Source: Verrucomicrobiota bacterium
Lineage (GTDB): Bacteria; Verrucomicrobiota; Verrucomicrobiia; Chthoniobacterales; Chthoniobacteraceae
DNA: 64,000 nucleotides
Assembly (NCBI GenBank): GCA_009885995.1
Contig: VFJQ01000007.1
Span: 1 to 64,000, forward strand
Direction of reading: 5' to 3'
Positions 1 through 64,000 of this stretch are shown in pieces (position 1 is the first letter of the stretch; each line of letters begins with the position of its first letter). The notes beneath the pieces were generated by a model. That model was not told the DNA's origin, made no database searches, and saw nothing but the letters and a program-made list of their open reading frames with translations. Made by a program: the position numbers and the translations under genes.

Positions 1-169
1 CCCACCCGCCCGAAAATCGTGCGAAATGTAGTGGAGAAAAACTGAAGAAATCGCCCGCCAACCCGCATGAATACGATCTCAGCCCTTCATAACTGTCGAA
101 CTTGGGCTAAGGCCATATCGTGCTCACCATCCCGCTGGTGCCAACGGTGCAGTCGATTACCGGTAAAGA

Positions 170-197
170 AAAGGGCGCGCCTTTCGACGCGCCCTTT
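170..197 (-). terminator. hairpin terminator after the repeat lipoprotein gene
   Basis: Perfect 10-bp stem (AAAGGGCGCG, 170-179, with CGCGCCCTTT, 188-197) and an 8-base loop. On the minus strand it follows the lipoprotein stop codon by about 25 bases and continues into a short T-rich stretch, as an intrinsic terminator would. A hairpin with almost the same stem lies at 49208-49235. The 169 bases to the left contain no gene I can support on either strand. Confidence 0.7.
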
Positions 198-222
198 CAA
201 GATTTTCTGAAGCGTGATGCGA

Positions 223-642
223 CTACTGGGGCGGCTTCGGCGCGTCCGGAGCAGGAGCGGGAGCGGGAGCCGGCTTGGCGGCTTCCTCGATCTTCTTCGC
301 GGCGTCGGCAGCGGCTTCCTTCATGGCAGCGGCGGCTTTGTCGGCGGCTTCCTTCGCCTTCGCGGCGGCTTCCTTGGCCTTGTCGCCGGCTTCCTTCGCA
401 GCGTCTTTGACTTCCTCGGTCTTCTTGGCGACGTCGGCTTTCATGTCCGCGGCCTTTTCTTCGACCTTGGCTTTCACTTCCTCGGTCTTCTTGGCGACGT
501 CGGCTTTCATGTCCGCGGCCTTTTCTTCGACCTTGGCTTTCACTTCCTTGGCCTCTTCACCGACGGTGGTGGCTTGTTTCTCACACGCGGTGAACGCGAG
601 GGCGCTCGCGGCGCTCAGGGCAAATAGGGGTTTCAATTTCAT
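223..642 (-). CDS. Ala/Lys/Glu-rich repeat lipoprotein (LEA-like)
   Basis: A 139-residue protein starting MKLKPLFALSAASALAFTACE. It has a short hydrophobic signal with a lipobox-like end (FTAC), so Cys-20 is the probable lipidation site, although Phe at -3 is not ideal. The mature part is almost wholly charged and alanine-rich, with 11/22-residue repeats (KAKVEEKAADMKADVAKKTEE occurs twice, exactly) expected to form long amphipathic helices as in LEA-type stress or apolipoprotein-like proteins. The C-terminus is an Ala-Pro tail (PAPAPAPAPD). The start is chosen because it begins the signal peptide; upstream in-frame sequence runs into htpG. It lies downstream of htpG on the same strand, 58 bases away. 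A structural or stress role is inference only. Confidence 0.75.
   Translation of the reverse strand: MKLKPLFALSAASALAFTACEKQATTVGEEAKEVKAKVEEKAADMKADVAKKTEEVKAKVEEKAADMKADVAKKTEEVKDAAKEAGDKAKEAAAKAKEAADKAAAAMKEAAADAAKKIEEAAKPAPAPAPAPDAPKPPQ
410..548. repeat. 66-bp exact tandem duplication inside the lipoprotein gene
   Basis: The segment starting at 410 recurs at 476 with a period of 66 bases and is identical for about 73 bases, covering just over two copies. The period is 22 codons, so it keeps frame and duplicates a 22-residue helical repeat. Identity at the DNA level suggests a recent duplication or slippage event. Confidence 0.9.
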
Positions 643-700
643 CTGTTGGTTTTGGTTTGTGGTTTGATTGGTCCGGCCGGGAGTTGCCGGGCTGAAAAGG

Positions 701-2557
701 TTATCCGGCTGCGGGACCATCCTTGGCCAGCAGTTTTTCGAGCAAGCCATTGAGCCGCTGGAGCATGGCGCGCGGGTCTTCGAGCAGCCCGGCGGCGACG
801 AGCGCATTGTCGAAGACCTGCTCTGCCACGTCCTTCGCGAGTGCGGCGTCCGTCTTCCGGATCGCCTCCAGGCGCACGATCATCGCGTGGTCGGGGTTGA
901 TTTCCAGGTCCGGCTTCGATGCGGGCAACTCCTGCCCTTCGCGCTGCTGCATCATCTTCATCACACGACGCATCGAGGTAGTGATGTGCGAGTCGCCCTC
1001 GATCACCACAGCCGGGCTGCCGACCAGTCGCTTGCTCGCGCGCACTTCGCCGACGCGCTCGGCCAGCGATTCCTTGATGAACTCTGCGAGCGCCCGCGCG
1101 TCGTCCTCGCTCAGGCCGGTCGATTCCTTCTCCAGCTTGAGGTCGGCTTTCTCGGCGGCGATGAGTCGCTTGCTGTCGAAGGTGCGCATGTGATCCATCA
1201 CGAACTCGTCGTGCGGGTGCGTGAGGAAGAGCACCTCGAACTTCTTCTCGCGGAACACCTCAAAATACGGGCTTGCCTCCGCGGCCTCGCGGCTCGGCGC
1301 GAGCAGATAGTAAATCTCCGTCTGCTCCGCGGGCATGCGGCTCACGTAGTCGGTGAGTGATGTCGTCTTCCCCGCCTCGGTGTGCGACGACTCGAAGCGT
1401 AGCAGCTTCGCGATCGCCTCGCGATGCGTATAGTCGTTCGCCACGCCTTCCTTCAGGCAGTGTCCGTGCTCGCGGAAGAAGCGGTCGTATTTCTCCGGGT
1501 CGGCCTTCGCTTCCTCGTCGAGCCACTTCAGCACGCGCTTGGTCAGCACCTCGTTCAGCTTCCGCATGAGCGCGCTGTCCTGCATCGTCTCGCGCGAGAT
1601 GTTTAGCGGCAGGTCTTCGCTATCCACGACGCCGCGCAGGAAGCGCAGCCACTCCGGCATCAGCCCCTTCGCGCGCTGCTGGATGAGCACCTTGCGGCAG
1701 TAGAGATTCACCTCCGGCTCGCCGCGCGACATCGTGAGCAGCTCGAGGTTTTTCCCCGGCACGAAGACGAGCGTGCGGATGGAAAGCGGCGCGTCGGCGT
1801 TGAAGTGCAACCGGAAGAGTGGCGCCTCCGTGTCGTGTCCGATGTATTTGTAAAACTCCTCGTAGTCCGCGTCGCTGACCTCGCTCTTGTTCTTCGTCCA
1901 CAGCGCCTGGACGGTGTTCACCACGACGCCATTCAGCTCGATGGGGAAGGGGACGAAGTTCGAGTAGCGCTTGATGATCGACTCGACCGTCTGCGCCTGT
2001 GCGAACTCCGTGTCGCGGAGATGGAGCACGATCTTCGTGCCGCGATCGAGCTCGCCCGCGGGCTCGATTTCGTAGCCGGTCCGTCCGTCGCTGGTCCAAA
2101 TCCAGCCATGCTCGCCGGGCTGGTGCGAGCGCGAGAAGACGGTCACTTTTTCCGCGACCATGAAGGCCGAGTAGAAGCCGACGCCAAACTGCCCGATGAG
2201 ATGCGTGTCGCTCTGCTTCGCCTTGATCTGTTCGAGGAACGCTTTCGATCCGCTGTGCGCGATCGTGCCGAGGTTGTCGATCAGTTCGCCGTGCGTCATG
2301 CCGAGGCCCGAGTCGGTGAAGGTAATCGTCTTCGCCTGCTCGTCCGTGCTCACGCTGATCTTTGGTGCCGCGTCCGGCTGGAAAATCTCCGCGCCGGAAG
2401 TTTGTAGAAACTTCAGTTTCTCCGAGGCATCCGCTGCGTTGGAGATCAGCTCGCGCACGAAGATCTCGTGATCCGTGTAGAGCGAGTGGATGACGATATC
2501 GAGGAGCTGGCGGATCTCCGCCTGGAACTCATGCTTTTCTGCGGTGGTCGTGGACAT
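701..2557 (-). CDS. htpG: molecular chaperone HtpG (bacterial Hsp90)
   Basis: Full-length 618-residue Hsp90. The N-terminal GHKL ATPase domain shows the E-x-x-x-N-A-x-D signature (RELISNAADA, residues 35-44), DSGLGMT around residue 82 and the GQFGVGFYSAF lid segment near 122. The middle domain holds the conserved NISRETMQ region, and the dimerisation domain runs to the end without a eukaryotic MEEVD tail. It is a cytosolic ATP-dependent chaperone for late folding and stress. The ATG start gives the canonical N-terminus (EFQAEIRQLLDIVIHSLY). It sits 39 bases after the last DUF1501 gene on the same strand, so it may be partly cotranscribed, though a promoter of its own is as likely. Confidence 0.97.
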   Translation of the reverse strand: MSTTTAEKHEFQAEIRQLLDIVIHSLYTDHEIFVRELISNAADASEKLKFLQTSGAEIFQPDAAPKISVSTDEQAKTITFTDSGLGMTHGELIDNLGTIAHSGSKAFLEQIKAKQSDTHLIGQFGVGFYSAFMVAEKVTVFSRSHQPGEHGWIWTSDGRTGYEIEPAGELDRGTKIVLHLRDTEFAQAQTVESIIKRYSNFVPFPIELNGVVVNTVQALWTKNKSEVSDADYEEFYKYIGHDTEAPLFRLHFNADAPLSIRTLVFVPGKNLELLTMSRGEPEVNLYCRKVLIQQRAKGLMPEWLRFLRGVVDSEDLPLNISRETMQDSALMRKLNEVLTKRVLKWLDEEAKADPEKYDRFFREHGHCLKEGVANDYTHREAIAKLLRFESSHTEAGKTTSLTDYVSRMPAEQTEIYYLLAPSREAAEASPYFEVFREKKFEVLFLTHPHDEFVMDHMRTFDSKRLIAAEKADLKLEKESTGLSEDDARALAEFIKESLAERVGEVRASKRLVGSPAVVIEGDSHITTSMRRVMKMMQQREGQELPASKPDLEINPDHAMIVRLEAIRKTDAALAKDVAEQVFDNALVAAGLLEDPRAMLQRLNGLLEKLLAKDGPAAG

Positions 2558-2596
2558 AGGGCCGCGGATGTTATGGAGCGCGACCGGGCGCGCAAG

Positions 2597-3994
2597 TTAC
2601 GCGAGCAGTTCCGTCACCACGCGTCCATCCACGTCGGTGAGCCGGAAGTCGCGCCCACTGTGCCGATACGTAAGCCGCTCGTGATCGAGCCCGAGCAGGT
2701 GCAGCACCGTCGCCTGTAGGTCGTGAACGTGGACGCGGTTCTCGACCGCTTTGAAGCCGAACTCATCCGTCGCGCCATACGCGGTGCCGCCACGCACGCC
2801 GCCGCCGGCGAGCCACATGGTGAAGCCGTGATTGTTGTGATCGCGACCGGCGGTCGGGCTCACCTTTTCGCCCTGGGAAAGCTCGACCGTCGGCGTGCGG
2901 CCAAATTCGCCGCCCCAAATCACGAGCGTCTCGTCGAGCAGCCCGCGCGACTTGAGATCACTGAGCAGCGCGGTGATGCCCTGGCAGCTTTCGGTGGCGA
3001 GCTTGCGGTGCTCGGTCGAGATGTTCGCGTGGCTGTCCCACGGCTGGAGCGTGCCGTGCCACACCTGCACGAAGCGCACGCCGCGCTCGACGAGTCGCCG
3101 CGCGATGAGCATCTGCTTCGCCTGCGCCGTATCGCCGTAGAGCGCGCGGACGTGCGCCGGCTCGCGCTCGATGTCGAACGCATCGGTCGCCGCCGTCTGC
3201 ATGCGAAAGGCGGTCTCGAAGCTGTGAATGCGCGCCTCGAGCGCCGGGTCGTGCCGCGTGGCGAAGTGCTTGCGATTCAGCTGCTCGACGAGGTCGAGCT
3301 GCGCCTGCTGCTCGACGGACGACAGCGAGGCGTTGTGCAGATGCTCGATGAGCTGCGCCGCCTTCTTATCCTGCGTCTCGATGTAAGTGCCCTGGTAACC
3401 ACCGGGCAGGAAGGACGATTGCCAGTTATCGGCACCCGCGACCGGCATCCCTTTTGGCACGAGCACGACGAAGCCGGGCAGGTTCTGGTTCTCCGTGCCG
3501 AGGCCGTAGGTGATCCACGCACCGATGCTCGGCCGCGCCATGATGCTCGCGCCGCAATTCATCAAGCGCAGCGAGTTCTCGTGGATCGGCGTGTCCGTGT
3601 GCATCGAACGAATCACGCACAGGTCGTCCGCGTGCTTCTCCGCGAGTGGCGCGAAGAGTTCGCTCACTTCCATCCCGCACTGCCCGTAGCGGTCGAACTT
3701 GAATGGCGAGCCGAGCGCGGTGCTCGTCGGGCGTTCGGTCTCGAGATGAATCGGCAGCCGCGTGCCGTGGTATTTGGTCAGCTCCGGCTTCGGGTCGAAC
3801 GTGTCCATCTGCGCCGGGCCGCCGTTGGCGAGAATCTGGATGACGTATTTCGCGCGCGGCGCGGAGTGCGGGAGCTTCGGCGCGAGCGGGCTTTCGTCGG
3901 CGCGCGCGAGCAGCGTCGCGAGGCCGAGCGTGCCGAAGCCGGCTCCGCACCGGCGGAGCATTTCACGGCGCGAGATGTGAGCGGGTCGGTTCAT
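2597..3994 (-). CDS. DUF1501 secreted protein (copy 1)
   Basis: A 465-residue protein of the DUF1501 family, which has an alkaline-phosphatase/sulfatase-like fold and is greatly expanded in Planctomycetes and Verrucomicrobia. The N-terminus has a Tat-like signal (SRREMLRRCGAGFGTLGLA), so export in folded form is likely. Family landmarks seen are NGGPAQMDTFDPKPE, the GVRFVQVWHG region, WGGEFGRTP and DHNNHGFTMWLAGGG, followed by the C-terminal HDLQATVLHLLGLDHE. The chosen ATG lies two bases after the stop of the DUF1549 gene and starts the Tat signal; longer in-frame starts would run into that gene. The biochemical function of the family is not established. The pairing with a DUF1549/DUF1553 cytochrome is conserved in this phylum. 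Confidence 0.9.
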   Translation of the reverse strand: MNRPAHISRREMLRRCGAGFGTLGLATLLARADESPLAPKLPHSAPRAKYVIQILANGGPAQMDTFDPKPELTKYHGTRLPIHLETERPTSTALGSPFKFDRYGQCGMEVSELFAPLAEKHADDLCVIRSMHTDTPIHENSLRLMNCGASIMARPSIGAWITYGLGTENQNLPGFVVLVPKGMPVAGADNWQSSFLPGGYQGTYIETQDKKAAQLIEHLHNASLSSVEQQAQLDLVEQLNRKHFATRHDPALEARIHSFETAFRMQTAATDAFDIEREPAHVRALYGDTAQAKQMLIARRLVERGVRFVQVWHGTLQPWDSHANISTEHRKLATESCQGITALLSDLKSRGLLDETLVIWGGEFGRTPTVELSQGEKVSPTAGRDHNNHGFTMWLAGGGVRGGTAYGATDEFGFKAVENRVHVHDLQATVLHLLGLDHERLTYRHSGRDFRLTDVDGRVVTELLA

Positions 3995-3996
3995 GA

Positions 3997-6654
3997 TCAA
4001 TCGCAGAAGATGAATTCGTTCGAGAGCAGGAGCGCCTGGGTGAAGTTGCTCCACTGCCGCTCGCCGGGATCGACGCCGAGGTAATCGGCGGCGAGCTTGC
4101 TCTCCTCCGCATCGGGACGCCGCGAGAGCACGGAGCGGTAGGTGGCATCGATCCGATTCGTCGCGTTCGCGACTTCGGGACGATGCACGATCGCTTCCGC
4201 CTGCGTGCGCACGAATGGGCTGTTGAGGAAGTAGAGCGCTTGCAAAGGATGGATCGTCTCTGCGCGGTGGGAAATGGATTGATCGGGATTGGCCACGTCG
4301 AAGTTTCGCAGCAGCGCCGGGATACGAAAGCGATCGGTGTAGCCATAGACGGCACGGCGCACGTTCTTGTCGTCGAGTGGCGCGCTGCGTCCGCCGAGCT
4401 TCGTGTCGAGTCGCCCTGCGACTGCCAGCAGCGAGTCGCGCAGCGGCTCGAACTCGAGGCGCCGCGGCGCCATGCGCCAGAGCAAGCGGTTCCCCGGATC
4501 CTTTTCCATCGCGAGCGGCTGAACCGCGCTGCTCTGCTGCCACGTCGCCGAAGTGAGGATGAGCCGGTGCAGCGCCTTGAGCGACCAGCCATGCTCGATG
4601 AACCCCGCGGCGAGATGATCGAGCAACTCGGGATGCGACGGCCGCTCGCCCATCGCGCCGAAGTTGTCCGGCGTCGCGACGAGGCCGCGCCCGAAATGCT
4701 GCTGCCACACGCGATTGACGATCACGCGCGCAGTCAGCGGGTTCTTCCCGCTCGCGATGGCTTGCGCGAGTTCGAGGCGTCCGTCGTCGGAATAAGAGCG
4801 TGTATCCACGGCGGCGAGTGCCTGGAGGAAGCGGCGCGGCACTTCCGGTCCGAGCTTGTGCCGATCGCCCCGCGTCATCACGTGCGGAGCCAGTGGCTTC
4901 GCGGTGACGGCGACGGCCATCGCGCGTTCGACGGGCGCACCGGCTTCGAGCACGGTCAGCTTCTCGCGCAGCTTGCCCGCGGCTTCACCGTCGGGTCGCG
5001 AGACGAGTTGATGTTCGGTGACAAAGCGCAGCAAGTCGTCGGCGACTTCCTCGCGAGTGAACCGCAGGGGCGACGTTGGGTCGGCGATGAGCGCACCCAC
5101 GTCCGTTGCCTCCGGGATGAGGGATCCGTAGAGGTCGGCGACCTCCAGCATCGTGGCCGGCGTCTGGTCCCGAAAGGCGGCGAGCACCAGTGGATCCTGC
5201 TCCTCCGGTCGCGCCGCGGCCTCGGTGATCACCCTCCTGGCTCTCTCCACAAAGCCGGCGCGCGGGAGCGCGATCAACTGCTGCCACAGTCGAAAGAAGC
5301 GTTGCTCACGACGGAGACTCTCCGCGATCAGAGCCGACCACCTCGGCGGCCCGCCGCGCACCAGCAGGCCGCGCGGAGTATCGAGCGGCACGAAGCCTTC
5401 GAGGGTGCGATGGTTCGGCGTCGTCTCGACGATGTAGCGCAAATATTCCGGCGCCAGTTCGTGCAGGAGCCGTTTCGCTTTCACGACGCAGGCGTCGATG
5501 TGCTTCTCGTAGTCGGCGAAGATGCGTGCACGCTCGGCGCGATACTTTTTCACGGCGTCGTCCGTCGGCGCTGCGCCGACTTCCGGAAGATCGAGCGGCT
5601 CGCCGCTGCTCGCGATAATACCGTAAAGCGAGTAGTAATCGGCGGTTGGGATCGCGTCGAACTTGTGATCGTGGCAGCGCGCGCAAGCGAGCGTGAGGCC
5701 GAGCAGTCCGCGGCCGATCGTGTCGATGCGATCGTCGATGATGAGCTGCGGCGCCTCGATGTTCCCCTCGAATCGCCGGCCGACGGTGAGAAAGCCGAGC
5801 GCGCGCAGGTCGCCGCCGGGCACGCGATCCGCGGCGACTTGTTCGAGCACGAAGCGGTCGAAGGGCTTGTCGCGGTTGAACGCGTCGATGACGTAGTCGC
5901 GATACGTGTGTGCGAACGGGATGCGGCGTTCGCCGTCGGTGGACTTCTCCGTGGTGTCCGAGTAGCGGGCGACATCGAGCCAGTGCCGGCCCCAGCGCTG
6001 GCCGTATTCGGGGCGCGCAAGCAGGTCATCCATCAGGTGGGCGAATGCCTCGCGGCTCGGATTCGCGGCAAACTTTTCCGCTTCGTCGAACGTCGGAGGC
6101 AGACCGATCAGATCGAAGAAAAGCCGCCGCAACAGAGCGCGCGGGTCGGCTGGGGGATTCTGCTTTAAGCCCTCCCGCTCCAGCCGCGCGCGCACCAGTT
6201 CATCGATGGACGACGCGGAATCCCGGATCGGCTGGAACGCCCAATACGAGCGCGCCTGTTCGAGCGTCATCGCGGTGATCTTCTTCTCCGCGGCGACGCC
6301 TTCGCGCGGATCGGGCGCGCCGAGTTTCACCCACTCGGTGAAGACGGCGACCTCATCGGCGCTGAGTCGCTTCTTCGGCGGCATGGAGAGGTCGGGATCG
6401 GTGTAGCGAATCGCTTTGATGAGCAGCGAGTCGTCCGGCTTCCCCGGCACGATGGCCGGGCCGCTGTCGCCACCATTCTGCCAGCCCGCGCGCGAGTCGA
6501 GCGCGAGGCCGCCTTTGGTTTTCTTGCCCTGCGTGTGGCATTCAAGGCAGCGCTCGACGAGGAGCGGGCGCACTTTCAACTCGAAGAACTCGTCTCCCGC
6601 ACTCGCGAGTGCGAGCGCAGGGGAGAGCATCGCAATCGGCAGCCAGCGCTTCAT
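3997..6654 (-). CDS. planctomycete-type cytochrome c with DUF1549 and DUF1553 (PSCyt1-PSCyt2-PSD1), copy 1
   Basis: An 885-residue exported protein. A signal peptide ([19 protein letters not shown]) is followed by the PSCyt1 domain with one haem c motif, CLECH (residues 36-40). DUF1549 (PSCyt2) follows, with the [11 protein letters not shown] and [10 protein letters not shown] motifs; the latter is a second CxxCH. After a linker of about 250 residues comes DUF1553 (PSD1), with [28 protein letters not shown] and [13 protein letters not shown]. The family is secreted or periplasmic and linked by context to polysaccharide degradation, but its reaction is unknown. It overlaps the preceding DUF1501 gene by four bases (ATGA) and precedes DUF1501 copy 1 by two bases, so the genes are translationally coupled. 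Confidence 0.93.
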
Positions 6655-8012
6655 GCGATGATCTCGCGCACGACTTCGCCATACACGTCGGTGAGCCGGT
6701 AGTCGCGGCCGGCGTGGCGGTGGGTGAGGCGTTCGTGGTCGAAGCCGAGCAGGTGCAGCACGGTGGCGTGGAGGTCGTGGATGTGGACGCGGCCGTTCAC
6801 GGTCTGGTAGCCGAACTCATCCGTCTCGCCGTGGACGAGTCCGCCGCACACGCCGCCGCCGGCGAGCCATGCGCAGAAGCTCTCGGGCTGATGCTCGCGC
6901 CCGTGCTTCTCGATTGGCGCGGTGCCGCTGAGATCCTGGCTCCACGGTGTGCGGCCGAATTCGCCGGACCAGATGACGAGCGTGTCGTCGAGCAGACCGC
7001 GCGCTTTCAAATCCTGCACGAGCGCGGCGCACGGCTGGTCGCACTTCGCGGCGGTCTTCGGCAGCGCGCCGCGGATGTCGCCGTGGTGATCCCAGCCATC
7101 GAGCGTGACTTGCACGAAGCGCACGCCCGCTTCGCTCAAGCGCCGCGCGAGCAGGCAGGCGCGCGCGGACTTGTCCGTGGGCTCGGCGCCGACGCCGTAG
7201 AGGTCGAGTGTGGCTTTCGATTCGCGCGAGAGATCGACGAGCTTCGGCGTCTCGGCCTGCATGCGGAAGGCGAGCTCGAACGACTGGGTCATGCCTTCCA
7301 TCTGCGCGTCCTGCTCGCTGCGCGCGAGGAGGCGCCGGTTCATGCGCTGCACGAGGTCCATCTCGCGGCGCTGGCTCGCAGTCGGCTCGTCGAGGAAGCG
7401 GATCGCGGGTGTCTTCAGGTCGGCCGGCACGCTGCCGATGACGGTGCCCTGATGCGCGGCGGGCAGGAACGCGGAGCCGTAAGTGCGCACGTCGCTGCCG
7501 GGCTGGATGCTGATGAAGCTAGGCAGGTCGTGGTTCTCCGTGCCGAGGCCGTAGCTTACCCACGCACCCATCGACGGGCGCACGTCGTTGAAGCCGCCGG
7601 TGTGAAATTGCAGCGAAGCGAGATCGTGCGCGGGATTATCGACCTGCATCCCGCGCAGTAGGCAGATGTCGTCGGTGATGCGGTGCAGGTGCGGCATCAA
7701 GTCGGAGATCACCATGCCGGACTGGCCGCGGGGCGCGAACTGCGCGACCGGGCCGAGTGTGAGAAATTTGTCGGTGCCGACGGGAATGCCGCGCGGCAGG
7801 CTCTTCACGCCGACGCGCTCGCCGTGCGACTTCGCGAGGCGCGGCTTGTAGTCGAAGAGATCGTGCTGCGACGGCCCGCCCGCCATGAAGAGAAAGATCA
7901 CGCGCTTCGCCTTCGGCGCGAAGTGCGGAGCGGACGCGCGGGCGAGCATCGCGTTCAGCGCGAGGCCGCCGAAGCCGCACGCGGTGCTGCGGAGGAAGTG
8001 ACGACGGTTCAT
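6651..8012 (-). CDS. DUF1501 secreted protein (copy 2)
   Basis: A 453-residue DUF1501 protein, paralogous to the gene at 2597-3994. It begins MNRRHFLRSTACGFGGLALN, a Tat-type signal. Shared landmarks are FMAGGPSQHDLFDYKP, GVRFVQVTLDGWDHHGD, WSGEFGRTPWSQ, the REHQPESFCAWLAGGGV segment and HDLHATVLHLLGFDHE. The start overlaps the upstream DUF1549 stop by four bases, and its own stop overlaps the next DUF1549 start by four, so the four genes form one coupled unit. DUF1501 lies in the alkaline phosphatase superfamily by fold. No catalytic activity can be assigned here. Confidence 0.92.
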   Translation of the reverse strand: MNRRHFLRSTACGFGGLALNAMLARASAPHFAPKAKRVIFLFMAGGPSQHDLFDYKPRLAKSHGERVGVKSLPRGIPVGTDKFLTLGPVAQFAPRGQSGMVISDLMPHLHRITDDICLLRGMQVDNPAHDLASLQFHTGGFNDVRPSMGAWVSYGLGTENHDLPSFISIQPGSDVRTYGSAFLPAAHQGTVIGSVPADLKTPAIRFLDEPTASQRREMDLVQRMNRRLLARSEQDAQMEGMTQSFELAFRMQAETPKLVDLSRESKATLDLYGVGAEPTDKSARACLLARRLSEAGVRFVQVTLDGWDHHGDIRGALPKTAAKCDQPCAALVQDLKARGLLDDTLVIWSGEFGRTPWSQDLSGTAPIEKHGREHQPESFCAWLAGGGVCGGLVHGETDEFGYQTVNGRVHIHDLHATVLHLLGFDHERLTHRHAGRDYRLTDVYGEVVREIIA

Positions 8013-10306
8013 AGGCGGAAGAGGAATTCGTTACATGTGAGCAGCGCGTGGCAAAGCGAAGTCCACGCGTTGGGGGTATCGGCGATAAAGTCGAGCGCCT
8101 CGCGCGCTTCGGCGTCGGTGATCGGGCGGTTGAGCACGCGGAGGTAGAGCTGTGCGAGGCGTGCGCGATCATCGCCGTGCAAGTCGGCGGCGAGCTTCGC
8201 GGCCTGCGTTTTCAGGAGCGGGCCATTCATCAAGTAGAGCGCCTGCGGCGGCACGGTGGTAATCGGGCGCTGGCCGGTGAAGAGCGCGGGCTGCGCGAAG
8301 TCGAACACGTCGAGGATTTCCGCCGGGCCGCGCTGCGCGCTCGATCGGACGACGGGCAGGTAGATCGTGCGCTGGCGCGCTTGCTCTGGGCGGAATTTCG
8401 ATGTGCTGAACGCGACCGGGTTCACATTCTTCGGATCGAGGCCGCTGACGTTCTCGGCGAATTCGAGCGCGAGCGCGGGCCCGCCTTCGCACGGCGCGAG
8501 GTCGCCGCTCACGGTGAGCACGGCGTCGCGGATCGCCTCGGCGTCGAGGCGGAAGCGTCGCTGCGGGCCGTCGGTGCGCGAGGCGCTGGCGTAGGCGGCG
8601 CTGAGCACGATCTCGCGGATGAGCCGCTTCTGCGACCATCCTTCGCTCACGAAACGCGAGGCGAGGGTGTCGAGCAGCTCGGGCTTCGATGGCCGCTCGC
8701 CGCGCAGGCCGAAGTAGTCCACAGAGCGCACGATCCCTTCGCCGAAAAGTTTCTGCCAGATGCGGTTCACGGCGACGCGTGTGGTGAGTGTGTTGTTGGG
8801 GCTGGTGAGCCACTCGGCGAGTTGGAGACGCCCGCTCTGCTCGCGCGGGATCGCTGGCGGCTGGCCGTGGAAGGCGGCTGGCACGAAGCCGCGCGGCACT
8901 TCATCGCCGAGCGCATGCGGGTTGCCACGGATGGTGATGCGCGTGTCGGCGGGCGCGCCGTTTTCCCACACGCCGTGTGCGACGGGCGGCGTGGGCTTGA
9001 TGTAGTCGAGATGGCGCAGGCGGTTCTCGAGATCGCGCGCCAGCTTGTCCGCGTCGGCTTTCTGCTTCTCGATCGACTCGCGCTCCTCGTCGTCGAGGTG
9101 CAGCGCCAGCACGTGGCCTCGCTCTCTCGCTTCGGCGATGTCGTGTTTCACGTTCGCGACCGTCTGCTCGTGCTCGCGGGTGCGCTCGGCTAATTGCGCG
9201 CGCTCGCGATCGGTCTGCGGCAGCTCGGTGAAGGTGACGGAACTCCACACGCCGCGCCCGGTGAGCCAGACGGAGTCGGTGCTTCCGAAGATGCCGGCGA
9301 GGCCGTAGTAGTCGCGCTGCGAGACGGGATCGAATTTGTGATCGTGGCAGCGCGCGCACTGGAGCGTGAGGCCGAGGAAGGCCTTGCCGACTTTCTCGAT
9401 CTGCTGGTCCACGACATCCACGCGCAGCTTGTCCTTGTCGCTCTCGACGATGTTGACGTTGCCGAGCACGAGGAAGCCGGTGGCGATGAGTGGGTCCGGC
9501 GAGGTGGTGGTCAACAGGTCGCCTGCGATTTGCTCGCGGATGAATTCGTCGAACGGTTTGTCCGCGTTGAACGCGCGAATGACGTAGTCGCGATAGCGCC
9601 ACGCGTGCGCTGCGGGGACGTTGTTCGCGGTGCCGATCTGGTCCGCGTAGCCGACGAGATCGAGCCAGTGCCGCGCCCAGCGTTCGCCGAAGGCGCGCGA
9701 GGCGAGCAGGCGATCGACGAAGCGCTCGCGCGACGGATCGCGGACGAAGTCTTCGATCTCCTGCGGCGTTGGTGGCAGGCCGGTGAGGTCGAAGCTGACG
9801 CGACGCAGCCATGTGAAGTTGTCCGCGCGCGGCGTGGCGGAGAAGAACGAGTCGATGCTCGTCGCGCTCTCGGGTCGGCGGATCGGCTGGAAGGCCCAGT
9901 GCCTGAGTGCTTCCTTGAAGTTCACGACGAACTTTTTCGCCACGACCGCGCCGCGCGGATCGGGCGCGCCGAGTTTCACCCACTCGGTGAGCACGGCGAT
10001 CTCAGCGTCGCTGAGCTTCTTCTTCGGCGGCATCTGCAAGTCCGGGTCGGAGTAGCTGATGGCCTTGATGATCAGTGATTCGTCCGGTTTGCCCGGCACG
10101 AGCGCGGGGCCGGTGTCGCCGCCTTTTTCCCAGCCGCTGCGCGAGTCGAACGTGAGGCCGCCTTTGATTTTCTTCCCGTGCGAGTGGCACTCGTAGCAGC
10201 GCTCGACGAGCAGCGGTTGCACTTTGGCTTCAAAGAACGCGTCGCCGTCCGCGCCTAGGGCGGGGCGCAGCGCGACGGCGAGAAGCAATGGAAGCCAGCG
10301 GCGCAT
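8009..10306 (-). CDS. planctomycete-type cytochrome c with DUF1549 and DUF1553, copy 2
   Basis: A 765-residue exported protein with the same architecture as the 885-residue copy but a shorter linker. It has a signal peptide (MRRWLPLLLAVALRPALGA), PSCyt1 haem motif CYECH (37-41), DUF1549 with HWLDLVGYADQ and [10 protein letters not shown], then a charged coiled-coil linker rich in Glu, Lys and Asp, and DUF1553 with NRIWQKLFGEGIV and FGLRGERPSKPELLD. The start is the ATG that begins the signal peptide; upstream in-frame codons would run through the GntR gene. It follows that gene by only eight bases, so regulator and structural genes are probably one transcript. Confidence 0.93.
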   Translation of the reverse strand: MRRWLPLLLAVALRPALGADGDAFFEAKVQPLLVERCYECHSHGKKIKGGLTFDSRSGWEKGGDTGPALVPGKPDESLIIKAISYSDPDLQMPPKKKLSDAEIAVLTEWVKLGAPDPRGAVVAKKFVVNFKEALRHWAFQPIRRPESATSIDSFFSATPRADNFTWLRRVSFDLTGLPPTPQEIEDFVRDPSRERFVDRLLASRAFGERWARHWLDLVGYADQIGTANNVPAAHAWRYRDYVIRAFNADKPFDEFIREQIAGDLLTTTSPDPLIATGFLVLGNVNIVESDKDKLRVDVVDQQIEKVGKAFLGLTLQCARCHDHKFDPVSQRDYYGLAGIFGSTDSVWLTGRGVWSSVTFTELPQTDRERAQLAERTREHEQTVANVKHDIAEARERGHVLALHLDDEERESIEKQKADADKLARDLENRLRHLDYIKPTPPVAHGVWENGAPADTRITIRGNPHALGDEVPRGFVPAAFHGQPPAIPREQSGRLQLAEWLTSPNNTLTTRVAVNRIWQKLFGEGIVRSVDYFGLRGERPSKPELLDTLASRFVSEGWSQKRLIREIVLSAAYASASRTDGPQRRFRLDAEAIRDAVLTVSGDLAPCEGGPALALEFAENVSGLDPKNVNPVAFSTSKFRPEQARQRTIYLPVVRSSAQRGPAEILDVFDFAQPALFTGQRPITTVPPQALYLMNGPLLKTQAAKLAADLHGDDRARLAQLYLRVLNRPITDAEAREALDFIADTPNAWTSLCHALLTCNEFLFRL

Positions 10307-10314
10307 CACGTTGG

Positions 10315-11025
10315 TCAGTTCCGGGCGGGTTTGCCGTTGGCTTTTCGCACTGGAAAATGCGCGGGGAGCCACTCGCGCCATGCTTCGATGTGCGTGCGCA
10401 TGGCGTTGGCGGCTCTCTCGGGGTCGCGGCTGGCGACGGCGCGAAGGAGGCGCTGGTGCGAATCGACAGTGAGTTGCCGCGGCTTGTGCGTGAGCGTGGC
10501 TTGGAGGCGGTGCGTGTGGGCGAGCCACATCTCAAACTGAGGCTGGATACACTGCCAGAACGCGAGCAGGTGGCGGTTGCCGCTGCGACGGACGATGTAT
10601 TCATGCATCTCGACATCGAGGCGGGTGAGATCGGCGAGGGTCGCGGCAAGTTTCTGCGTGGCGATGTTGCGGGTGATGAAGGCGGTGTCGTCGTCGGTCC
10701 AGTGCGGTGCGGCGAGGGATGCGGCCATGCTTTCGAGCGCCACGCGGGTAGTGACGATTTCGTCGTAGTCCTTCTCGGCGAGCGCGCGGACGCGGGTGCG
10801 GCCGTTGGCGTCGAATTCGATCAGTCCCTCGCGTTCGAGCTGCATCATGGCCTCGCGCACCGGGGCGCGGCTCACGCCCATCTGCGCGGCCAGGCGGGCT
10901 TCGGGGAGCGTGTGGTCGGTGAGTTCGCCGGCGATGATGGCGCGCCGCAGTTCGGTGGCGATGGCTTCGGGGAGCGAGCGGCGTGCGACGGCGGAGAGCG
11001 CCGGAGAGACGATGGGCGGTGGCAT
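10315..11025 (-). CDS. GntR-family transcriptional regulator, FadR/FCD type
   Basis: A 236-residue regulator. The N-terminal winged helix has the GntR recognition pattern LPEARLAAQMGVSRAPVREA followed by the wing. The C-terminal FCD domain keeps the expected metal and ligand residues, including DVEMHEYIVRRSGN and a late His in MRTHIE. FCD regulators usually bind a carboxylate metabolite such as a sugar acid or other organic acid and then release their operator. It heads the operon of two DUF1549/DUF1501 pairs, which it most likely controls. A 15-base palindrome lies nine bases upstream of the start codon, which suggests autorepression. The effector cannot be read from the sequence. Confidence 0.92.
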   Translation of the reverse strand: MPPPIVSPALSAVARRSLPEAIATELRRAIIAGELTDHTLPEARLAAQMGVSRAPVREAMMQLEREGLIEFDANGRTRVRALAEKDYDEIVTTRVALESMAASLAAPHWTDDDTAFITRNIATQKLAATLADLTRLDVEMHEYIVRRSGNRHLLAFWQCIQPQFEMWLAHTHRLQATLTHKPRQLTVDSHQRLLRAVASRDPERAANAMRTHIEAWREWLPAHFPVRKANGKPARN

Positions 11026-11033
11026 GGTGCCAC

Positions 11034-11048
11034 GGTCGACCGTCGACC
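11034..11048 (-). promoter_or_regulatory. palindromic operator candidate for the GntR regulator
   Basis: GGTCGAC-C-GTCGACC is a perfect 7-bp inverted repeat around one base. It ends nine bases before the GntR start codon, in the 53-base gap after lpxA. FadR-type regulators bind short palindromes with a T-G-G-x-x-C-C-A-like core, so this fits an autoregulatory operator that would also cover the ribosome binding region. Confidence 0.55.
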
Positions 11049-11078
11049 AAAGCGTTGCTTAGACCGATTTTCCGCTGC

Positions 11079-11891
11079 CTAGTCGGTGGCGTCGTCTGCC
11101 GAACCGGAATCGCGCGTGCCGAGGAAATCGACGAGGCCCTTCTTTTTCGCGGCGGCGACGAAGTCCCAGAACGCACGTCCTTCCTCGGCCCAGACGCGGT
11201 CGTGCGCGGCGGCGAGGGCTTGCGAGACGTTGAGGCCGCTGCGGTAAAGGAGGTCGAAGGCGTCTTTGACTTCGGCGCGTTGCGCGGCGGTGAGGCCGGC
11301 GCGGCGAAGGCCGATGACGTTGAGGCCGGCGGCGCCGTTGCGCTCGGCGGCGATGACGTAAGGCGGAATGTCTTTACTGAACGCAGAGAGGCCCTGGCAG
11401 ATGGCGAGGCGGCCGACGCGGATGTGCTGGTGGAAGACGCAGCCGCCGCCGACGAAGACGCGGTCGCCGACCTGCACGTAGCCGGCGAGGAGCGCGTTGT
11501 TGGCGAGGATGACGTGGTCGCCGAGGGCGACATTGTGCGCGAGGTGCGCGCCGGCCATGAGGAAGCAACTGTCGCCGATGACGGTCGCGGTGCCTTCCGC
11601 GGTGCCGCGGTGGATGGTGGCGTATTCGCGGATTTTGTTGCCGCGGCCGATGCGGACTTCGCTGCGGATCTCGGGGCGGAAGGCGAAGTCCTGCGGGTCG
11701 CCGCCGATGATGGCGCCGTAGCCGATGAGGTTGTCGCCGCCCATGGTGACGTGCGCGGTGATGATGGCGTGGGCCTGGATCACGCAGCGGTCGCCGATGC
11801 GAGCGGGGCCTTCGATGACGGCGTAGGGGCCGACGGTGACGTCGGTGCCGAGTTGGGCATCGGGATGGATGACGGCGGTGGGATGGATCAC
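11079..11891 (-). CDS. lpxA: acyl-ACP--UDP-N-acetylglucosamine O-acyltransferase
   Basis: LpxA catalyses the first step of lipid A synthesis, transfer of a hydroxyacyl chain from ACP to the 3-OH of UDP-GlcNAc, in the cytosol. The protein is a left-handed beta-helix of hexapeptide repeats (IGRGNKI, IGDSCF and others) with the catalytic His in GAHLAHNVALGDH and the GLNVIGLRRAG segment before the C-terminal helices. With the GTG at 11891 it has 270 residues and begins IHPTAVIHPDA, like other LpxA proteins; an in-frame TTG at 11912 is the alternative. It is downstream of radC and upstream of the GntR operon, all on the minus strand. Its presence implies an LPS-containing outer membrane. Confidence 0.93.
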   Translation of the reverse strand: MIHPTAVIHPDAQLGTDVTVGPYAVIEGPARIGDRCVIQAHAIITAHVTMGGDNLIGYGAIIGGDPQDFAFRPEIRSEVRIGRGNKIREYATIHRGTAEGTATVIGDSCFLMAGAHLAHNVALGDHVILANNALLAGYVQVGDRVFVGGGCVFHQHIRVGRLAICQGLSAFSKDIPPYVIAAERNGAAGLNVIGLRRAGLTAAQRAEVKDAFDLLYRSGLNVSQALAAAHDRVWAEEGRAFWDFVAAAKKKGLVDFLGTRDSGSADDATD

Positions 11892-11933
11892 GACGCTGCT
11901 TTCATCGCGCAAAACCGTCCGACTTGTCAGCCC

Positions 11934-12629
11934 TCAAAGCATCCCGGCTTCGCGGAAGCTGAACCACGGTGCGCGGCCGCCGTCGGCATTGCCGAGGATG
12001 ACGTGGTCCATGAGCTGGAGCGAAAGCAGCTCGGCGGCGCTGCGAAGGCGCTGCGTGAGGCGGCGGTCGGCATCGCTCGGCGTGGGGTCGCCGCTGGGGT
12101 GGTTGTGGACGACGATGAGTCCGTAGGCGGCGTAGAGCAGCGCGGGCCGGAAGATTTCGCGCGGGTGGGCGAGGCTTTCGTTCAAGCTCCCGAGGGAGAC
12201 TTCTTCGACGCGCAGGAGCTTGAGCTTCGTATCGAGCAAGATCACGCGGAGCGATTCGCGCGAGAGCTTCGACATCTCGGCGCCGAGTAGCGACCAGACT
12301 TGCGCGGGCGTCTCGACGGGGACACGCGTTGTGGTCTCGCGGGCGAGGCGCGAGGCGAGCTCGAAGGCGGCGGCGAGTTGGATGGCCTTGGTCGGGCCGA
12401 CGCCGCGGATGCGGGCGAGTTCCTTCACCGTGGCGCGGGCGAGGCCGGCGAGGGACTTGAATTCGGCGAGGAGCTGGCGGCCGACGTCGATGGCGTTGGC
12501 GCCCTGCGTGCCGACGCGGAGGAGGATGGCGATGAGCTCGGGTTCGCTGAGCGTGGCGGCGCCGTGGTTCGCGAGCTTTTCGCGCGGGCGCTCGTCTTCG
12601 CGCAGCTCCTGGATGCGCAGCGAGCCCAT
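11934..12629 (-). CDS. radC: RadC/JAB-domain protein
   Basis: A 231-residue RadC family protein. A helix-hairpin-helix stretch (ARIRGVGPTKA, residues 72-82) precedes the JAMM metalloprotease-like domain with HNHPSGDPTPSDAD at 175-188, so all metal ligands are present. The historical link to DNA repair in E. coli is doubtful, and the biochemical role of RadC remains unclear. The ATG gives the usual start (RIQELREDERPREKL). It begins eight bases after the polyprenyl synthase stop, so the two are probably cotranscribed. Confidence 0.93.
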   Translation of the reverse strand: MGSLRIQELREDERPREKLANHGAATLSEPELIAILLRVGTQGANAIDVGRQLLAEFKSLAGLARATVKELARIRGVGPTKAIQLAAAFELASRLARETTTRVPVETPAQVWSLLGAEMSKLSRESLRVILLDTKLKLLRVEEVSLGSLNESLAHPREIFRPALLYAAYGLIVVHNHPSGDPTPSDADRRLTQRLRSAAELLSLQLMDHVILGNADGGRAPWFSFREAGML

Positions 12630-12637
12630 GGACCGTA

Positions 12638-13660
12638 TCAGGCGCCGAAGGGCGCGATCATGTCGTCGAGCGTCTGGACGAGCATGCCCAGCGAGTCGCG
12701 GTATTTGTTCGCGGGCACGACTGCGATCTGCGCGGAGGCTTCGCGGAGCAGCTTGCGCGCGGTCGCCACGGCGTTGCGCACCGCGCCGGCGTCGAGCGCG
12801 GCTTGCACGAGGAGGCTCACGTCGGCGTCGTCGCCCTCGAGGATTTGCTGCGAGATGCGCTGGCGGTCCTCGGGGTCGCTTTGCTGGAGCAGGTAGAGGA
12901 TGGGCAGGGTCAGCTTGCCCTTGCGCAGGTCGCTCCCGAGCGTCTTGCCGGCCTTGGCTTCGTCGCCGGCGAGATCGACCACGTCGTCGTAGATTTGATA
13001 CGCGGAGCCGAGGCGCAGGCCGAAGGTCTTCAGCGCGGTGATGACCTCGGGTGGGGCTTCGTTGAGCAGCGCGCCGAGTTCGGTCGCGACGCCGAAGAGC
13101 GCGGCGGTCTTCATCTCGATGATCTTGTAGTAATCCGGCACGCTCAGCTTCAGGTCGAAGCGCCGCTGCGTCTGGATGATCTCCCCGCTGCACACGTCGG
13201 CGGCAGCGTGGGCGATGCGGCGGCTGACTTCTCCGTTTTGAAAGCCGGTCGAGATTTTGAGAGCGTGGGCGAAGAGGCAATCGCCCAGCAGCACCGAGAT
13301 GGCGTTGCCCCATTTCGCGTTCGCCGTGGGCTGTCCGCGGCGTTTCTCCGCGCCGTCGAGGATGTCGTCATGCACGAGCGTGGCGGCGTGGATGAGTTCG
13401 ACGACGACGGCGAGTTCGAAGTGGTTCGGCCCGATCTCCCCGGTCGCCCCGCCGGCGAGCAGCGCCAGCGCGGGGCGCAGTCGCTTGCCGTTGGACTCGA
13501 TCGCGTAGGCCACGTAGCCCTCCACGCCGGGATCGAAGGCGCGAGCCTGTTGGCGGATTCGCTCCTCGACCGAATAGAGCTGGGCGTTGATCGGTTCGAG
13601 AGTCGCTTTGAGGGCTGCAGCCTTGTCCGTGGCCGGGTCGGTCTTTGTGGAACTTTGCAC
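12638..13660 (-). CDS. all-trans polyprenyl diphosphate synthase
   Basis: A trans-prenyltransferase that extends farnesyl or geranyl diphosphate with isopentenyl diphosphate, probably making the octa- or heptaprenyl tail of menaquinone. Both aspartate-rich motifs are present: LVHDDILD (first) and IYDDVVDLAGDE (second), with the GKRLRP substrate-binding motif before them. With the GTG at 13660 the protein has 340 residues; an in-frame TTG at 13708 would add 16 residues of non-conserved sequence. Neither start has a clear ribosome binding site. It is followed at eight bases by radC. Chain length cannot be assigned with certainty. Confidence 0.88.
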   Translation of the reverse strand: MQSSTKTDPATDKAAALKATLEPINAQLYSVEERIRQQARAFDPGVEGYVAYAIESNGKRLRPALALLAGGATGEIGPNHFELAVVVELIHAATLVHDDILDGAEKRRGQPTANAKWGNAISVLLGDCLFAHALKISTGFQNGEVSRRIAHAAADVCSGEIIQTQRRFDLKLSVPDYYKIIEMKTAALFGVATELGALLNEAPPEVITALKTFGLRLGSAYQIYDDVVDLAGDEAKAGKTLGSDLRKGKLTLPILYLLQQSDPEDRQRISQQILEGDDADVSLLVQAALDAGAVRNAVATARKLLREASAQIAVVPANKYRDSLGMLVQTLDDMIAPFGA

Positions 13661-13724
13661 TGGCGCGCAGGATAGGGTTCGAGTTGCGCCTGTCAATCGC
13701 CCCGCCAAACCCGGGCGTCCCGGC

Positions 13725-14357
13725 TCAGCGCTCGAACGTGAGGTTAATCACGTCCGCGTCCATCTCGGGCACAGACGGCTCCGGGCTGCTTCCCGCGAAT
13801 GCCGACTGAGCCAATCGATCCTGGAGCCGCTTCACGGTCGCCTTCAGTTCATCGATCTGCTGCTGCGCCTCAATACCTCCAGCCGCGGCTGGGACGTCCT
13901 TTCGGCGGAACACGTCCACGATCGCGCGCAGGCGCTTGATTTCCCGCTGCTGGTCTTCGCTGACCACGAGCAATTCCTCCACACGCTGGCCTCCGGCCGC
14001 TCCCAGCGTCGTGAGTTGCTCCCGGAGCCGCTCGATCTCCTGCGTTTTCTTTTTAAGCTCCACCTCCAGCGCCATGGCTCGCATGGCTTCATTCGCGAGC
14101 CGGTGCCGTTCGCGGCGGAGTTCGTCGATGTGGCCTTCGAGGCGCTTGAAGTCGGTCTGCGTCCGTTCCAGCAAGACCTTGAAGTGAGCGACCTCGTTGG
14201 ACTTGCCGGCGAGTTCGCGTTGGAAATCGGCGGCGAGTTCCTTTGCCTGGTCGAGGTCGTTTTTCAGCGCCGCGTAGTCCGCTTGAAGACTAGCGCCGAG
14301 TTCTGTTTTCGCTTCCGCAGAGAATGCCTGTTCGCTCTGATGTTCTGGTTCTGACAT
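13725..14357 (-). CDS. coiled-coil protein of unknown function
   Basis: A 210-residue hydrophilic protein that I do not recognise. Residues from about 20 to 185 form long heptad-like helices (AALKNDLDQAKELAADFQ, then several E/R/L/Q-rich segments) with a short Ala-Gly break near residue 155. The C-terminus is acidic and ends in VINLTFER. There is no signal peptide or membrane segment, so it should be cytosolic. It lies upstream of the polyprenyl synthase gene. A cytoskeletal or cell-division scaffold role is possible from shape alone. Confidence 0.75.
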   Translation of the reverse strand: MSEPEHQSEQAFSAEAKTELGASLQADYAALKNDLDQAKELAADFQRELAGKSNEVAHFKVLLERTQTDFKRLEGHIDELRRERHRLANEAMRAMALEVELKKKTQEIERLREQLTTLGAAGGQRVEELLVVSEDQQREIKRLRAIVDVFRRKDVPAAAGGIEAQQQIDELKATVKRLQDRLAQSAFAGSSPEPSVPEMDADVINLTFER

Positions 14358-14474
14358 GTTCGAGAAGGATCGGACAGCTCGGGGGGAGTTCGAACCGCCG
14401 TCGCATTAGGTAGAAAGCCGGACGCGTGCCCGGCAATCCAAATCATCATCGTCCCTCGAACTTTTCTCGCCCCC

Positions 14475-15761
14475 CTACAGCCGCCCGTCCGTCTCCGCCT
14501 TCAGCAGATCCTCGATTGTCTCCCGCCGCGACATCGCCTCCACGCTCCCGTCTTCCTCCAGCCAGAGCTGCGGCGCACGGCCGATCGAGTTGTAGTTACT
14601 CGCCATCGCGTAGCCGTAAGCGCCCGCATCGCGAATCGCCAGCAGGTCGCCCGCTTCAGGGCGGGGCAGCATCCGCGGCTGGAGCAGTTCGTGGTCGTCG
14701 CGGGTGAAAACGTCACCGCTTTCGCACAGCGGACCGGCGACCACGATGGGCTCGCGCGGCACGTTCGGGTCCTCGTCGTCGCGTCCCACGATCTCGATGT
14801 GGTGGTAGCTCCCATACATCGCCGGCCGCACGAGATCGACGAACCCCGCATCCACCATCGCAAACGTCGCCCCCGCGCCTTTCTCATTTGTGCCAGTCCG
14901 TTTCACATCGTGGACGCGCGTGATGAGCGTGCAGCCCGGGGCCACATAGTAACGCCCCGGCTCGATCTCCAGCCGCAACTCGCGTCGCGCCGCTGCCGAC
15001 AGCCGCTCGTGGCACGTGGTGAAAAGCTCGTGCAACGGCTCCACCGGCACCTGCGCCCCGTGGTCGCGGTAGTTGTGCGGAATGCCCCCGCCGAGCGACA
15101 CCGCCGCCAGCGCCGGGAACTCCGGCAGCAGCGCCTTAAACTCGATCGCCAGCCTCGTGAGATTTACCTGCAGTTCCTGCCACTGCGGCCCGCTGCCGAT
15201 ATGTGCGTGCAGCATCGCCACGTTCATGCCCGCCTTTTCCGCGGCGTCCTTCACGGCGAAAAGATCGGTCAGCCACACGCCATGCTTCGAGCTCGGCCCG
15301 CCGGTGTCACACGAGTTCACGTGCCCGTGGCCGAAGCCCGGATTGATCCGGATCGAGATCGGCCCGCGATAGCCCGCCCGCGCCAGGTCCCGCACCATGC
15401 CGGGCGAGCCGATGTTCGGCAGCAGCTCATTCTCCAGCACCACGCTCAGCGCATTGTCGCGGAAGACATCGGCCGTGAAGCAAATCTCCGGCGGATTATT
15501 CCCCCGCGCATGGCCCGCCCGCAGCGCCCGCAGCGCTTCATTGCCCGACACCGCATCGATCCAGATCCCCGCCGCCTTCATCTCGCGCAGGATCTTCGTC
15601 GCCGGGCACGCCTTCATCGCAAACCGCGCCTGCACCCCCGGCGCCTTCGTCATGAAGTTCACATCCTTGATCCGCTGCCGCACCACGCGCGCATCGTAGA
15701 GCCAGAACGGTGTGCCGACTTTCTCGGCGAGGGAATTGAGCAGTTTGAGATCGTGAGGCAT
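14475..15761 (-). CDS. lysA: diaminopimelate decarboxylase-like PLP enzyme
   Basis: A 428-residue fold type III PLP decarboxylase (alanine-racemase-like barrel). Lys-50 in RFAMKACP is the PLP lysine. Other landmarks are LHAHIGSG, SLGGGIP, EIEPGRYYVAPG (phosphate and substrate binding), CESGD and GAYGYAMASNYN. These fit meso-diaminopimelate decarboxylase, the last step of lysine synthesis; related carboxynorspermidine or other amino-acid decarboxylases cannot be fully excluded. The ATG before PHDLKLLNSLAEKVGTPFW is preferred; an earlier in-frame start would add a basic, non-conserved leader. Confidence 0.88.
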   Translation of the reverse strand: MPHDLKLLNSLAEKVGTPFWLYDARVVRQRIKDVNFMTKAPGVQARFAMKACPATKILREMKAAGIWIDAVSGNEALRALRAGHARGNNPPEICFTADVFRDNALSVVLENELLPNIGSPGMVRDLARAGYRGPISIRINPGFGHGHVNSCDTGGPSSKHGVWLTDLFAVKDAAEKAGMNVAMLHAHIGSGPQWQELQVNLTRLAIEFKALLPEFPALAAVSLGGGIPHNYRDHGAQVPVEPLHELFTTCHERLSAAARRELRLEIEPGRYYVAPGCTLITRVHDVKRTGTNEKGAGATFAMVDAGFVDLVRPAMYGSYHHIEIVGRDDEDPNVPREPIVVAGPLCESGDVFTRDDHELLQPRMLPRPEAGDLLAIRDAGAYGYAMASNYNSIGRAPQLWLEEDGSVEAMSRRETIEDLLKAETDGRL

Positions 15762-15857
15762 GGCTGGAAAAAGGGCGCGCATCATCCGCAGCCCACCGCT
15801 CCCGCGCAAGTGCGGCCACGCCGCCTTCGCCATCGCCGCGCCTTTCCCCGCCCGCGG

Positions 15858-16061
15858 CTAATCGCCCCGGCAGCAATGGCCGCAGGTGGCGCAGCGCCAC
15901 GGCAGCGCTCGGGCGTGAACCACCGCCGCCAGCCAGGCCGGGATCCAGAGCCCGAGCGTGCAGAGCGTCGTCACGAGGTGAAACCGATGCGCGACGCGCC
16001 TGGGCTTGATGAGGGGACTGTCGCACCAGCGGCAGACTTCGGGGCGACGCGTGCAGGCCAT
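15858..16061 (-). CDS. small CxxC membrane protein (67 residues)
   Basis: A 67-residue protein with the layout CxxC (CRWC, residues 10-13), a single hydrophobic segment of about 22 residues (VTTLCTLGLWIPAWLAAVV) and a second CxxC (CATCGHC) near the C-terminus. This resembles LITAF-like zinc-ribbon membrane proteins, where two cysteine knuckles flank a membrane-associated helix, and similar short proteins occur in Verrucomicrobiota. It lies alone between lysA and the thioredoxin-domain gene on the same strand. Function unknown. Confidence 0.65.
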   Translation of the reverse strand: MACTRRPEVCRWCDSPLIKPRRVAHRFHLVTTLCTLGLWIPAWLAAVVHARALPWRCATCGHCCRGD

Positions 16062-16151
16062 CAGGCGAAGGGCTGATTCATAGGGAAGGAACTGCGCACC
16101 TGAGCCGATGCCGGTGCCCGTGGCAAGTGGCGTGTGGCGGGCGCCTCGCGG

Positions 16152-17876
16152 CTATTTTTCGCGCAGCAGGTTCTCGATCCGTGCTTCCAATTCCTCCCCG
16201 CGCAGGCCGATCTCGCGGAGCTTGCCCTGCTTGTCGAAAAGCCACGTCGCCGGGATCGAGCGGATGCCGAAGCGCTGGGCGAGTTCGCTTTCCCAGGCCT
16301 TGCCATCGAAGTGCTGCGGCCACGTCATGCCCGCGCCTTTTGCCGCGGTCTCCATCGCCGCTTTGTCGGAGTCGAGATTGACGCCCACGATCTCGAAGCC
16401 GCGCTCGCGCAGCTTGCTGTAGGTCGCGGCGACATGCGGCGCGTCGCTCATGCACGGCCCGCACCAGCTCGCCCAGAAGTCGAGCAGCACGACCTTCCCG
16501 CGCAGCTTCGTCGCATCGACCTCGCGCCCGTCGTCGGCGGTGAACTTCAACTCGAGCGGCGTCTTCTTCAGCTCGGTGAAACGAGCGCGCTGCTCGAGGC
16601 GCGCCTTCGCTTGCATGGCGATCTGCGGGTTCGCGTGGGCGGCGAGCGCCGCGAGCATTTTGTCCGCGCCGGGCGTCTCGATGGCGTCGAGCAGTTGAAG
16701 CTGGATCGCCACCGCTGTCGGCGCGCGCGGATGCTGCGGGTAGTTTGCGATGAACTCCGACAGCGCGCGGTGAAACGGCGGCAATGTGTGCGGCGCGCTG
16801 GGTGCGACATCATCGCCCGCCCGCATCGCGCGGAAGAACGCCGCGTCGCCCTTCGCCTCCGCACTCGCATCCGGCGCGGCGAGGATTGCATCGAGCATGT
16901 CGGCTGGCGGGAGCTTCACATCGCGCTCGCCGAATCGCGTGAGGTTTTGCGCCGCTTCGTAAGCGATGATCGCCGCGTCCCATCGGCGCGGGTCGGATGG
17001 GAAGGACGATTGGAATTTCTCCGCGAGGCCGCGCCGCTGCGTGAGCCATAGCCGTAGGCGGCGCTTCTGATCCTCCGGGGAATCCGCATCGCGCGGCGGC
17101 TGGTCGAGCCCGCGGAGGTAAGCCCACGCTTTGTCCGAGTCGGTGAAGTCCGGCACCGGCGCGGCCTTGGCGACCGGGCCCGCGGGACGCGGCCCGCCGA
17201 GCGCGAGATCCCAGGATTTCTCCGCCGAGGAACGCTGCTTTTTCGGGGCGGAGGACTTCCAGATACCGGCGGCTTCATCCTTGTGCCCGGCGAGGAAAAG
17301 CACGGGCGCCCACGCCGCGTCGATCGGTTCGCGCAGGCATGTTTCGGCCCTGGCGAGCCACGCCACGCCGCGAGCGAGCAGCACCAGGTCCGGGCTATTC
17401 ATTTCCGCCGGCGAGGGCGCTGCGGCCTGCACGAATGCACCCGCGAGCCGGGCCGCATCCGCCGCACGCTCGTTGCGCGGTTTCTCCGCCAGCAGCCGGG
17501 CGATCGTGGCGAGGGCTTCGGTGCGGTTCGCCCCGGCGAGGTCCGCGCCTTGCCAGAATGCGCTCGGGGCGTTGTCGGGCGGGGCGCTCGGGGGCAGCCA
17601 GTCGTCACCGGCGAGCTGGCGGAAGACTTCGCGGTAATACGTGGCGCCCTGCGCGCTCGTGGCGATGGTGCGCTCGCGCACGGTTTTTCCAGCGGTATCG
17701 CGCCAGGTGACCTTCGTAGTCGAGGCGTCGCCGGGTGAAACCGTCACCTCTCCCACGATTCCGCGCTGCTCGGCGAGGACGCGCGCGGCTTCGAGCGGGA
17801 AGGCGCGCTGCACCGCATCCTGCGCCCGCGCGGCGATCGCCACGGCGAGGATCGGGATGAGCGGAAGCAGCTTCAT
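16152..17876 (-). CDS. secreted protein with C-terminal TlpA-like thioredoxin domain
   Basis: A 574-residue exported protein. After a signal peptide (MKLLPLIPILAVAIAARAQ) comes an N-terminal stretch of about 60 residues, then a long alpha-helical region of about 350 residues that may contain TPR-like repeats. The last 140 residues form a thioredoxin fold of the TlpA/ResA type: LLDFWASWCGPC with the redox pair at 472 and 475, and the cis-Pro loop in RSIPATWLFD. It is likely a periplasmic thiol-disulfide oxidoreductase, for example for cytochrome c maturation. The start is the ATG at the signal peptide. The neighbour across 91 bases is the divergent HNH gene. Confidence 0.88.
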   Translation of the reverse strand: MKLLPLIPILAVAIAARAQDAVQRAFPLEAARVLAEQRGIVGEVTVSPGDASTTKVTWRDTAGKTVRERTIATSAQGATYYREVFRQLAGDDWLPPSAPPDNAPSAFWQGADLAGANRTEALATIARLLAEKPRNERAADAARLAGAFVQAAAPSPAEMNSPDLVLLARGVAWLARAETCLREPIDAAWAPVLFLAGHKDEAAGIWKSSAPKKQRSSAEKSWDLALGGPRPAGPVAKAAPVPDFTDSDKAWAYLRGLDQPPRDADSPEDQKRRLRLWLTQRRGLAEKFQSSFPSDPRRWDAAIIAYEAAQNLTRFGERDVKLPPADMLDAILAAPDASAEAKGDAAFFRAMRAGDDVAPSAPHTLPPFHRALSEFIANYPQHPRAPTAVAIQLQLLDAIETPGADKMLAALAAHANPQIAMQAKARLEQRARFTELKKTPLELKFTADDGREVDATKLRGKVVLLDFWASWCGPCMSDAPHVAATYSKLRERGFEIVGVNLDSDKAAMETAAKGAGMTWPQHFDGKAWESELAQRFGIRSIPATWLFDKQGKLREIGLRGEELEARIENLLREK

Positions 17877-17967
17877 GCGCCGCCTATTTCGCGCGCTGCG
17901 CCCCCGTTGACAGCTCAAAATCACGCCGCTAGTTTCCGCGCACTTTCCCGGGGCAGTCCCCAATCGT

Positions 17968-18582
17968 ATGATTCAAGTGCTCGACCGTCAGGTTCTCGTG
18001 CTGAACCGCTTGTGGCAGGCGATCAACGTCTGCAGCGTGCGGCGGGCGTTTGCCCTCTTGTGCGACGGTCATGCGCAGATCGTTCACGCGGAGGATGGGA
18101 ACTTCCTCACGCACGACTTCCAGAGCTGGCGCGACTTTTCCCGCCAGCGGCCCGACCGCGATGACGAGATGGTCCACACGATCGCATTCAAGATCCGCAT
18201 CCCGCGGGTGATCGTGCTGGCGCTCTTCGACCGGATGCCGCGCAAGGAAGTGAAATTCACGCGGCACAACATCTTCGAGCGCGACAAGAATACCTGCCAG
18301 TATTGCGGCAAGCACTTCGACAAGCGCGACCTCAACCTCGACCACGTCGTCCCGCGTGATCGCGGGGGCGTCACGACTTGGGAAAACATCGTGTGCTCGT
18401 GCATCCCGTGCAATACGCGCAAGAGCAACCGCCTCCCGCACGAGGCCGGCATGAGGCTGCTGCGCAAGCCGGCGCGGCCGAAATGGCGGCCGTTCCTGCA
18501 CATCACCTTCGACGCGAAGGTGCATGAGAGCTGGCGGCACTTCATCGACTTCGCCTACTGGAACGTGGAGCTGGGCGATTGA
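17968..18582 (+). CDS. HNH endonuclease family protein
   Basis: A 204-residue protein of the small HNH family that is nearly universal in Verrucomicrobiota and Planctomycetes. The N-terminal part (VLVLNRLWQAINVCSVRRA) is typical. The nuclease core has CQYCG (110-114), LNLDHVVPRDRGG with the metal-binding His-126, ENIVCSCIPCN and TRKSNR, so both zinc knuckles and the active-site His are intact. It is chromosomal and shows no phage or restriction neighbours. Its physiological role is not known. It is divergent from the thioredoxin-domain gene. Confidence 0.92.
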   Translation: MIQVLDRQVLVLNRLWQAINVCSVRRAFALLCDGHAQIVHAEDGNFLTHDFQSWRDFSRQRPDRDDEMVHTIAFKIRIPRVIVLALFDRMPRKEVKFTRHNIFERDKNTCQYCGKHFDKRDLNLDHVVPRDRGGVTTWENIVCSCIPCNTRKSNRLPHEAGMRLLRKPARPKWRPFLHITFDAKVHESWRHFIDFAYWNVELGD

Positions 18583-18639
18583 GGCGCCGGCGGGGGTGCG
18601 TGTGAGTTTCCGCTAGGTTTTCTGCACGTCGAAGGTCGG

Positions 18640-19893
18640 ATGCGCATCATGCGCCTCCTCACGATCGCCCTCACTCTGCTTATTGCGAACGCACGCGCCG
18701 CGCTCACGGTCGCCACCGATTTCGAAGGCGGCTCCGCGCGCGTTGTGTCGGTCGATGAAGCGACGCAGACGATCCGCTTCATGCCCGGCGGCGATCCTGC
18801 GCGCGGCTGGCCGTGCTGGTGGTTCCTGCGTGTGGACGGTGCGGAAGCGGGCGCGACGCTCACCTTCGAGATCGTCGGCTCCGATCGCACGATCCCGCAG
18901 GTGGGTGGATACAAAGACAAGCCGTTGCCCGTCGGTTGGGCCACGCCGGTGCGCGCGGCGGTGTCATTCGACGGCAAGACGTGGCTCCACACCGACCCGG
19001 GTGCGAAGCGCGCCGACGGCTTCACATGGCGGGCGAAGGCGGACACGCCGAGCGTGTGGCTCGCGTGGGGGCCTCCGTTCACGCCGCGCGATTCCGCAGC
19101 TCTCGTGAAGCGGCTCGCCGAAGCGCATCCATTCGCGAAACCGATCACTCTCGCTCGCACTCGCGAGGATCGCGACGTGCCCGCGCTCCACATCCGCGCA
19201 GGCGGGCGGCCTGACGCCGAGCGCTTCGGTGTGTGGGTGCAGGCGCGGCAACACGCATGGGAGAGTGGCGGGAGCTGGGTCTGCCGAGGCGTCGCCGAGT
19301 GGTTCACGAGCGACGATGAAGCCGCACGGTGGCTTCGCGAGCGCGCCGATATTTTCATCGTGCCCGTGATGGACGTGGATCACGTCGCGACCGGTGACGG
19401 CGGCAAGGAAGCGCTCCCGCAGGACCACAACCGCGACTGGTCCGACGCCCCGCATTGGCCCGAAGTCGCCGCCGCACAAAAGCGGATCGCCGCCCTCGTC
19501 GCGCAGCAGCGCATGGACGTCTTCCTCGACCTCCACAATCCCGGTCCCGGCGATCTCGCGAGCTACTTCTACGCGGGTGAAGATTCGCTCCTCGCCGATC
19601 CCGGTCGTGCCAGACGCGACCGCTTCCTCGCCCTCGCAGCCGAGCGCCTCGAGGGCCCCATCCCGCACACTGCAATGTCGAAGCCAAGCGGCACGACCTA
19701 TCACCCGCTCTGGCGGCAGATCAGCAACAACTGGGTGACCGCCCACGCACTCCACCACACCGTATCGCTTTGCCTCGAAACCTCGTGGAATACGCCCGGC
19801 AGCACGATCGACGGCTACCTCACCACCGGCCGCCAACTAGCGGCGACGGTCGCGGCTTACCTCCGGGAGAACCCGCGCTCCCCACAGCGGTAG
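18640..19893 (+). CDS. M14-family zinc carboxypeptidase, cytosolic-carboxypeptidase-like, exported
   Basis: A 417-residue protein with a signal peptide ([20 protein letters not shown]), an N-terminal beta-rich domain of about 130 residues, and a peptidase M14 domain. Zinc ligands are His-205 and Glu-208 in [10 protein letters not shown] and His-299 in FLDLHNPG; the general base is the Glu in LCLETSW near residue 374, and HNRDW is the substrate-binding Asn-Arg pair. The H-x-W-E form and N-terminal beta domain match the AGBL/CCP-like branch. It should remove C-terminal residues from peptides or peptidoglycan stems outside the cytosol. A second in-frame ATG at 18649 could be used. Confidence 0.9.
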
Positions 19894-19991
19894 TCCCCAG
19901 CTTCTTCGCTGGAAAAACCCGCACGTCGGCAGAAACTCCCCAAGACGCCGCCCGGCCATCTGATTGGCCCAGCGGCTTTCTTTATCCACTT

Positions 19992-21041
19992 ATGACCACG
20001 ACCGAATCCGCACCCCAGACCCCCGCGACGCGCGAGCCCGACGACAAGCAAATCGCCGCCGAGCTCGTCGCGGCTTACCGCAGCATCGCCGCCGAGATGG
20101 GCAAGTTCATCGTCGGGCAGGATGAAGTGATCGAGCAGCTCTTCATCGCGGTGCTCGCGGGCGGGCACTGCTTGCTCGAAGGTGTTCCTGGTTTGGCGAA
20201 GACGGCGATGATCCGCACGCTCGCGCAGTCGATGCACCTCGGTTTCCGGCGCATCCAGTTCACACCGGACCTCATGCCGTCGGACATCACGGGCACGGAT
20301 ATCATCCAGGAAGACCCCGTGACCGGGCGGCGGCAGTTCATTTTCCAGCGCGGGCCGATTTTCACGCAGATGCTGCTGGCGGATGAAATCAATCGCACCC
20401 CGCCGAAGACGCAGGCCGCGCTGCTCGAAGCCATGCAGGAGCGCAACGTGACGGTCGGCGGGCACACGATGCCACTCGATGCGCCGTTCTTCGTCCTCGC
20501 GACGCAGAACCCGATCGAGCAGGAAGGCACCTACCCGCTGCCCGAGGCGCAGCGCGACCGTTTCATCTTCCTCGTCCGCGTGAATTACCCGAGCCGCGAA
20601 GAGGAGCGGCAGATCATCGCTCGCACCACCGGGGCCTTTGGCGCCGACATTCAGGCGGTCATCTCGGGCGAACAGATCATCGAGTTGCAAAAGGTCGTCC
20701 GCAAAGTGCCGGTGCCGGATCACGTGATGGACTTCGTGCTCGATCTCGTGCGCTACACGCGGCCGAAGACCGGCGATGCGCCGTCGTTCGTGAAGGATCT
20801 CATCGAGTGGGGCGCCGGACCGCGCGCGTGCCAAAACCTCGTGCTCGCCGGCAAGGTGCGCGCGGTCTTGCAGGGGCGCTTCCACGTCACCGTCGATGAC
20901 ATCGAAGCGCTCGCGCATCCCGTGCTGCGGCATCGCATCGTCGCGACGTTCAATGCCGAAGCCGAAGGCATCACGACCGACGACATCATTACGAAGATCC
21001 TCAAGGCCGTGCCGCGCAGCGAAGCCAAGCGCGTGCTCTAA
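19992..21041 (+). CDS. MoxR-family AAA+ ATPase
   Basis: A 349-residue MoxR ATPase. Walker A is GVPGLAKT (64-71), Walker B is MLLADEIN (127-134), with the sensor region [23 protein letters not shown] and a C-terminal helical lid. MoxR proteins act as chaperone-like ATPases on vWA-domain partners, which here are the next genes (DUF58, BatA-like and vWA membrane protein). The ATG at 19992 gives a short Thr/Pro-rich leader and a normal family length; upstream in-frame codons would run into the peptidase gene. It is the first gene of a six-gene plus-strand operon. Confidence 0.95.
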
Positions 21042-21060
21042 CGCGCGATGACCCGCCTGT

Positions 21061-21165
21061 TTCAACGCAGAGACGCAGAGGGCGCAGAGAAGCGCAGAGA
21101 GGTGAAAAAACAGACCCAGTCGTTCCTCTGCGTTCCTCAGCGCCCTCTGCGCCTCTGCGTTAAAC
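21061..21165. repeat. ACGCAGAG palindromic element, copy A
   Basis: An inverted repeat of about 105 bases. The left arm carries short tandem units of ACGCAGAG/GCGCAGAG, and the right arm is their reverse complement ending CGCCTCTGCGTTAAA, with a short centre. It fills nearly all of the gap between moxR and the DUF58 gene. Related copies are at 22090-22194 and 48192-48295. Confidence 0.85.
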
Positions 21166-21186
21166 CGCCGCGTTCCACTTCCTGAG

Positions 21187-22080
21187 ATGTCCCACGTCGC
21201 CGACTTCCTCACGCCCTCCGATCTCCAGCGGATCGGGAATCTGCAAGTCTTCGCCCGCCAGGTGGTCGAAGGCTTCTGCTCCGGCCTGCACCGCTCGCCG
21301 CACAAGGGCTTCAGCGTCGAGTTCAAGCAGCACCGGCCTTATGTGCCCGGCGACGAAATCCGGCACATCGACTGGCGCGTTTTCGGACGCAGCGACCGCT
21401 ATTACATCCGCGAATACGAAGAGGAGACGAACCTCCGCGCGACGCTGATCCTCGATCGCAGCGGTTCGATGGGTTACGGCGCGAACACGAGCAAGTTCGA
21501 GTATGCGACGAAGCTCGCGGCGTGTCTTTCGTATCTCATGCTCCAGCAGGCCGACAGCGTGGGCATGGTCACCTTCGACACCGAGATCCGCCGCTACATC
21601 CCGCCGCGCTCGCGCGTGAGCCATTTGAAAGTGCTCGTCGACGAGTTGGAGAACGGCAAGACCGGCGGCGAGACGGAACTCGGCAACGTCTTCCACGACC
21701 TCGTGCCGAAGCTGCACCGCCGCGGCTTGCTCGTGATCCTCAGCGATTGCTTCGGCGACGTCGCGACCTTCCTCAAAGCGATGGCGCACTTCCGCCACGC
21801 GCATCACGAAATCCTCGTCTTCCAGATCTGGGACCGCGACGAACTCGACTTCCCTTTCAAAGGCTGGACGCAGTTCGAGTGCCTCGAGCGCGCCGGCATC
21901 AAGCACATGCTCGACCCCGTGCTGCTGCGGCAGGCGTATCTCGAAAACCTCGAGAAGTTCCGCGACGAACTCACGCGTGGGTGCAGGCGGCACAAGATCG
22001 ACCTCGTGCCGTTCTGCACGGACCAGCCGTATGCGGAGGCGCTGGCGGCTTATCTCAGCAGGAGGCTCGCGCTGAAGTGA
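21187..22080 (+). CDS. DUF58 domain protein with vWA-like fold
   Basis: A 297-residue cytosolic protein. The DUF58 signature is [19 protein letters not shown], followed by a vWA-like domain with MIDAS-type DRSGSMGYG near residue 91. It is an expected partner of the MoxR ATPase. The region [15 protein letters not shown] is the second metal-site strand. The start ATG lies 21 bases after the ACGCAGAG element and has no clear ribosome binding site. Role in the complex: probably substrate or adaptor for MoxR; inference from the family. Confidence 0.93.
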
Positions 22081-22089
22081 ACGCCTCAG

Positions 22090-22194
22090 TTCAACGCAGA
22101 GGCGCAGAGGACGCAGAGGATCGCGGAGATTTTGAAGGGAAAACCAAAATCAATCTCTGCGCCTCTCTGCGTCCTCTGCGCCTCTGCGTTAAAA
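22090..22194. repeat. ACGCAGAG palindromic element, copy B
   Basis: Same architecture as copy A: left arm TTCAACGCAGAGGCGCAGAGG and so on, right arm ending CGCCTCTGCGTTAAAA, about 105 bases. It fills the gap between the DUF58 gene and the BatA-like gene. Copies B and C continue outside the arm with a similar A/C-rich stretch before the next start codon. Confidence 0.85.
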
Positions 22195-22219
22195 CAAACG
22201 CCCCCGCGAAAGGAGGCGC

Positions 22220-24415
22220 ATGACTTTCCTCAACATCGCGTTGCTCGGCGGTGTGCTCGCGCTCGCGATCCCGATCATCATCCACCTCTTCCACAAGAGC
22301 CGCTTCAAGATCGTCGTGTGGGGCGCGATGCATCTGCTCGAGGCCGTCATCCGGCAAAACCAGCGTCGCATCCAAATGGAGCAGTGGATCCTCCTCGCGA
22401 TTCGTTGCGCCATCCCGCTGCTGCTCGCGCTGCTCATGGCGCGGCCGTTGTGGAAAGGCGCCGCGAAGCTGCTCGGCGACACGAAGACCTCGACGATCAT
22501 CCTCCTCGACAACAGCTACTCGATGGAAGTCGCGCGCGCCGGCACATCGAACTGGTCGCTCGCTCGCGACGAAGCCGTGCGCATCGTCAGCGAACTCAAG
22601 CAAGGCAGCGAAGTCGCCGTCGGTCTCATGGGCGAAGGCGGCGCGGGGCTGCTCGACACGCCGACCTACGACACCGGCCGCGTGCTGAAGGCGCTGCAAA
22701 AAGCCGAGGCCAGCTCCGGCGCGGCGAACGTGCCCGCCTCGCTCGACTTCGCCGCGAACACTTTCGACCAGATGCACGAGTCCGTGCGCCAACTCATCGT
22801 GCTCACCGATTTCCAGCGCGTGAGTTTTTCCGCGCAGGAAGACTCGCTCCTTTCGCAGATGATCGCGCGGCTGAAAAAGTCCGCCGCACCGCCGAGCGTC
22901 ACGCTCTTCGACATCGGTCCCGAGGTGCGCGAGAACGTCGCCGTCGAATCGCTCGACTTCTCGCGGCTCATGGTCGGCGTCGGGCAGAAGGTGCAAATCC
23001 GCGCGAACCTGCGGAACTTCGGCGACCAGCGCTGGCCCGATCTGCGCGTGAACTTTCGCGTGGACGGAAAGGACAAGGGCGCCGCGCAGATCAAGCTCGG
23101 GCCGCGTGAGAAAGGCCAGGTGCTCTTCACTCACGTCTTCGACACCGCCGGCTCGCACGTCGTCGAGGTCAGCGCCGACGCCGATCCGCTCAAGGCTGAC
23201 AACACCTTCCTCGCGAGCATGCAGGTGCGCGATCGCGTGCCGGTCCTGCTCGTCGATGGTGAGCCGAACAAGGAGCCTCTGAAGAGCGAGACCGCGTTCG
23301 CCGAGATCGCGCTCCAGCCGTTCGCCGCCGGTCGCGTCGAACTCGCCGATCTCATCAACCCGCGCGTCGTCGCGCCCGAGGCGCTGAATCAGCAGATGCT
23401 CGCCGAGAGCGCCGTCGTGATCCTCGCGAACGTCCGCAAGCTCAACGATAACCAGCTTCGCTTCGTCGAGGAGTTCGTGCGCAATGGTGGCGGCTTGCTC
23501 ATTTTCCCCGGCGCAAAGATCGACACGAGTTGGTATCAGTCCGCGCTGCACCGCGACGGGAAAGGTCTGCTCCCGCTCGCCTACGCACAGCTCGCCGGCG
23601 ATGCCAAGCCCGGCGCGACTCCCGCCAGCGTCGTCTCGCAGCGCTTCGAGAATCCCGCGCTCGAACTTTTCAACGACCCGCGCAACGGCTCGATGGCCGA
23701 CGCCGCGGTGCGTCTGTGGTTCAAGACAAAGGACGCGCCCGCCGGCTCTGGCGAGCCGTCCGTCGTGCTCGCGCGGCTCGATAGCGGCGACCCGCTTTTC
23801 GCGGAGAAGAAGTTCGGCGAAGGTCGCGTGATCGCGTGCAGCACCGCGCTCGACGCCGACTGGAGCAACCTGCCGATGCGCCCGTTTTATCTCCCGCTGC
23901 TCCAGCGCCTCACGGTCTATCTCGCGAGCACCATCTACCCGCCGCGCAATCTCGACTCGGGCAAGCCGATCGCTGCCTTCCTGCCCGCCGCCGACGTGGA
24001 CAAGAAAGCGACGCTTACCACGCCGGGCGGCGACGCGATCGAGTTGAAGATCGTGCGCAAAGGCAGCCTCGGCGTCGCGGAGTTCACGCGCACGCAGCGC
24101 CCCGGGCTCTACACGCTCACGCCGCCGGGCGGCTCGCCGATCCACTACGTGGTGAACGCGAACCGGCGTGAATCCGACACGAGCAAGCTGACCGACCAGG
24201 AGATCACCGACCTCGCCAAGTCGCACGGCGTGCTGCTCGTGCGTTCGTCGGCGGAATACAAAGAGCACGAACAGAAACGCCGCTTCGGCACCGAGCTCTG
24301 GAAGCCGCTGCTCTGGGCGCTGCTGATCTTCTTCATCGCCGAGATGGTGCTCGAACAACTCTTCGCCGGCGTGCGCCGCAAGCCCACGTCGCTCCAACCG
24401 CAGATGGCCCGATGA
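22220..24415 (+). CDS. BatA-like membrane protein with vWA domain
   Basis: A 731-residue membrane protein. The N-terminal BatA (aerotolerance regulator) domain has two membrane segments (residues 5-25 and 56-75) around HLFHKSRFKIVVWGAMHLL. A vWA-like domain follows with LLDNSYSME and MIDAS-type residues Asp-97, Ser-99 and Ser-101. The remainder is a large extracytoplasmic region with Ig-like and GATase-like stretches, and a final membrane helix (LWALLIFFIAEMVLEQLF). AGGAGG sits only three bases before the ATG, which is close for an SD. The stop overlaps the next start by four bases, so translation is coupled. Confidence 0.9.
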   Translation: MTFLNIALLGGVLALAIPIIIHLFHKSRFKIVVWGAMHLLEAVIRQNQRRIQMEQWILLAIRCAIPLLLALLMARPLWKGAAKLLGDTKTSTIILLDNSYSMEVARAGTSNWSLARDEAVRIVSELKQGSEVAVGLMGEGGAGLLDTPTYDTGRVLKALQKAEASSGAANVPASLDFAANTFDQMHESVRQLIVLTDFQRVSFSAQEDSLLSQMIARLKKSAAPPSVTLFDIGPEVRENVAVESLDFSRLMVGVGQKVQIRANLRNFGDQRWPDLRVNFRVDGKDKGAAQIKLGPREKGQVLFTHVFDTAGSHVVEVSADADPLKADNTFLASMQVRDRVPVLLVDGEPNKEPLKSETAFAEIALQPFAAGRVELADLINPRVVAPEALNQQMLAESAVVILANVRKLNDNQLRFVEEFVRNGGGLLIFPGAKIDTSWYQSALHRDGKGLLPLAYAQLAGDAKPGATPASVVSQRFENPALELFNDPRNGSMADAAVRLWFKTKDAPAGSGEPSVVLARLDSGDPLFAEKKFGEGRVIACSTALDADWSNLPMRPFYLPLLQRLTVYLASTIYPPRNLDSGKPIAAFLPAADVDKKATLTTPGGDAIELKIVRKGSLGVAEFTRTQRPGLYTLTPPGGSPIHYVVNANRRESDTSKLTDQEITDLAKSHGVLLVRSSAEYKEHEQKRRFGTELWKPLLWALLIFFIAEMVLEQLFAGVRRKPTSLQPQMAR

Positions 24416-27174
24416 ACGAGCGCATCGAAACCTCACTGCGCTGGGTTGGCGACTGGCCGTGGTGGCTCGGGCTTCCCGCCGCGCTGCTGCTCGGCGCGGG
24501 CGCGTTCGTCTTTTACCGCCGCGACGTGCAATCACTCGCGTGGTGGCTGCGCGTGTCGCTGCCGGGAATGCGCGCGCTTTCGCTCGCGATGATCGTCGTG
24601 ATGCTGAGCGGCCCGGTGCTTCACCACCGCAAGACGATCGGCCAACTCGCGAAGCTCTGGGTCTTCCTCGACGGCTCGCAGTCGATGACGCTCACCGACG
24701 GTTCGATGGACGCTGGACGCAAAGTGCTCGTGCTCCAGCGACTCGGTCTGCTCACCCCAGACACGATCAAGACCGAACTGCCGCGCGCCGCCGAAGCGCT
24801 CGCCGATGCGCAAGGCACCGCCGAGCGTGCGCAGAGCATCGCCGCGATCGATGCCGCGACGTGGAAGCAACTCACCGACGAGTTCATCGCCCGCGTCGAG
24901 GAAGCGCGCGGTCTTCTCTCCGGCACCGTCGAGACCGAGCGACTCGACCGCGTGAAGCGTGATCTCGCCGACCCGCTGCGCGAACTCGCGAAGCGCTCCG
25001 TCGGCAGCGCGGACGAACTCGGCCGCGCGCGCCGCGACATCGGCATCGTTGGCGACGCCGCGCGCCGCTGGCAGGACGAGTTGCGCGGGCTGTTCGAGAA
25101 GTCGCTCGCGCCGCAGCTCGCCGACGACAACTCCCCGCTGCGTGCCGCGCTCGTGAAGTTCGACGCGCTGCCGCGCTGGCAGCGCGTGCAGTCGCTCCTG
25201 CTCGACGGTGAAGCCGGCAAGAAACTGCTCGGCAAGCTCGCGACGAATTACGAAGTGCAGCTTCTCACGCTCGACGGTCACGAGGCGCAGACGCTCTGGC
25301 AGCCGACGGCGCGCAATTCGGCGCTCCCGCAGGAACTCCCGAAACCCGCCGCCGACATCAGCGATCTCGCGACGGGTTTGAAGAACGGCGTGACGGGCGT
25401 GTCGAAGGACCAGCACGGCGCGGTGATCGTCTTCACCGACGGCCAGCACAACGACGGCGAGTCGCCCGTCGAAGCCGCGAAGGTGCTCGGCGGCAAAGGC
25501 ACGCCGGTTTTTCCCATCGGCGTCGGCAGCCAGATCAAACCGCGCGACCTCGCCGTGCTCAAAGTCACCGGGCCCGAGTCGGTCTTTCACGAAGACCGCT
25601 ACCGCGGCGAAGTCGTGCTCAAGGACGACGTGCCCGCCGGGCAGCCGTTCACGCTCAGCATCCGCGACGGCGACAAGGTCGTGTGGGAGCAAAAGCTCCT
25701 CACCGAAAACCGCGCGCTGCGCCGCGTGCCGTTCGATATCTCGGTGAAGGAAGTCGCCGAGGCGCGCTTGAAAGCCGCTGGCGCGGCGAACGCCGGGGCT
25801 GAAGTGACCGGCTTCCCGATCGAGCTGAAGGCGAGCGTGACGCCGGTCGAGAGCGAGCGCGAGTTGGCGAACAACGACGGTCTGCTGCGTTTCCGTGCGG
25901 TGACGCAGAAGCGGCGCATCCTCATCGTCGATGGCCGCCCGCGCTGGGAGACGCGCTACTTGCGGAACATGTTCGAGCGCGACGAGCAGTGGGAAGTGAA
26001 CTGCGTCATCGCCGGCTCGCTGACGGGACAAGGGGGCTTCGAGCGCGGCGAGCGCCCCGAGCAGTTTCCGGTCGATGCGGCGAAACTCCAGACCTACGAC
26101 CTGATCTTTTTCGGCGAAATGCCGCGCATCCTTTGGAAGGAAAATGAACTCCAGTGGATCCGCGATTTTGTCGAGAAGCGCGGCGGAGCATTGATCTTCA
26201 TCGACGGCGCCCGCGGTCACTACGTCGAATACGAGGACACACCGCTCGCGCCGGTCTTTCCCGTCGAGTTCAAGCCCGGCATCGTGCGCAGTGGCATCAC
26301 GCGACTGGTGCCAACCGAGCGCGCTGCTCAAATTGCCGCCTTTACTCTGTCGTCCGAGAAAGCGCTCAACGCCGAGACTTGGGCGAGGCTGCCGCCACCG
26401 CACTGGCTTTCGGGCGCTACGCCGCTGCCTGGATCTGAAGTGCTGATAGAGGCCATCGTGAAGGGCGAACCTCACCCCGCCGCGGTCGTTCGGCCGTTCG
26501 GCGCGGGGCAGGTGTATTACCACGCGTTCGATGACTCGTGGCGCTGGCGCTACGAGGTCGCCGACCAATGGCATGTGAAGTTTTGGAATCAGATCGCGAA
26601 CTTCGCCGCCGAGCCGCCCTTCGCGGTGCGCGACAAATTCGTGTCGCTCGACGCGGGCGCGATCACCTACCAGCCCGGCGACACCGCTGACCTGCGCGTG
26701 CGCTTGCGCGATGGCGAAGGCAAGCCGGTGAGCAATGCGACGGTCGATTCTGCGCTGTTCAAGGACGGCAAGCGCGTCGCGTCGATCCGGCTGAATCCCG
26801 AGGAAGGCGGTATTTTCCGCGGCAAGACTGCGCCGCTCGAACCCGGCAACTACGAAGTCGCCGTCGAGAGCGCCGCGATCCCGGAGAACCAGCTCAAGGC
26901 ACGCACGAGTTTCAAAGTCGAGCCGCGCGATACCGGCGAACTGACGCAACTCAGTGTGAACGAAGATCTGCTTCGCCAGGTGGCCGCAGCGAGCGGCGGG
27001 CGCTACTTCCGCGAGGAGAACTTCGACCGTGTGCTCGAACTGCTCGCGCCAATGACGCAAGGCCGCGTGGTCGAGAGTGACACGGTGCTGTGGCAGAGTT
27101 GGTGGTGGTTTCTCCCGATCGTGGGGATGCTGACGATCGAGTGGCTGCTGCGCAAACGGGCCGGGATGCTATGA
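24412..27174 (+). CDS. large vWA/GATase-like membrane protein
   Basis: A 920-residue membrane protein. Two N-terminal membrane segments (WWLGLPAALLLGAGAFVFY and LPGMRALSLAMIVVMLSG) precede a vWA domain with WVFLDGSQSM (Asp-87, Ser-89, Ser-91). After a helical part the domain resumes (VIVFTDGQHND) and is followed by a glutamine-amidotransferase-like fold beginning RRILIVDGRPRWETRYL, then a beta-rich region and a C-terminal membrane helix (WWWFLPIVGMLTIEWLL). It belongs to the MoxR-associated family of giant vWA membrane proteins in PVC bacteria. The start overlaps the stop of the BatA-like gene (ATGA). Confidence 0.9.
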   Translation: MNERIETSLRWVGDWPWWLGLPAALLLGAGAFVFYRRDVQSLAWWLRVSLPGMRALSLAMIVVMLSGPVLHHRKTIGQLAKLWVFLDGSQSMTLTDGSMDAGRKVLVLQRLGLLTPDTIKTELPRAAEALADAQGTAERAQSIAAIDAATWKQLTDEFIARVEEARGLLSGTVETERLDRVKRDLADPLRELAKRSVGSADELGRARRDIGIVGDAARRWQDELRGLFEKSLAPQLADDNSPLRAALVKFDALPRWQRVQSLLLDGEAGKKLLGKLATNYEVQLLTLDGHEAQTLWQPTARNSALPQELPKPAADISDLATGLKNGVTGVSKDQHGAVIVFTDGQHNDGESPVEAAKVLGGKGTPVFPIGVGSQIKPRDLAVLKVTGPESVFHEDRYRGEVVLKDDVPAGQPFTLSIRDGDKVVWEQKLLTENRALRRVPFDISVKEVAEARLKAAGAANAGAEVTGFPIELKASVTPVESERELANNDGLLRFRAVTQKRRILIVDGRPRWETRYLRNMFERDEQWEVNCVIAGSLTGQGGFERGERPEQFPVDAAKLQTYDLIFFGEMPRILWKENELQWIRDFVEKRGGALIFIDGARGHYVEYEDTPLAPVFPVEFKPGIVRSGITRLVPTERAAQIAAFTLSSEKALNAETWARLPPPHWLSGATPLPGSEVLIEAIVKGEPHPAAVVRPFGAGQVYYHAFDDSWRWRYEVADQWHVKFWNQIANFAAEPPFAVRDKFVSLDAGAITYQPGDTADLRVRLRDGEGKPVSNATVDSALFKDGKRVASIRLNPEEGGIFRGKTAPLEPGNYEVAVESAAIPENQLKARTSFKVEPRDTGELTQLSVNEDLLRQVAAASGGRYFREENFDRVLELLAPMTQGRVVESDTVLWQSWWWFLPIVGMLTIEWLLRKRAGML

Positions 27175-27189
27175 ACTGAACATGACACC

Positions 27190-30100
27190 ATGAAGCTCGA
27201 CCCACGCATCCTCTCCAAGCTCCACGCCTTCGCTCAACGGCGGCGCAAGCTCATCCTCATTCGCGGTGCGGCCACGGCGTTCGCTATGCTGCTCGCGACG
27301 ATGCTCGTCGTCGCGGCAGCGGATTACCTTTTCGTGCTGCCGGACGGCGTGCGTTACGGGTTGAGCGCGGCGGCTTACCTCGCGGTGATCATCGCCGAGT
27401 GGCGCACGTGCTTGCGTTTGCTCGCGCATGCGCCGGGGCCGAAGCGGCTCGCGCGTTTGTTCGAGCACGCGGAGCCGAAGCTGCGCGAGGACTTGCTCTC
27501 GGCGGTCGAACTGGGAAGCGAAGACGACGCGCGCATCTTCGACTCGCCGCAGTTTCGCGAGCTGCTCCAGCAGGATGTCGCCTCGCGCATGGACGGGATG
27601 GAAGTCGAGCAACTGCTGCCGGTGAACCTCGTCCGCCGCACGATCTTCGCGGCGAGCGCGATCCTCATCGCGGTGGTCGTGCTGTTTGTCGTGAGCGGGT
27701 TTCAACTCGGCACGCTCATGCTGCGCGCGCTCATCCCCGGCGTGAATCTCGCGCGCGTGTCGAAGACGAAAGTCGAGGTGCTCAGCCCCTCGCCGGCGGA
27801 GACGCTCGTGCCCTTCGGCGATGCGATGCCGCTGCTCGTGAAGATCGGCGGCGCGCCGGTGCGTGAGGCGTGGCTGGAGACGTTCACCGAGGGCGAAGGT
27901 CGGCAGAAGGTGAAGCTCACGGCAGTGGGTAAGGATCAGTTTTCCGGTGCGATCCAGGTCGGGCGCGAGGACTTGCGCTACCGGGTGCGCGCGGGTGATG
28001 CGATCACGAAGAAGTATCTGCTCGATGCCGAGGCGCGGCCTTACGTGGTGAAGTTCACCAAGACCTTCCGCTCGCCGGCTTACACGAAGACTGCGACGCG
28101 CACGGTCACCGAGGAGAATGGCGACTTGATCGCGATCGAAGGCACCGAGGTCGATCTCGTGCTGGAGACGAACCAGCCGATCAAGGCCGCGGAGCTTCGG
28201 CTCGATCAAGGCAAGGGCGGGACGCCTGCGCCGCTCGTGCTCGGCAAGGACGGCAAGCTCACGGGCGCGGTGAGGCTCGACAAGAGCGGGACGTATCGCG
28301 TGCATCTCGTCGGCACGCGCACGGGCTTCGAGAACAAGTTCGACCCGGAATACGAGTTGCGCGCGGAGCCGGATCTCGTGCCGAAGGTTGAGTTCACGCA
28401 GCCGAAGAGCGACCTCATCCTGCCGGCGAATGACATCGTCGATGTCGCGGGCGAAGCGACGGACGATCAGGCGCTCGCGCGGGTCGAGCAGCACGTCCGT
28501 GTGAACGAAGCGGACTGGAAGAAAGTGCCGCTCGCGGGCGAGAGCGGGTTGAAGACGAGCGTGTCGCGGCGCTGGGATTTGTATGAGATGGGCGCGAAGG
28601 CGGGCGATCTCGTCACGACGAAGCTCGTGGCTTTCGACATGAAGGGGAACAAGGGCGAGTCGCGACCGGTGCAGATCACGATCACGGCGGCGGGTGTGGA
28701 GATGAAGCGGATCGAGTCGCTCGATGCGCTCGTGGCGCTGCACGAGTCGCTGAAGCTGTGGCGGCAGTCGGTCGAGGCGCTGGCGAAGGCGACGAGCGAG
28801 ACGCGGCAGCGGTTCGAGCAGACGGGCGAGGGCGATTCGCAGCGCGCAGTGGCGCTGGCGGCGTTCGGCGCGGCGGTTGCGGAGTTCGAGCGCCAGCACG
28901 CGGAGACGGCTGCGGCGCTGGCCACGGCGTTGCGCGGGTCGCAGGCCGGACATCAAAGTGCGGACCTGGTGACGCTCGGGCGAAAGCTGGCGAAGATCGA
29001 GGCGGGCATGGTGCGCGGCGCGAAGGCGAATGCAGCGGTCGTGGCCGCAAATCCGGCGATGCCTTATGCTCGCGACCTCATGCGCGACGCTGACGATGCG
29101 ACGAGTCGCTCTGCGCAGCAGGCGCGCGCGACCGACGATACTTTCTGCGTGCTGCTCAACAGCGAAGAGGCCGACTTGCTCGCCGAGAACACGCAGATCC
29201 TCAGCCGCGAGCAACAGCGTCTCGCGGAACTCGCGCGGGCGAGCGGCGACGATCCCGCGCGCTGGGCGGCGCTCGGCAGCCGCGTGCGTGTGGTGCTCTC
29301 GGAGACGAAGAACCTCGAGGACATCCTCGCGCGGCTCAGCGATCGAGGCCTCGGCGGCGAGCGTGGGAAGAAGCTCGCCGGCGAACTCAGGAAACTGCGC
29401 GAGGTCGTGGACCGGGCGATGACCGAGCGTGGCATGACTCGCGACTTGCTCGCGCCGACGCTGAACCTCGCCGAAGGCGTGACGCGCGCCGAGCGGAGCG
29501 CGCTCGATCTGCGCGCGGAGCTGGAGCGCCGGCCGGTGCAAGTCGTGCGTGATATGCGGAGCGATACGCAGCCGACGTGGACGAGTGTGGGGCGCCTGCT
29601 CGCCGAACTGGATCGACTCGCGGGCAACAAGACGCTGGCGGCGGAGCGCGTCGCGGACTTGCAGGGCGGGCGGTGGGATGTGATTCGCGATGTCTTCAAG
29701 ACCCACGGCGATCTCGAGGAAATCCGGCCGGCGTCGGATGCGCAGTTTGTGAGCGATGTGCGGGCAACGACGGCAGCGCTCGAAGGCTTGCGCGTGCTTG
29801 CGGGTGCGAACGGCTTGCCCGCGACGCGCGACCGCATCGGCGCGCTCGACCGGGCGTTTCGGCTGCTCGAAGGCGCGCACGATTTGCAGGAGCTGGTCGA
29901 TGGTCTTGGCGCCGTCGCGGTGGAGGAGCGCTGGCAGATCGCCACGCCGCGGGCGCGCACGGCGGCGCCGCGTGACTGGGGTTGGCTGGAGTCGCGCCTG
30001 CGCGAAGCGCCGACCGATGTGGTGAAGCTGGACTTGCGGGAGCAACCGGTGCGCGACGCGATCCTCGCCGCACAGCGGATTCTCGCCGGGGTGAACAACC

Positions 30101-32400
30101 TGCCGGCCTACCGCGATCTCGATCGCGAGATGAACGAGCGCCGCAAGCCCGAGCACGTCTCGGCTTCGACCCGCACCGAGGCGGAGACGCTGGCGGCGGA
30201 AGTGAAGCGAGCGCTCGATTTACTGCGCCCGCACGTCGAAGCGGCGCGCGAGCAACTCAAGCAGATCGCACCGAAGCTGAGCGAGTTTGCGCAGGCGCTG
30301 CAAAAGCAGACCGAACAGATCAAGCAGGAGACGAAGCAGCAGGCGGAGGCGAAGGAAAAACCGCCGGAGGAGTCGAAGGCGGACGCGGAGAAGGCGCTCG
30401 CGCAGCAGGAGCGGCTGAATGAGAAAATCGAGGCGCTGAAGGATCAACTGCGTGCGGATGCGAACAAGCAGGACGTGTTGCAGGCGGATCAACGCGAGCG
30501 GGCGCGCGATGCGGATGATGCGCTGGCGATGCTGAAAGATCCGCCACCCGCCGCGAGCGACGCGCTGAAGGATGCCACGCAAGCGCAGACGAAAGATGCG
30601 CAGACGCAGGCGCTCGCGCAGGCTGCCGAGCAGCAGCAGAAGCTTGAGCAGGCGCTCGATCAGATCGCGAAGCACTATGAGGCGATGGAGCAGGGGAAGG
30701 ACGCGAAGGACACGCGCACGGCGATGCGGGCGAAGGAGCAGGAACTCGGAGTGAAGGAGGAGCTGGATCAGCAGTTCGCGAAGGCGGAGCGAATGGCGCA
30801 GCTCGCGAAGTCTTCGCCGGAGGAGATGCTCAAGCAGCTCGAGAAGGCGCTGCCGATCAATCCGCTGATGCAACAGGAACTGAGCAGCATTTCGCAGAAC
30901 ACGCTGACGGAGGCGCATCGCAAACTCGACGCGGCAAGCAAGGCGGAGAACCGCGTGGCGCAGAACCTCAGCCAGCTCGCGCAGCAGGAGCGGGCGATGG
31001 AGCAGGCGCAGACTGCGGCGAAACCACCGCAGGATCCGCTAGCGCAGGCGCAGCCCGGCCAGCCGAACGCGGCGCCGCAGCCTGCGCAGCCGCCGCAGAA
31101 TCCGCCGCAGAATCCGCCGATGGCGCAGCAGCCGAACGCGCCGAATCAACCCGCGACGCAGGGGCAGCCGAATCAGCCGCAAGCGGCGCCGCAGAATCCC
31201 CAGCTCGCGCAGGCTGGGCAGCAGCAGGAGGCGATTAAGGAGACTGCGGCGGAAGCGGGCGCGGACGTGCAGCGGGCGGGGCGTCACGAGCAGCGGCTTG
31301 AGAATATGTCGCCGGGTGAGCAACTCGCGAAGCTCGGTTCGGAGATCGCGAAGACGGCGGCGGAGAGTGTGCCGGCTGCGCAAAAGGCGCTGACTGAATC
31401 GCAGCGCGCGCAGCAGGCGCAGCAGCCGGTGGCGACGGCGAACCAGGAACTCGCGAACCAAGCGGCGGCGCTCGACCGGGCGATGCGCGGCGAGCGGGCC
31501 GATCCGTCGGTGCCCGATCTTCCGCAGCCGGGGAAGATGAGCGCGGCACAGCAACAGGCGTCGCAGCAGATGTCGCAGGGTCAGCAGCCGCAGTATCAAG
31601 CTACGCAACAGGCCCAGCAGCAGGCTGCGCAGGAGGCGGCAGCCGGGCCGAAGGAGCCAGGCGCTCAGCCACCGAGTCCGGCGATGGCGCAGAATGCACA
31701 AGGTCAGCCGATGCCGAAGGCAGGGCAGCCGCAAGCGGGTCAGGCGCAGAGTGGGCAGCCGCCACAACCGGGTCAGCCTCAGTCCGCTCAGCCGCAAGCT
31801 GCGCAGCCGCAGTCCGACGAGGCACCGTTTACTCCGTCGATGTTGATTACGGCGACGCCGCAGGAGCAGACGTGGATGGCGCGGACGCTCGATGCGCTGG
31901 ATGCGGCGCTGAATGCGCCAGCGGGTTCGCAGAATCAGCAAGGCGAGCAGCAGCAACAGCAGGCCGGACAGCAAGGCCAGCAGCAGCAGGCGCAAAATGG
32001 GCAGCAACAGAAAGGCCAGCAACAACAGGGGCAGCAGGGCCAGCAGCAGCAATCGCAGTCGATGCAGCAGGCGCAGAACGCGATGCAGCAGGCGCAGCAG
32101 GCGGCGCAGCAAGCGATGCGGCAGGCGCGTTCGCAGAATGTCGCGCCGACGCCGCAGGGCATGGCGCCGAAGAATGATATGCAGTCGAAGTCCGAGCAGG
32201 GGGCGCTCGCGCAGATGGATGGGAAGGCGCACGGAGCGCTGCCGGATGCGAGGGCGCTGAAGGCGGGAGACTGGGGCAAGCTGCCGAAGCAGATGGCGGA
32301 GCAACTCACGCGCGGACAGGGCGAGGCGGTCGCGCCGGAATACCGGGATCAGGTGTCGGTGTATTATCGTGCGCTCGCTGAGCGGGCGAAGAAGCCGTGA
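27190..32400 (+). CDS. giant membrane protein with coiled coils and Gln-rich C-terminus (DUF4175-like)
   Basis: A 1736-residue protein. Three N-terminal membrane segments (about 25-48, 56-72 and 151-170) are followed by a beta-rich extracytoplasmic part of about 300 residues, then long helical regions rich in Ala, Glu, Arg and Leu. The last 450 residues are low complexity, first Pro/Gln/Ala-rich and then dense poly-Gln runs, but end in a conserved-looking tail EYRDQVSVYYRALAER. The layout resembles DUF4175-like proteins in MoxR operons of PVC and Bacteroidetes bacteria. It may be a cell-envelope scaffold. It starts 15 bases after the previous stop and its own stop overlaps the next ATG by one base (TGATG). 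Function unknown. Confidence 0.85.
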   Translation: MKLDPRILSKLHAFAQRRRKLILIRGAATAFAMLLATMLVVAAADYLFVLPDGVRYGLSAAAYLAVIIAEWRTCLRLLAHAPGPKRLARLFEHAEPKLREDLLSAVELGSEDDARIFDSPQFRELLQQDVASRMDGMEVEQLLPVNLVRRTIFAASAILIAVVVLFVVSGFQLGTLMLRALIPGVNLARVSKTKVEVLSPSPAETLVPFGDAMPLLVKIGGAPVREAWLETFTEGEGRQKVKLTAVGKDQFSGAIQVGREDLRYRVRAGDAITKKYLLDAEARPYVVKFTKTFRSPAYTKTATRTVTEENGDLIAIEGTEVDLVLETNQPIKAAELRLDQGKGGTPAPLVLGKDGKLTGAVRLDKSGTYRVHLVGTRTGFENKFDPEYELRAEPDLVPKVEFTQPKSDLILPANDIVDVAGEATDDQALARVEQHVRVNEADWKKVPLAGESGLKTSVSRRWDLYEMGAKAGDLVTTKLVAFDMKGNKGESRPVQITITAAGVEMKRIESLDALVALHESLKLWRQSVEALAKATSETRQRFEQTGEGDSQRAVALAAFGAAVAEFERQHAETAAALATALRGSQAGHQSADLVTLGRKLAKIEAGMVRGAKANAAVVAANPAMPYARDLMRDADDATSRSAQQARATDDTFCVLLNSEEADLLAENTQILSREQQRLAELARASGDDPARWAALGSRVRVVLSETKNLEDILARLSDRGLGGERGKKLAGELRKLREVVDRAMTERGMTRDLLAPTLNLAEGVTRAERSALDLRAELERRPVQVVRDMRSDTQPTWTSVGRLLAELDRLAGNKTLAAERVADLQGGRWDVIRDVFKTHGDLEEIRPASDAQFVSDVRATTAALEGLRVLAGANGLPATRDRIGALDRAFRLLEGAHDLQELVDGLGAVAVEERWQIATPRARTAAPRDWGWLESRLREAPTDVVKLDLREQPVRDAILAAQRILAGVNNLPAYRDLDREMNERRKPEHVSASTRTEAETLAAEVKRALDLLRPHVEAAREQLKQIAPKLSEFAQALQKQTEQIKQETKQQAEAKEKPPEESKADAEKALAQQERLNEKIEALKDQLRADANKQDVLQADQRERARDADDALAMLKDPPPAASDALKDATQAQTKDAQTQALAQAAEQQQKLEQALDQIAKHYEAMEQGKDAKDTRTAMRAKEQELGVKEELDQQFAKAERMAQLAKSSPEEMLKQLEKALPINPLMQQELSSISQNTLTEAHRKLDAASKAENRVAQNLSQLAQQERAMEQAQTAAKPPQDPLAQAQPGQPNAAPQPAQPPQNPPQNPPMAQQPNAPNQPATQGQPNQPQAAPQNPQLAQAGQQQEAIKETAAEAGADVQRAGRHEQRLENMSPGEQLAKLGSEIAKTAAESVPAAQKALTESQRAQQAQQPVATANQELANQAAALDRAMRGERADPSVPDLPQPGKMSAAQQQASQQMSQGQQPQYQATQQAQQQAAQEAAAGPKEPGAQPPSPAMAQNAQGQPMPKAGQPQAGQAQSGQPPQPGQPQSAQPQAAQPQSDEAPFTPSMLITATPQEQTWMARTLDALDAALNAPAGSQNQQGEQQQQQAGQQGQQQQAQNGQQQKGQQQQGQQGQQQQSQSMQQAQNAMQQAQQAAQQAMRQARSQNVAPTPQGMAPKNDMQSKSEQGALAQMDGKAHGALPDARALKAGDWGKLPKQMAEQLTRGQGEAVAPEYRDQVSVYYRALAERAKKP
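31021..32140 (+). repeat. Gln/Pro/Ala-coding low-complexity tract
   Basis: The 3' part of the giant gene is built from CAG, CAA, GCG and CCG codons, with the densest glutamine runs between about 31930 and 32110. CAG and CAA are mixed, so it is not a pure trinucleotide repeat, but replication slippage and assembly error are more likely here than elsewhere in the window. Confidence 0.8.
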
Positions 32401-33515
32401 TGAGATTGACTCGTGCCTCCGCCCTCTCCCTTCGGGCTGCCTTCGGCAGCCTGTCTCGCTCCGCTCGATTTTCGATTGGGGTCGTGCTTGCGTTTGGAGT
32501 CACGCTGGTTTTTCCCGCGCAGGCGGCGGATGAGCGGGTGAACGACTCGCTGAACCGGGCGATTCAATACCTGCTCTCGCAGCAGGATCCGGTGACGGGG
32601 GGCATTCACAACAAGATGCGCAATGAGACGGCGATGACTTCGCTGGCGATCCTGGCGTTCGGCGCGTGTGGGCATCAGCCTTCCGATTCCACGCCGGAGG
32701 GGCGCGGGATGAGGCGGGCGCTCGACTACGTGCTCGCGGGCGACAACCAGGAACCGGACGGCTATTACGGACGCAAGGACGGCTCGCGGATGTATGGGCA
32801 TGGCATCACCACGCTGATGCTCGCTGAGATGCTCGGCATGGGTGCGGAGACGAAGCAGGACACGGCGCTGCGCGACAAGTGTCACAAGGCGATCGACCTC
32901 ATCCTGCGCGCGCAAAAGGTGCCGAAGAACGACAATAATCGCGGCGGCTGGCGCTACTCGCCAGACGCGGGCGACAGCGATATGTCGGTGACGGTGTGGC
33001 AGACGATGGCGTTGCGCGCGGCGCGCAATGCGGGCTTCAACGTGCCGAAGGAGGCGGTGGATGAAGCGGTGCGCTACATCAAGCGCAGCTATGAGCCGGG
33101 GCGCGATGCGAAGCGGGGTGGGCCGGCGTCCGGGGGCTTTGGCTATCAAGGTCGAGGGCGCGAACTTTCCACGACCGCCGAAGGGTTGCTCGCGCTGCTG
33201 GTGTGTGGCGATTACGACAGCGAGGAGGTGAAAGGCACGAGTGAGCGGTTGCTGCGCGACGGGATCCGGCCGGGTGAGCGCTGGTTTTTTTACACGACGT
33301 ATTATTACGCGCAGAGCATGTATCAGCGTGGCGGGAAGTTTGCGACCGAGGGGGAGCGTGTCGTGAGCGACGTGCTGCTGCCGCTGCAATCGCGCGAAGG
33401 CTGGTGGGAAGGTCTCGGTGGCGAGGAGCGTGGGGGCGGAAAAGTGTATGCGACAGCGATGGCCGTGATGAGCCTCGCGGTGAAGAACCACTTCCTGCCG
33501 ATCTACCAGCGGTAG
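32400..33515 (+). CDS. secreted prenyltransferase/squalene-cyclase-like repeat protein
   Basis: A 371-residue protein with an extended signal peptide ending near FPAQAADE and an alpha/alpha-toroid body built from squalene-cyclase/prenyltransferase-like repeats: INRAIQYLL-type helices, GGWRYSPDAGDSDMSVTVWQT, GGFGYQGRGRELSTTAEGLLALL and a late GGGKVYATAMAVMSLAV. No catalytic DxDD motif is obvious, so it is probably not a terpene cyclase but a toroid of the type common in PVC secreted proteins. The ATG overlaps the stop of the giant gene. Its stop is one base from the convergent ispE stop. A small hairpin-forming sequence (GGCTGCC/GGCAGCC, 32435-32451) lies in the signal peptide coding region. 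Confidence 0.87.
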   Translation: MRLTRASALSLRAAFGSLSRSARFSIGVVLAFGVTLVFPAQAADERVNDSLNRAIQYLLSQQDPVTGGIHNKMRNETAMTSLAILAFGACGHQPSDSTPEGRGMRRALDYVLAGDNQEPDGYYGRKDGSRMYGHGITTLMLAEMLGMGAETKQDTALRDKCHKAIDLILRAQKVPKNDNNRGGWRYSPDAGDSDMSVTVWQTMALRAARNAGFNVPKEAVDEAVRYIKRSYEPGRDAKRGGPASGGFGYQGRGRELSTTAEGLLALLVCGDYDSEEVKGTSERLLRDGIRPGERWFFYTTYYYAQSMYQRGGKFATEGERVVSDVLLPLQSREGWWEGLGGEERGGGKVYATAMAVMSLAVKNHFLPIYQR

Positions 33516-33516
33516 G

Positions 33517-34362
33517 TCAACCGGCGGTGCTCGTGAGCGTTTCGGCGAACTGACACCACATCGTCGGGCCGAACTCTGTCGCGACTCGCTCGCTAAGCGG
33601 GAGGGCGCTGGCTTTGTCTTGAAGCACGGCGAAGACGGTGCTGCCGCTGCCGCTCATGAGCGCGCCGCTGCACTCGGGTTGGCGGAGGAGCCAGCGCTTT
33701 AGCTCGGCGAGCAGGAGGTGCTTTTCGAAGACGGGGCGTTCGAGGTCGTTGATGAGTTCGCCCCACGGCTGTGGCTGCACGGCGTAGGGAATGCCGGGAA
33801 GTTCGCGCGAGTCGCGCCAGCGCTGGTAGGCCCACGGGGTCGGGACGGCGAAGGGCGGTTTGATGAGGAGCAGCGGGAGGCGGTGAGGGAAGTCGGCGGG
33901 TTCGATCAGTTCGCCGCGGCTGCGTGCGCGGGTGGGGTGGCCGAGGATGAAGAAGGGCACGTCGCTACCGAGTTCGGCGGCGAGGTGCAGGAGCGTTTCG
34001 CGCGGGAGTTGGGCGCGGAAAAGTCGGTCGAGCGCGAGTAGCGTGGTGGCGGCGTCGCTGGATCCACCGCCGAGGCCGGCGCCGTGAGGGATGCGCTTTT
34101 CGAGGTGGATGCGGAGGTGCGGGTCGCGACCTGTCGCGGTGTAGAAGAGGCGTGCGGCGCGGACGACGAGGTTGGTGTCGCCTGCGGGGACGGTGGCGTC
34201 GTCGCAGGTGAAGGCGATGCCGCCTTCATCGAGCGGCTCGATCTCTAGCCGGTCGAAGATCGAGATCGGCGTGATGAGCGAGTCGATCTCGTGGAAACCG
34301 TCGCCGCGCCGGCGGACGACGCGGAGGGTGAGGTTGACCTTCGCCGGGGCGAGAAACTCCAT
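33517..34362 (-). CDS. ispE: 4-diphosphocytidyl-2-C-methyl-D-erythritol kinase
   Basis: A GHMP-family kinase of the non-mevalonate isoprenoid pathway, 281 residues; it phosphorylates the 2-OH of CDP-methylerythritol. Motifs: PAKVNLTLRV (N-terminal, substrate-binding Lys-8), PHGAGLGGGSSDAA (ATP loop), LGSDVPFF with the catalytic Asp and GALMSGSGSTVFAVL near the C-terminus. Length and order match the family. It converges with the prenyltransferase-like gene, with one base between the two stop codons. It supplies precursors for the polyprenyl synthase encoded elsewhere in the window. Confidence 0.96.
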   Translation of the reverse strand: MEFLAPAKVNLTLRVVRRRGDGFHEIDSLITPISIFDRLEIEPLDEGGIAFTCDDATVPAGDTNLVVRAARLFYTATGRDPHLRIHLEKRIPHGAGLGGGSSDAATTLLALDRLFRAQLPRETLLHLAAELGSDVPFFILGHPTRARSRGELIEPADFPHRLPLLLIKPPFAVPTPWAYQRWRDSRELPGIPYAVQPQPWGELINDLERPVFEKHLLLAELKRWLLRQPECSGALMSGSGSTVFAVLQDKASALPLSERVATEFGPTMWCQFAETLTSTAG

Positions 34363-34380
34363 CGCGCGGACGCGCGCGGG

Positions 34381-34782
34381 CTAGTGCTTGAGGTCGAGGA
34401 TGCTCGGCCGCGTGCTGCGGGTGCGGTGGTTCGAGAGCTCGGCGCGTTCGGCGGGGACGCCCACGCTGCCGGGGCTGCTCTTGCTGGAGCCGACTTTTTC
34501 CACGAAGCGGGCAACGCTGCCGTCCATCGAGATCTCGATGCCGGTTTCGCGCTTGGTGTCTTCGAGCATCACGGGTGCATTCCACATCGCGGCCCAGACG
34601 TATTGGTTCTTGGCGAGCGAGGTGGGATCGAGGCTGAGGCTCTGGATGAAGACGCCGTCGCGGCCGTTCTCTTTCAGGTATTTCTTGGCGAGCTTGAGTG
34701 CCTCGTCGATCGAGACGGACGGCTCAGCCTGGCAGAGTGGGGCGAGGGTGAAGGCGATGAGAAGTGCGAGGGTTTTTTTCAT
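34381..34782 (-). CDS. small secreted protein of unknown function
   Basis: A 133-residue protein with a clear signal peptide (MKKTLALLIAFTLAPLCQA). The mature part begins with a helix SIDEALKLAKKYLKEN, as in PepSY-like modules, followed by a beta-rich stretch (YVWAAMWNAPV, ETGIEISMDGSVARF), and then a disordered Ser/Arg-rich tail. I do not recognise the family with confidence. It sits between fba and ispE on the same strand, 15 bases after fba, so it may be cotranscribed. Confidence 0.75.
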   Translation of the reverse strand: MKKTLALLIAFTLAPLCQAEPSVSIDEALKLAKKYLKENGRDGVFIQSLSLDPTSLAKNQYVWAAMWNAPVMLEDTKRETGIEISMDGSVARFVEKVGSSKSSPGSVGVPAERAELSNHRTRSTRPSILDLKH

Positions 34783-34797
34783 GGTGAAGTGTGATGG

Positions 34798-35766
34798 CTA
34801 TTTTTTGAGCGTGACGCGGATTTCTGCGAGGGTGCCGGCGCTGCCGAGCAGTTTGTTTCGGCCGGCGATGAACTTGGCGTATTCGTCCTGGAAGATTTTG
34901 CCGGGCGGGCGGAAGTCGAAGTCGCCGGGCTTGTCGCGGAAGTATTCGCGGTGCACGCGGGTCCAGACGAGGCGACCGTCGGTGTCGATGTTGACCTTGG
35001 TGACGCCGAGCTTCGCGGCGGGGAGGTATTCGTTTTCGTTCACGCCGCATGCGCTCGGGTCGAGCGTGCCGCCGGCGGCGTTGATGCGGGCGACTTCTTC
35101 CTTCGGCACGCTGCTGCTGCCGTGCATGACGATCGGCACGGGGGGGAGGCCGGCGGCTTTGACTTTGTCGCGGATCTTTTCGATCACGTCGAAGTGCAGG
35201 CCCTGTGCACCTTTGAATTTGTAAGCGCCGTGGCTGGTGCCGATGGCGGCGGCGAGCGCGTCGCAGCCACTCCGCTGGATGAATTCTACGGCTTCATCGG
35301 GGTCGGTCAGGCACTCGTTGCCTTCCTCGACGACGATGTCTTCCTCGACGCCGCCGAGCATGCCGAGTTCGGCTTCGACAGAGATCCCCTTGGCGTGGGC
35401 GCGGTCAGCGACGCGCCGGGTGATGGCGATGTTCTCATCGAAGGGATCGTGCGAGGCGTCGATCATGACGGAGCTGTAGAAGCCCGAGTCGATGCAGTCG
35501 TAGCACGTCTCTTCGTCGCCGTGGTCGAGATGCACGGCGAAGATGGCATCGGGGAAAATCTCCGAGGCGCTGCGGATGATGGCTTCGAGCATCCGCTTCT
35601 CGGTGTATTTGCGGGCACCCTTGGAGATCTGGATGATGAAGGGCGCCTGCGAGTCGATGCAGCCGCGGAAGAGGCCCATCGTCTGTTCGGCGTTGTTGAT
35701 GTTGTAGGCGCCGATCGCGAACTTCCCGTAAGCGACTCTGTATAGTTCGGCTGTCGTGACGATCAT
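34798..35766 (-). CDS. fba: class II fructose-bisphosphate aldolase
   Basis: A zinc-dependent aldolase of 322 residues that cleaves or forms fructose 1,6-bisphosphate in glycolysis and gluconeogenesis. AVHLDHGD (His-79, Asp-81 and His-82) contains metal ligand and catalytic residues; further ligands are the His in IGTSHGAYK and VMHGSSSVP, and NIDTDGRLVW closes the phosphate site. The close relatives tagatose-bisphosphate or other ketose-bisphosphate aldolases cannot be excluded. The chosen ATG (MIVTTAELYRVAYGKFA) is the family start; upstream sequence would be non-conserved. The 108-base upstream region carries interleaved inverted repeats and separates it from the divergent histidine kinase. 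Confidence 0.93.
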   Translation of the reverse strand: MIVTTAELYRVAYGKFAIGAYNINNAEQTMGLFRGCIDSQAPFIIQISKGARKYTEKRMLEAIIRSASEIFPDAIFAVHLDHGDEETCYDCIDSGFYSSVMIDASHDPFDENIAITRRVADRAHAKGISVEAELGMLGGVEEDIVVEEGNECLTDPDEAVEFIQRSGCDALAAAIGTSHGAYKFKGAQGLHFDVIEKIRDKVKAAGLPPVPIVMHGSSSVPKEEVARINAAGGTLDPSACGVNENEYLPAAKLGVTKVNIDTDGRLVWTRVHREYFRDKPGDFDFRPPGKIFQDEYAKFIAGRNKLLGSAGTLAEIRVTLKK

Positions 35767-35773
35767 TTTGAAG

Positions 35774-35856
35774 GCGGGCAGTAAGCCTGCATAGGGGCGC
35801 GCAGCAAGCGGCAAAAGTGAAGTGGAGCAAAGTCCATTGCCCGCAGGTGGGCTTAC
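35774..35856 (-). promoter_or_regulatory. interleaved inverted repeats in the fba leader (pseudoknot-like)
   Basis: Two 7-base inverted repeats alternate rather than nest. GCGGGCA (35774-35780) pairs with TGCCCGC (35838-35844), and GTAAGCC (35781-35787) pairs with GGCTTAC (35850-35856). This is the topology of an H-type pseudoknot. It ends eight bases before the fba start codon on the minus strand, so in a transcript it would sit in the leader next to the ribosome entry region. It could equally be a protein-binding site or a remnant of a dispersed repeat. Confidence 0.45.
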
Positions 35857-35874
35857 GGTTAGCGGTGCGGACGA

Positions 35875-38800
35875 ATGCCCCCTTCCTCGCAGAAAGACCT
35901 CGCTCATGGTTCACCGCCGCCGCGTCGGCGCGACTGGCCGTTGCTGTTGACGGTGATGGGCGGCGTCTTGCTCACGGGAGGGGCGTTCGGCTTGGTGCGG
36001 GTGTGGGAGGCCGAGCGGACGGAGCGCGAGTTTCGATGGCAGGCGGAGAGTCGGGTGCAGGTGATCGGGACGACGCTGCGGAGCTACGAGGAGAGCCTCT
36101 ACGCGATGCGCGATCTTCTCGACGCGTCGGCCGATGTGAAGGAGGCGGAGTTTCGGCGCGCTGCCTCGGCGCAGCTCGCGCGGCATCCGGGTCTGGAAGC
36201 GCTTGAGTGGCTCAAACACATCGCTCAATCGAGCCGGGCTCAGATCGAGGAATTGCACCGTGGCGCGGATGGCGCGGCTTGGTTCATCCGCGACGAGATG
36301 GGTGGCGCGATGCCCGCGCCCGAGCGGAAAGATTATCTGCCAGTCTTATACCGGGAGCCTGCGGCAGGTGCGCAGGCGCTGATCGGTGTGGATCAATTTT
36401 CCGGGCCGCACCAGCGTGCGATTGCGCGGGCAATCGAGGAGGGGGAGATCGCGGCGACGCGGCGCATCCCGCTGCACGACGGGGCGCCGGCGGATGAGGA
36501 GGGCCTGGCTATCTTGCTGCCGGTCTTTGAGAAGGGGGCGAAGCCGGCGAGCGCCGAGGAGCGGCGGGCGGAGTTGCGTGGTGTCGTGCGCGGCGTCTTC
36601 CGCTTGCGGGATCTGGCGCTGCACACGGTTGCGGGAGCGGAGGCGAGGGCGCTCGATTTGCGTTTGCTCGATCGCACGCCGGCGGGGACGGAGCCGCATT
36701 TGTTCAGTCTGGTGAATGGCCACTACGAGGCGGTGGCTCCGCCGGAGCCGCTGGGTGCAGGGCGCGGGCTGAGCGCTGTGCTGCCACTATCGTGCGCGGG
36801 CCGGCAGTGGGAGTTGCACGCGCGACCATCAGCCGCGTGGCTGGCTGAGCGCCGGACGATTTATCCGCACGCATTCCTGGCGGCGGGGCTTTGCTTCACG
36901 GCGCTGCTGGCTTCGTGGCAGAGGCAGCGGCATCGGCGTGCGGCGGAGATCGAGCGGCTGGTCGCCACGCGCACGGAGGAGTTGCGCCGGGCGCAGGCGG
37001 AACTGCGCGAGGATGTGCGAGTGCGGCTGGCTGCCGAGCAGCGTTACCGGGCTTTTGTCGAGCAGAGCACGGAGGCCATCTGGCACTTCGAGATCGAACC
37101 GCCGATGCCGCTCGAGCTGCCCGAGGAGACGCAGATTGATTATCTGCTCGCCCACGCGGTGATCGCTGAGTGCAACGATGTGTGCGCGCGGATGTATGGG
37201 CGTGAGCGTGCTGCGGAGATGGTGGGTGTGCGGCTCGGCGAGCTGATGCCGAGGAGCACTTCGGCGAACATCGCACACCTGCGCGAGTATGTGCGTGCGC
37301 GCTTCCGCGTGGTCGATTCCGAGTCGCACGAGGTCGATCGCCAAGGGGTCGAACGCGTCTTTTTGAACAACATCATCGGCATCGTGGAGGACGGGAAGCT
37401 CGTGGGTAGTTGGGGCACACAGCGGGACATGACCGGGCAGCGGCGGACTGAGCAGGCGCTGAGGGAGAATGAGCAGCGGCTGCGGCTGGCGATGGAGGCT
37501 GCGGTCGTGGGCACTTGGGAGTGGGATCGGCGCTCGGACCGGCTGACCTGGAGCGATCAGCTGCGCGAGATCCTCGCCGTCACGCCGGACGAGAACGGGG
37601 GGACTTACGCGGCGTATCACGCGCGCATTCATCCCGAGGATCGCAAGCGGGTCGGGCGGGTTTTTGCACAGGCGCTGGTCCGGGGCGAGGAGGTCGAATG
37701 TGAATACCGCATCGTGCGTGGGAGCGGCGAAACACTTTGGGTCGTGACGCGCGGTGCGGTGCGACGAGCGGCGAGTGGAGAAATCCTCGGGCTGCTCGGC
37801 GCCACGCTCGATGTCACGGCGCGCCGGCTGGCGCAGGAGGAGCGCGCGAAGCTCGATCAAAAGCTTCAGGACGCGCAGAAGCTCGAGAGTCTCGGCGTGC
37901 TCGCCGGCGGGATCGCGCACGATTTCAACAACCTGCTCACGGGCATCCTGGGCAATGCGAGCCTCGCGCGCATGGACCTCGCGCCGACCTCGCCGGCGCA
38001 GTCATGTCTCGCGCAGATCGAGCAGGCTTCGCAGCGGGCCGCGGAGCTGTGCAAGCAGATGCTTGCTTACTCGGGTAAGGGCCGCTTCGTGGTGCAGTCG
38101 CTCGATTTGAGCCAACTCGTGGAGGATGCGGCGCCGTTGCTCCAGGTCTCCGTGGGTAAGAACGCGGCGCTCAAGTTTCGCCTCGCCTCGAACCTCCCCG
38201 CGGTGAGCGCCGACGTGACGCAACTCCGGCAGATCCTGATGAACCTCGTGATCAATGCGAGCGATGCGTTCGATGGACGCAGTGGTGTGATCGAGATCAC
38301 GACCGGCGTGATGCGCGCGGATGCTGCTTACTTCGCGGGCACGAACCTCGCGCCGGTGCTCCCCGAGGGCGACTACGTTTTCCTCGAGGTCAGCGATAAC
38401 GGCTGCGGCATGGACGCGGAGACGCAGAAGCGAATTTTCGATCCATTTTTCACGACGAAGTTCACGGGCCGTGGCCTCGGCCTGGCCGCGGTGCTCGGCA
38501 TCGTGCGCGGGCACAAAGGCGCTCTGAAGGTGTATTCGGAAGTGGGACGCGGCTCGACGTTCAAGCTGCTGCTTCCGTCCGCAGGCACGCCTGCCGAGGC
38601 GCTGCCGGCTGACACGCGCGCGCTGGAGACTTGGCGTGGTTCGGGGGTCGTGCTGGTGGTGGACGATGAGGAGACGGTGCGCGGCGTGGCCTCGCGGATG
38701 CTGAGAGTGAGTGGGTTTGAACCGGTCGTGGTGAGCAACGGCAGTGATGCGATCGAAGTTTTCACCGCGCGATGTTCCGAGATCGTCGCGGTGATGCTCG

Positions 38801-39003
38801 ACCTGACGATGCCGCAGATGGATGGCGCGGAGACATTCACCGAACTGCGCCGGATCAAGCCGGAGCTGAAGGTATTGCTGATGAGTGGATTTAACGAGCA
38901 GGACGTGATCAATCGCTTCGCGGGCAAAGGGCTCGCGGGCTTTTTGCAAAAGCCGTTCAAGCCGGACGCGCTGCGCGAGAAGTTGCGCGCGATGCTGGGC
39001 TAG
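35875..39003 (+). CDS. hybrid sensor histidine kinase (CHASE-like, PAS, HisKA, HATPase, REC)
   Basis: A 1042-residue membrane kinase. A membrane helix ([19 protein letters not shown], about 24-42) is followed by an extracytoplasmic CHASE-like domain ([26 protein letters not shown]), a second membrane helix near residue 320 and a coiled coil. Two PAS domains follow, the second ending [14 protein letters not shown]. The kinase core has the phospho-acceptor [15 protein letters not shown], the N box [18 protein letters not shown] and [17 protein letters not shown]-terminal receiver has VVDDEE and the acceptor Asp in [11 protein letters not shown]. No separate response regulator is adjacent, so it may signal to a distant HPt protein. 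The stop codon overlaps the yifB stop (CTAG). Confidence 0.93.
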
Positions 39004-40538
39004 CTCCAGAGGGTGCGGTCGAGAGTGCGATACTGGATGGCTTCGCCGACGTGCTCGGGTGCGATCGCTTCCTTGCCGTCGAGATCCGCGATGGTGCGGG
39101 CGACTTTGAGGATGCGATCGTAGGCGCGGGCGCTGAGGTGTAGTTCGCTCATGGCCATTCGCAGCAAGCCCTCGGCGGCGGAGTCGAGGTCGCAGAATAT
39201 CTTCTGCTGTTTCGGCGTCATGCGCGCATTGCAGCGCACGCGGGTGTTTTCACCGAAACGCCGGCGCTGCACGTCGCGGACGGCGAGGATTCGCTCGCGG
39301 ATCGCTGCGGAGCACTCGCCGGGCTGGCGGCTGGCGAGTTGCTGGAACTCGACGACGGGAACTTCCAGGTGGAGGTCGATGCGGTCGAGGAGCGGGCCGG
39401 AGATGCGGGCGCGGTATTGCTCGACCTGCCGTGGCGAGCAGCGGCACTCACGCTTTGGATCGCCGAAGAAGCCGCAGGGGCACGGGTTCATCGCGGCGAC
39501 GAACATGAAATCCGCTGGGAACATCATCGAGCCGGCGGCGCGTGAGATGGTGACGCGGCCGTCTTCAAGCGGTTGCCGGAGCACTTCGAGAGTGCTGCGT
39601 TTGAACTCCGGCAACTCGTCGAGAAAGAGCACGCCGTTGTGCGCGACGCTGACTTCGCCCGGCGTTGGATTCGTGCCGCCGCCGAGCAAGCCTGCGTCGG
39701 AAATGGTATGATGCGGCGCGCGGAACGGGCGCGTGGCGACAAACGAGTGCGCTGGATCGAGCAGAAGCCCACAGATGCTGTGGATCTTTGTGGTCTCAAT
39801 TGCTTCCTCGAGCGCCATTGGAGGAATGATCGTCGGGATGCGTTTCGCCAACATGGATTTTCCGGAGCCCGGGGGGCCGAGCAGCATCAGGTTATGACCG
39901 CCGGCGACTGCGATCTCAACGGCGCGCTTGGCGTGTTCGTGTCCGCGAACGTCGGCGAAATCGACGTCGTATTGCTGATGTGTGGCGAAAAACTGCGCGA
40001 GGTCTTCACGCGTGGGCGCAAGTTCGCGTTCGCCAGTGAGAAACTCGAACGCTTCGCGCAGGTTTCGCACGCCGTAGACTTCGATCCCCTCGACCATTGC
40101 TGCTTCGCGTGCATTGGCTGCGGGCACGACGACTTTGCGGCGACCTTGCTTGCGTGCCTCGATGGCGATGGGGAGCACGCCGGCGACCGGACGCACCGCA
40201 CCGGTCAAAGCGAGTTCGCCGACAAAGCAGAAATCGCCCACGTTTGGCAGCGCGATCTCCAGCGCGACTGTGATCAAACCCAGCGCGATGGGTAGATCGA
40301 AGCTGGGTCCTTCCTTCTTCACGTTGGCTGGCGCTAGATTGATCGTCATGCGTCCGCGAGCCCAGCGGTAGCCGCTGTTGTCGATAGCGGTGGTGACGCG
40401 ATCCTTGCTTTCTTTCACGGCGGTATCGGGCAAGCCGACGATGACGATCAGCGGATCGCCACGACCACCGTTAACCTCGATTTCGACCTCGAAGGCATCG
40501 ACACCGACGACCGCTGCAGAGAAGATTTGAGCCAGCAT
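39000..40538 (-). CDS. YifB/ComM-family Mg chelatase-like AAA+ ATPase
   Basis: A 512-residue ATPase. The N-terminal domain ([36 protein letters not shown]) is the ChlI-like fold of the family, followed by the AAA+ module with Walker [10 protein letters not shown] and Walker [11 protein letters not shown], and the C-terminal Mg-chelatase region with [16 protein letters not shown] and [14 protein letters not shown]. ComM/YifB proteins act as helicase-like motors in branch migration during natural transformation. The ATG at 40538 ([12 protein letters not shown]) is the typical start. Its stop shares CTAG with the convergent kinase stop. Confidence 0.94.
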
Positions 40539-40984
40539 GAATAGCGAACGCTGACAGACAAAAATGAGCGCTTGAAGTCTGAACACGAGGTTTGCTAAAA
40601 AGATCGTCGTTCTTTTTAGCTGCCGGATGAGTTCAGTTCTACGCGGGAAAATGTTGCTAAGAAAAAAACACCCGGCTCGCTCGTAGAGTGCCCGTATTTA
40701 AGCGAACTTGCCCGACGCAACTTACTCGGGGTTTGAACGGATAATAAGTTAGACTGTCTGAACGGGTAGTTGTTTATTTAACTTGTTCGTTCAGGAAGTG
40801 CATAAAATAAAAGCTCCGACAGATAAAACTTTCTACAAAGTTGCCGATATTTAGGTCGTTGTCATTACAAAGGCAAGACACGCAGATATCGAAGCAGCCT
40901 CTTTTCTAACCAAATCAAAACTTTGACACAAGACACACAAGCACACCAACCGCTGACGTTGGTTTCTTCAGGAGACAAACACAA
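40539..40984. other. AT-rich divergent intergenic region between yifB and rpoD-like gene
   Basis: 446 bases with no coding region I can support, and visibly AT-rich compared with the surrounding high-GC DNA, most so from about 40590 to 40980. It holds the palindrome at 40758-40794, a TTGACA hexamer at 40923-40928 without a clear -10 box at standard spacing, a small hairpin CCAAC/GTTGG at 40947-40963 and an AGGAG ribosome binding sequence about ten bases before the sigma factor ATG at 40985. It probably holds the promoters of yifB and of the sigma factor gene, with a long leader for the latter. Confidence 0.7.
40758..40794. promoter_or_regulatory. 37-base imperfect palindrome upstream of the sigma factor gene
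   Basis: CTGAACG (40758-40764) is matched by CGTTCAG (40788-40794), and inside these arms AGTT pairs with AACT around an AT-rich centre (GTTTATTT). The size and symmetry fit an operator for a dimeric regulator or a cruciform. It lies in the AT-rich divergent region, about 190 bases upstream of the sigma factor start. Confidence 0.5.
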
Positions 40985-41866
40985 ATGACCTATCGTTCTG
41001 GCGAAGACTCTGATTCGGGGATCAAAATCTACCTGCGAGAAATCGGGCAGATTCCACTCCTTACTCCCGAGCAGGAGATTGAATTGGCCGCCAAAATCAA
41101 AAAAGGCGATCAGGAAGCTCGCGCCTTGATGATCCGCTCGAACCTGCGCTTGGTCGTGAAGATCGCGCACGACTACGCCAACCTAGGCCTGCCGCTCCTC
41201 GATTTGATCAGCGAAGGCAACATCGGCCTGATGAAGGCGGTGGAGCGTTTCGATCCGGCCAAGGGGGGTAAGCTCTCGACCTACGCGGCTTGGTGGATCA
41301 AGCAATCGATCAAGCGTGCGCTGGCCAATCAGTCCAAGACGATCCGGCTCCCCGTGCATCTCGTGGACAAAATCTCCAAGATGCGTCGTGTGGCGATGCA
41401 GATGAGCGAAGAACTCGGACGCGAGCCGACGGACGACGAATTGGCCGAGGAAGTCGGGCTGTCAGCGGCAAAAGTTTCGCAATTGAAGACGGTCGCGATT
41501 CGCCCCGCCTCCCTTGATGCACCCATCAGCGATGATGACACGACTGAGTTCGGCGAAATCGTCGGCGATGCGGAAGCTCTCACACCGTTTGAGCGCCTGC
41601 GTGACAAGAACCTCCACGACGAAGTCGGTGATTTGCTTGGCGTGCTCGATGAGCGCGAGAAGAAGATCATTTTCTCCCGCTTCGGGCTCGATGGAGGGAA
41701 GGCCAAGACGCTCGAGGAGGTTGGCAAGAAGTTCGGCGTGACTCGCGAGCGAATCCGCCAACTCCAGAACATCGCCCTGATGAAACTCCGCCGCGCGCTC
41801 CAGAAAAAGGAGAAGCCGATCGAGCACCTCATCCCGACCAACGCGTCATTCCATTTCGACGACTAG
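40985..41866 (+). CDS. RpoD-like sigma-70 family RNA polymerase sigma factor
   Basis: A 293-residue sigma factor without region 1.1. Region 1.2 is IKIYLREIGQIPLLTPEQE; region 2 has NLRLVVKIAHDYANLGLPLLDLI-type core-binding helices and the -10 recognition helix YAAWWIKQSIKRAL; region 3 follows; and region 4 carries the helix-turn-helix TLEEVGKKFGVTRERIRQ for the -35 box. The absence of region 1.1 and the short length suit a group 2 sigma (RpoS/SigA-like) but a minimal primary sigma cannot be excluded, as the window shows no other. A good AGGAG motif precedes the ATG. It is followed by a hairpin terminator and converges with the Mla genes. Confidence 0.94.
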   Translation: MTYRSGEDSDSGIKIYLREIGQIPLLTPEQEIELAAKIKKGDQEARALMIRSNLRLVVKIAHDYANLGLPLLDLISEGNIGLMKAVERFDPAKGGKLSTYAAWWIKQSIKRALANQSKTIRLPVHLVDKISKMRRVAMQMSEELGREPTDDELAEEVGLSAAKVSQLKTVAIRPASLDAPISDDDTTEFGEIVGDAEALTPFERLRDKNLHDEVGDLLGVLDEREKKIIFSRFGLDGGKAKTLEEVGKKFGVTRERIRQLQNIALMKLRRALQKKEKPIEHLIPTNASFHFDD

Positions 41867-41900
41867 GCGCCTGCCAAGATCCCGCAGTTTCCCCGAGTGG

Positions 41901-41929
41901 AGGGGCGTGTCCCGCAAGGGCACGCCCCT
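41901..41929. terminator. bidirectional terminator between sigma factor and MCE genes
   Basis: A 9-bp perfect stem, AGGGGCGTG (41901-41909) with CACGCCCCT (41921-41929), and an 11-base loop. It lies in the 72-base gap between the convergent sigma factor and MCE-protein genes and can serve both strands. Confidence 0.75.
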
Positions 41930-41938
41930 TCAGCTTCT

Positions 41939-42892
41939 CTAGCGGCGCTTCGGCGCTGGCGTCGGTGCTGCTGTCTCGCGATCTTTGTAAAAGACGGGAC
42001 CGGAGCGCTTCAGGTTCGCCGCGAAGGACTTCAAATTGGCTGCGGTTTCCTTGTCGGTGAGTAACAAGCCCAGCGCGCCTTCGCCATGTTCCGCCTTTTT
42101 CAAAACGCGCGTCCCGGTGTCCACGAATGAACGCGCGGAATCCATCGTCTTGCCTGCGTTCTCAGCGACTTTCTTGAAGTCCGTCATCGCAGTCCGGAGG
42201 TCTGTAGCGGCCTTGTCCGCAGACTCGAAAGTTTTCTTTGCGGCATCCACGGCGCCGTCGCCTTTGTCCAGAATGACGTCGAGCTTCTTGGTCGATGCGC
42301 TGAGATTCTCGCTCGTCGTCTTTAGGTTGGTGAAGGTGTCGCTGAGGGTCTTGAGGTTCTGATCGTTCAGCAGGTTCTTGTTCAGGTCCGTCGTAAGCTT
42401 CTTCAACTCATCGAGCGTCTCCGTCAGCTTGGTCAAAGTCACCGTTCCCTGCTGCTGGAGCGCACCGAGGCCGGGCTTGGTGCCACCCTGAACCGTCTCG
42501 TTAGGCTTGATGAAGTTTGCGCGGTCGAACTGCGCAGGCGGGACCACATCGATGTAGCAATCGCCGAGGAGCCCCGATTGATCGACCACGATGTTCGAGT
42601 CGCGCGGTAGCAGCACGTCCTCGCGAATCTTGAGCTTCACGCTCACGCCGAAGTTCTCCCGCATGAGCAGCGCCGGGGTGTCTTCCACGTAGCCGATACG
42701 CGCGCCCGCGAGGAGCACTTGTGCGTCCTTCACTAGGCCGCTTGCATTTGGGAACTCGACGGTGACGGAGTAAAAGTCTGTGAAGCCCTTGGCCACGCCG
42801 CCGAAGCGCACGAGCATCGCGGCGATAAATGCCAAGCCGACGGCTAGAAATGTGCCGACGTAGAGTTCGACTCCTTTTCGTTCAGTGCTCAT
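41939..42892 (-). CDS. MCE/MlaD-family phospholipid-transport substrate-binding protein
   Basis: A 317-residue protein anchored by one N-terminal membrane segment (LYVGTFLAVGLAFIAAMLV). An MCE domain (about 38-115; FPNASGLVKDAQVLLAGARIGYV) is followed by a long coiled-coil region (LTETLDELKKLTTDLNKNL and further heptads) and a Pro-rich tail. MCE proteins of Mla-type systems form hexameric rings that pass lipids between membranes. It is the last gene of a permease-ATPase-MCE set, nine bases after the ATPase stop. Confidence 0.92.
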   Translation of the reverse strand: MSTERKGVELYVGTFLAVGLAFIAAMLVRFGGVAKGFTDFYSVTVEFPNASGLVKDAQVLLAGARIGYVEDTPALLMRENFGVSVKLKIREDVLLPRDSNIVVDQSGLLGDCYIDVVPPAQFDRANFIKPNETVQGGTKPGLGALQQQGTVTLTKLTETLDELKKLTTDLNKNLLNDQNLKTLSDTFTNLKTTSENLSASTKKLDVILDKGDGAVDAAKKTFESADKAATDLRTAMTDFKKVAENAGKTMDSARSFVDTGTRVLKKAEHGEGALGLLLTDKETAANLKSFAANLKRSGPVFYKDRETAAPTPAPKRR

Positions 42893-42901
42893 AGATTTGG
42901 T

Positions 42902-43663
42902 TCAGTCGGCGTCACCGGATCGGCCCTCGATGAAATCAGTGATGACCGGATCGGTCGAGGCACGCAGTTGATCGACAGTGCCTTGGAAATACACGCGACC
43001 TTCGTGCAGGAAGACGATCGAGTCACCACAATGAAACGCAGTCTTCATGTCGTGCGTCACGACGACGGAGGTCACGCTGATCCGCTTTTGCAGGCGGCGG
43101 ATGAGGCGGTTGATCGAGTCCGACGTGATAGGGTCAAGCCCCGTCGTCGGTTCGTCATAAAGGATGCACCGCGGCCGACCCACGACGGTGCGGGCCAAGC
43201 CGACGCGCTTCCGCATCCCGCCGGAAAGCTTCTCCGGCATCTTCGACTCGGCGCCGAGCAAGTCCACCATGTCGAGCGCCTCCGTCACTCTCTCCTTGAT
43301 CACCTTGGGATCGCGGATGCCCTGCTCCTTGAGCGGAAAGGCGAGGTTTTGCTCGACCGTCATCGAGTCGAAGAGCGCCGCGCTTTGGAAAAGCATCCCC
43401 ACCTTCCGCCGCACATCGAGCAGTTGGCGCTCGGGAAGGCCGGTGATCTCCTCGCCCTCGATCAACACGCGCCCGCTGGTCGGTCGCATCAGCGCGATGA
43501 TGTGCTTGAGCAGGACGCTCTTTCCGCAACCCGATCGCCCGAGCACCACGCACGTCTCGCCGCGGCGCACTTGCAGGTCCACGCCGCGCAGCACGTCTTG
43601 CGTTCCCAACCGCTTCTTGAGCGCCTGCACTTCGATCACGGGAGTCTCCGGCGAACTGCTCAC
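42902..43663 (-). CDS. Mla-type ABC transporter ATP-binding protein
   Basis: A 253-residue ABC ATPase: Walker A GRSGCGKSV, the Q-loop after MLFQSAALFDSMTVEQN, signature LSGGMRKRVGLAR, Walker B ILYDEPTTGLDP and His-loop VVTHD. It is of the MlaF/Ttg2A type and energises lipid transport. The GTG start shares one base with the permease stop (TAGTG), so translation is coupled. A longer reading without a consensus N-terminus is possible but would overlap the permease gene. Confidence 0.93.
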   Translation of the reverse strand: MSSSPETPVIEVQALKKRLGTQDVLRGVDLQVRRGETCVVLGRSGCGKSVLLKHIIALMRPTSGRVLIEGEEITGLPERQLLDVRRKVGMLFQSAALFDSMTVEQNLAFPLKEQGIRDPKVIKERVTEALDMVDLLGAESKMPEKLSGGMRKRVGLARTVVGRPRCILYDEPTTGLDPITSDSINRLIRRLQKRISVTSVVVTHDMKTAFHCGDSIVFLHEGRVYFQGTVDQLRASTDPVITDFIEGRSGDAD

Positions 43664-44442
43664 TACACGGTGGGGAAGATGATGTTCAGGCCGAAGGAGA
43701 GGAAGAAATTCGAGATCAGGATCGAGAGCGAGCAGCGCACCACCGCCTCGGTCGGCGCCCGGCCGACGCCCACTGCGCCTTCGCGTGCATTCAGGCCCTC
43801 GTAACAGCTCAGGAAGACGATGATGACCCCGAACACGAACCCCTTCGAGAGCGCCCACGCGATATCGTAGCCGTCGGTGTAGCGCCTCATGTTTTCGAGG
43901 AAGAACGCCTCTTGCACGCCGAGCACCTGCGTGGCGACAAACCATCCGGCGATGAGCGAGAATCCTACGCATTCAACGACCAGCAGCGGCATCGAGATCA
44001 TCAGGGCCGTGGCCCGCGGCACCACGAGGTAATCCACCGGCTGCACCCCCAGCGCGCGCAGCGCATCGATCTGCTCCGTCACCTTCATCGTGCCGATCTC
44101 TGCGGCGATCGCAGCGCCCACGCGGCCGGCGACCATCAGCCCCGTCAGCACCGGGCCGAGTTCACGGAACATCGACAGCGACACCACCGGACCGACCGCC
44201 GAGTCCATCCCGAGCTTGTGAAACTGAAAATATGTCTGCGCCGCGAACACTGCGCCGGTGAATGCACCCGTCACCGAAACCACGAGCTGCGAGCGGAAGC
44301 CCATCTCCGCGATCTGGAACATCACCAACCGCCACCGGATCTTGCCGAGAAGAATTGCACCCACCGTATCCCGCATGAGCAGCGCCACCTCGCCGAGGTA
44401 GCTGGCAAAAGAAAGTGCTGAGCGCCCGAGGGTCGTGAGCAT
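43663..44442 (-). CDS. Mla-type ABC transporter permease
   Basis: A 259-residue MlaE-family membrane protein with about five hydrophobic segments. Family motifs are MGFRSQLVVSVTGAFTGAVFA, FRELGPVLTGLMVAGRVGAAIAAEIGTMKVTEQIDAL (central membrane loop) and EGAVGVGRAPTEAVVRC. It forms the inner-membrane channel of the lipid ABC system, with the ATPase and MCE genes directly downstream. No MlaB (STAS) or MlaC (periplasmic carrier) gene is in this window. Confidence 0.93.
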   Translation of the reverse strand: MLTTLGRSALSFASYLGEVALLMRDTVGAILLGKIRWRLVMFQIAEMGFRSQLVVSVTGAFTGAVFAAQTYFQFHKLGMDSAVGPVVSLSMFRELGPVLTGLMVAGRVGAAIAAEIGTMKVTEQIDALRALGVQPVDYLVVPRATALMISMPLLVVECVGFSLIAGWFVATQVLGVQEAFFLENMRRYTDGYDIAWALSKGFVFGVIIVFLSCYEGLNAREGAVGVGRAPTEAVVRCSLSILISNFFLSFGLNIIFPTV

Positions 44443-44465
44443 GAGGCGAGGAGCGCGGACCGTAG

Positions 44466-44480
44466 GCGGGGCGTCCCCGC
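44466..44480 (-). terminator. GC-rich hairpin after the aldo/keto reductase gene
   Basis: GCGGGG (44466-44471) pairs with CCCCGC (44475-44480) across a 3-base loop, in the 62-base gap between the reductase stop and the permease start. It is short and lacks a T run, so it may be an attenuator or a repeat rather than a strong terminator. Confidence 0.4.
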
Positions 44481-44504
44481 TTGTCCACCTGCGCGCCGCC
44501 GGGA

Positions 44505-45437
44505 TCAGTTGTTCTCGGGCAGCCCCTCGCGATGGCCGAGGTTCTTCACCGGCCGGAAAATCTCGAGCACCTCGGCGAGCAGCGTTTCATCGATCGGCTC
44601 CGCAGCCCACTTCGCCCACTTGCGGATGTTGTCCGGATTCGCCGAGCCCGACACGGTGGTCGTGATGTCTTCATTCGCGAGGCTGAACTGCAACGCGAGC
44701 TGCGCGATGTCCACGCCGCGGCTCGCGCAAAGTTCCGCCGCCTGGCGCGCCGCCGCCTTCACCTCCTCCGGCTCCTTCAGCCACGGCGGCAACGGCGCAT
44801 TTGTGAGCAGCCGCGCGCTGAACGGCCCCGCATTCATCACGCCCACACCCTTCGTCTTGAGATACGGCACCGCCTCGTCGGCGAAGCGCGTGTTTTGCAG
44901 CGTGTATTGATTGTAGCTCAGCACGCAGTCCACGTCGGTCTGGTCGCAGATGAAGCGGAACACCTTCATCGGATACCCGCTGAATCCGATGAAGCGCACC
45001 TTTCCCGCCTTCTGCATCTCGCGCAGCGCGGGGATCGTCTCATCCACGATCTGCTGCATCGGCACGAACTCAATGTCGTGACACAGCACGATATCCAGAT
45101 GCCCGCAGCCGAGCCGGTGCAGCGACACATCCACGCTCTCGCGCACCCGCTTCGCGGAAAAATCGAAGTGCTGAAGATCATAGCGCCCCAGCTTCGTGCA
45201 GAGCGTGTAGCTGTCGCGCGGCACACCCTTCAGCGCGATGCCGAGCAGCACCTCGCTCATGCCGCGACCGTAGAAGGGCGACGTGTCGATGAAGTTCAGC
45301 CCCAGTTCCAGCGCCACGTGCACGCTCGCGAGCGCTTCGTCGAGTTTCACGCTGCGAAACTCCGCCCCGAGCGACGACGCGCCGAAGCTAAGGATGGGAA
45401 GATGGAGATCGGTCTGACCGAGACGGCGGGTTTGCAT
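44505..45437 (-). CDS. aldo/keto reductase (L-galactose/L-fucose dehydrogenase-like)
   Basis: A 310-residue NAD(P)-dependent oxidoreductase of the TIM-barrel AKR superfamily. The catalytic tetrad is present: Asp-51 and Tyr-56 in NFIDTSPFYGRGMSE, Lys-82 in CTKLGRYD and His-120 in LCHDIEFV. It resembles the L-galactose dehydrogenase branch. It reads into the Mla genes from the same strand, but 62 bases and a hairpin separate them. It is 38 bases after the beta-propeller gene. The substrate is unknown. Confidence 0.9.
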   Translation of the reverse strand: MQTRRLGQTDLHLPILSFGASSLGAEFRSVKLDEALASVHVALELGLNFIDTSPFYGRGMSEVLLGIALKGVPRDSYTLCTKLGRYDLQHFDFSAKRVRESVDVSLHRLGCGHLDIVLCHDIEFVPMQQIVDETIPALREMQKAGKVRFIGFSGYPMKVFRFICDQTDVDCVLSYNQYTLQNTRFADEAVPYLKTKGVGVMNAGPFSARLLTNAPLPPWLKEPEEVKAAARQAAELCASRGVDIAQLALQFSLANEDITTTVSGSANPDNIRKWAKWAAEPIDETLLAEVLEIFRPVKNLGHREGLPENN

Positions 45438-45475
45438 GGCCGACTCGAATACCGCGCCGGCCGAAAAATACCAGC

Positions 45476-46717
45476 CTACTGCTCGACCCGATACAGGTGC
45501 GTCTTCGTCCGCACGATCAGCGCCTTCCCCACCACCGCCGGCGACGCCATGCAGCCCGCGTCGAGCGTATTCTCCGCGAGCTTCTTAAACACATCCCCCG
45601 GCTCGACCACCGTGCATGGCCCCGCCGCCGCGAAGTAATACAGACGCCCCTCCGCGAGGATCGGCGACGCTGCGAAGTCCATCCCGATCCGCTCCTGCCA
45701 CAGCACGTCGCCGGTTTGCAGGTTCAGGCACGAGAGGATGCCGCCGCTCGTCGTCGCATACACGCGATCCTTCACGATGATCGGCGAGCACTGGTCCGGC
45801 GCGCCTTTGATCTGCTGCCACAGCACGTGCGAAGTCGTCGCGTCGCCGCTCGCCCCGCCGACCTTCAGCCCCATGAGCAGCGGCTTCATGAAGCCCGAGC
45901 TGATCACCATCACGCGCCCATCGCTCACCGGCAGCGGCACATTCGAGAAGCCGCGCGGATACTTCACGTGCCAAAGCTCACGGCCCGACTCCGGGTCCGT
46001 CGCCCAGAACCGATTGCTCGCCGTCGTGAGACTCTGCGCCCGCCCGTCGATCTGCATCACCACCGGCGTGCCGTAGGCCTTCCGCATATCGTCCTTCAGA
46101 TCGAGCAACTCCGGCGTATTGCGCGGTGTCTTGCGCAGGACCTTGCCGGTCGCCTTATCCAGCACCGCCTCATACTGCGCATCGCGCCCGTCGCAGGCCA
46201 GGATCAGCCGGTCCTTCCACAGCGCCAGCGAACCGCCCGGCCCATTCTGCGTATCCCACTTCAGCTCGCGATTTTCCCAGCGCACCGAACCCGACTTCGC
46301 ATCGAGGCACGCCGTCCCCATCGGCCCGAAGTGAACGAACACATTCTCCCCGTCGATGATCCCCGTGGGCGACGCGTAGCTGTTGCGCTTGTGCTTCTCC
46401 GGCGGCGTCTCGTTCTTGAAGACCTCGACGTCGTGCAAGATGCGGCCGCTCGCGAGATCGACGCACAGCGCGTGCAGCGAGCGCCCTTCCTCGAGCGCCG
46501 TCGTTAGCCACACCTGCCCATTCGCCACGAGCGGCGAAGACCAGCCCTCGCCCGCGATCTCCGTCTTCCACTTCACATTCTTCTGCTCGCTCCACTCCAT
46601 CGGCAGCCCCTTCGCGTCGGTGACGCCATCGCCCAGCGGTCCGCGGAATTGCGGCCACGAATCCCCGGCGAGCGATGTGAGAGCGAGGGCGAGACTGAGG
46701 ACGAAGGGTCGGATCAT
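45476..46717 (-). CDS. secreted PQQ-like beta-propeller protein
   Basis: A 413-residue exported protein with a signal peptide (MIRPFVLSLALALTSLAG) and WPQFRGPLGDGVTD, the usual opening of this family in PVC bacteria. The body has repeated beta-propeller blades with W/G-rich motifs (SSPLVANGQVWLTT, GRELWHVKYPRG, CSPIIVKDRVYATT, GDVLWQERIG). Related proteins carry a PQQ-binding-like fold but seldom bind PQQ; a role as a scaffold or in sugar metabolism is possible. The start ATG gives the signal peptide. It lies upstream of the aldo/keto reductase and divergent from the sugar dehydrogenase gene. Confidence 0.9.
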   Translation of the reverse strand: MIRPFVLSLALALTSLAGDSWPQFRGPLGDGVTDAKGLPMEWSEQKNVKWKTEIAGEGWSSPLVANGQVWLTTALEEGRSLHALCVDLASGRILHDVEVFKNETPPEKHKRNSYASPTGIIDGENVFVHFGPMGTACLDAKSGSVRWENRELKWDTQNGPGGSLALWKDRLILACDGRDAQYEAVLDKATGKVLRKTPRNTPELLDLKDDMRKAYGTPVVMQIDGRAQSLTTASNRFWATDPESGRELWHVKYPRGFSNVPLPVSDGRVMVISSGFMKPLLMGLKVGGASGDATTSHVLWQQIKGAPDQCSPIIVKDRVYATTSGGILSCLNLQTGDVLWQERIGMDFAASPILAEGRLYYFAAAGPCTVVEPGDVFKKLAENTLDAGCMASPAVVGKALIVRTKTHLYRVEQ

Positions 46718-46916
46718 GATGCGGGAGAATGCGAAGTTGCCTCACAAAATCCAGCTCCGCCCAAAACGTTGGGCTCGCCGCAATTTAGCTTCAGCGTTCC
46801 GACTTGAGCCGCCGGAAAATTTCTAGCCGAGACCGCACTTCCGTCCTACGAGGGTGGCGTCGCAGGTGTTAATAAACGCACTAAGTTAAACCTAAACGCT
46901 CATCCTCCGAATCCGT

Positions 46917-48191
46917 ATGCCCACCCGTCGTTCCTTTCTCCAACGCTCCGCCACCCTCGCCGGCGCCACCGCCCTCGCCGGCTCGCTGCCCTCGATCGTC
47001 CGCGGCGAACCGAACAGCAAGAAGCTCAAGATCGCCCTCGTCGGCTGCGGCGGCCGCGGCTCCGGCGCGGCGAACCAGGCGCTCACCGCCGACTCGAACT
47101 GCGAACTCGCCTACCTCGCAGACATCGCTGAGGAGCAAGCTGACAACGCCCTCAAGAACCTCACCGCCAAGCACCCGGAGAAGACGAAGAACGCGCAGAA
47201 GTTCATCGGCCTCGACGCCATCGACAAGGTCTGCGCCAGCGACGCCGACGTGGTGCTGCTCACCACGCCTCCCGGCTTCCGGCCCGAGTTTTTCCAAAAA
47301 GTCGTCAACGCCGGCAAGCACACCTTCTGCGAGAAGCCCGTCGCGACCGACCCCGCGGGCGCGCGCCGCTTCATGGAAGCTGCGCGGCTTTCCAAAGAGA
47401 AGGGCCTCGGCTGCCAGTCGGGCTTCTGCTGGCGCTCCAGCCTCGGCGAACGCGCGACTTTCGAGCAGATCGAGAAGGGCGCGATCGGCAAAGTCATGTC
47501 CGTCCACGGCACCTACCTCGGCGCGACGCCGTGGGTGAAAGAGCGCAAGCCCGAGTGGACCGACCTCGAGTGGCAGCTCCGCAACTGGATGTATTTCACG
47601 TGGCTCAGCGGCGATCACCTCGTCGAGCAAGCCATCCACACCGTGGACAAAATGTGTTGGGCCTTCGGCGACGCCGACCCGGTGCAAGCCGTCGCCGTCG
47701 GCGGACGCCAGCAGCGCGTCGAGGAGCAATACGGTCACATCTACGATCACTTTGGCGTCACGTATGAGTTCTCCGAAGGCCGCCGCGGCCACATCTTCTG
47801 CCGCCAGCAGTCCGGCACCTTCAGCGAGACGGCCGATCACATCATCGGCACCGAAGGCGTCTGTCACATCATCGGCTCGCGCAAGCTCCAGCAGATCACC
47901 GGCAAGACCGATTGGCGTTACAAAGGCCCGTCGCCCGACATGTATCAGGTCGAGCACGACGAATTCTTCGCCTCGATCCGTCAGGGCGCGCCGCTCAACT
48001 TCGCCGAAAAACTCGCGCACTCGACGATGGTCGGCATCATGGGCCGCATCGCCGCTTACACGGGCAAGGCCGTGACTTGGGATGAACTGGTCAACTCGAA
48101 GGAAGACCTTCGTCCGAAAGAACCTCTGCGCTGGGACATGAAGTTGAGCGTCCCCGAGGTTGCCATCCCGGGCCGCTATCCCCTTGTCTGA
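46917..48191 (+). CDS. Gfo/Idh/MocA family oxidoreductase with Tat signal
   Basis: A 424-residue NAD(P)-dependent sugar or inositol dehydrogenase-like protein. A Tat-type signal (TRRSFLQRSATLAGATALAG) is followed by the Rossmann domain (IALVGCGGRGSG, 39-50), the CEKPVATD motif near 138-145 and the C-terminal alpha/beta domain with GDHLVEQAIHTVD. Exported members of this family with twin-arginine signals are very frequent in Verrucomicrobiota and are thought to be periplasmic. It is followed by a palindromic element and the isomerase gene on the same strand. Confidence 0.92.
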   Translation: MPTRRSFLQRSATLAGATALAGSLPSIVRGEPNSKKLKIALVGCGGRGSGAANQALTADSNCELAYLADIAEEQADNALKNLTAKHPEKTKNAQKFIGLDAIDKVCASDADVVLLTTPPGFRPEFFQKVVNAGKHTFCEKPVATDPAGARRFMEAARLSKEKGLGCQSGFCWRSSLGERATFEQIEKGAIGKVMSVHGTYLGATPWVKERKPEWTDLEWQLRNWMYFTWLSGDHLVEQAIHTVDKMCWAFGDADPVQAVAVGGRQQRVEEQYGHIYDHFGVTYEFSEGRRGHIFCRQQSGTFSETADHIIGTEGVCHIIGSRKLQQITGKTDWRYKGPSPDMYQVEHDEFFASIRQGAPLNFAEKLAHSTMVGIMGRIAAYTGKAVTWDELVNSKEDLRPKEPLRWDMKLSVPEVAIPGRYPLV

Positions 48192-48295
48192 TTTTAACGC
48201 AGAGACGCAGAGAACGCAGAGGCGCGCAAAAGATGCTCGCTCCCAAGAATTTTCCTCTGCGAATCTCTGCGCCCTTCGCGCCTTTGCGTTGAAAA
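48192..48295. repeat. ACGCAGAG palindromic element, copy C
   Basis: Left arm TTTTAACGCAGAGACGCAGAG and so on, right arm ending CGCCTTTGCGTTG, about 104 bases. It starts one base after the Gfo/Idh/MocA stop codon and ends 14 bases before the isomerase start. It is more diverged in the centre than copies A and B, but both arms are the same family. Confidence 0.82.
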
Positions 48296-48309
48296 CAAAC
48301 CCCGCACCC

Positions 48310-49194
48310 ATGAACCGCCGCCACTTCCTCACCGCCGCCACCGCCGCACTCGCCGGCACCGCCTTCGCCCAAGCGCCAAAAAAGCGCCCGCTCAAAAAAG
48401 CCGTGAATCTCGGCATGATCAAAGGCCCGCCCGGCGCCACGATCGCCGATCGGTTCAAGATGGCCCGCGACGCCGGCTTCGAGGGCATCGAGCTGAACCT
48501 CCCCGACGACGCGCTCAGCGTCGAAATCCTCCAGCAAGCCAAAGCCGCGAGCGGCGTCGAAGTCGCCGGCATCATCTGCACGCCGCACTGGAAATACCCG
48601 CTCAGCGATCCCGACCCAGCGAACCGCGAGCGCACCGTGCGTGGCCTCCAGCTCGCGCTCACGCAGGGCGGCGAAATTGGCTGCAAGCGCGTGCTTCTCG
48701 TCCCCGGCGTGGTGAACGAAAAAGTGAACTACGCCGAGTGCTGGAGCCGCTCGATCGAAGGCATCAAGCGCTGCCTCGACGCCGCCGAGAAAGCCAAGTG
48801 CCACATCGCCATCGAGAACGTCTGGAACCAATTCATCCTCAACCCCGTCGAAGCCGCGCGCTTCGTCGATGAGATCGGCACCCCGTGGGTCGGCTGGCAT
48901 TTCGACATCGGCAACTGCGTCGTCAACGGCTGGCCCGAGCACTGGCCGCGCCTCCTCGGCAAGCGCATGCTCAACCTGCACATCAAGGAATTCAGCCGGA
49001 AGAAAGCGAACGACGAGGGCCTGCGCAAAGGCTTCGGCGTCGAGCTCGGCGAAGGCGATGTGAACTGGCCCGCCGTCATGCAGTCGCTCGATGACATCGG
49101 CTACACCGGCTACGGCATCGCCGAAGTCCCCGGCGGCGACGCCGCGCGCTTGAAGTTCCTCTCCGAGCGCATGGACCAGCTCTTCGCGAGCTAG
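48310..49194 (+). CDS. secreted sugar-phosphate isomerase/epimerase-like protein
   Basis: A 294-residue TIM barrel of the xylose-isomerase-like AP-endonuclease 2 superfamily. It has a Tat-type signal (NRRHFLTAATAALAGTAFA), and motifs GFEGIELNLPD, IAIENVWNQF (metal-ligand Glu), GWHFDIGNCV (Asp) and MLNLHIKEF (His). The C-terminus is GYGIAEVPGGD. It may isomerise or epimerise sugar acids or hexoses, but the family is broad and no substrate can be assigned. The ATG is 14 bases after palindromic element C; a longer in-frame reading would start inside that element. Confidence 0.9.
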   Translation: MNRRHFLTAATAALAGTAFAQAPKKRPLKKAVNLGMIKGPPGATIADRFKMARDAGFEGIELNLPDDALSVEILQQAKAASGVEVAGIICTPHWKYPLSDPDPANRERTVRGLQLALTQGGEIGCKRVLLVPGVVNEKVNYAECWSRSIEGIKRCLDAAEKAKCHIAIENVWNQFILNPVEAARFVDEIGTPWVGWHFDIGNCVVNGWPEHWPRLLGKRMLNLHIKEFSRKKANDEGLRKGFGVELGEGDVNWPAVMQSLDDIGYTGYGIAEVPGGDAARLKFLSERMDQLFAS

Positions 49195-49207
49195 GATCGC
49201 CAAACAA

Positions 49208-49235
49208 AAAGGGCGCGGATTTCTCCGCGCCCTTT
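49208..49235. terminator. bidirectional hairpin terminator between isomerase and kinase genes
   Basis: AAAGGGCGCGGA (49208-49219) pairs with TCCGCGCCCTTT (49224-49235): 12 bp, 4-base loop, A and T runs on the two sides. It sits 13 bases after the isomerase stop and 24 before the convergent kinase stop. It has the same core (GGGCGCG) as the hairpin at 170-197. Confidence 0.85.
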
Positions 49236-49259
49236 CGTTTGAGTGATGTCGCTTGCCGC

Positions 49260-50345
49260 TTAGCGCTGCACGCGCGCGGAGCCGCCCTTCGCGAACGCGC
49301 GGACCTGGTCCACGGTCGCCATGGTCGTGTCGCCGGGGAAGGTGGTGAGCAGCGCGCCGTGCGCCCAGCCGAGCTTCACGGCTTCTGCCGGCTCTTCGCC
49401 CGCGAGCAGGCCGTAGAAGAAGCCGGAGGCGTAGCCGTCGCCGCCGCCGATGCGGTCGATGACGTCGAGTTCGGCGGTCGGGGCATGATAGACGTGCCCG
49501 TTGATCCAGGCGACGGCACTCCACGAGTGGCGGTTGGTCGAGTGGACTTCGCGCAACGTGGTGGCGACGACTTTCACCTGCGGATGCTTCTCGATCACGT
49601 TGTCCATCATGCTGAGGAAAGCGACCGGATCCATTTTCGACGTCGCCTCGACGGACGGCCCGGGAATGCCGAGGCCGAGCTGGAGGTCTTCCTCGTTGCC
49701 AACGAGCACATCGACGTTCTTCACGATGCGATCGAGGACTTCGACGGCGCGGTCGTGGCCACCGACGATGTTCCAGAGTTTCGCGCGGTAGTTCAGGTCG
49801 AAGGAGACGATCGCGCCGGCGGCTTTTGCGGCCTGCATGCCTTCGATGATCACTTCCGCCGTGGTCGGCGAGAGCGCGGCGAAAATGCCGCCGCTGTGGA
49901 ACCAGCGCACGCCGCCGGAGAAGATTTCGCTCCAGTTAAAATCGCCGGGCTTGAGCTGGCCGGCAGCCTCGTTGCAGCGGTTGTAGAAGACGACCGGGGG
50001 GCGCACGCCCTGGCCGCGGTCGCTATAGACGGTCGCCATGTTTGGACCGTGGACGCCGTCGTGCTTGAAGTTCTTGTAGAACGGCTTCACGCCCATCGCG
50101 CGCACGCGCTCGGCGATGAGGTGGCCGATCGGGTAATCGACCATTGCGCTGGCGATGCCGGTCTTGAGCCCGAAGCAATCGGCGAGGTTCGCCGCGCAGT
50201 TGAACTCGCCGCCGCTGACGTGGATGTCGCAGTGCGAGGCTTTGCGGAAGGGGATGATGCCGGGGTCGAGCCGGTGGATGAGAGCGCCGAGGGACACGAA
50301 GTCGAGCGCGCCACTTTCACGAATGTTGAGGCCGTATTTGCTCAT
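49260..50345 (-). CDS. kdgK: PfkB-family sugar kinase (2-keto-3-deoxygluconate kinase-like)
   Basis: A 361-residue ribokinase-superfamily kinase. The N-terminal part has ISGGEFNCAANLADCFG-type substrate-site sequence (HVSGGEFNCAANLA), and the C-terminal signature is DRIGGGDGYASGF, in which the Asp of GGGD is the general base. A FDLNYRAKLW segment is typical of KDG/fructokinase-like members. 2-keto-3-deoxygluconate is the most likely substrate. The ATG at 50345 (MSKYGLNIRESGALD) is the family start. It is convergent with the isomerase and divergent from the FGGY kinase gene. Confidence 0.88.
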   Translation of the reverse strand: MSKYGLNIRESGALDFVSLGALIHRLDPGIIPFRKASHCDIHVSGGEFNCAANLADCFGLKTGIASAMVDYPIGHLIAERVRAMGVKPFYKNFKHDGVHGPNMATVYSDRGQGVRPPVVFYNRCNEAAGQLKPGDFNWSEIFSGGVRWFHSGGIFAALSPTTAEVIIEGMQAAKAAGAIVSFDLNYRAKLWNIVGGHDRAVEVLDRIVKNVDVLVGNEEDLQLGLGIPGPSVEATSKMDPVAFLSMMDNVIEKHPQVKVVATTLREVHSTNRHSWSAVAWINGHVYHAPTAELDVIDRIGGGDGYASGFFYGLLAGEEPAEAVKLGWAHGALLTTFPGDTTMATVDQVRAFAKGGSARVQR

Positions 50346-50502
50346 GATTTGCGAGGGTTGGTTGTGGATTTGGTTTGAGAGACGGAGGGGCGCGCATCTT
50401 GGCAAAGCCTCCGCGCGTCGCCAGAACATTTCTGGTTTCCCCGTTCGCTGGCTGGACAAATTGCTCGTCTCGATCGCTGCGATCCGATTCCCTTCCGCGC
50501 CG

Positions 50503-51954
50503 ATGCCCGACCACCTCGTCCTCGCCCTCGACCTCGGCACTTCGTCCACACGCACCGCGCTCTTCGATGCTCGCGCGAATCGCATCCTGCCGACCACCAC
50601 GCAGCAGACTTACAAACTGATTACCACGCCCGACGGCGGCGCGGAGCTGGACCCCGCGGCGCTGCTCGGTGCGGTGCGGCATTGTCTCGACCAAACGATG
50701 CGCGTGTATCGCAGCGATCCCGCTTTGCGCACGCGGCCGATCGCGGGCATCGGCGTCTCGAGCTTCTGGCACAGCCTGCTCGGCGTGAATGCGAAGGGCG
50801 ACCCCGTCACGCGCATCTTCACGTGGGCCGACTCGCGATGCCGCGCGGATGCCGCGACGCTGCGGGAGAAGTTCGGCGAAAAGGAACTCCACGCCCGCAC
50901 CGGCTGCATGGTCCGCGCGTCGTTCTGGCCAGCGAAGCTGACTTGGTTGCGTCGCACGCAACCGAAGCTCTGGGACCGTGTGAAGCAGTGGATGTCGCCC
51001 GCCGAGTGGCTCCAGCTCAAGCTCACCGGCGATGCCCATTGCGCGCTTGGCATGGCGACCGGCACAGGGCTTTTCAATCCCGCGACGATGACGTGGGACG
51101 CCGAGTTGCTGAAGGCGTGCAAGCTCACGCCCACGCAACTGCGCCCGCTCACCGATGCGTCGCTTCCCGTCGCGGGCCAGCTCGCGAAGCAATTCCCAGA
51201 GCTGCGCGACGTGCCGTGGTTCCCCGGTATCGGCGACGGCGCGGCGAGCAATCTCGGCTCCGGCGCCACTCGCCCTGGCATCGCGGCGATCAACTTCGGC
51301 ACCAGCGGCGCGCTGCGCGTCATCCGCGAGACCGGCGCGCCGCGCGCGCCGTTCGGCGTGTCGTGCTACCGCGTCGATGCGCGGCGCTACCTCGTCGGCG
51401 GCGCGATCAGCAATGCGGGCAACCTCCGCGCGTGGTGCCTGCGCGAACTCAAGGTGCCCGGCGACGACGAGATCGAAGCCGAACTCGCCCACCGCCCCGG
51501 CCCCGTGCCCGGCCTGAGCGTGCTCCCGTTTTGGAACGCCGAGCGCGCGCCGAAATGGAACGAGGATCAGCAAGGCGCGATCGTCGGCATCACGCATCAC
51601 ACGACGGGGCTCGACCTCTTGCAGGCGATCACCGAGGCGACTTACCAGCGGCTCGCGCGCATCGCCGAGCTCATCTTCGCCACGGAGAAGACCACGCCGA
51701 AGCTCATCGTGAGCGGCGGCATCCTGCGCAGCGCTCAAGCGCTCCAGCGCCTCGCCGACGTGCTCGGCCAGCCGCTTTACCCGAGCGAGGAAATGGAAGC
51801 ATCGATTCGTGGTGCCGCGATCTATGCGCTCGAGCAACTCGGCGATTTGCCGTCCGCGTCGAAGCTCGCCCCGCCCGTGAAGCCACGCGCGCAATACGCG
51901 AAGCTCTACGCCGCAGCGCGTGAGCGGCAGCGGAAAATCGAAGAGTTATTGTAG
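50503..51954 (+). CDS. FGGY-family carbohydrate kinase (gluconokinase-like)
   Basis: A 483-residue ATP-dependent sugar kinase. The N-terminal actin-like domain starts LVLALDLGTSSTRTALFD; the substrate motif ADSRCRADAATLR is present; the C-terminal domain has INFGTSGALRVI, SGGILRSAQALQRLADVLG and ASIRGAAIYALEQLG, which is the second family signature. Gluconokinase is the best guess from sequence type; xylulokinase- or glycerokinase-like enzymes are alternatives. The start is the ATG at the first conserved strand. Its stop codon lies inside the three-way-junction element at 51950-52007. Confidence 0.9.
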   Translation: MPDHLVLALDLGTSSTRTALFDARANRILPTTTQQTYKLITTPDGGAELDPAALLGAVRHCLDQTMRVYRSDPALRTRPIAGIGVSSFWHSLLGVNAKGDPVTRIFTWADSRCRADAATLREKFGEKELHARTGCMVRASFWPAKLTWLRRTQPKLWDRVKQWMSPAEWLQLKLTGDAHCALGMATGTGLFNPATMTWDAELLKACKLTPTQLRPLTDASLPVAGQLAKQFPELRDVPWFPGIGDGAASNLGSGATRPGIAAINFGTSGALRVIRETGAPRAPFGVSCYRVDARRYLVGGAISNAGNLRAWCLRELKVPGDDEIEAELAHRPGPVPGLSVLPFWNAERAPKWNEDQQGAIVGITHHTTGLDLLQAITEATYQRLARIAELIFATEKTTPKLIVSGGILRSAQALQRLADVLGQPLYPSEEMEASIRGAAIYALEQLGDLPSASKLAPPVKPRAQYAKLYAAARERQRKIEELL

Positions 51955-52007
51955 CCGCGGCCCTCTGGGCCGCGCCGGTGCCCACACCGCAGAGCGGCGT
52001 GGCTACA
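51950..52007. repeat. three-way-junction palindromic element between convergent genes
   Basis: An outer stem TGTAGCC (51950-51956) with GGCTACA (52001-52007) encloses two further hairpins: GCGGCCC-TCT-GGGCCGC (51957-51973) and CGGTG-CCCA-CACCG (51976-51989). A single-stranded stretch CAGAGCGGCGT closes the junction. The element carries the FGGY kinase stop codon in its left arm and ends one base before the ybaB stop. It may serve as a terminator for both genes or be a dispersed REP-like repeat. Confidence 0.65.
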
Positions 52008-52008
52008 G

Positions 52009-52317
52009 CTAGAAGCCCAGCCCGCCCATGCCCGGCGGCATGAGTTTGCTCATCTCGGCCTGCGACATCGCCTTGCCGTCCTCGATCGCTTTCTTCACCG
52101 CGGTGAGCACGAGGTCTTCGAGAAATTCCACGTCCTCCGGATCGACGACTTCCTTCGCGATCTTGATCGAGAGCACGTCGCCGGCGCCGTTGGCGACCAC
52201 GGTGACTTTGCCGCCACCGGCGGTCGCTTCGACGGTCTTCTCCGCGAGTTTTTCCTGCGCGGCGAGCATCTGCTGCTGCATCTGCTGCGCTTGCTTCATC
52301 ATCTTCTGAATGTTCAT
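52009..52317 (-). CDS. ybaB: YbaB/EbfC nucleoid-associated protein
   Basis: A 102-residue DNA-binding protein. The N-terminal coiled coil [19 protein letters not shown] is followed by the core [25 protein letters not shown] and ends with a Met/Gly-rich tail ([10 protein letters not shown]). It forms tweezer-like dimers on DNA and belongs to the dnaX-ybaB(-recR) locus in most bacteria. It starts seven bases after the dnaX stop on the same strand; recR is not next to it here. Confidence 0.95.
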
Positions 52318-52324
52318 GGCGTGG

Positions 52325-54028
52325 TTAGGCGGGTTGGATTTCGGCTTTGAAAATTTCGAGAGCTTTGCGGATGAGCGGGTCGTTCTTGAACTCGTCCATC
52401 GGATCCTTCGGCGCCTCCGGCGCAGGCTCCGGTTCGCGCGGCGGCGGCGTGGCGACGAGTCCTTCGCGCTTGGAAAACTTCACGCTCAACGCCTGGCCAG
52501 CGATGTCGGCGAGCAGCGCGTCGAGGAACTTGCGGTTGTTCGGCGCGTCGAGCAGGTCGAGCGACAGCCCGTCGTTTGCATCGATCCCGACGAGGGCGAT
52601 GTCGCCTTTCACTTCGAGCAGCACGGTGCGCTCGATGTTGCTCGCGAGGAGCGGGCGCTCCTTTCGCACACGCTGGATCATGGCGGGCCAGATCGCTGCG
52701 GGATCGACGGGCGCGGCCGGTGTCTCGCGCACGACGGGCGTAGGTGGCGCTTTGGCCTCCACGACCGGCGGCGTCTCGACACGAGGTGCTTCGACGGCAC
52801 GTGGCGGTGGCGCGCTGGGCTGAGGCTGTGGCGGCTTCGCGGGTGCGGGCTTGGCCGGTGCCAGTGCAGGCGTCGCAGGCAATGGCGCGCCGCAGCGCAT
52901 CGCGGCGAGCGTGTCGAGCACTTCGCCGAGCGTGGCGGCGCCGAGCGTCTGGATCGCGCGGATGACGGCGATCTCGAGGTGCATCTTCTTGTTCGGCGCC
53001 CACTTCATCCTCTGCTCGGCCTCGGCGCAGCGCTCGATCAGTTCCAGCAAGCGCGCCATGTCGATGCGCTCCGCTTGCGCCTGCACGGTCGCGAGTGTCT
53101 CGGCACTCAGTTCGTCGCGCAGCGAATCGGCGTCGGCCTTCGACACGAGCAAGGCGCGAAGATGCGAGATGAGATCGCCGAGCAGGCGCGTGAGATCGCG
53201 CCCGGCTTCGGCTTCCTCATGCACCACACGCAGCGCGCCGGATGCGTCGGCGGACAGCAGGTGTTCGCAGAGCTGCGCGACGGTCTGGAGCGAAGTGAAG
53301 CCGAACACGCGCAGCACATCGGGCTCTTCGATCTTGTCGCCGCAGAAGGCGACGAGCTGATCGAGCATCGACTCGGCGTCGCGCATTCCGCCTTCGGCGC
53401 CGCGCGCGATGGCCTCGGCGGCAGCGGACGCGAGGTCGAGTTTCTCTTTCCCCGCGATGTAGAGGAGGTGATCGCGGATGAGCGCGGTCGGGATGCGCTT
53501 GAGATCGAAGCGCTGGCAACGCGACAGGATCGTCGTCGGCACCTTCTGCACATCGGTCGTCGCGAAGACGAAGACGACGTGCGACGGCGGCTCCTCGAGC
53601 GTCTTGAGCAGCGCGTTGAACGACGAGGTCGAGAGCATGTGGACCTCGTCCACGACATAGACCTTATACTTCCCCCCGACTGGGGCGTATTTGACGTTGT
53701 CGATGATGATGTCGCGGACCTTGTCCACGCCGGTGTTCGAGGCGGCGTCGAACTCGAGCACGTTCATCGATCGCCCGTCGGCGATTTCGACGCACGGCGG
53801 ATCTTTGGGATCGAAGTCGGCCTTCGGGCCATCGGTGCAGTTGAGCGCCTTGGCGAGGATGCGCGCGGTCGAGGTCTTTCCGGTGCCGCGCGGGCCGACG
53901 AGGATGTAGGCGTGTGCGAGCCGCTGCTGCGCGATGGCGTTCTTGAGCGTGCGCACGATGTGGTCCTGCCCGACGATTTCGTCGAAGGTCTGAGGCCGAT
54001 ATTTGCGGGCGAACACGGTGTAGCTCAC
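52325..54028 (-). CDS. dnaX: DNA polymerase III subunit gamma/tau
   Basis: A 567-residue clamp-loader subunit. AAA+ module: Walker [11 protein letters not shown] (45-54), Walker [11 protein letters not shown] (123-132), SRC motif [10 protein letters not shown] and the DnaX lid and collar domains to about 370. A Pro/Ala-rich linker (about 390-445) leads to a C-terminal domain that in other DnaX binds DnaB and polymerase alpha. The zinc module normally has four cysteines; here only Cys-64 and Cys-79 remain, and Asp occupies 73 and 76. The start is GTG ([14 protein letters not shown]). The neighbour is ybaB. Confidence 0.95.
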
Positions 54029-54126
54029 GAGGCGGAGTTTTGAGTGTGCCCCGACGCGTGTCGAGTGGCGCGCGCGGGAAAATTTTCGTGGACGCTGGCG
54101 CTGCTCGCACCCACAACCGCCCGCGC

Positions 54127-55509
54127 ATGATCGGACACTTGCTCGGCCCCGAAATCCAATCGCTCATCGAAGCGCGGAACTTCTCCGCGCTCCGGGAAGT
54201 GCTCGTGGATTTCACGCCGGCGGATGTGGCGGAGATCATCAACGACGTATCGGAGCAGGACCGCGCGGTGGTCTTCCGCCTGCTGCCGCACGCGCAGGCG
54301 GCGGAGGTGTTCGAGTATCTCGAGTCGGACGCGCAGGAGGCGTTGTTGAAGGGGATGGGGACAGTGGATTCGGCACGCATCCTCAACGAAATGTCGCCGG
54401 ACGATCGCACGGCGCTGCTCGAAGAGTTGCCCGGGGCTGCGGTGGCGCAGTTGCTCCAACTCCTCACGCCGGAGGAGAAGCGGCTCGCGCAGTCGCTGCT
54501 GAATTATCCGGACGGTTCGGTCGGGCGTTTGATGACGCCGGACTTCATCAAGGTCGGCCAGCAGTGGACGATCCGGCAGGTGCTCGATTTCATCCGCGAA
54601 CACGGCCGCGACTCGGAGACGCTGAACGTGATCTACGTGACCGATGCGCAGGGTCATCTCATCGACGACGTGCGCATCCGGGAGTTCCTGCTGCGGCCGC
54701 TCGACACGATCGTGGATGATATTCACGACTCGTCTTTCGTCGCGCTGCACGCGACGGACCCGGCGAGCGATGCGCTCGAGCTTTTCAAGAAATACGATCG
54801 CAACACGCTGCCGGTCGTGGACAGCGAGGGTAAACTGCTCGCCATCGTGACGGTCGATGACATGCTCGACGTGCAGGAAGAGGAGGCGACCGAGGACATC
54901 CAGAAACTCGGCGGCACCGCGGCGCTGGACGAGCCCTACATGGATGCGCCGCTCGCTGAACTGATCAAGAAACGCGCGCCGTGGCTGGTGGTGCTGTTCA
55001 TCGGCGAGATGCTGACGGCGTCGGTGATCGGTTATTTCGAGCACGAGCTTCAGCGCGCGGTGGTGCTGGCGCTGTTCATTCCGCTGATCATCTCCAGCGG
55101 GGGCAATTCGGGCTCGCAAGCCTCCACGCTCGTCATCCGTGCGATGGCGCTCGGCGAAGTGACGCTGGCCGACTGGTGGCGTGTGCTGCGGCGCGAGATC
55201 GCGTCCGGCTTGATCCTCGGGGCCATCCTCGGGGTGCTCGGCCTGGTCCGCGTGGTAGTGTCCGGTCACTTCGCGCCGCAGACTTACGGCGCGCACGCGA
55301 CGCTGATCGGTGCGACGCTCGGCGTGACGATCGCGTCCGTCGTGCTGTGGGGATCGCTCTGCGGTTCGATGCTCCCGCTCATCCTGCGCCGCCTCGGCAT
55401 CGACCCGGCGACTTCCAGCGCGCCCTTTGTGGCGACGCTCGTCGATGTGACCGGGTTGCTGATCTACTTCAGCGCAGCGGTGCTGATCCTGCGCGGGACG
55501 GTGCTCTGA
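54127..55509 (+). CDS. mgtE: MgtE-type magnesium transporter
   Basis: A 460-residue Mg2+ channel/transporter. The N-terminal superhelical domain (DFTPADVAEIINDV, repeats of helices to residue 130) is followed by two CBS domains (GRLMTPDFIKV and DDIHDSSFVALHATDPASDALELF) and a connecting helix, then five membrane segments beginning RAPWLVVLFIGEML. The conserved pore Asn and Gly appear in SSGGNSGSQAST, and the last helix pair ends LVDVTGLLIYFSAAVL. The ATG at 54127 (MIGHLLGPEIQSLI) fits the family; upstream in-frame codons would overlap dnaX. It is divergent from dnaX and convergent with gspG nine bases away. Confidence 0.95.
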   Translation: MIGHLLGPEIQSLIEARNFSALREVLVDFTPADVAEIINDVSEQDRAVVFRLLPHAQAAEVFEYLESDAQEALLKGMGTVDSARILNEMSPDDRTALLEELPGAAVAQLLQLLTPEEKRLAQSLLNYPDGSVGRLMTPDFIKVGQQWTIRQVLDFIREHGRDSETLNVIYVTDAQGHLIDDVRIREFLLRPLDTIVDDIHDSSFVALHATDPASDALELFKKYDRNTLPVVDSEGKLLAIVTVDDMLDVQEEEATEDIQKLGGTAALDEPYMDAPLAELIKKRAPWLVVLFIGEMLTASVIGYFEHELQRAVVLALFIPLIISSGGNSGSQASTLVIRAMALGEVTLADWWRVLRREIASGLILGAILGVLGLVRVVVSGHFAPQTYGAHATLIGATLGVTIASVVLWGSLCGSMLPLILRRLGIDPATSSAPFVATLVDVTGLLIYFSAAVLILRGTVL

Positions 55510-55518
55510 CGCGGCGCG

Positions 55519-55935
55519 TCAGGGGTAAATGTCGTCTTCGGTGTTCGGCTTGCCGTCCCTGCCGGTCGAGAAGAGGTCGAAACCGTCGGGGTTTTTGCGG
55601 CCCGGGTTCGCGAATTGGAACTCGTGTCCCCACGGGTCGCGCGGCACTTCCGGAAGCACCTTCTTCCAGTTGAGCGGGCGCGGCTCGGATTCCGGGCGAC
55701 TCACGAGCGCCTTGAGCCCCTGCTCTCCGGACGGGAAGTGGCCCGCGTTCATCCGGTAGGTCACGAGGTTCATCTTGATGGTGTTCATGTTCGCGCGGGC
55801 GGCGACTTCGCTGCCCTGGTCGAGGACATCCATCTGGTTATAGACGAGCAGACCGGCGAGGAGCGCGATGATCGCGACGACCAGCATGATTTCCATCAGG
55901 GTGAAGGCGGCGCGGAGAGTGGTGCGGAGTTTCAT
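55519..55935 (-). CDS. gspG: type II secretion major pseudopilin GspG
   Basis: A 138-residue pseudopilin. The type III signal is AAFTLMEIMLVVAIIALLAG: the prepilin peptidase cleaves before Phe-11, Glu is at +5, but the usual Gly at -1 is Ala. The globular part has RANMNTIKMNLVTYRMNAGHFPSGEQGLKAL and the family C-terminus WGHEFQFANPG with an Asp/Gly-rich calcium-binding loop (FDLFSTGRDGKPNTEDD). It is the last gene of the gspF-hypothetical-gspG unit. Confidence 0.93.
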   Translation of the reverse strand: MKLRTTLRAAFTLMEIMLVVAIIALLAGLLVYNQMDVLDQGSEVAARANMNTIKMNLVTYRMNAGHFPSGEQGLKALVSRPESEPRPLNWKKVLPEVPRDPWGHEFQFANPGRKNPDGFDLFSTGRDGKPNTEDDIYP

Positions 55936-55942
55936 AGGGTGA

Positions 55943-56965
55943 TCAGGGTTTGAAGTCGTAGTCGAAGACAGCGGAGGGATGCTTTAGTTCGATCTCGACA
56001 GCACGAATGACGATGGGGTTGGTGTCTTCGGCAACGCGCAAAACGATGTTGTTCAACCCGCCGACCAGCATCGGGCCGGGCACGATGACCTGCGCGCGCA
56101 GCCAGCCCGTGTAGCGGAAGCGCAGACCCTTCTCGAGCGGGTGCGACGCTCCGCGGAAGCCCGGGTCGGCGAGATCGGGGAAGGTGATGCTCGCGGTGCC
56201 GAGCGGCTGGCCATTGATGAATGCTTGTGGCAGTGCGGTCGGGCTGGCGCCGAGGATTTCAAAGGTCACCGCGGCGAGCAGCGGCGGCGTGTCGAGCGAG
56301 AATTCGTAGGCGGCGTCGGTGCCCCGTGCGGGATCGAGCGTGAGCGGCTCGGCGTCGAGCGTGGCGCGAACGCGGCCGTAGAGAAGCTTGTCGTCTTCCG
56401 AGGTCGCAGTCCGGCCGGGCGCGCCGAACGGATCCACTAGGTTTTCGGGTGCGGCGAAATCGAGTGCGTGCCAGACGGACTCGCGCCGGAGCGCCGTGAT
56501 GAACGCTCCGCGCACCGTTTTCCCGTCGCCCGGCACGTCCACGTCGAGGTAGTCGAGAGCACCTGCGGGGACGACGAGTGTCTCCGAGGTTTCCACGCCC
56601 AAGCCCTGGCCCAGCGGACCCGCCACGAAGGGTTGCGAGCCGGTCTCCGTCCAGCCGGTGATGCTCGGCCCGGCGTTGGGGAGATCGTGGAAGAACAAGC
56701 GGAGCTGGAGATCGTCGCCCAAGCCGGCGAGGTGGCGGAAGCGAATGCGGTAGATCGAGTTCCCGCTCACTCCACTGACGCGTTGCACGGATTCGACCCA
56801 GATCGGCAGGCCGGCCTTCCGAGCGGAGGCATCCGTGAGTGCGCGGAAATCCAGCCACGTCGTGAACGGTGTGGGCTGCACCTTCAACTCCTGCCCGCGG
56901 ACCCACGGCGTCGCGAAGAGGATCGCGAAGAGGAGGCGGACGATGAGGGTGCGCGAGAAGGACAT
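55943..56965 (-). CDS. secreted beta-rich protein of unknown function in the gsp cluster
   Basis: A 340-residue protein with a signal peptide (MSFSRTLIVRLLFAILFATPWVRG) that I do not recognise. The mature part looks mainly beta-sheet: repeated short strands with Gly/Asp turns (GVSGNSIYRIRFRHLAG, LVVPAGALDYLDVDVPGDG, GLNNIVLRVAEDTNPIVIRAVEIEL), compatible with one or two carbohydrate-binding-like sandwiches. It lies between gspF and gspG, seven bases before gspG, so it may be a substrate or an accessory of the secretion system. The start is the ATG before the signal peptide. Confidence 0.75.
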   Translation of the reverse strand: MSFSRTLIVRLLFAILFATPWVRGQELKVQPTPFTTWLDFRALTDASARKAGLPIWVESVQRVSGVSGNSIYRIRFRHLAGLGDDLQLRLFFHDLPNAGPSITGWTETGSQPFVAGPLGQGLGVETSETLVVPAGALDYLDVDVPGDGKTVRGAFITALRRESVWHALDFAAPENLVDPFGAPGRTATSEDDKLLYGRVRATLDAEPLTLDPARGTDAAYEFSLDTPPLLAAVTFEILGASPTALPQAFINGQPLGTASITFPDLADPGFRGASHPLEKGLRFRYTGWLRAQVIVPGPMLVGGLNNIVLRVAEDTNPIVIRAVEIELKHPSAVFDYDFKP

Positions 56966-57039
56966 GCGGCGGCGAGTGAAGTGGCTGGACCGGGGCGATT
57001 CGCAAGTGAAAACGCGGCGACGAACCGCGGAATCACGCA

Positions 57040-58308
57040 TCAGTGGATGCGGCTGCGCAGGCCAGTCGTCATGCCGAAGACGGCGCTGAGAATCGCATAA
57101 ACGACGAGGCCGACGATCGCCGCCATGCCGAGCAGGATGAGCGGCTGGATGAGCGTCGAGACGATTCTCACCTGCTTGTCGAGTTCGCGTTCGTAGATGT
57201 CGGCGACGCTGTGCATCGTGGCACCGAAGCGGCCGGCTTGTTCGCCGACCGCCATCATGTCCACGTAGAGTTCAGGGAAGATTTTGTGTTCATCCGCGGC
57301 CGCCGAGAGCGTGGCGCCATCCATGACTGCGGCGCGGATGGCGATCATCTTTTGCCGGATGAACTCGTTGCCGGAGCTTTCCTCGAGCAACTCGAGAGCG
57401 CGGAGCAGCGTGACGCCATTGTCCATCAGCGTGGCGAGCGTGCGGGCAAACTGCGCGTAATACCGGTAGCGGAGCAGGATGCTGATCAGCGGGACCTTCC
57501 ATACAAAGGCGTCCCAAGCGCGGCGGCCTTCGCGGGAGCGAGTGCCGACCTGGAACAGCGCGCGCGCTCCGATCACGACGAGGATTCCCGCCCACCAGTA
57601 GTGGGTGATGGCGTGGTTCACACCGAGGAGGATTTTCGTGGCCTTCGGCAGTTCCTGGCCGGTCTTGACGAAAAAGCCCGTGAGCTGCGGCACGACGACG
57701 ACCATGAAAACGCCGATGAGGATCGAGCCCGCGAAGACGAGAATGGCGGGATAGACGAGGGCCTGCTGCACACGGTCGCGCAGCGATTTCACATCGGCGA
57801 GGTAGGTCACCAGCCGGCGCATGATCTCTGCGAGCGCGCCGGACGCTTCGCCCGCCGCGATCATGTTCACGTAGAGTGGCGTGAAGATTTTTGGATACTC
57901 CCGCAGCGCCTGCGAGAGGCTGCGGCCATCGACGAGCGCCTGGTGCAGCGCGCGGGAAATGCCGTGGAGCTTTGGGTGCTTCATGCGTTTCACGAGGACG
58001 CCGAGCGCTTCATCGAGCGTCATCCCGGAGGTGAGCAAGTGGCCGAGTTGCTCGGTGAAAAGGTGGAGCTGGCCGTGGGAGAGCTTCTGCACGGTCCCGG
58101 CGGCCGCCGGGCGCCGATCGACTGCCGGGGACGTTTCCTCCTTCTTGCCCGGCTTGCTCTCCGCCGCGGTGCTGATCGGTTCGATCTTGATCGGAAAACC
58201 TTTCTCCTTTTCAACCTGCCGGATCGCCGCCGCCCGGTCGTTGCACGTGATCACGCCATCGAGCAGCTTCCCATCCGAGCCTTTGGCGACGTAGCGAAAC
58301 TGCGGCAT
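57040..58308 (-). CDS. gspF: type II secretion/type IV pilus inner-membrane protein GspF
   Basis: A 422-residue platform protein. Two GspF domains each of about 120 residues carry FTEQLGHLLTSGMTLDEALGVL and FARTLATLMDNGVTLLRALELL, and three membrane segments are seen (IGVFMVVVVPQLTGFF and, at the end, LILLGMAAIVGLVVYAILSAVFG). The N-terminal 60 residues form the typical PilC-like head. It interacts with the ATPase GspE, whose gene is not in the window. It begins the gspF-hypothetical-gspG unit, 74 bases upstream of the hypothetical gene. Confidence 0.94.
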   Translation of the reverse strand: MPQFRYVAKGSDGKLLDGVITCNDRAAAIRQVEKEKGFPIKIEPISTAAESKPGKKEETSPAVDRRPAAAGTVQKLSHGQLHLFTEQLGHLLTSGMTLDEALGVLVKRMKHPKLHGISRALHQALVDGRSLSQALREYPKIFTPLYVNMIAAGEASGALAEIMRRLVTYLADVKSLRDRVQQALVYPAILVFAGSILIGVFMVVVVPQLTGFFVKTGQELPKATKILLGVNHAITHYWWAGILVVIGARALFQVGTRSREGRRAWDAFVWKVPLISILLRYRYYAQFARTLATLMDNGVTLLRALELLEESSGNEFIRQKMIAIRAAVMDGATLSAAADEHKIFPELYVDMMAVGEQAGRFGATMHSVADIYERELDKQVRIVSTLIQPLILLGMAAIVGLVVYAILSAVFGMTTGLRSRIH

Positions 58309-58335
58309 GGCGCGGAAGCTAGGGCCCGAAATGCG

Positions 58336-58361
58336 AAAGGCAAGCCGGGCGGCTTGCCTTT
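58336..58361. terminator. hairpin terminator between PEP-CTERM and gspF genes
   Basis: AAAGGCAAGCC (58336-58346) pairs with GGCTTGCCTTT (58351-58361): a perfect 11-bp stem with a 4-base loop. It lies 25 bases after the PEP-CTERM stop on the minus strand and before the gspF start region. Confidence 0.8.
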
Positions 58362-58386
58362 CACGAAAGATGGGTGTCCTCGGAGA

Positions 58387-59058
58387 CTATCGACGACGGC
58401 GAGCCAGTGCCAGCAGGCCGAAACTAAGCATCAGTCCGGTGGAGGGCTCCGGAATGGCGACCAAGCCGAAGTGCGTGTTTCCGCCGTCGCCAGTCGCAGT
58501 GGTCGGGAAGATACCTTTGATCAAGTATGCTGGAGCCACTTGCGGCGTAGCCCCTAACTGATTGATATCCATGATCAAACTGCCCGGCGCCCCTGGGTCC
58601 GGATCGGTAGGCAAACGCCATGCGCTGGTATTAAGGGTCATCAGGGCGAAATGGGTCGCCGTGTCTCTGCTATTTTGAGGGTTGGCGGTATTAAGGGTGG
58701 ATTTGAAAGCCCAAACGTAAAGCAATTGATTTCCGAGCGCATTTTGGCTGGCCCGTGTATCAATGTCAAAGACATTGCCCGTGTAACCGTCCGCTCCTGA
58801 AACGGCAGCGTTTCCGATCCGGGTGGTGCTAAGTGTCTGGAAGTGCTGCGTGAGATAGAACAAGTCGTTGGAGTTCGCCTCGACCGTCGCCAAGGGCACG
58901 TCGAAAACGCCGATCTGAACCAAGCTGTTGTCCTCCAGCATCACGCCTTCCGAGAGGGCGAATCCGACGTCAATCTGAGCGCCCCAAGTGATGGTGGCTG
59001 CCTTGAGTGGAGCGGCGCATGCCAGGGCGCAGCCGAGAAGAGCAATCTTTCGATTCAC
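58387..59058 (-). CDS. PEP-CTERM sorted secreted protein
   Basis: A 223-residue exported protein with a signal peptide (MNRKIALLGCALACAAPLKAA) and a C-terminal PEP-CTERM anchor: IPEPSTGLMLSFGLLALARRRR contains the PEP motif, a hydrophobic stretch and an Arg cluster. Such signals are processed by an exosortase and are linked to exopolysaccharide production; no exosortase is visible in the window. The middle is beta-rich with no recognised domain. The start is GTG. It lies 27 bases after the TIGR02597-like gene on the same strand. Confidence 0.85.
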   Translation of the reverse strand: MNRKIALLGCALACAAPLKAATITWGAQIDVGFALSEGVMLEDNSLVQIGVFDVPLATVEANSNDLFYLTQHFQTLSTTRIGNAAVSGADGYTGNVFDIDTRASQNALGNQLLYVWAFKSTLNTANPQNSRDTATHFALMTLNTSAWRLPTDPDPGAPGSLIMDINQLGATPQVAPAYLIKGIFPTTATGDGGNTHFGLVAIPEPSTGLMLSFGLLALARRRR

Positions 59059-59085
59059 AGGTTTCTGGGAGGTTAAGAGTTTAGA

Positions 59086-60117
59086 TTAAAGGGTAGTCGG
59101 GTGCTGGGGAATGACCCAATTGAACGCCGCATTCTTTCGCACCACGAGAACGGCGGAGCCGACGGGAATCGAAGCGGCGCTTTCGTCAACCGAAGTGCTC
59201 GCGGTGCTCCTCCAGCCAGTCCCGCCCAAGCCGGAGGTCTTATAGTAGTAAGTGTTGTATCCGATGCCGTTCCACAGAAGCAACTGATCGGCCGTCGTAA
59301 GAGTGCCGCCGAGAAGACCCGTGGAAGAATTTCCGGTGTAAATTCCGGAAGTCGCAAGCGTCATCGGCGCCGCATACGGGTTGGTCACGATGTTCAGGCC
59401 GGTAGAAATCGGATACGAACTCTGGCCGGTCTTCACGGCCCCCGCCAAAACCACCGGAACAACTGTGGCAGCCTTGCGGGAGATGACGAAACCGTCATCG
59501 GGATAGATGGGTCTGTGCTGTTCATCAACTGACGTGCTCGCCGTGGAGCGCCAGCCCGTGCCGCCGAGGCCCGACGTCTTGTAATAATAGATGTTGTAGC
59601 CGGCACCGGTGTAGATGGAGATCGAGTCAGCCGTAGTCAAGGTTCCGCCGGTGAGGCCGGCCGAGTTGGTCGGGCCAAAAATGGTGCCGAGTGTCCAGTG
59701 CTTCCGAATCTTGAAGGTGTCTCCCGCTGCGACGGAACCCGCGAGGCTTTGCACTAGGTTGATCTGCATTCCCACAACGCTCAAGATATCGTAGGTCGTT
59801 CCTGCTGCCGCACCCGAGCTAATCTCGACGAAATACGGCGCCGACGCCGAAACCACGATGCCATATCCGGACGGAGCTTCGTTATCAATGAGCGAGGTGC
59901 CGCCCGCGGTTTCAGCGCTGCCTTGATACTCGACGGTCTGCGTGAGGCCGAGCGCATTGAACGACAGTGCCGCGTTGGTTCCAGTTCCAGCAGCGACGTT
60001 CATCGTCACAAACCCCACGGGGTCAGTCGTGGCGGTGGTCTGGGAGAGTGAAATGCTGCTGGCGGCGACAAGAATCGAGGCAGCAAGAATAATGGAGTTC
60101 GGGGTGGAGAGCTTCAT
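59086..60117 (-). CDS. TIGR02597-like secreted repeat protein
   Basis: A 343-residue exported protein of a family found mainly in Verrucomicrobiota. The signal peptide is followed by TTDPVGFVTMN, the family hallmark. The body consists of two similar halves of a domain with GLTGGTLTTAD/GLLGGTLTTAD and an identical segment GLGGTGWRSTASTSVDE near residues 176-198 and 290-312. The DNA of the two halves differs at many third positions, so identity is kept by selection. It has no membrane segment and no enzymatic motifs. The start ATG is that of the signal peptide, and it precedes the PEP-CTERM gene in the same orientation. Confidence 0.85.
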   Translation of the reverse strand: MKLSTPNSIILAASILVAASSISLSQTTATTDPVGFVTMNVAAGTGTNAALSFNALGLTQTVEYQGSAETAGGTSLIDNEAPSGYGIVVSASAPYFVEISSGAAAGTTYDILSVVGMQINLVQSLAGSVAAGDTFKIRKHWTLGTIFGPTNSAGLTGGTLTTADSISIYTGAGYNIYYYKTSGLGGTGWRSTASTSVDEQHRPIYPDDGFVISRKAATVVPVVLAGAVKTGQSSYPISTGLNIVTNPYAAPMTLATSGIYTGNSSTGLLGGTLTTADQLLLWNGIGYNTYYYKTSGLGGTGWRSTASTSVDESAASIPVGSAVLVVRKNAAFNWVIPQHPTTL

Positions 60118-60206
60118 AGCGTGGTGTTTAGCGGAGGTTTGTGGGAGCGCAAGGGGGAATCTGCGGAGTTTTGTCACGAATTTGTAAATCGACGGTTCAA
60201 CCCTTT

Positions 60207-60235
60207 TATACAACATCGCGCATCTCTTGTTTCAA
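60207..60235 (-). promoter_or_regulatory. candidate promoter for the TIGR02597-like gene
   Basis: On the minus strand TTGAAA (60230-60235) is followed after 17 bases by TGTATA (60207-60212), which is part of a TATAAA-like run. It is 90 bases upstream of the start codon of the TIGR02597-like gene, inside the 136-base gap after the response-regulator gene. The -10 match is weak. Confidence 0.4.
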
Positions 60236-60253
60236 TGGTTTTCGTTGGTCCAT

Positions 60254-61357
60254 TCAAACCTTGCCCGCCCGGCTCAACTGGATCCACAGCAAGACTTTCA
60301 ACACCAACTCAAGAGGCGCGAAAGGCTTGGGGATGAAGTCGTTGCCGCCGGTCAGCACGGATTTCGCCCGGTTCTGGAAACTGCTCAGGCCCGTGAGAAA
60401 GAGGATCGGCACCCGTTCGTGTCCCGGGATGCTGCGGATGCGGGTGCATAGGTCGAAGCCGGTCATCTCCGGCAGGCCGATATCGAGGATCACCAATTCG
60501 AACGGCCCTGTCCCTGCCGCGGTGAGGCAGGCGCTCGGGGAATCGGCGGTGTGAGTCTTCAGACCGGCGGTCGCAAGCGCAGCGGACACCAGATGGCAAA
60601 CGTTGGCTTCATCGTCCACGATCAGAACCCGGCTGCCACTGGCGGCACGGATTTCGCCGGGGACATGGTTTTCCAGCCGTGTGCTGAGAAAATCGAGCGT
60701 CTGGCCGAGGGCGACGAGAGCGGGTCGGGTGATCTGCGTCTCCATGCTGCGCAGGCCGAGCAGCAGCGCTTCCATCGCGGTCGCGAGTTCGGAGAGACCC
60801 AGCTCTCCGGCGAAACTGAGCACCTCCGCAAGGCGGTGGGATTCTGCGTTGAGCGTGCGGAGCGCCGGGATGTCATTCGGATCCCGTGTGAGGCTGTGCA
60901 GCGCATCGTGCAGGGCAAAAACATGTTCCTGAGCGCAGGGCACCCATGCCGATGGTGGTGGCGGCGCGGGCAGCGAGGGCTGGCCGGTCAAGCGCGCCTG
61001 CGTATGCGCCAGCAGAGCGAGCGTGCGCAGCGGGTCCGAATCGCGCATGAGCACCCGCGCGGCGCCAGCGGCCGTGGCCGCAGCGGCCAGTTCGCCATCG
61101 ATCAATGGCAGCACGATCACCGGCGGCGTGGCACCGGCGCGCTGGACGCGCAAGTTGCGGATGAACTCGATGCCGTTCATGCCCGGCAGCAGCAGGTCGA
61201 GCGCGACGAGCACCGGCTGCGGCGTGCGCAACTGTGCCAGCCCCGACTCCGCATCCCGGACGTGGGTCACCTCGAGCCCGACCCCTGCCAGCACGTTCCC
61301 GGCGAAGAGCGCTAGTCCGGGACTGTCGGCGATGAGAAGGGCGCGCGGTTGACTCAT
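60254..61357 (-). CDS. REC-HPt-like-REC signalling protein
   Basis: A 367-residue cytosolic protein. The first receiver domain (1-115) keeps Asp-54 in LVALDLLLPGMNG but lacks the second acidic residue (IADSP rather than DD) and the conserved Lys, so it is probably degenerate. The middle region (about 140-235) resembles an HPt domain, with ESHRLAEVLSFAGELGLSEL and a candidate phospho-His at 174. The C-terminal receiver (243-360) is intact: LIVDDE, Asp-292 in VILDIGLPEMTG, LTGLS and Lys-344 in FIPKPFAP. No DNA-binding domain is present. The ATG at 61357 gives the short leader before the first receiver. Confidence 0.9.
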   Translation of the reverse strand: MSQPRALLIADSPGLALFAGNVLAGVGLEVTHVRDAESGLAQLRTPQPVLVALDLLLPGMNGIEFIRNLRVQRAGATPPVIVLPLIDGELAAAATAAGAARVLMRDSDPLRTLALLAHTQARLTGQPSLPAPPPPSAWVPCAQEHVFALHDALHSLTRDPNDIPALRTLNAESHRLAEVLSFAGELGLSELATAMEALLLGLRSMETQITRPALVALGQTLDFLSTRLENHVPGEIRAASGSRVLIVDDEANVCHLVSAALATAGLKTHTADSPSACLTAAGTGPFELVILDIGLPEMTGFDLCTRIRSIPGHERVPILFLTGLSSFQNRAKSVLTGGNDFIPKPFAPLELVLKVLLWIQLSRAGKV

Positions 61358-61398
61358 GTGAATCGCAGGGAACCTCCCTGTCGCAGGGTTTTCCCGCA

Positions 61399-61434
61399 GG
61401 CTCAAGCTCGGGCGCAGAAAAAACCGCTTGAGCC
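61399..61434. other. 9-bp hairpin between the response regulator and tRNA-Lys
   Basis: GGCTCAAGC (61399-61407) pairs perfectly with GCTTGAGCC (61426-61434), with an 18-base loop containing an A run. It lies 42 bases upstream of the regulator start codon and 40 bases before the tRNA. It could be part of a leader on the minus strand or a terminator-like structure. Confidence 0.45.
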
Positions 61435-61474
61435 AGATGCAGCGTTCACTAACCTGCGCGCCCGCTCGATCCGG

Positions 61475-61550
61475 GGACCGGTAGCTCAATTGGTAGAGCA
61501 AGCGACTCTTAATCGCTTTGTTGAGGGTTCAAGTCCCTCCCGGTCCACCA
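61475..61550 (+). tRNA. tRNA-Lys (anticodon CTT)
   Basis: A 76-base cloverleaf with encoded CCA. The acceptor stem GGACCGG pairs with CCGGTCC, the D arm is GCTC-AATTGGTA-GAGC, the anticodon arm AGCGA-CTCTTAA-TCGCT holds anticodon CTT, and the T arm is GAGGG-TTCAAGT-CCCTC. All stems are intact. It is followed 53 bases downstream by the aminotransferase gene. Confidence 0.97.
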
Positions 61551-61602
61551 AATCTCCCGCCCAGCCTTGCGCGCGCCGCGATCCATGTGCTTGTCTTGCA
61601 CC

Positions 61603-62958
61603 ATGCCCGTGATCTCCCCTGCGCTCCGCGACACCCTCGAAGACCTCGACCGGCGGCACCACCTCCACCCCTTCACCACGCACAACGAACTCCACGCGCA
61701 GGGCACGCACATCATCACCCGTGGCGAAGGCTGCTGGCTCTGGGATGCGCAGGGCCGCAAGCTCTTCGACGGTCTCGCCGGCCTTTGGTGCGTGAATGTC
61801 GGCTACTCCTGCGCGGAGATCACTGACGCCGTGCATGAACAAATGCGGCGGCTCCCGTATTACTGCTCGTTCTTCAACACCACGACAGAGCCCGCGATCC
61901 GCCTCGCCGACAAACTCGCCTCCCTCGCCCCGCGCGGCCTCGGCCACGTGATGTTCAGCAACTCCGGCAGCGAGGCCAACGAGACCGCGCTCAAGCTCAT
62001 CCGCGCCTACCACAAACTGCGCGGCCAACCCCAGCGCACGAAAATCCTCTCCCGCGAATTCGCCTACCACGGCGTCACCCTCGCTGCCACGAGCATGACG
62101 GGCTTGCCCGGCTGCACCAAACCGTTCGACCTTCCGCTTCCCGGCTTCATCCACGCGCCCGCGCCAAACGCCTACGCCGCCCACCGCGAGAGCGACCCCG
62201 TCGCCTACGGCCAGTGGTGCATCGAGGAAACCGCCCGCATCATCGACCGCGAAGGCCCCGACACCATCGCCGCGTTTTTCGTCGAGCCCATCCAGGGCGC
62301 CGGCGGCGTCATCGTCCCACCTGAGGGCTACCTCGGAAAACTCCGCGCGCTCTGCCGCCAGCACGGCATCCTCTTCGTCGCCGACGAAGTCATCACCGCC
62401 TTTGGTCGTCTCGGCGAATGGTTTGCCAGCGAGTTGTGGGCGCTTGAGCCCGACTTCATCAACGTCGCCAAAGGCCTCACCAGCGGCTACCTCCCGCTCG
62501 GCGCGACGATCGTGAGCGACGAAATCGCCGACGTGCTCATCCACAGCGGCTACCTCGCCCACGGCTACACCTACAGCGGCCACCCGACCACTTGCGCCGC
62601 CGCGCTCGCGAACCTCCACGTTATCGAGCGCGACCGCCTCGTCGAGCACACGCGCGACGACCTTGGTCCGTATTTTCAGGCGAAGTTGCGCGCCTTCGCC
62701 AGCCATCCTGCCGTCGGTGAAGTCCGCGGCCACGGCCTCATCGGCGCCATCGAGTTGCTCCCGCGCGAAGGCAAAGCCGCCCTCACGCCCACGACCATGC
62801 TCGGCGGAAAAGCCGCGAAGCTCGCCCGCGAAGAAGGCGTCATCGTCCGCGGCATCCGCGACCTCATCGCCATGTCCCCCCCGCTCATCGCCACGCACGA
62901 GGAGATCGATTTCCTCTTCGCCGCCGTCGAGAAGACACTCGCGCGGCTCTGGGACTAG
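61603..62958 (+). CDS. class III PLP aminotransferase
   Basis: A 451-residue fold type I aminotransferase. Motifs: SNSGSEANETALKL (phosphate-binding loop), EFAYHGVT, FFVEPIQGAGGVIVPP, LFVADEVITAFGR (Asp pairing with the pyridine nitrogen) and NVAKGLTSGYLPLGA with the PLP-binding Lys. This is the omega-amino acid:pyruvate transaminase branch, which includes beta-alanine and putrescine transaminases. The ATG at 61603 (MPVISPALRDTLEDLDRRHHLHPF) matches the family N-terminus. It follows the tRNA and shares CTAG with the convergent hydrolase stop. Confidence 0.92.
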   Translation: MPVISPALRDTLEDLDRRHHLHPFTTHNELHAQGTHIITRGEGCWLWDAQGRKLFDGLAGLWCVNVGYSCAEITDAVHEQMRRLPYYCSFFNTTTEPAIRLADKLASLAPRGLGHVMFSNSGSEANETALKLIRAYHKLRGQPQRTKILSREFAYHGVTLAATSMTGLPGCTKPFDLPLPGFIHAPAPNAYAAHRESDPVAYGQWCIEETARIIDREGPDTIAAFFVEPIQGAGGVIVPPEGYLGKLRALCRQHGILFVADEVITAFGRLGEWFASELWALEPDFINVAKGLTSGYLPLGATIVSDEIADVLIHSGYLAHGYTYSGHPTTCAAALANLHVIERDRLVEHTRDDLGPYFQAKLRAFASHPAVGEVRGHGLIGAIELLPREGKAALTPTTMLGGKAAKLAREEGVIVRGIRDLIAMSPPLIATHEEIDFLFAAVEKTLARLWD

Positions 62959-63914
62959 CTCCCCGCGAACACTCGCGGCCACATCTCCCGCATCATCGTG
63001 TAGCCGAAGTGGCCTTGATCGACGGCGAAGTATTCGCTGCCGGGCCACGTGCGGTGCAGCGCCTCGATGTCCTCCGCCTCCGCCACGCGATCGTGATCGC
63101 CCGCGCATAAAATCACGCGCGTGCTCGCATCCAGCGGCGCCCCTTGCATCGGCGAGACCAGACGAAAATGCGGCGCGACCTGCGCTTCGTCGATGCCCAC
63201 CCGCTTCAACTCCCGCCTCAGCGCCGAGCCCGCGGGCGAGTGCCAGATCGCATGCCCCACATCCACGATCGGCGCCATCAGCGCCGACCAGCGAAAGCCG
63301 CGCTCGACCGACATCAGCAGCGCGCCGATCCAGCCGCCGTAGCTCGTCGCCCACAGCGCAAACTCGCGGCAGCCATGCCCGCGCAGCAGGTCCATGAGCT
63401 GCCGCGCCTCGCTTACCCCTTGGCGCAGCCCCTCGGCCGTGCGGATCATGTCGGGCGTAATGGCGAGTTCGCCATTCAAGCGCCACGCAGGCTTGCGCGA
63501 GTAGTGGTAGGGCAGGTGGAGAAAGCACGCGTTCCACCCGCGCGCGTTGAACTTCGCCGCCCAGCGCCGGTAGCCCAGATCGCTCGCCGACATCAGCGCG
63601 TGCAGCATGATCACCGTCGGCGCCGCCGGTCCGTCGGGGCCGAGGTAATAATCGACGTGTGCATGATCGTTGTCCGTCCACTGCGTCGCGACCGGGCTCG
63701 GCCATCGCAGCCGCGTGCGCTGGTGCGCGAGCAGCGAGTAGTCGTTCGGCTGTGCGCGCGGCGCGTGAAAATACTCGTCACGCGACATCGCCGCGTGCTG
63801 CTCGATGTAGAGCCGCAAATCGCGCGGCGCCTGCAGCGTGAGCCGGTGTCGCCGCTGCACGAGATCCATCATCGTGCACATCCCCCAATCGCTGAGCGCC
63901 GCGAGCAAGCTCAT
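62955..63914 (-). CDS. alpha/beta hydrolase-fold protein
   Basis: A 319-residue protein with an alpha/beta hydrolase core from about residue 95 (TVIMLHALMSASDLGYRRWA). The nucleophile elbow is WATSYGGWIGAL, giving a Ser nucleophile in an A-x-S-x-G context rather than G-x-S-x-G; the acid is probably the Asp in LCAGDHDRV and the base His lies in VDQGHFGY. There is no signal peptide. It converges with the aminotransferase (CTAG overlap) and its start overlaps the stop of the gene to the right by four bases. The substrate is unknown. Confidence 0.85.
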   Translation of the reverse strand: MSLLAALSDWGMCTMMDLVQRRHRLTLQAPRDLRLYIEQHAAMSRDEYFHAPRAQPNDYSLLAHQRTRLRWPSPVATQWTDNDHAHVDYYLGPDGPAAPTVIMLHALMSASDLGYRRWAAKFNARGWNACFLHLPYHYSRKPAWRLNGELAITPDMIRTAEGLRQGVSEARQLMDLLRGHGCREFALWATSYGGWIGALLMSVERGFRWSALMAPIVDVGHAIWHSPAGSALRRELKRVGIDEAQVAPHFRLVSPMQGAPLDASTRVILCAGDHDRVAEAEDIEALHRTWPGSEYFAVDQGHFGYTMMREMWPRVFAGS

Positions 63915-64000
63915 GCGCCGCGCATCCGCTCCTTCGGGGATTTCGGGAAGTCGTCGTCGGTCAGCGCGAAGTGCGCGCGCATCTCCTCGGCCAGCGTGCG
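63911..64000 (-). CDS. 3' end of an unidentified gene cut by the window edge
   Basis: The last 90 bases encode on the minus strand 29 residues and a stop, ending TDDDFPKSPKERMRGA. The stop overlaps the start codon of the alpha/beta hydrolase gene (ATGA), as translationally coupled genes do. The fragment is too short to identify, and the start is outside the window. Confidence 0.6.
   Translation of the reverse strand, partial: RTLAEEMRAHFALTDDDFPKSPKERMRGA

Follow-up and report, generated by a model that had tools for sequence, protein, structure and literature searches.

A predicted ECF sigma promoter in an AT-rich region ahead of a group-2 sigma factor gene of a Verrucomicrobiota bacterium

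The 64,000-nt stretch of DNA analyzed here (the window) contains one conspicuous AT-rich island, which separates the divergent genes yifB (minus strand, ATG at 40538) and an RpoD-like sigma factor gene (plus strand, ATG at 40985), and the question it raises is what this region controls, and how. The 446-nt island has a GC content of 43.0%, compared to 65% for the whole window, and only 0.07% of all 446-nt segments reach a value as low or lower. The description of an AT-rich, non-coding region given in the initial annotation was borne out by these values and by the uniqueness of the island in the window (Table 1). Open reading frames of at least 20 aa within the island comprise seven of 21–37 aa, a 101-aa antisense frame for which a Pfam search returned no match, and the yifB frame, which may extend into the island by way of an upstream GTG start; these short frames are the only small-gene candidates in the ORF listing of the island. 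A DNA search of 57 genomes with the island sequence found no match except the island itself, so orthologous genes were used for comparison instead. The divergent yifB is present in only part of the flanks fetched from relatives. On the other side of the sigma gene, and convergent to it, are Mla-like lipid-transport genes (41939–44442, minus strand), where MCE/MlaD-like and ABC-ATPase matches score under the curated cut-offs and a permease-like frame was recognized by eye. Because these genes adjoin the sigma gene, they give the neighborhood an envelope theme.

The protein encoded by the sigma gene scores under the curated RpoD and RpoS cut-offs, with RpoS as the second-best NCBIfam match (TIGR02394; 312.6 bits versus a cut-off of 378.7). 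A second RpoD-like gene, with a 746-aa frame, is found at G000:C172:44411-45109 (G000 being the window's own genome) and presumably encodes the primary sigma factor. Given its regions 1.2 to 4, its scores below both cut-offs, and the presumed primary sigma factor encoded elsewhere, the window's protein was classed as a group-2 sigma factor. The sigma factor of its nearest named relative, Chthoniobacter flavus Ellin428, shares 92% identity, which places the genome near the Chthoniobacteraceae. The relative G009 was seen to carry a second group-2 sigma gene copy (G009:C26:146006-146857), 79% identical to the window's gene.

Table 1. Positions of the island, its flanking genes and the sequence elements discussed in the text (window numbering)
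Feature	Positions	Strand	Basis or remark
AT-rich intergenic region	40539..40984	none	43% GC versus 65%; sole cluster below 50% GC in the 64-kb window
yifB, YifB-family Mg-chelatase-like AAA ATPase, divergent neighbor	39000..40538	-	TIGR00368, 635.6 bits; cut-off 362.4
Gene for an RpoD-like group-2 sigma factor of 293 aa	40985..41866	+	Profile matches; regions 1.2, 2, 3 and 4
-35 box TTGAAC, predicted ECF-sigma promoter	40733..40738	+	Motif in 34/94 orthologous loci
-10 box TGTC(TGA)	40755..40761	+	Separated from the -35 box by 16 nt
AGGAG, likely ribosome-binding site of the sigma gene	40970..40974	+	Sequence
Degenerate remnant of second element (possible)	40778..40788	none	TTAAC, then TTGTTC; by eye
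Inverted repeat GCTAAAAAGA-N7-TCTTTTTAGC (GCTAAAAAGATCGTCGTTCTTTTTAGC), 27 nt	40594..40620	none	Tighter than the 37-base palindrome
37-base palindrome of the initial annotation	40758..40794	none	Chance-level; shares the final base of TGTC and covers the presumed transcript start

Within the island, the sequence TTGAAC-N16-TGTC (40733–40758) has the layout of an ECF sigma promoter, namely AAC in the -35 box, a -10 box of CGT/TGT type and a spacing of 16–17 nt. AAC at -35 together with a CGT-type -10 is typical of ECF sigma recognition (PMC8103513). The motif was first noticed by eye and then emerged when seven upstream regions from close relatives were aligned; aligned sequences show invariant boxes and spacing, with spacer letters that diverge widely among relatives. 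Its distribution was assessed upstream of orthologous sigma genes in 94 distinct loci, obtained from 107 loci whose upstream sequence was 150 nt or longer by merging identical 150-nt ends and still containing three near-duplicate pairs of more than 90% identity. The strict pattern, TTGAAC-N16/17-TGTC in the 400 nt that precede the sigma gene, occurred in 34 of these loci, part of which had been inspected before this motif, and likewise the TTAAC-N3-GTTAA element considered below, was chosen for counting; shuffled sequences gave a mean of 0.1 and a maximum of 1. When the loci were divided by identity of the sigma protein, the strict motif was present in 27/34 at 85.5% or above, 3/36 between 79 and 85.5%, and 4/24 below 79% (7/60 for all loci below 85.5%). 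A loose form, [TG]GAAC...[TC]GTC at the right spacing, was found in 47/94 loci; the opposite strand gave 3 and shuffles 1.4. At wrong spacings, these boxes were seen 7 times versus 5.45 expected. For two genera within the family, g5 and g6, none of the loci retrieved had the strict motif before the sigma gene (0/3 and 0/9, respectively); three of the nine g6 loci had the loose form. As the relatives share ancestry, these locus counts are not independent, a concern that the divergent spacers and differing gene sets answer only partly.

The motif was assigned to the sigma gene and not to yifB because it lies on the sigma strand, the strict pattern occurs on the opposite strand in 0/94 upstream regions, and it is kept in L052, L054, L056, L061, L062, and L069, where tblastn detected no yifB in the upstream flank of up to 3 kb. 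The initial annotation had proposed a complex control region for either the sigma gene or yifB; conservation of an ECF-type promoter motif before the sigma gene in many relatives supports the former, and the strand and yifB data assign the motif to it. Collectively, the island is quite probably the promoter and leader of the group-2 sigma gene, with an ECF promoter that is likely read by an RpoE-like ECF sigma factor. Transcription would proceed from TTGAAC-N16-TGTC toward the sigma gene, starting at a predicted position near 40766, and the likely reader is the putative RpoE-like ECF encoded at G000:C51:12261-12890. Judging from relatives, the targets of this ECF appear to include its own gene, often as a yugP-ecf-anti operon, together with htrA/degP proteases and the group-2 sigma gene. 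The presumed signal is envelope stress, which would free the ECF to raise the production of periplasmic and membrane proteases and of more ECF; by switching on the group-2 sigma factor, it would also carry the response to further, as yet hypothetical, target genes.

The genes that share the motif were identified by scanning eight relatives' genomes with TTGAACN16-17TGTCNNA, which yielded 33 sites versus 8 for the reversed pattern; in G017, scanned with N15-17 as was the window's own genome, there were 11 sites versus 3. All but two of the 33 sites (31/33) were read directly, and the sigma site of G009 was assigned by coordinates. Eighteen precede one of three kinds of gene: the sigma gene (5), HtrA/DegP-type proteases (9) or YugP-like zinc proteases (4). 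Two others are upstream of a lipoprotein-like gene whose SH3 match is below threshold, four fall within the coding sequence of the ECF gene, and the remaining nine lie before other genes or, in one case (G009, C37), went unread. YugP loci were then considered individually, for 30 of 33 matches. Orthologues with 64% identity or more carried the strict motif in 9/12 cases (11/12 with nTGAAC counted), compared to 2/18 for loci below 64%, and the strict motif was present at 6/8 YugP orthologues from previously unscanned genomes. In 11 of the 12 loci of at least 64% identity, yugP is followed by the ECF gene and a gene for a candidate anti-sigma factor; the exception, L213, has neither the motif nor an ECF gene in its flank, and the ECF is encoded elsewhere in that genome. 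The gene order yugP-ecf-one-TM protein was noted in 11 genomes (L205-L212, L214-L216), and this gene set, which includes a membrane zinc protease, may be an operon that senses stress. HtrA loci had the strict motif in 6/9 cases at 52% identity or above and in 7/21 of the rest, two of these being unreadable; as 10 of the 13 HtrA sites were already contained in the genome scans, this count is not an independent test.

The proposed regulator has the domain composition of an ECF sigma factor. In the G009 orthologue, Pfam Sigma70_r2 and r4/r4_2 scored over the cut-off and no region 3 or region 1.2 was matched; the protein of the window's own genome was tested by NCBIfam only. The nearest models are of RpoE type, at scores that do not reach their cut-offs (TIGR02939; 127.4 bits for G009 and 141.9 bits for the window's own protein, versus 236.15), and the factor would work like RpoE without being classed as RpoE. 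In 25/30 family loci, the 1300 nt upstream of the ECF gene contain TTGAAC-N16-TGTC, compared to 0/30 on the opposite strand, a count that leaves out seven further strong orthologues without a locus. Sixteen of these 25 motifs stand directly before the ECF gene and nine are the yugP sites again, and two of the five motif-less loci (G007 and G003) have nTGAAC at yugP. ECF genes in genera g5 and g6 mostly retain the motif. A homologous small protein is encoded next to the ECF in all 30 family loci, with one strongly hydrophobic stretch near residues 66–85 in 5/5 examined; it matched no Pfam family. This one-TM protein is a candidate anti-sigma factor and probably the one that acts on the ECF. Other families of the order possess the ECF, with the motif at 1/17 loci, or 4/17 after post hoc loosening. 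For the Chthoniobacteraceae and their relatives, we propose with moderate confidence that an autoregulated envelope-stress ECF turns on HtrA/YugP proteases and the group-2 RpoD-like sigma factor.

A competing explanation is that the sigma gene is transcribed in a housekeeping manner from sigma-70 sites in its AT-rich leader, with TTGAAC/TGTC being a relic or bound by a factor other than a sigma factor. One argument for it is a second conserved element, the palindrome TTAAC-N3-GTTAA. Of the 47 loci that carry the motif, 17 have this element after it, mostly 13–16 nt past TGTC in relatives, compared to a mean of 0.01 in shuffles. By eye, this element overlaps or adjoins what could be a promoter of sigma-70 type, for example TTGTTA-N17-TAAAAC in L039, and similar sigma-70-like sequences occur in relatives of L039; the result is a conserved TTAAC-N3-GTTAA/TTG...TAAA block after the motif. 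In addition, some orthologues without the ECF motif still have AT-rich leaders. The window itself retains one half only (TTAAC, 40778–40782, 19 nt past TGTC). It was also observed that many of the upstream regions of L036-L058, which are soil MAGs, share a conserved block around TATTTAACCTTGTTAA, approximately 14 nt past the ECF -10 box, and that this block contains TTAAC-N3-GTTAA. The element may serve as an operator, or it may belong to a second promoter. As a genome-wide operator, TTAAC-N3-GTTAA was rejected, with 24 sites in 18/40 genomes compared to 74 for the pattern read backward; G009 and G006 have one site each, which according to its coordinates adjoins the sigma gene. A sigma-70 promoter scan of 40400–41100 detected no site, a result of little weight given that shuffles yield just 0.5. 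ECF and sigma-70 promoters may coexist at the sigma gene. Exclusive housekeeping transcription is nevertheless considered unlikely, because it would hardly explain the strict spacing of the two boxes, the protease genes that share them or the pattern of ECF autoregulation.

Marginally less probable is an ECF promoter whose reader is an ECF other than the yugP-linked one, and here the window's own genome provides the relevant data. Its yugP-type ECF gene is followed by a gene for a one-transmembrane protein and has no motif within 1300 nt upstream. The one YugP gene examined, of two, is without the motif, as are three of the four HtrA loci; the fourth (L255) has TTGAAC-N16-TGTT before the ATG, with one mismatch. 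Exact matches are hardly enriched in this genome (4 sites versus 2 for the control, N15-17). One of the four is the coding site within the ECF gene, and a second intergenic site (L112) precedes a gene for a predicted secreted protein. As only 1 of 20 loci orthologous to L112 carries the motif, the L112 site is probably due to chance, and the same orthologues serve as a control showing that the motif is not generic. The main-class HtrA copy of this genome (L243; G000:C5:29356-30682) has its matches split over two frames, reflecting either a frameshift or an assembly error, and a tRNA-Leu gene lies just upstream of it.

Lack of the motif at the genome's own ECF gene leaves room for another reader, as does the finding that the ECF region-4 family has 36 matches in this genome, some of which are not ECF genes. 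Because of that lack, the function of the ECF in the window's genome is one that we infer. Examination of 30 of the 36 loci, however, revealed the loose motif before the gene in none; L139 has a loose match that falls inside a reading frame, and five of the ECF-family loci, truncated where a contig ends, may be misplaced. The yugP-type ECF, moreover, is the factor whose gene is preceded by the motif in most loci of the family, as described above. The genome's own ECF and its G009 orthologue are identical over SEGTVRSRLFYAHRQLQ, a stretch which we take to include the recognition helix. The yugP-linked, RpoE-like ECF is thus retained as the likely reader.

Two further interpretations concern the island as a structure and not as a promoter. 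A structured RNA leader, such as a riboswitch or thermosensor, is conceivable in view of a leader of ~220 nt if transcription starts near 40766, but it is very unlikely, as the presumed leader has a fold z-score of 0.13 and no Rfam match was obtained in the island up to an E value of 1. The initial annotation had drawn attention to a 37-base palindrome. Its arms (CTGAACG, 40758–40764, and CGTTCAG, 40788–40794) and the 37-nt span do exist. The symmetry does not exceed chance: within the span, in-register pairing is seen at 9 of 18 positions, 500 of 500 dinucleotide shuffles of the island contain a 37-nt span with symmetry at least as high, and 57% of island shuffles produce 7-nt arms separated by no more than 30 nt. 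By eye, the inner AGTT/AACT pair is off register by one base, lying 3 nt from the left arm and 4 nt from the right. The initial annotation had named conservation beside rpoD-like genes in relatives as the check and its lack as a refutation, and the palindrome was found in 1 of the 94 upstream regions, which is the window's own. The 37-base palindrome is a chance occurrence, and a role as an operator, nucleoid-protein site or replication site, for which the existence of the arms is the one argument, is highly improbable given the chance-level symmetry and its absence from 93/94 regions. The tighter inverted repeat in the island (Table 1) sits 56–82 nt upstream of yifB, and arms of 10 nt or more appear in just 1.6% of shuffles. 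It was likewise found in 1/94 upstream regions (the window's own), with a looser form in one relative, L005. A terminator scan found none (shuffles yield 0.9) and did not call this repeat a terminator.

The closest parallel to the proposed circuit is RpoE of Escherichia coli, which was found through rpoH P3 and has htrA/degP as its second known target (PMC8103513). Shared features are an autoregulated ECF, promoters of AAC...GTC type, and control of HtrA/DegP and of a second sigma gene (PMC8103513). The systems differ in that the second sigma factor is an RpoD-like group-2 protein here and RpoH in E. coli, the -35 box is TTGAAC here and GGAACTT in E. coli, yugP is often part of the operon here, and the ECF remains under the RpoE equivalog cut-off. 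ECF41 promoters, as described in PMC3426412, are bipartite, with a spacer of 16 ± 1 bp and a -10 of CGTC, TGTT, or TGTC, and often precede a two-gene operon that includes the ECF. This layout is the same as that of TTGAAC-N16-TGTC; the ECF41 -35, in contrast, is TGTCACA, and ECF41 proteins have a C-terminal extension and are paired with COE genes, not yugP. The window's sigma factor resembles RpoS-like group-2 factors in its RpoD-like regions 1.2–4 and has no Pfam region 1.1 match, although it scores below the RpoS cut-off. EcfG, of the general stress response in Alphaproteobacteria, also uses promoters with AAC at -35, and EcfG promoters have a 16–17 nt spacing. Their -10 is CGTT (PMC8103513), whereas it is TGTC here. 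PDZ proteins in Chlamydiae and Verrucomicrobia have been counted (PMC6411480) and one ECF41 protein has been reported in Verrucomicrobia (PMC3426412), and the available portions of these two papers do not mention this circuit. Among open-access titles and abstract openings, no Verrucomicrobia envelope-stress regulon or circuit of this kind was found.

Verrucomicrobia are a common soil phylum, and Chthoniobacter flavus is a cultured species in which the motif and operon constitute a directly testable regulon with named targets. The conserved promoter, as predicted from these genomes, suggests activation of one stress regulator by another. If this is true, the circuit would be a counterpart of the RpoE-to-RpoH wiring with a different class of second sigma factor, and placing a further sigma gene under a cell-envelope ECF would be a recurring design.
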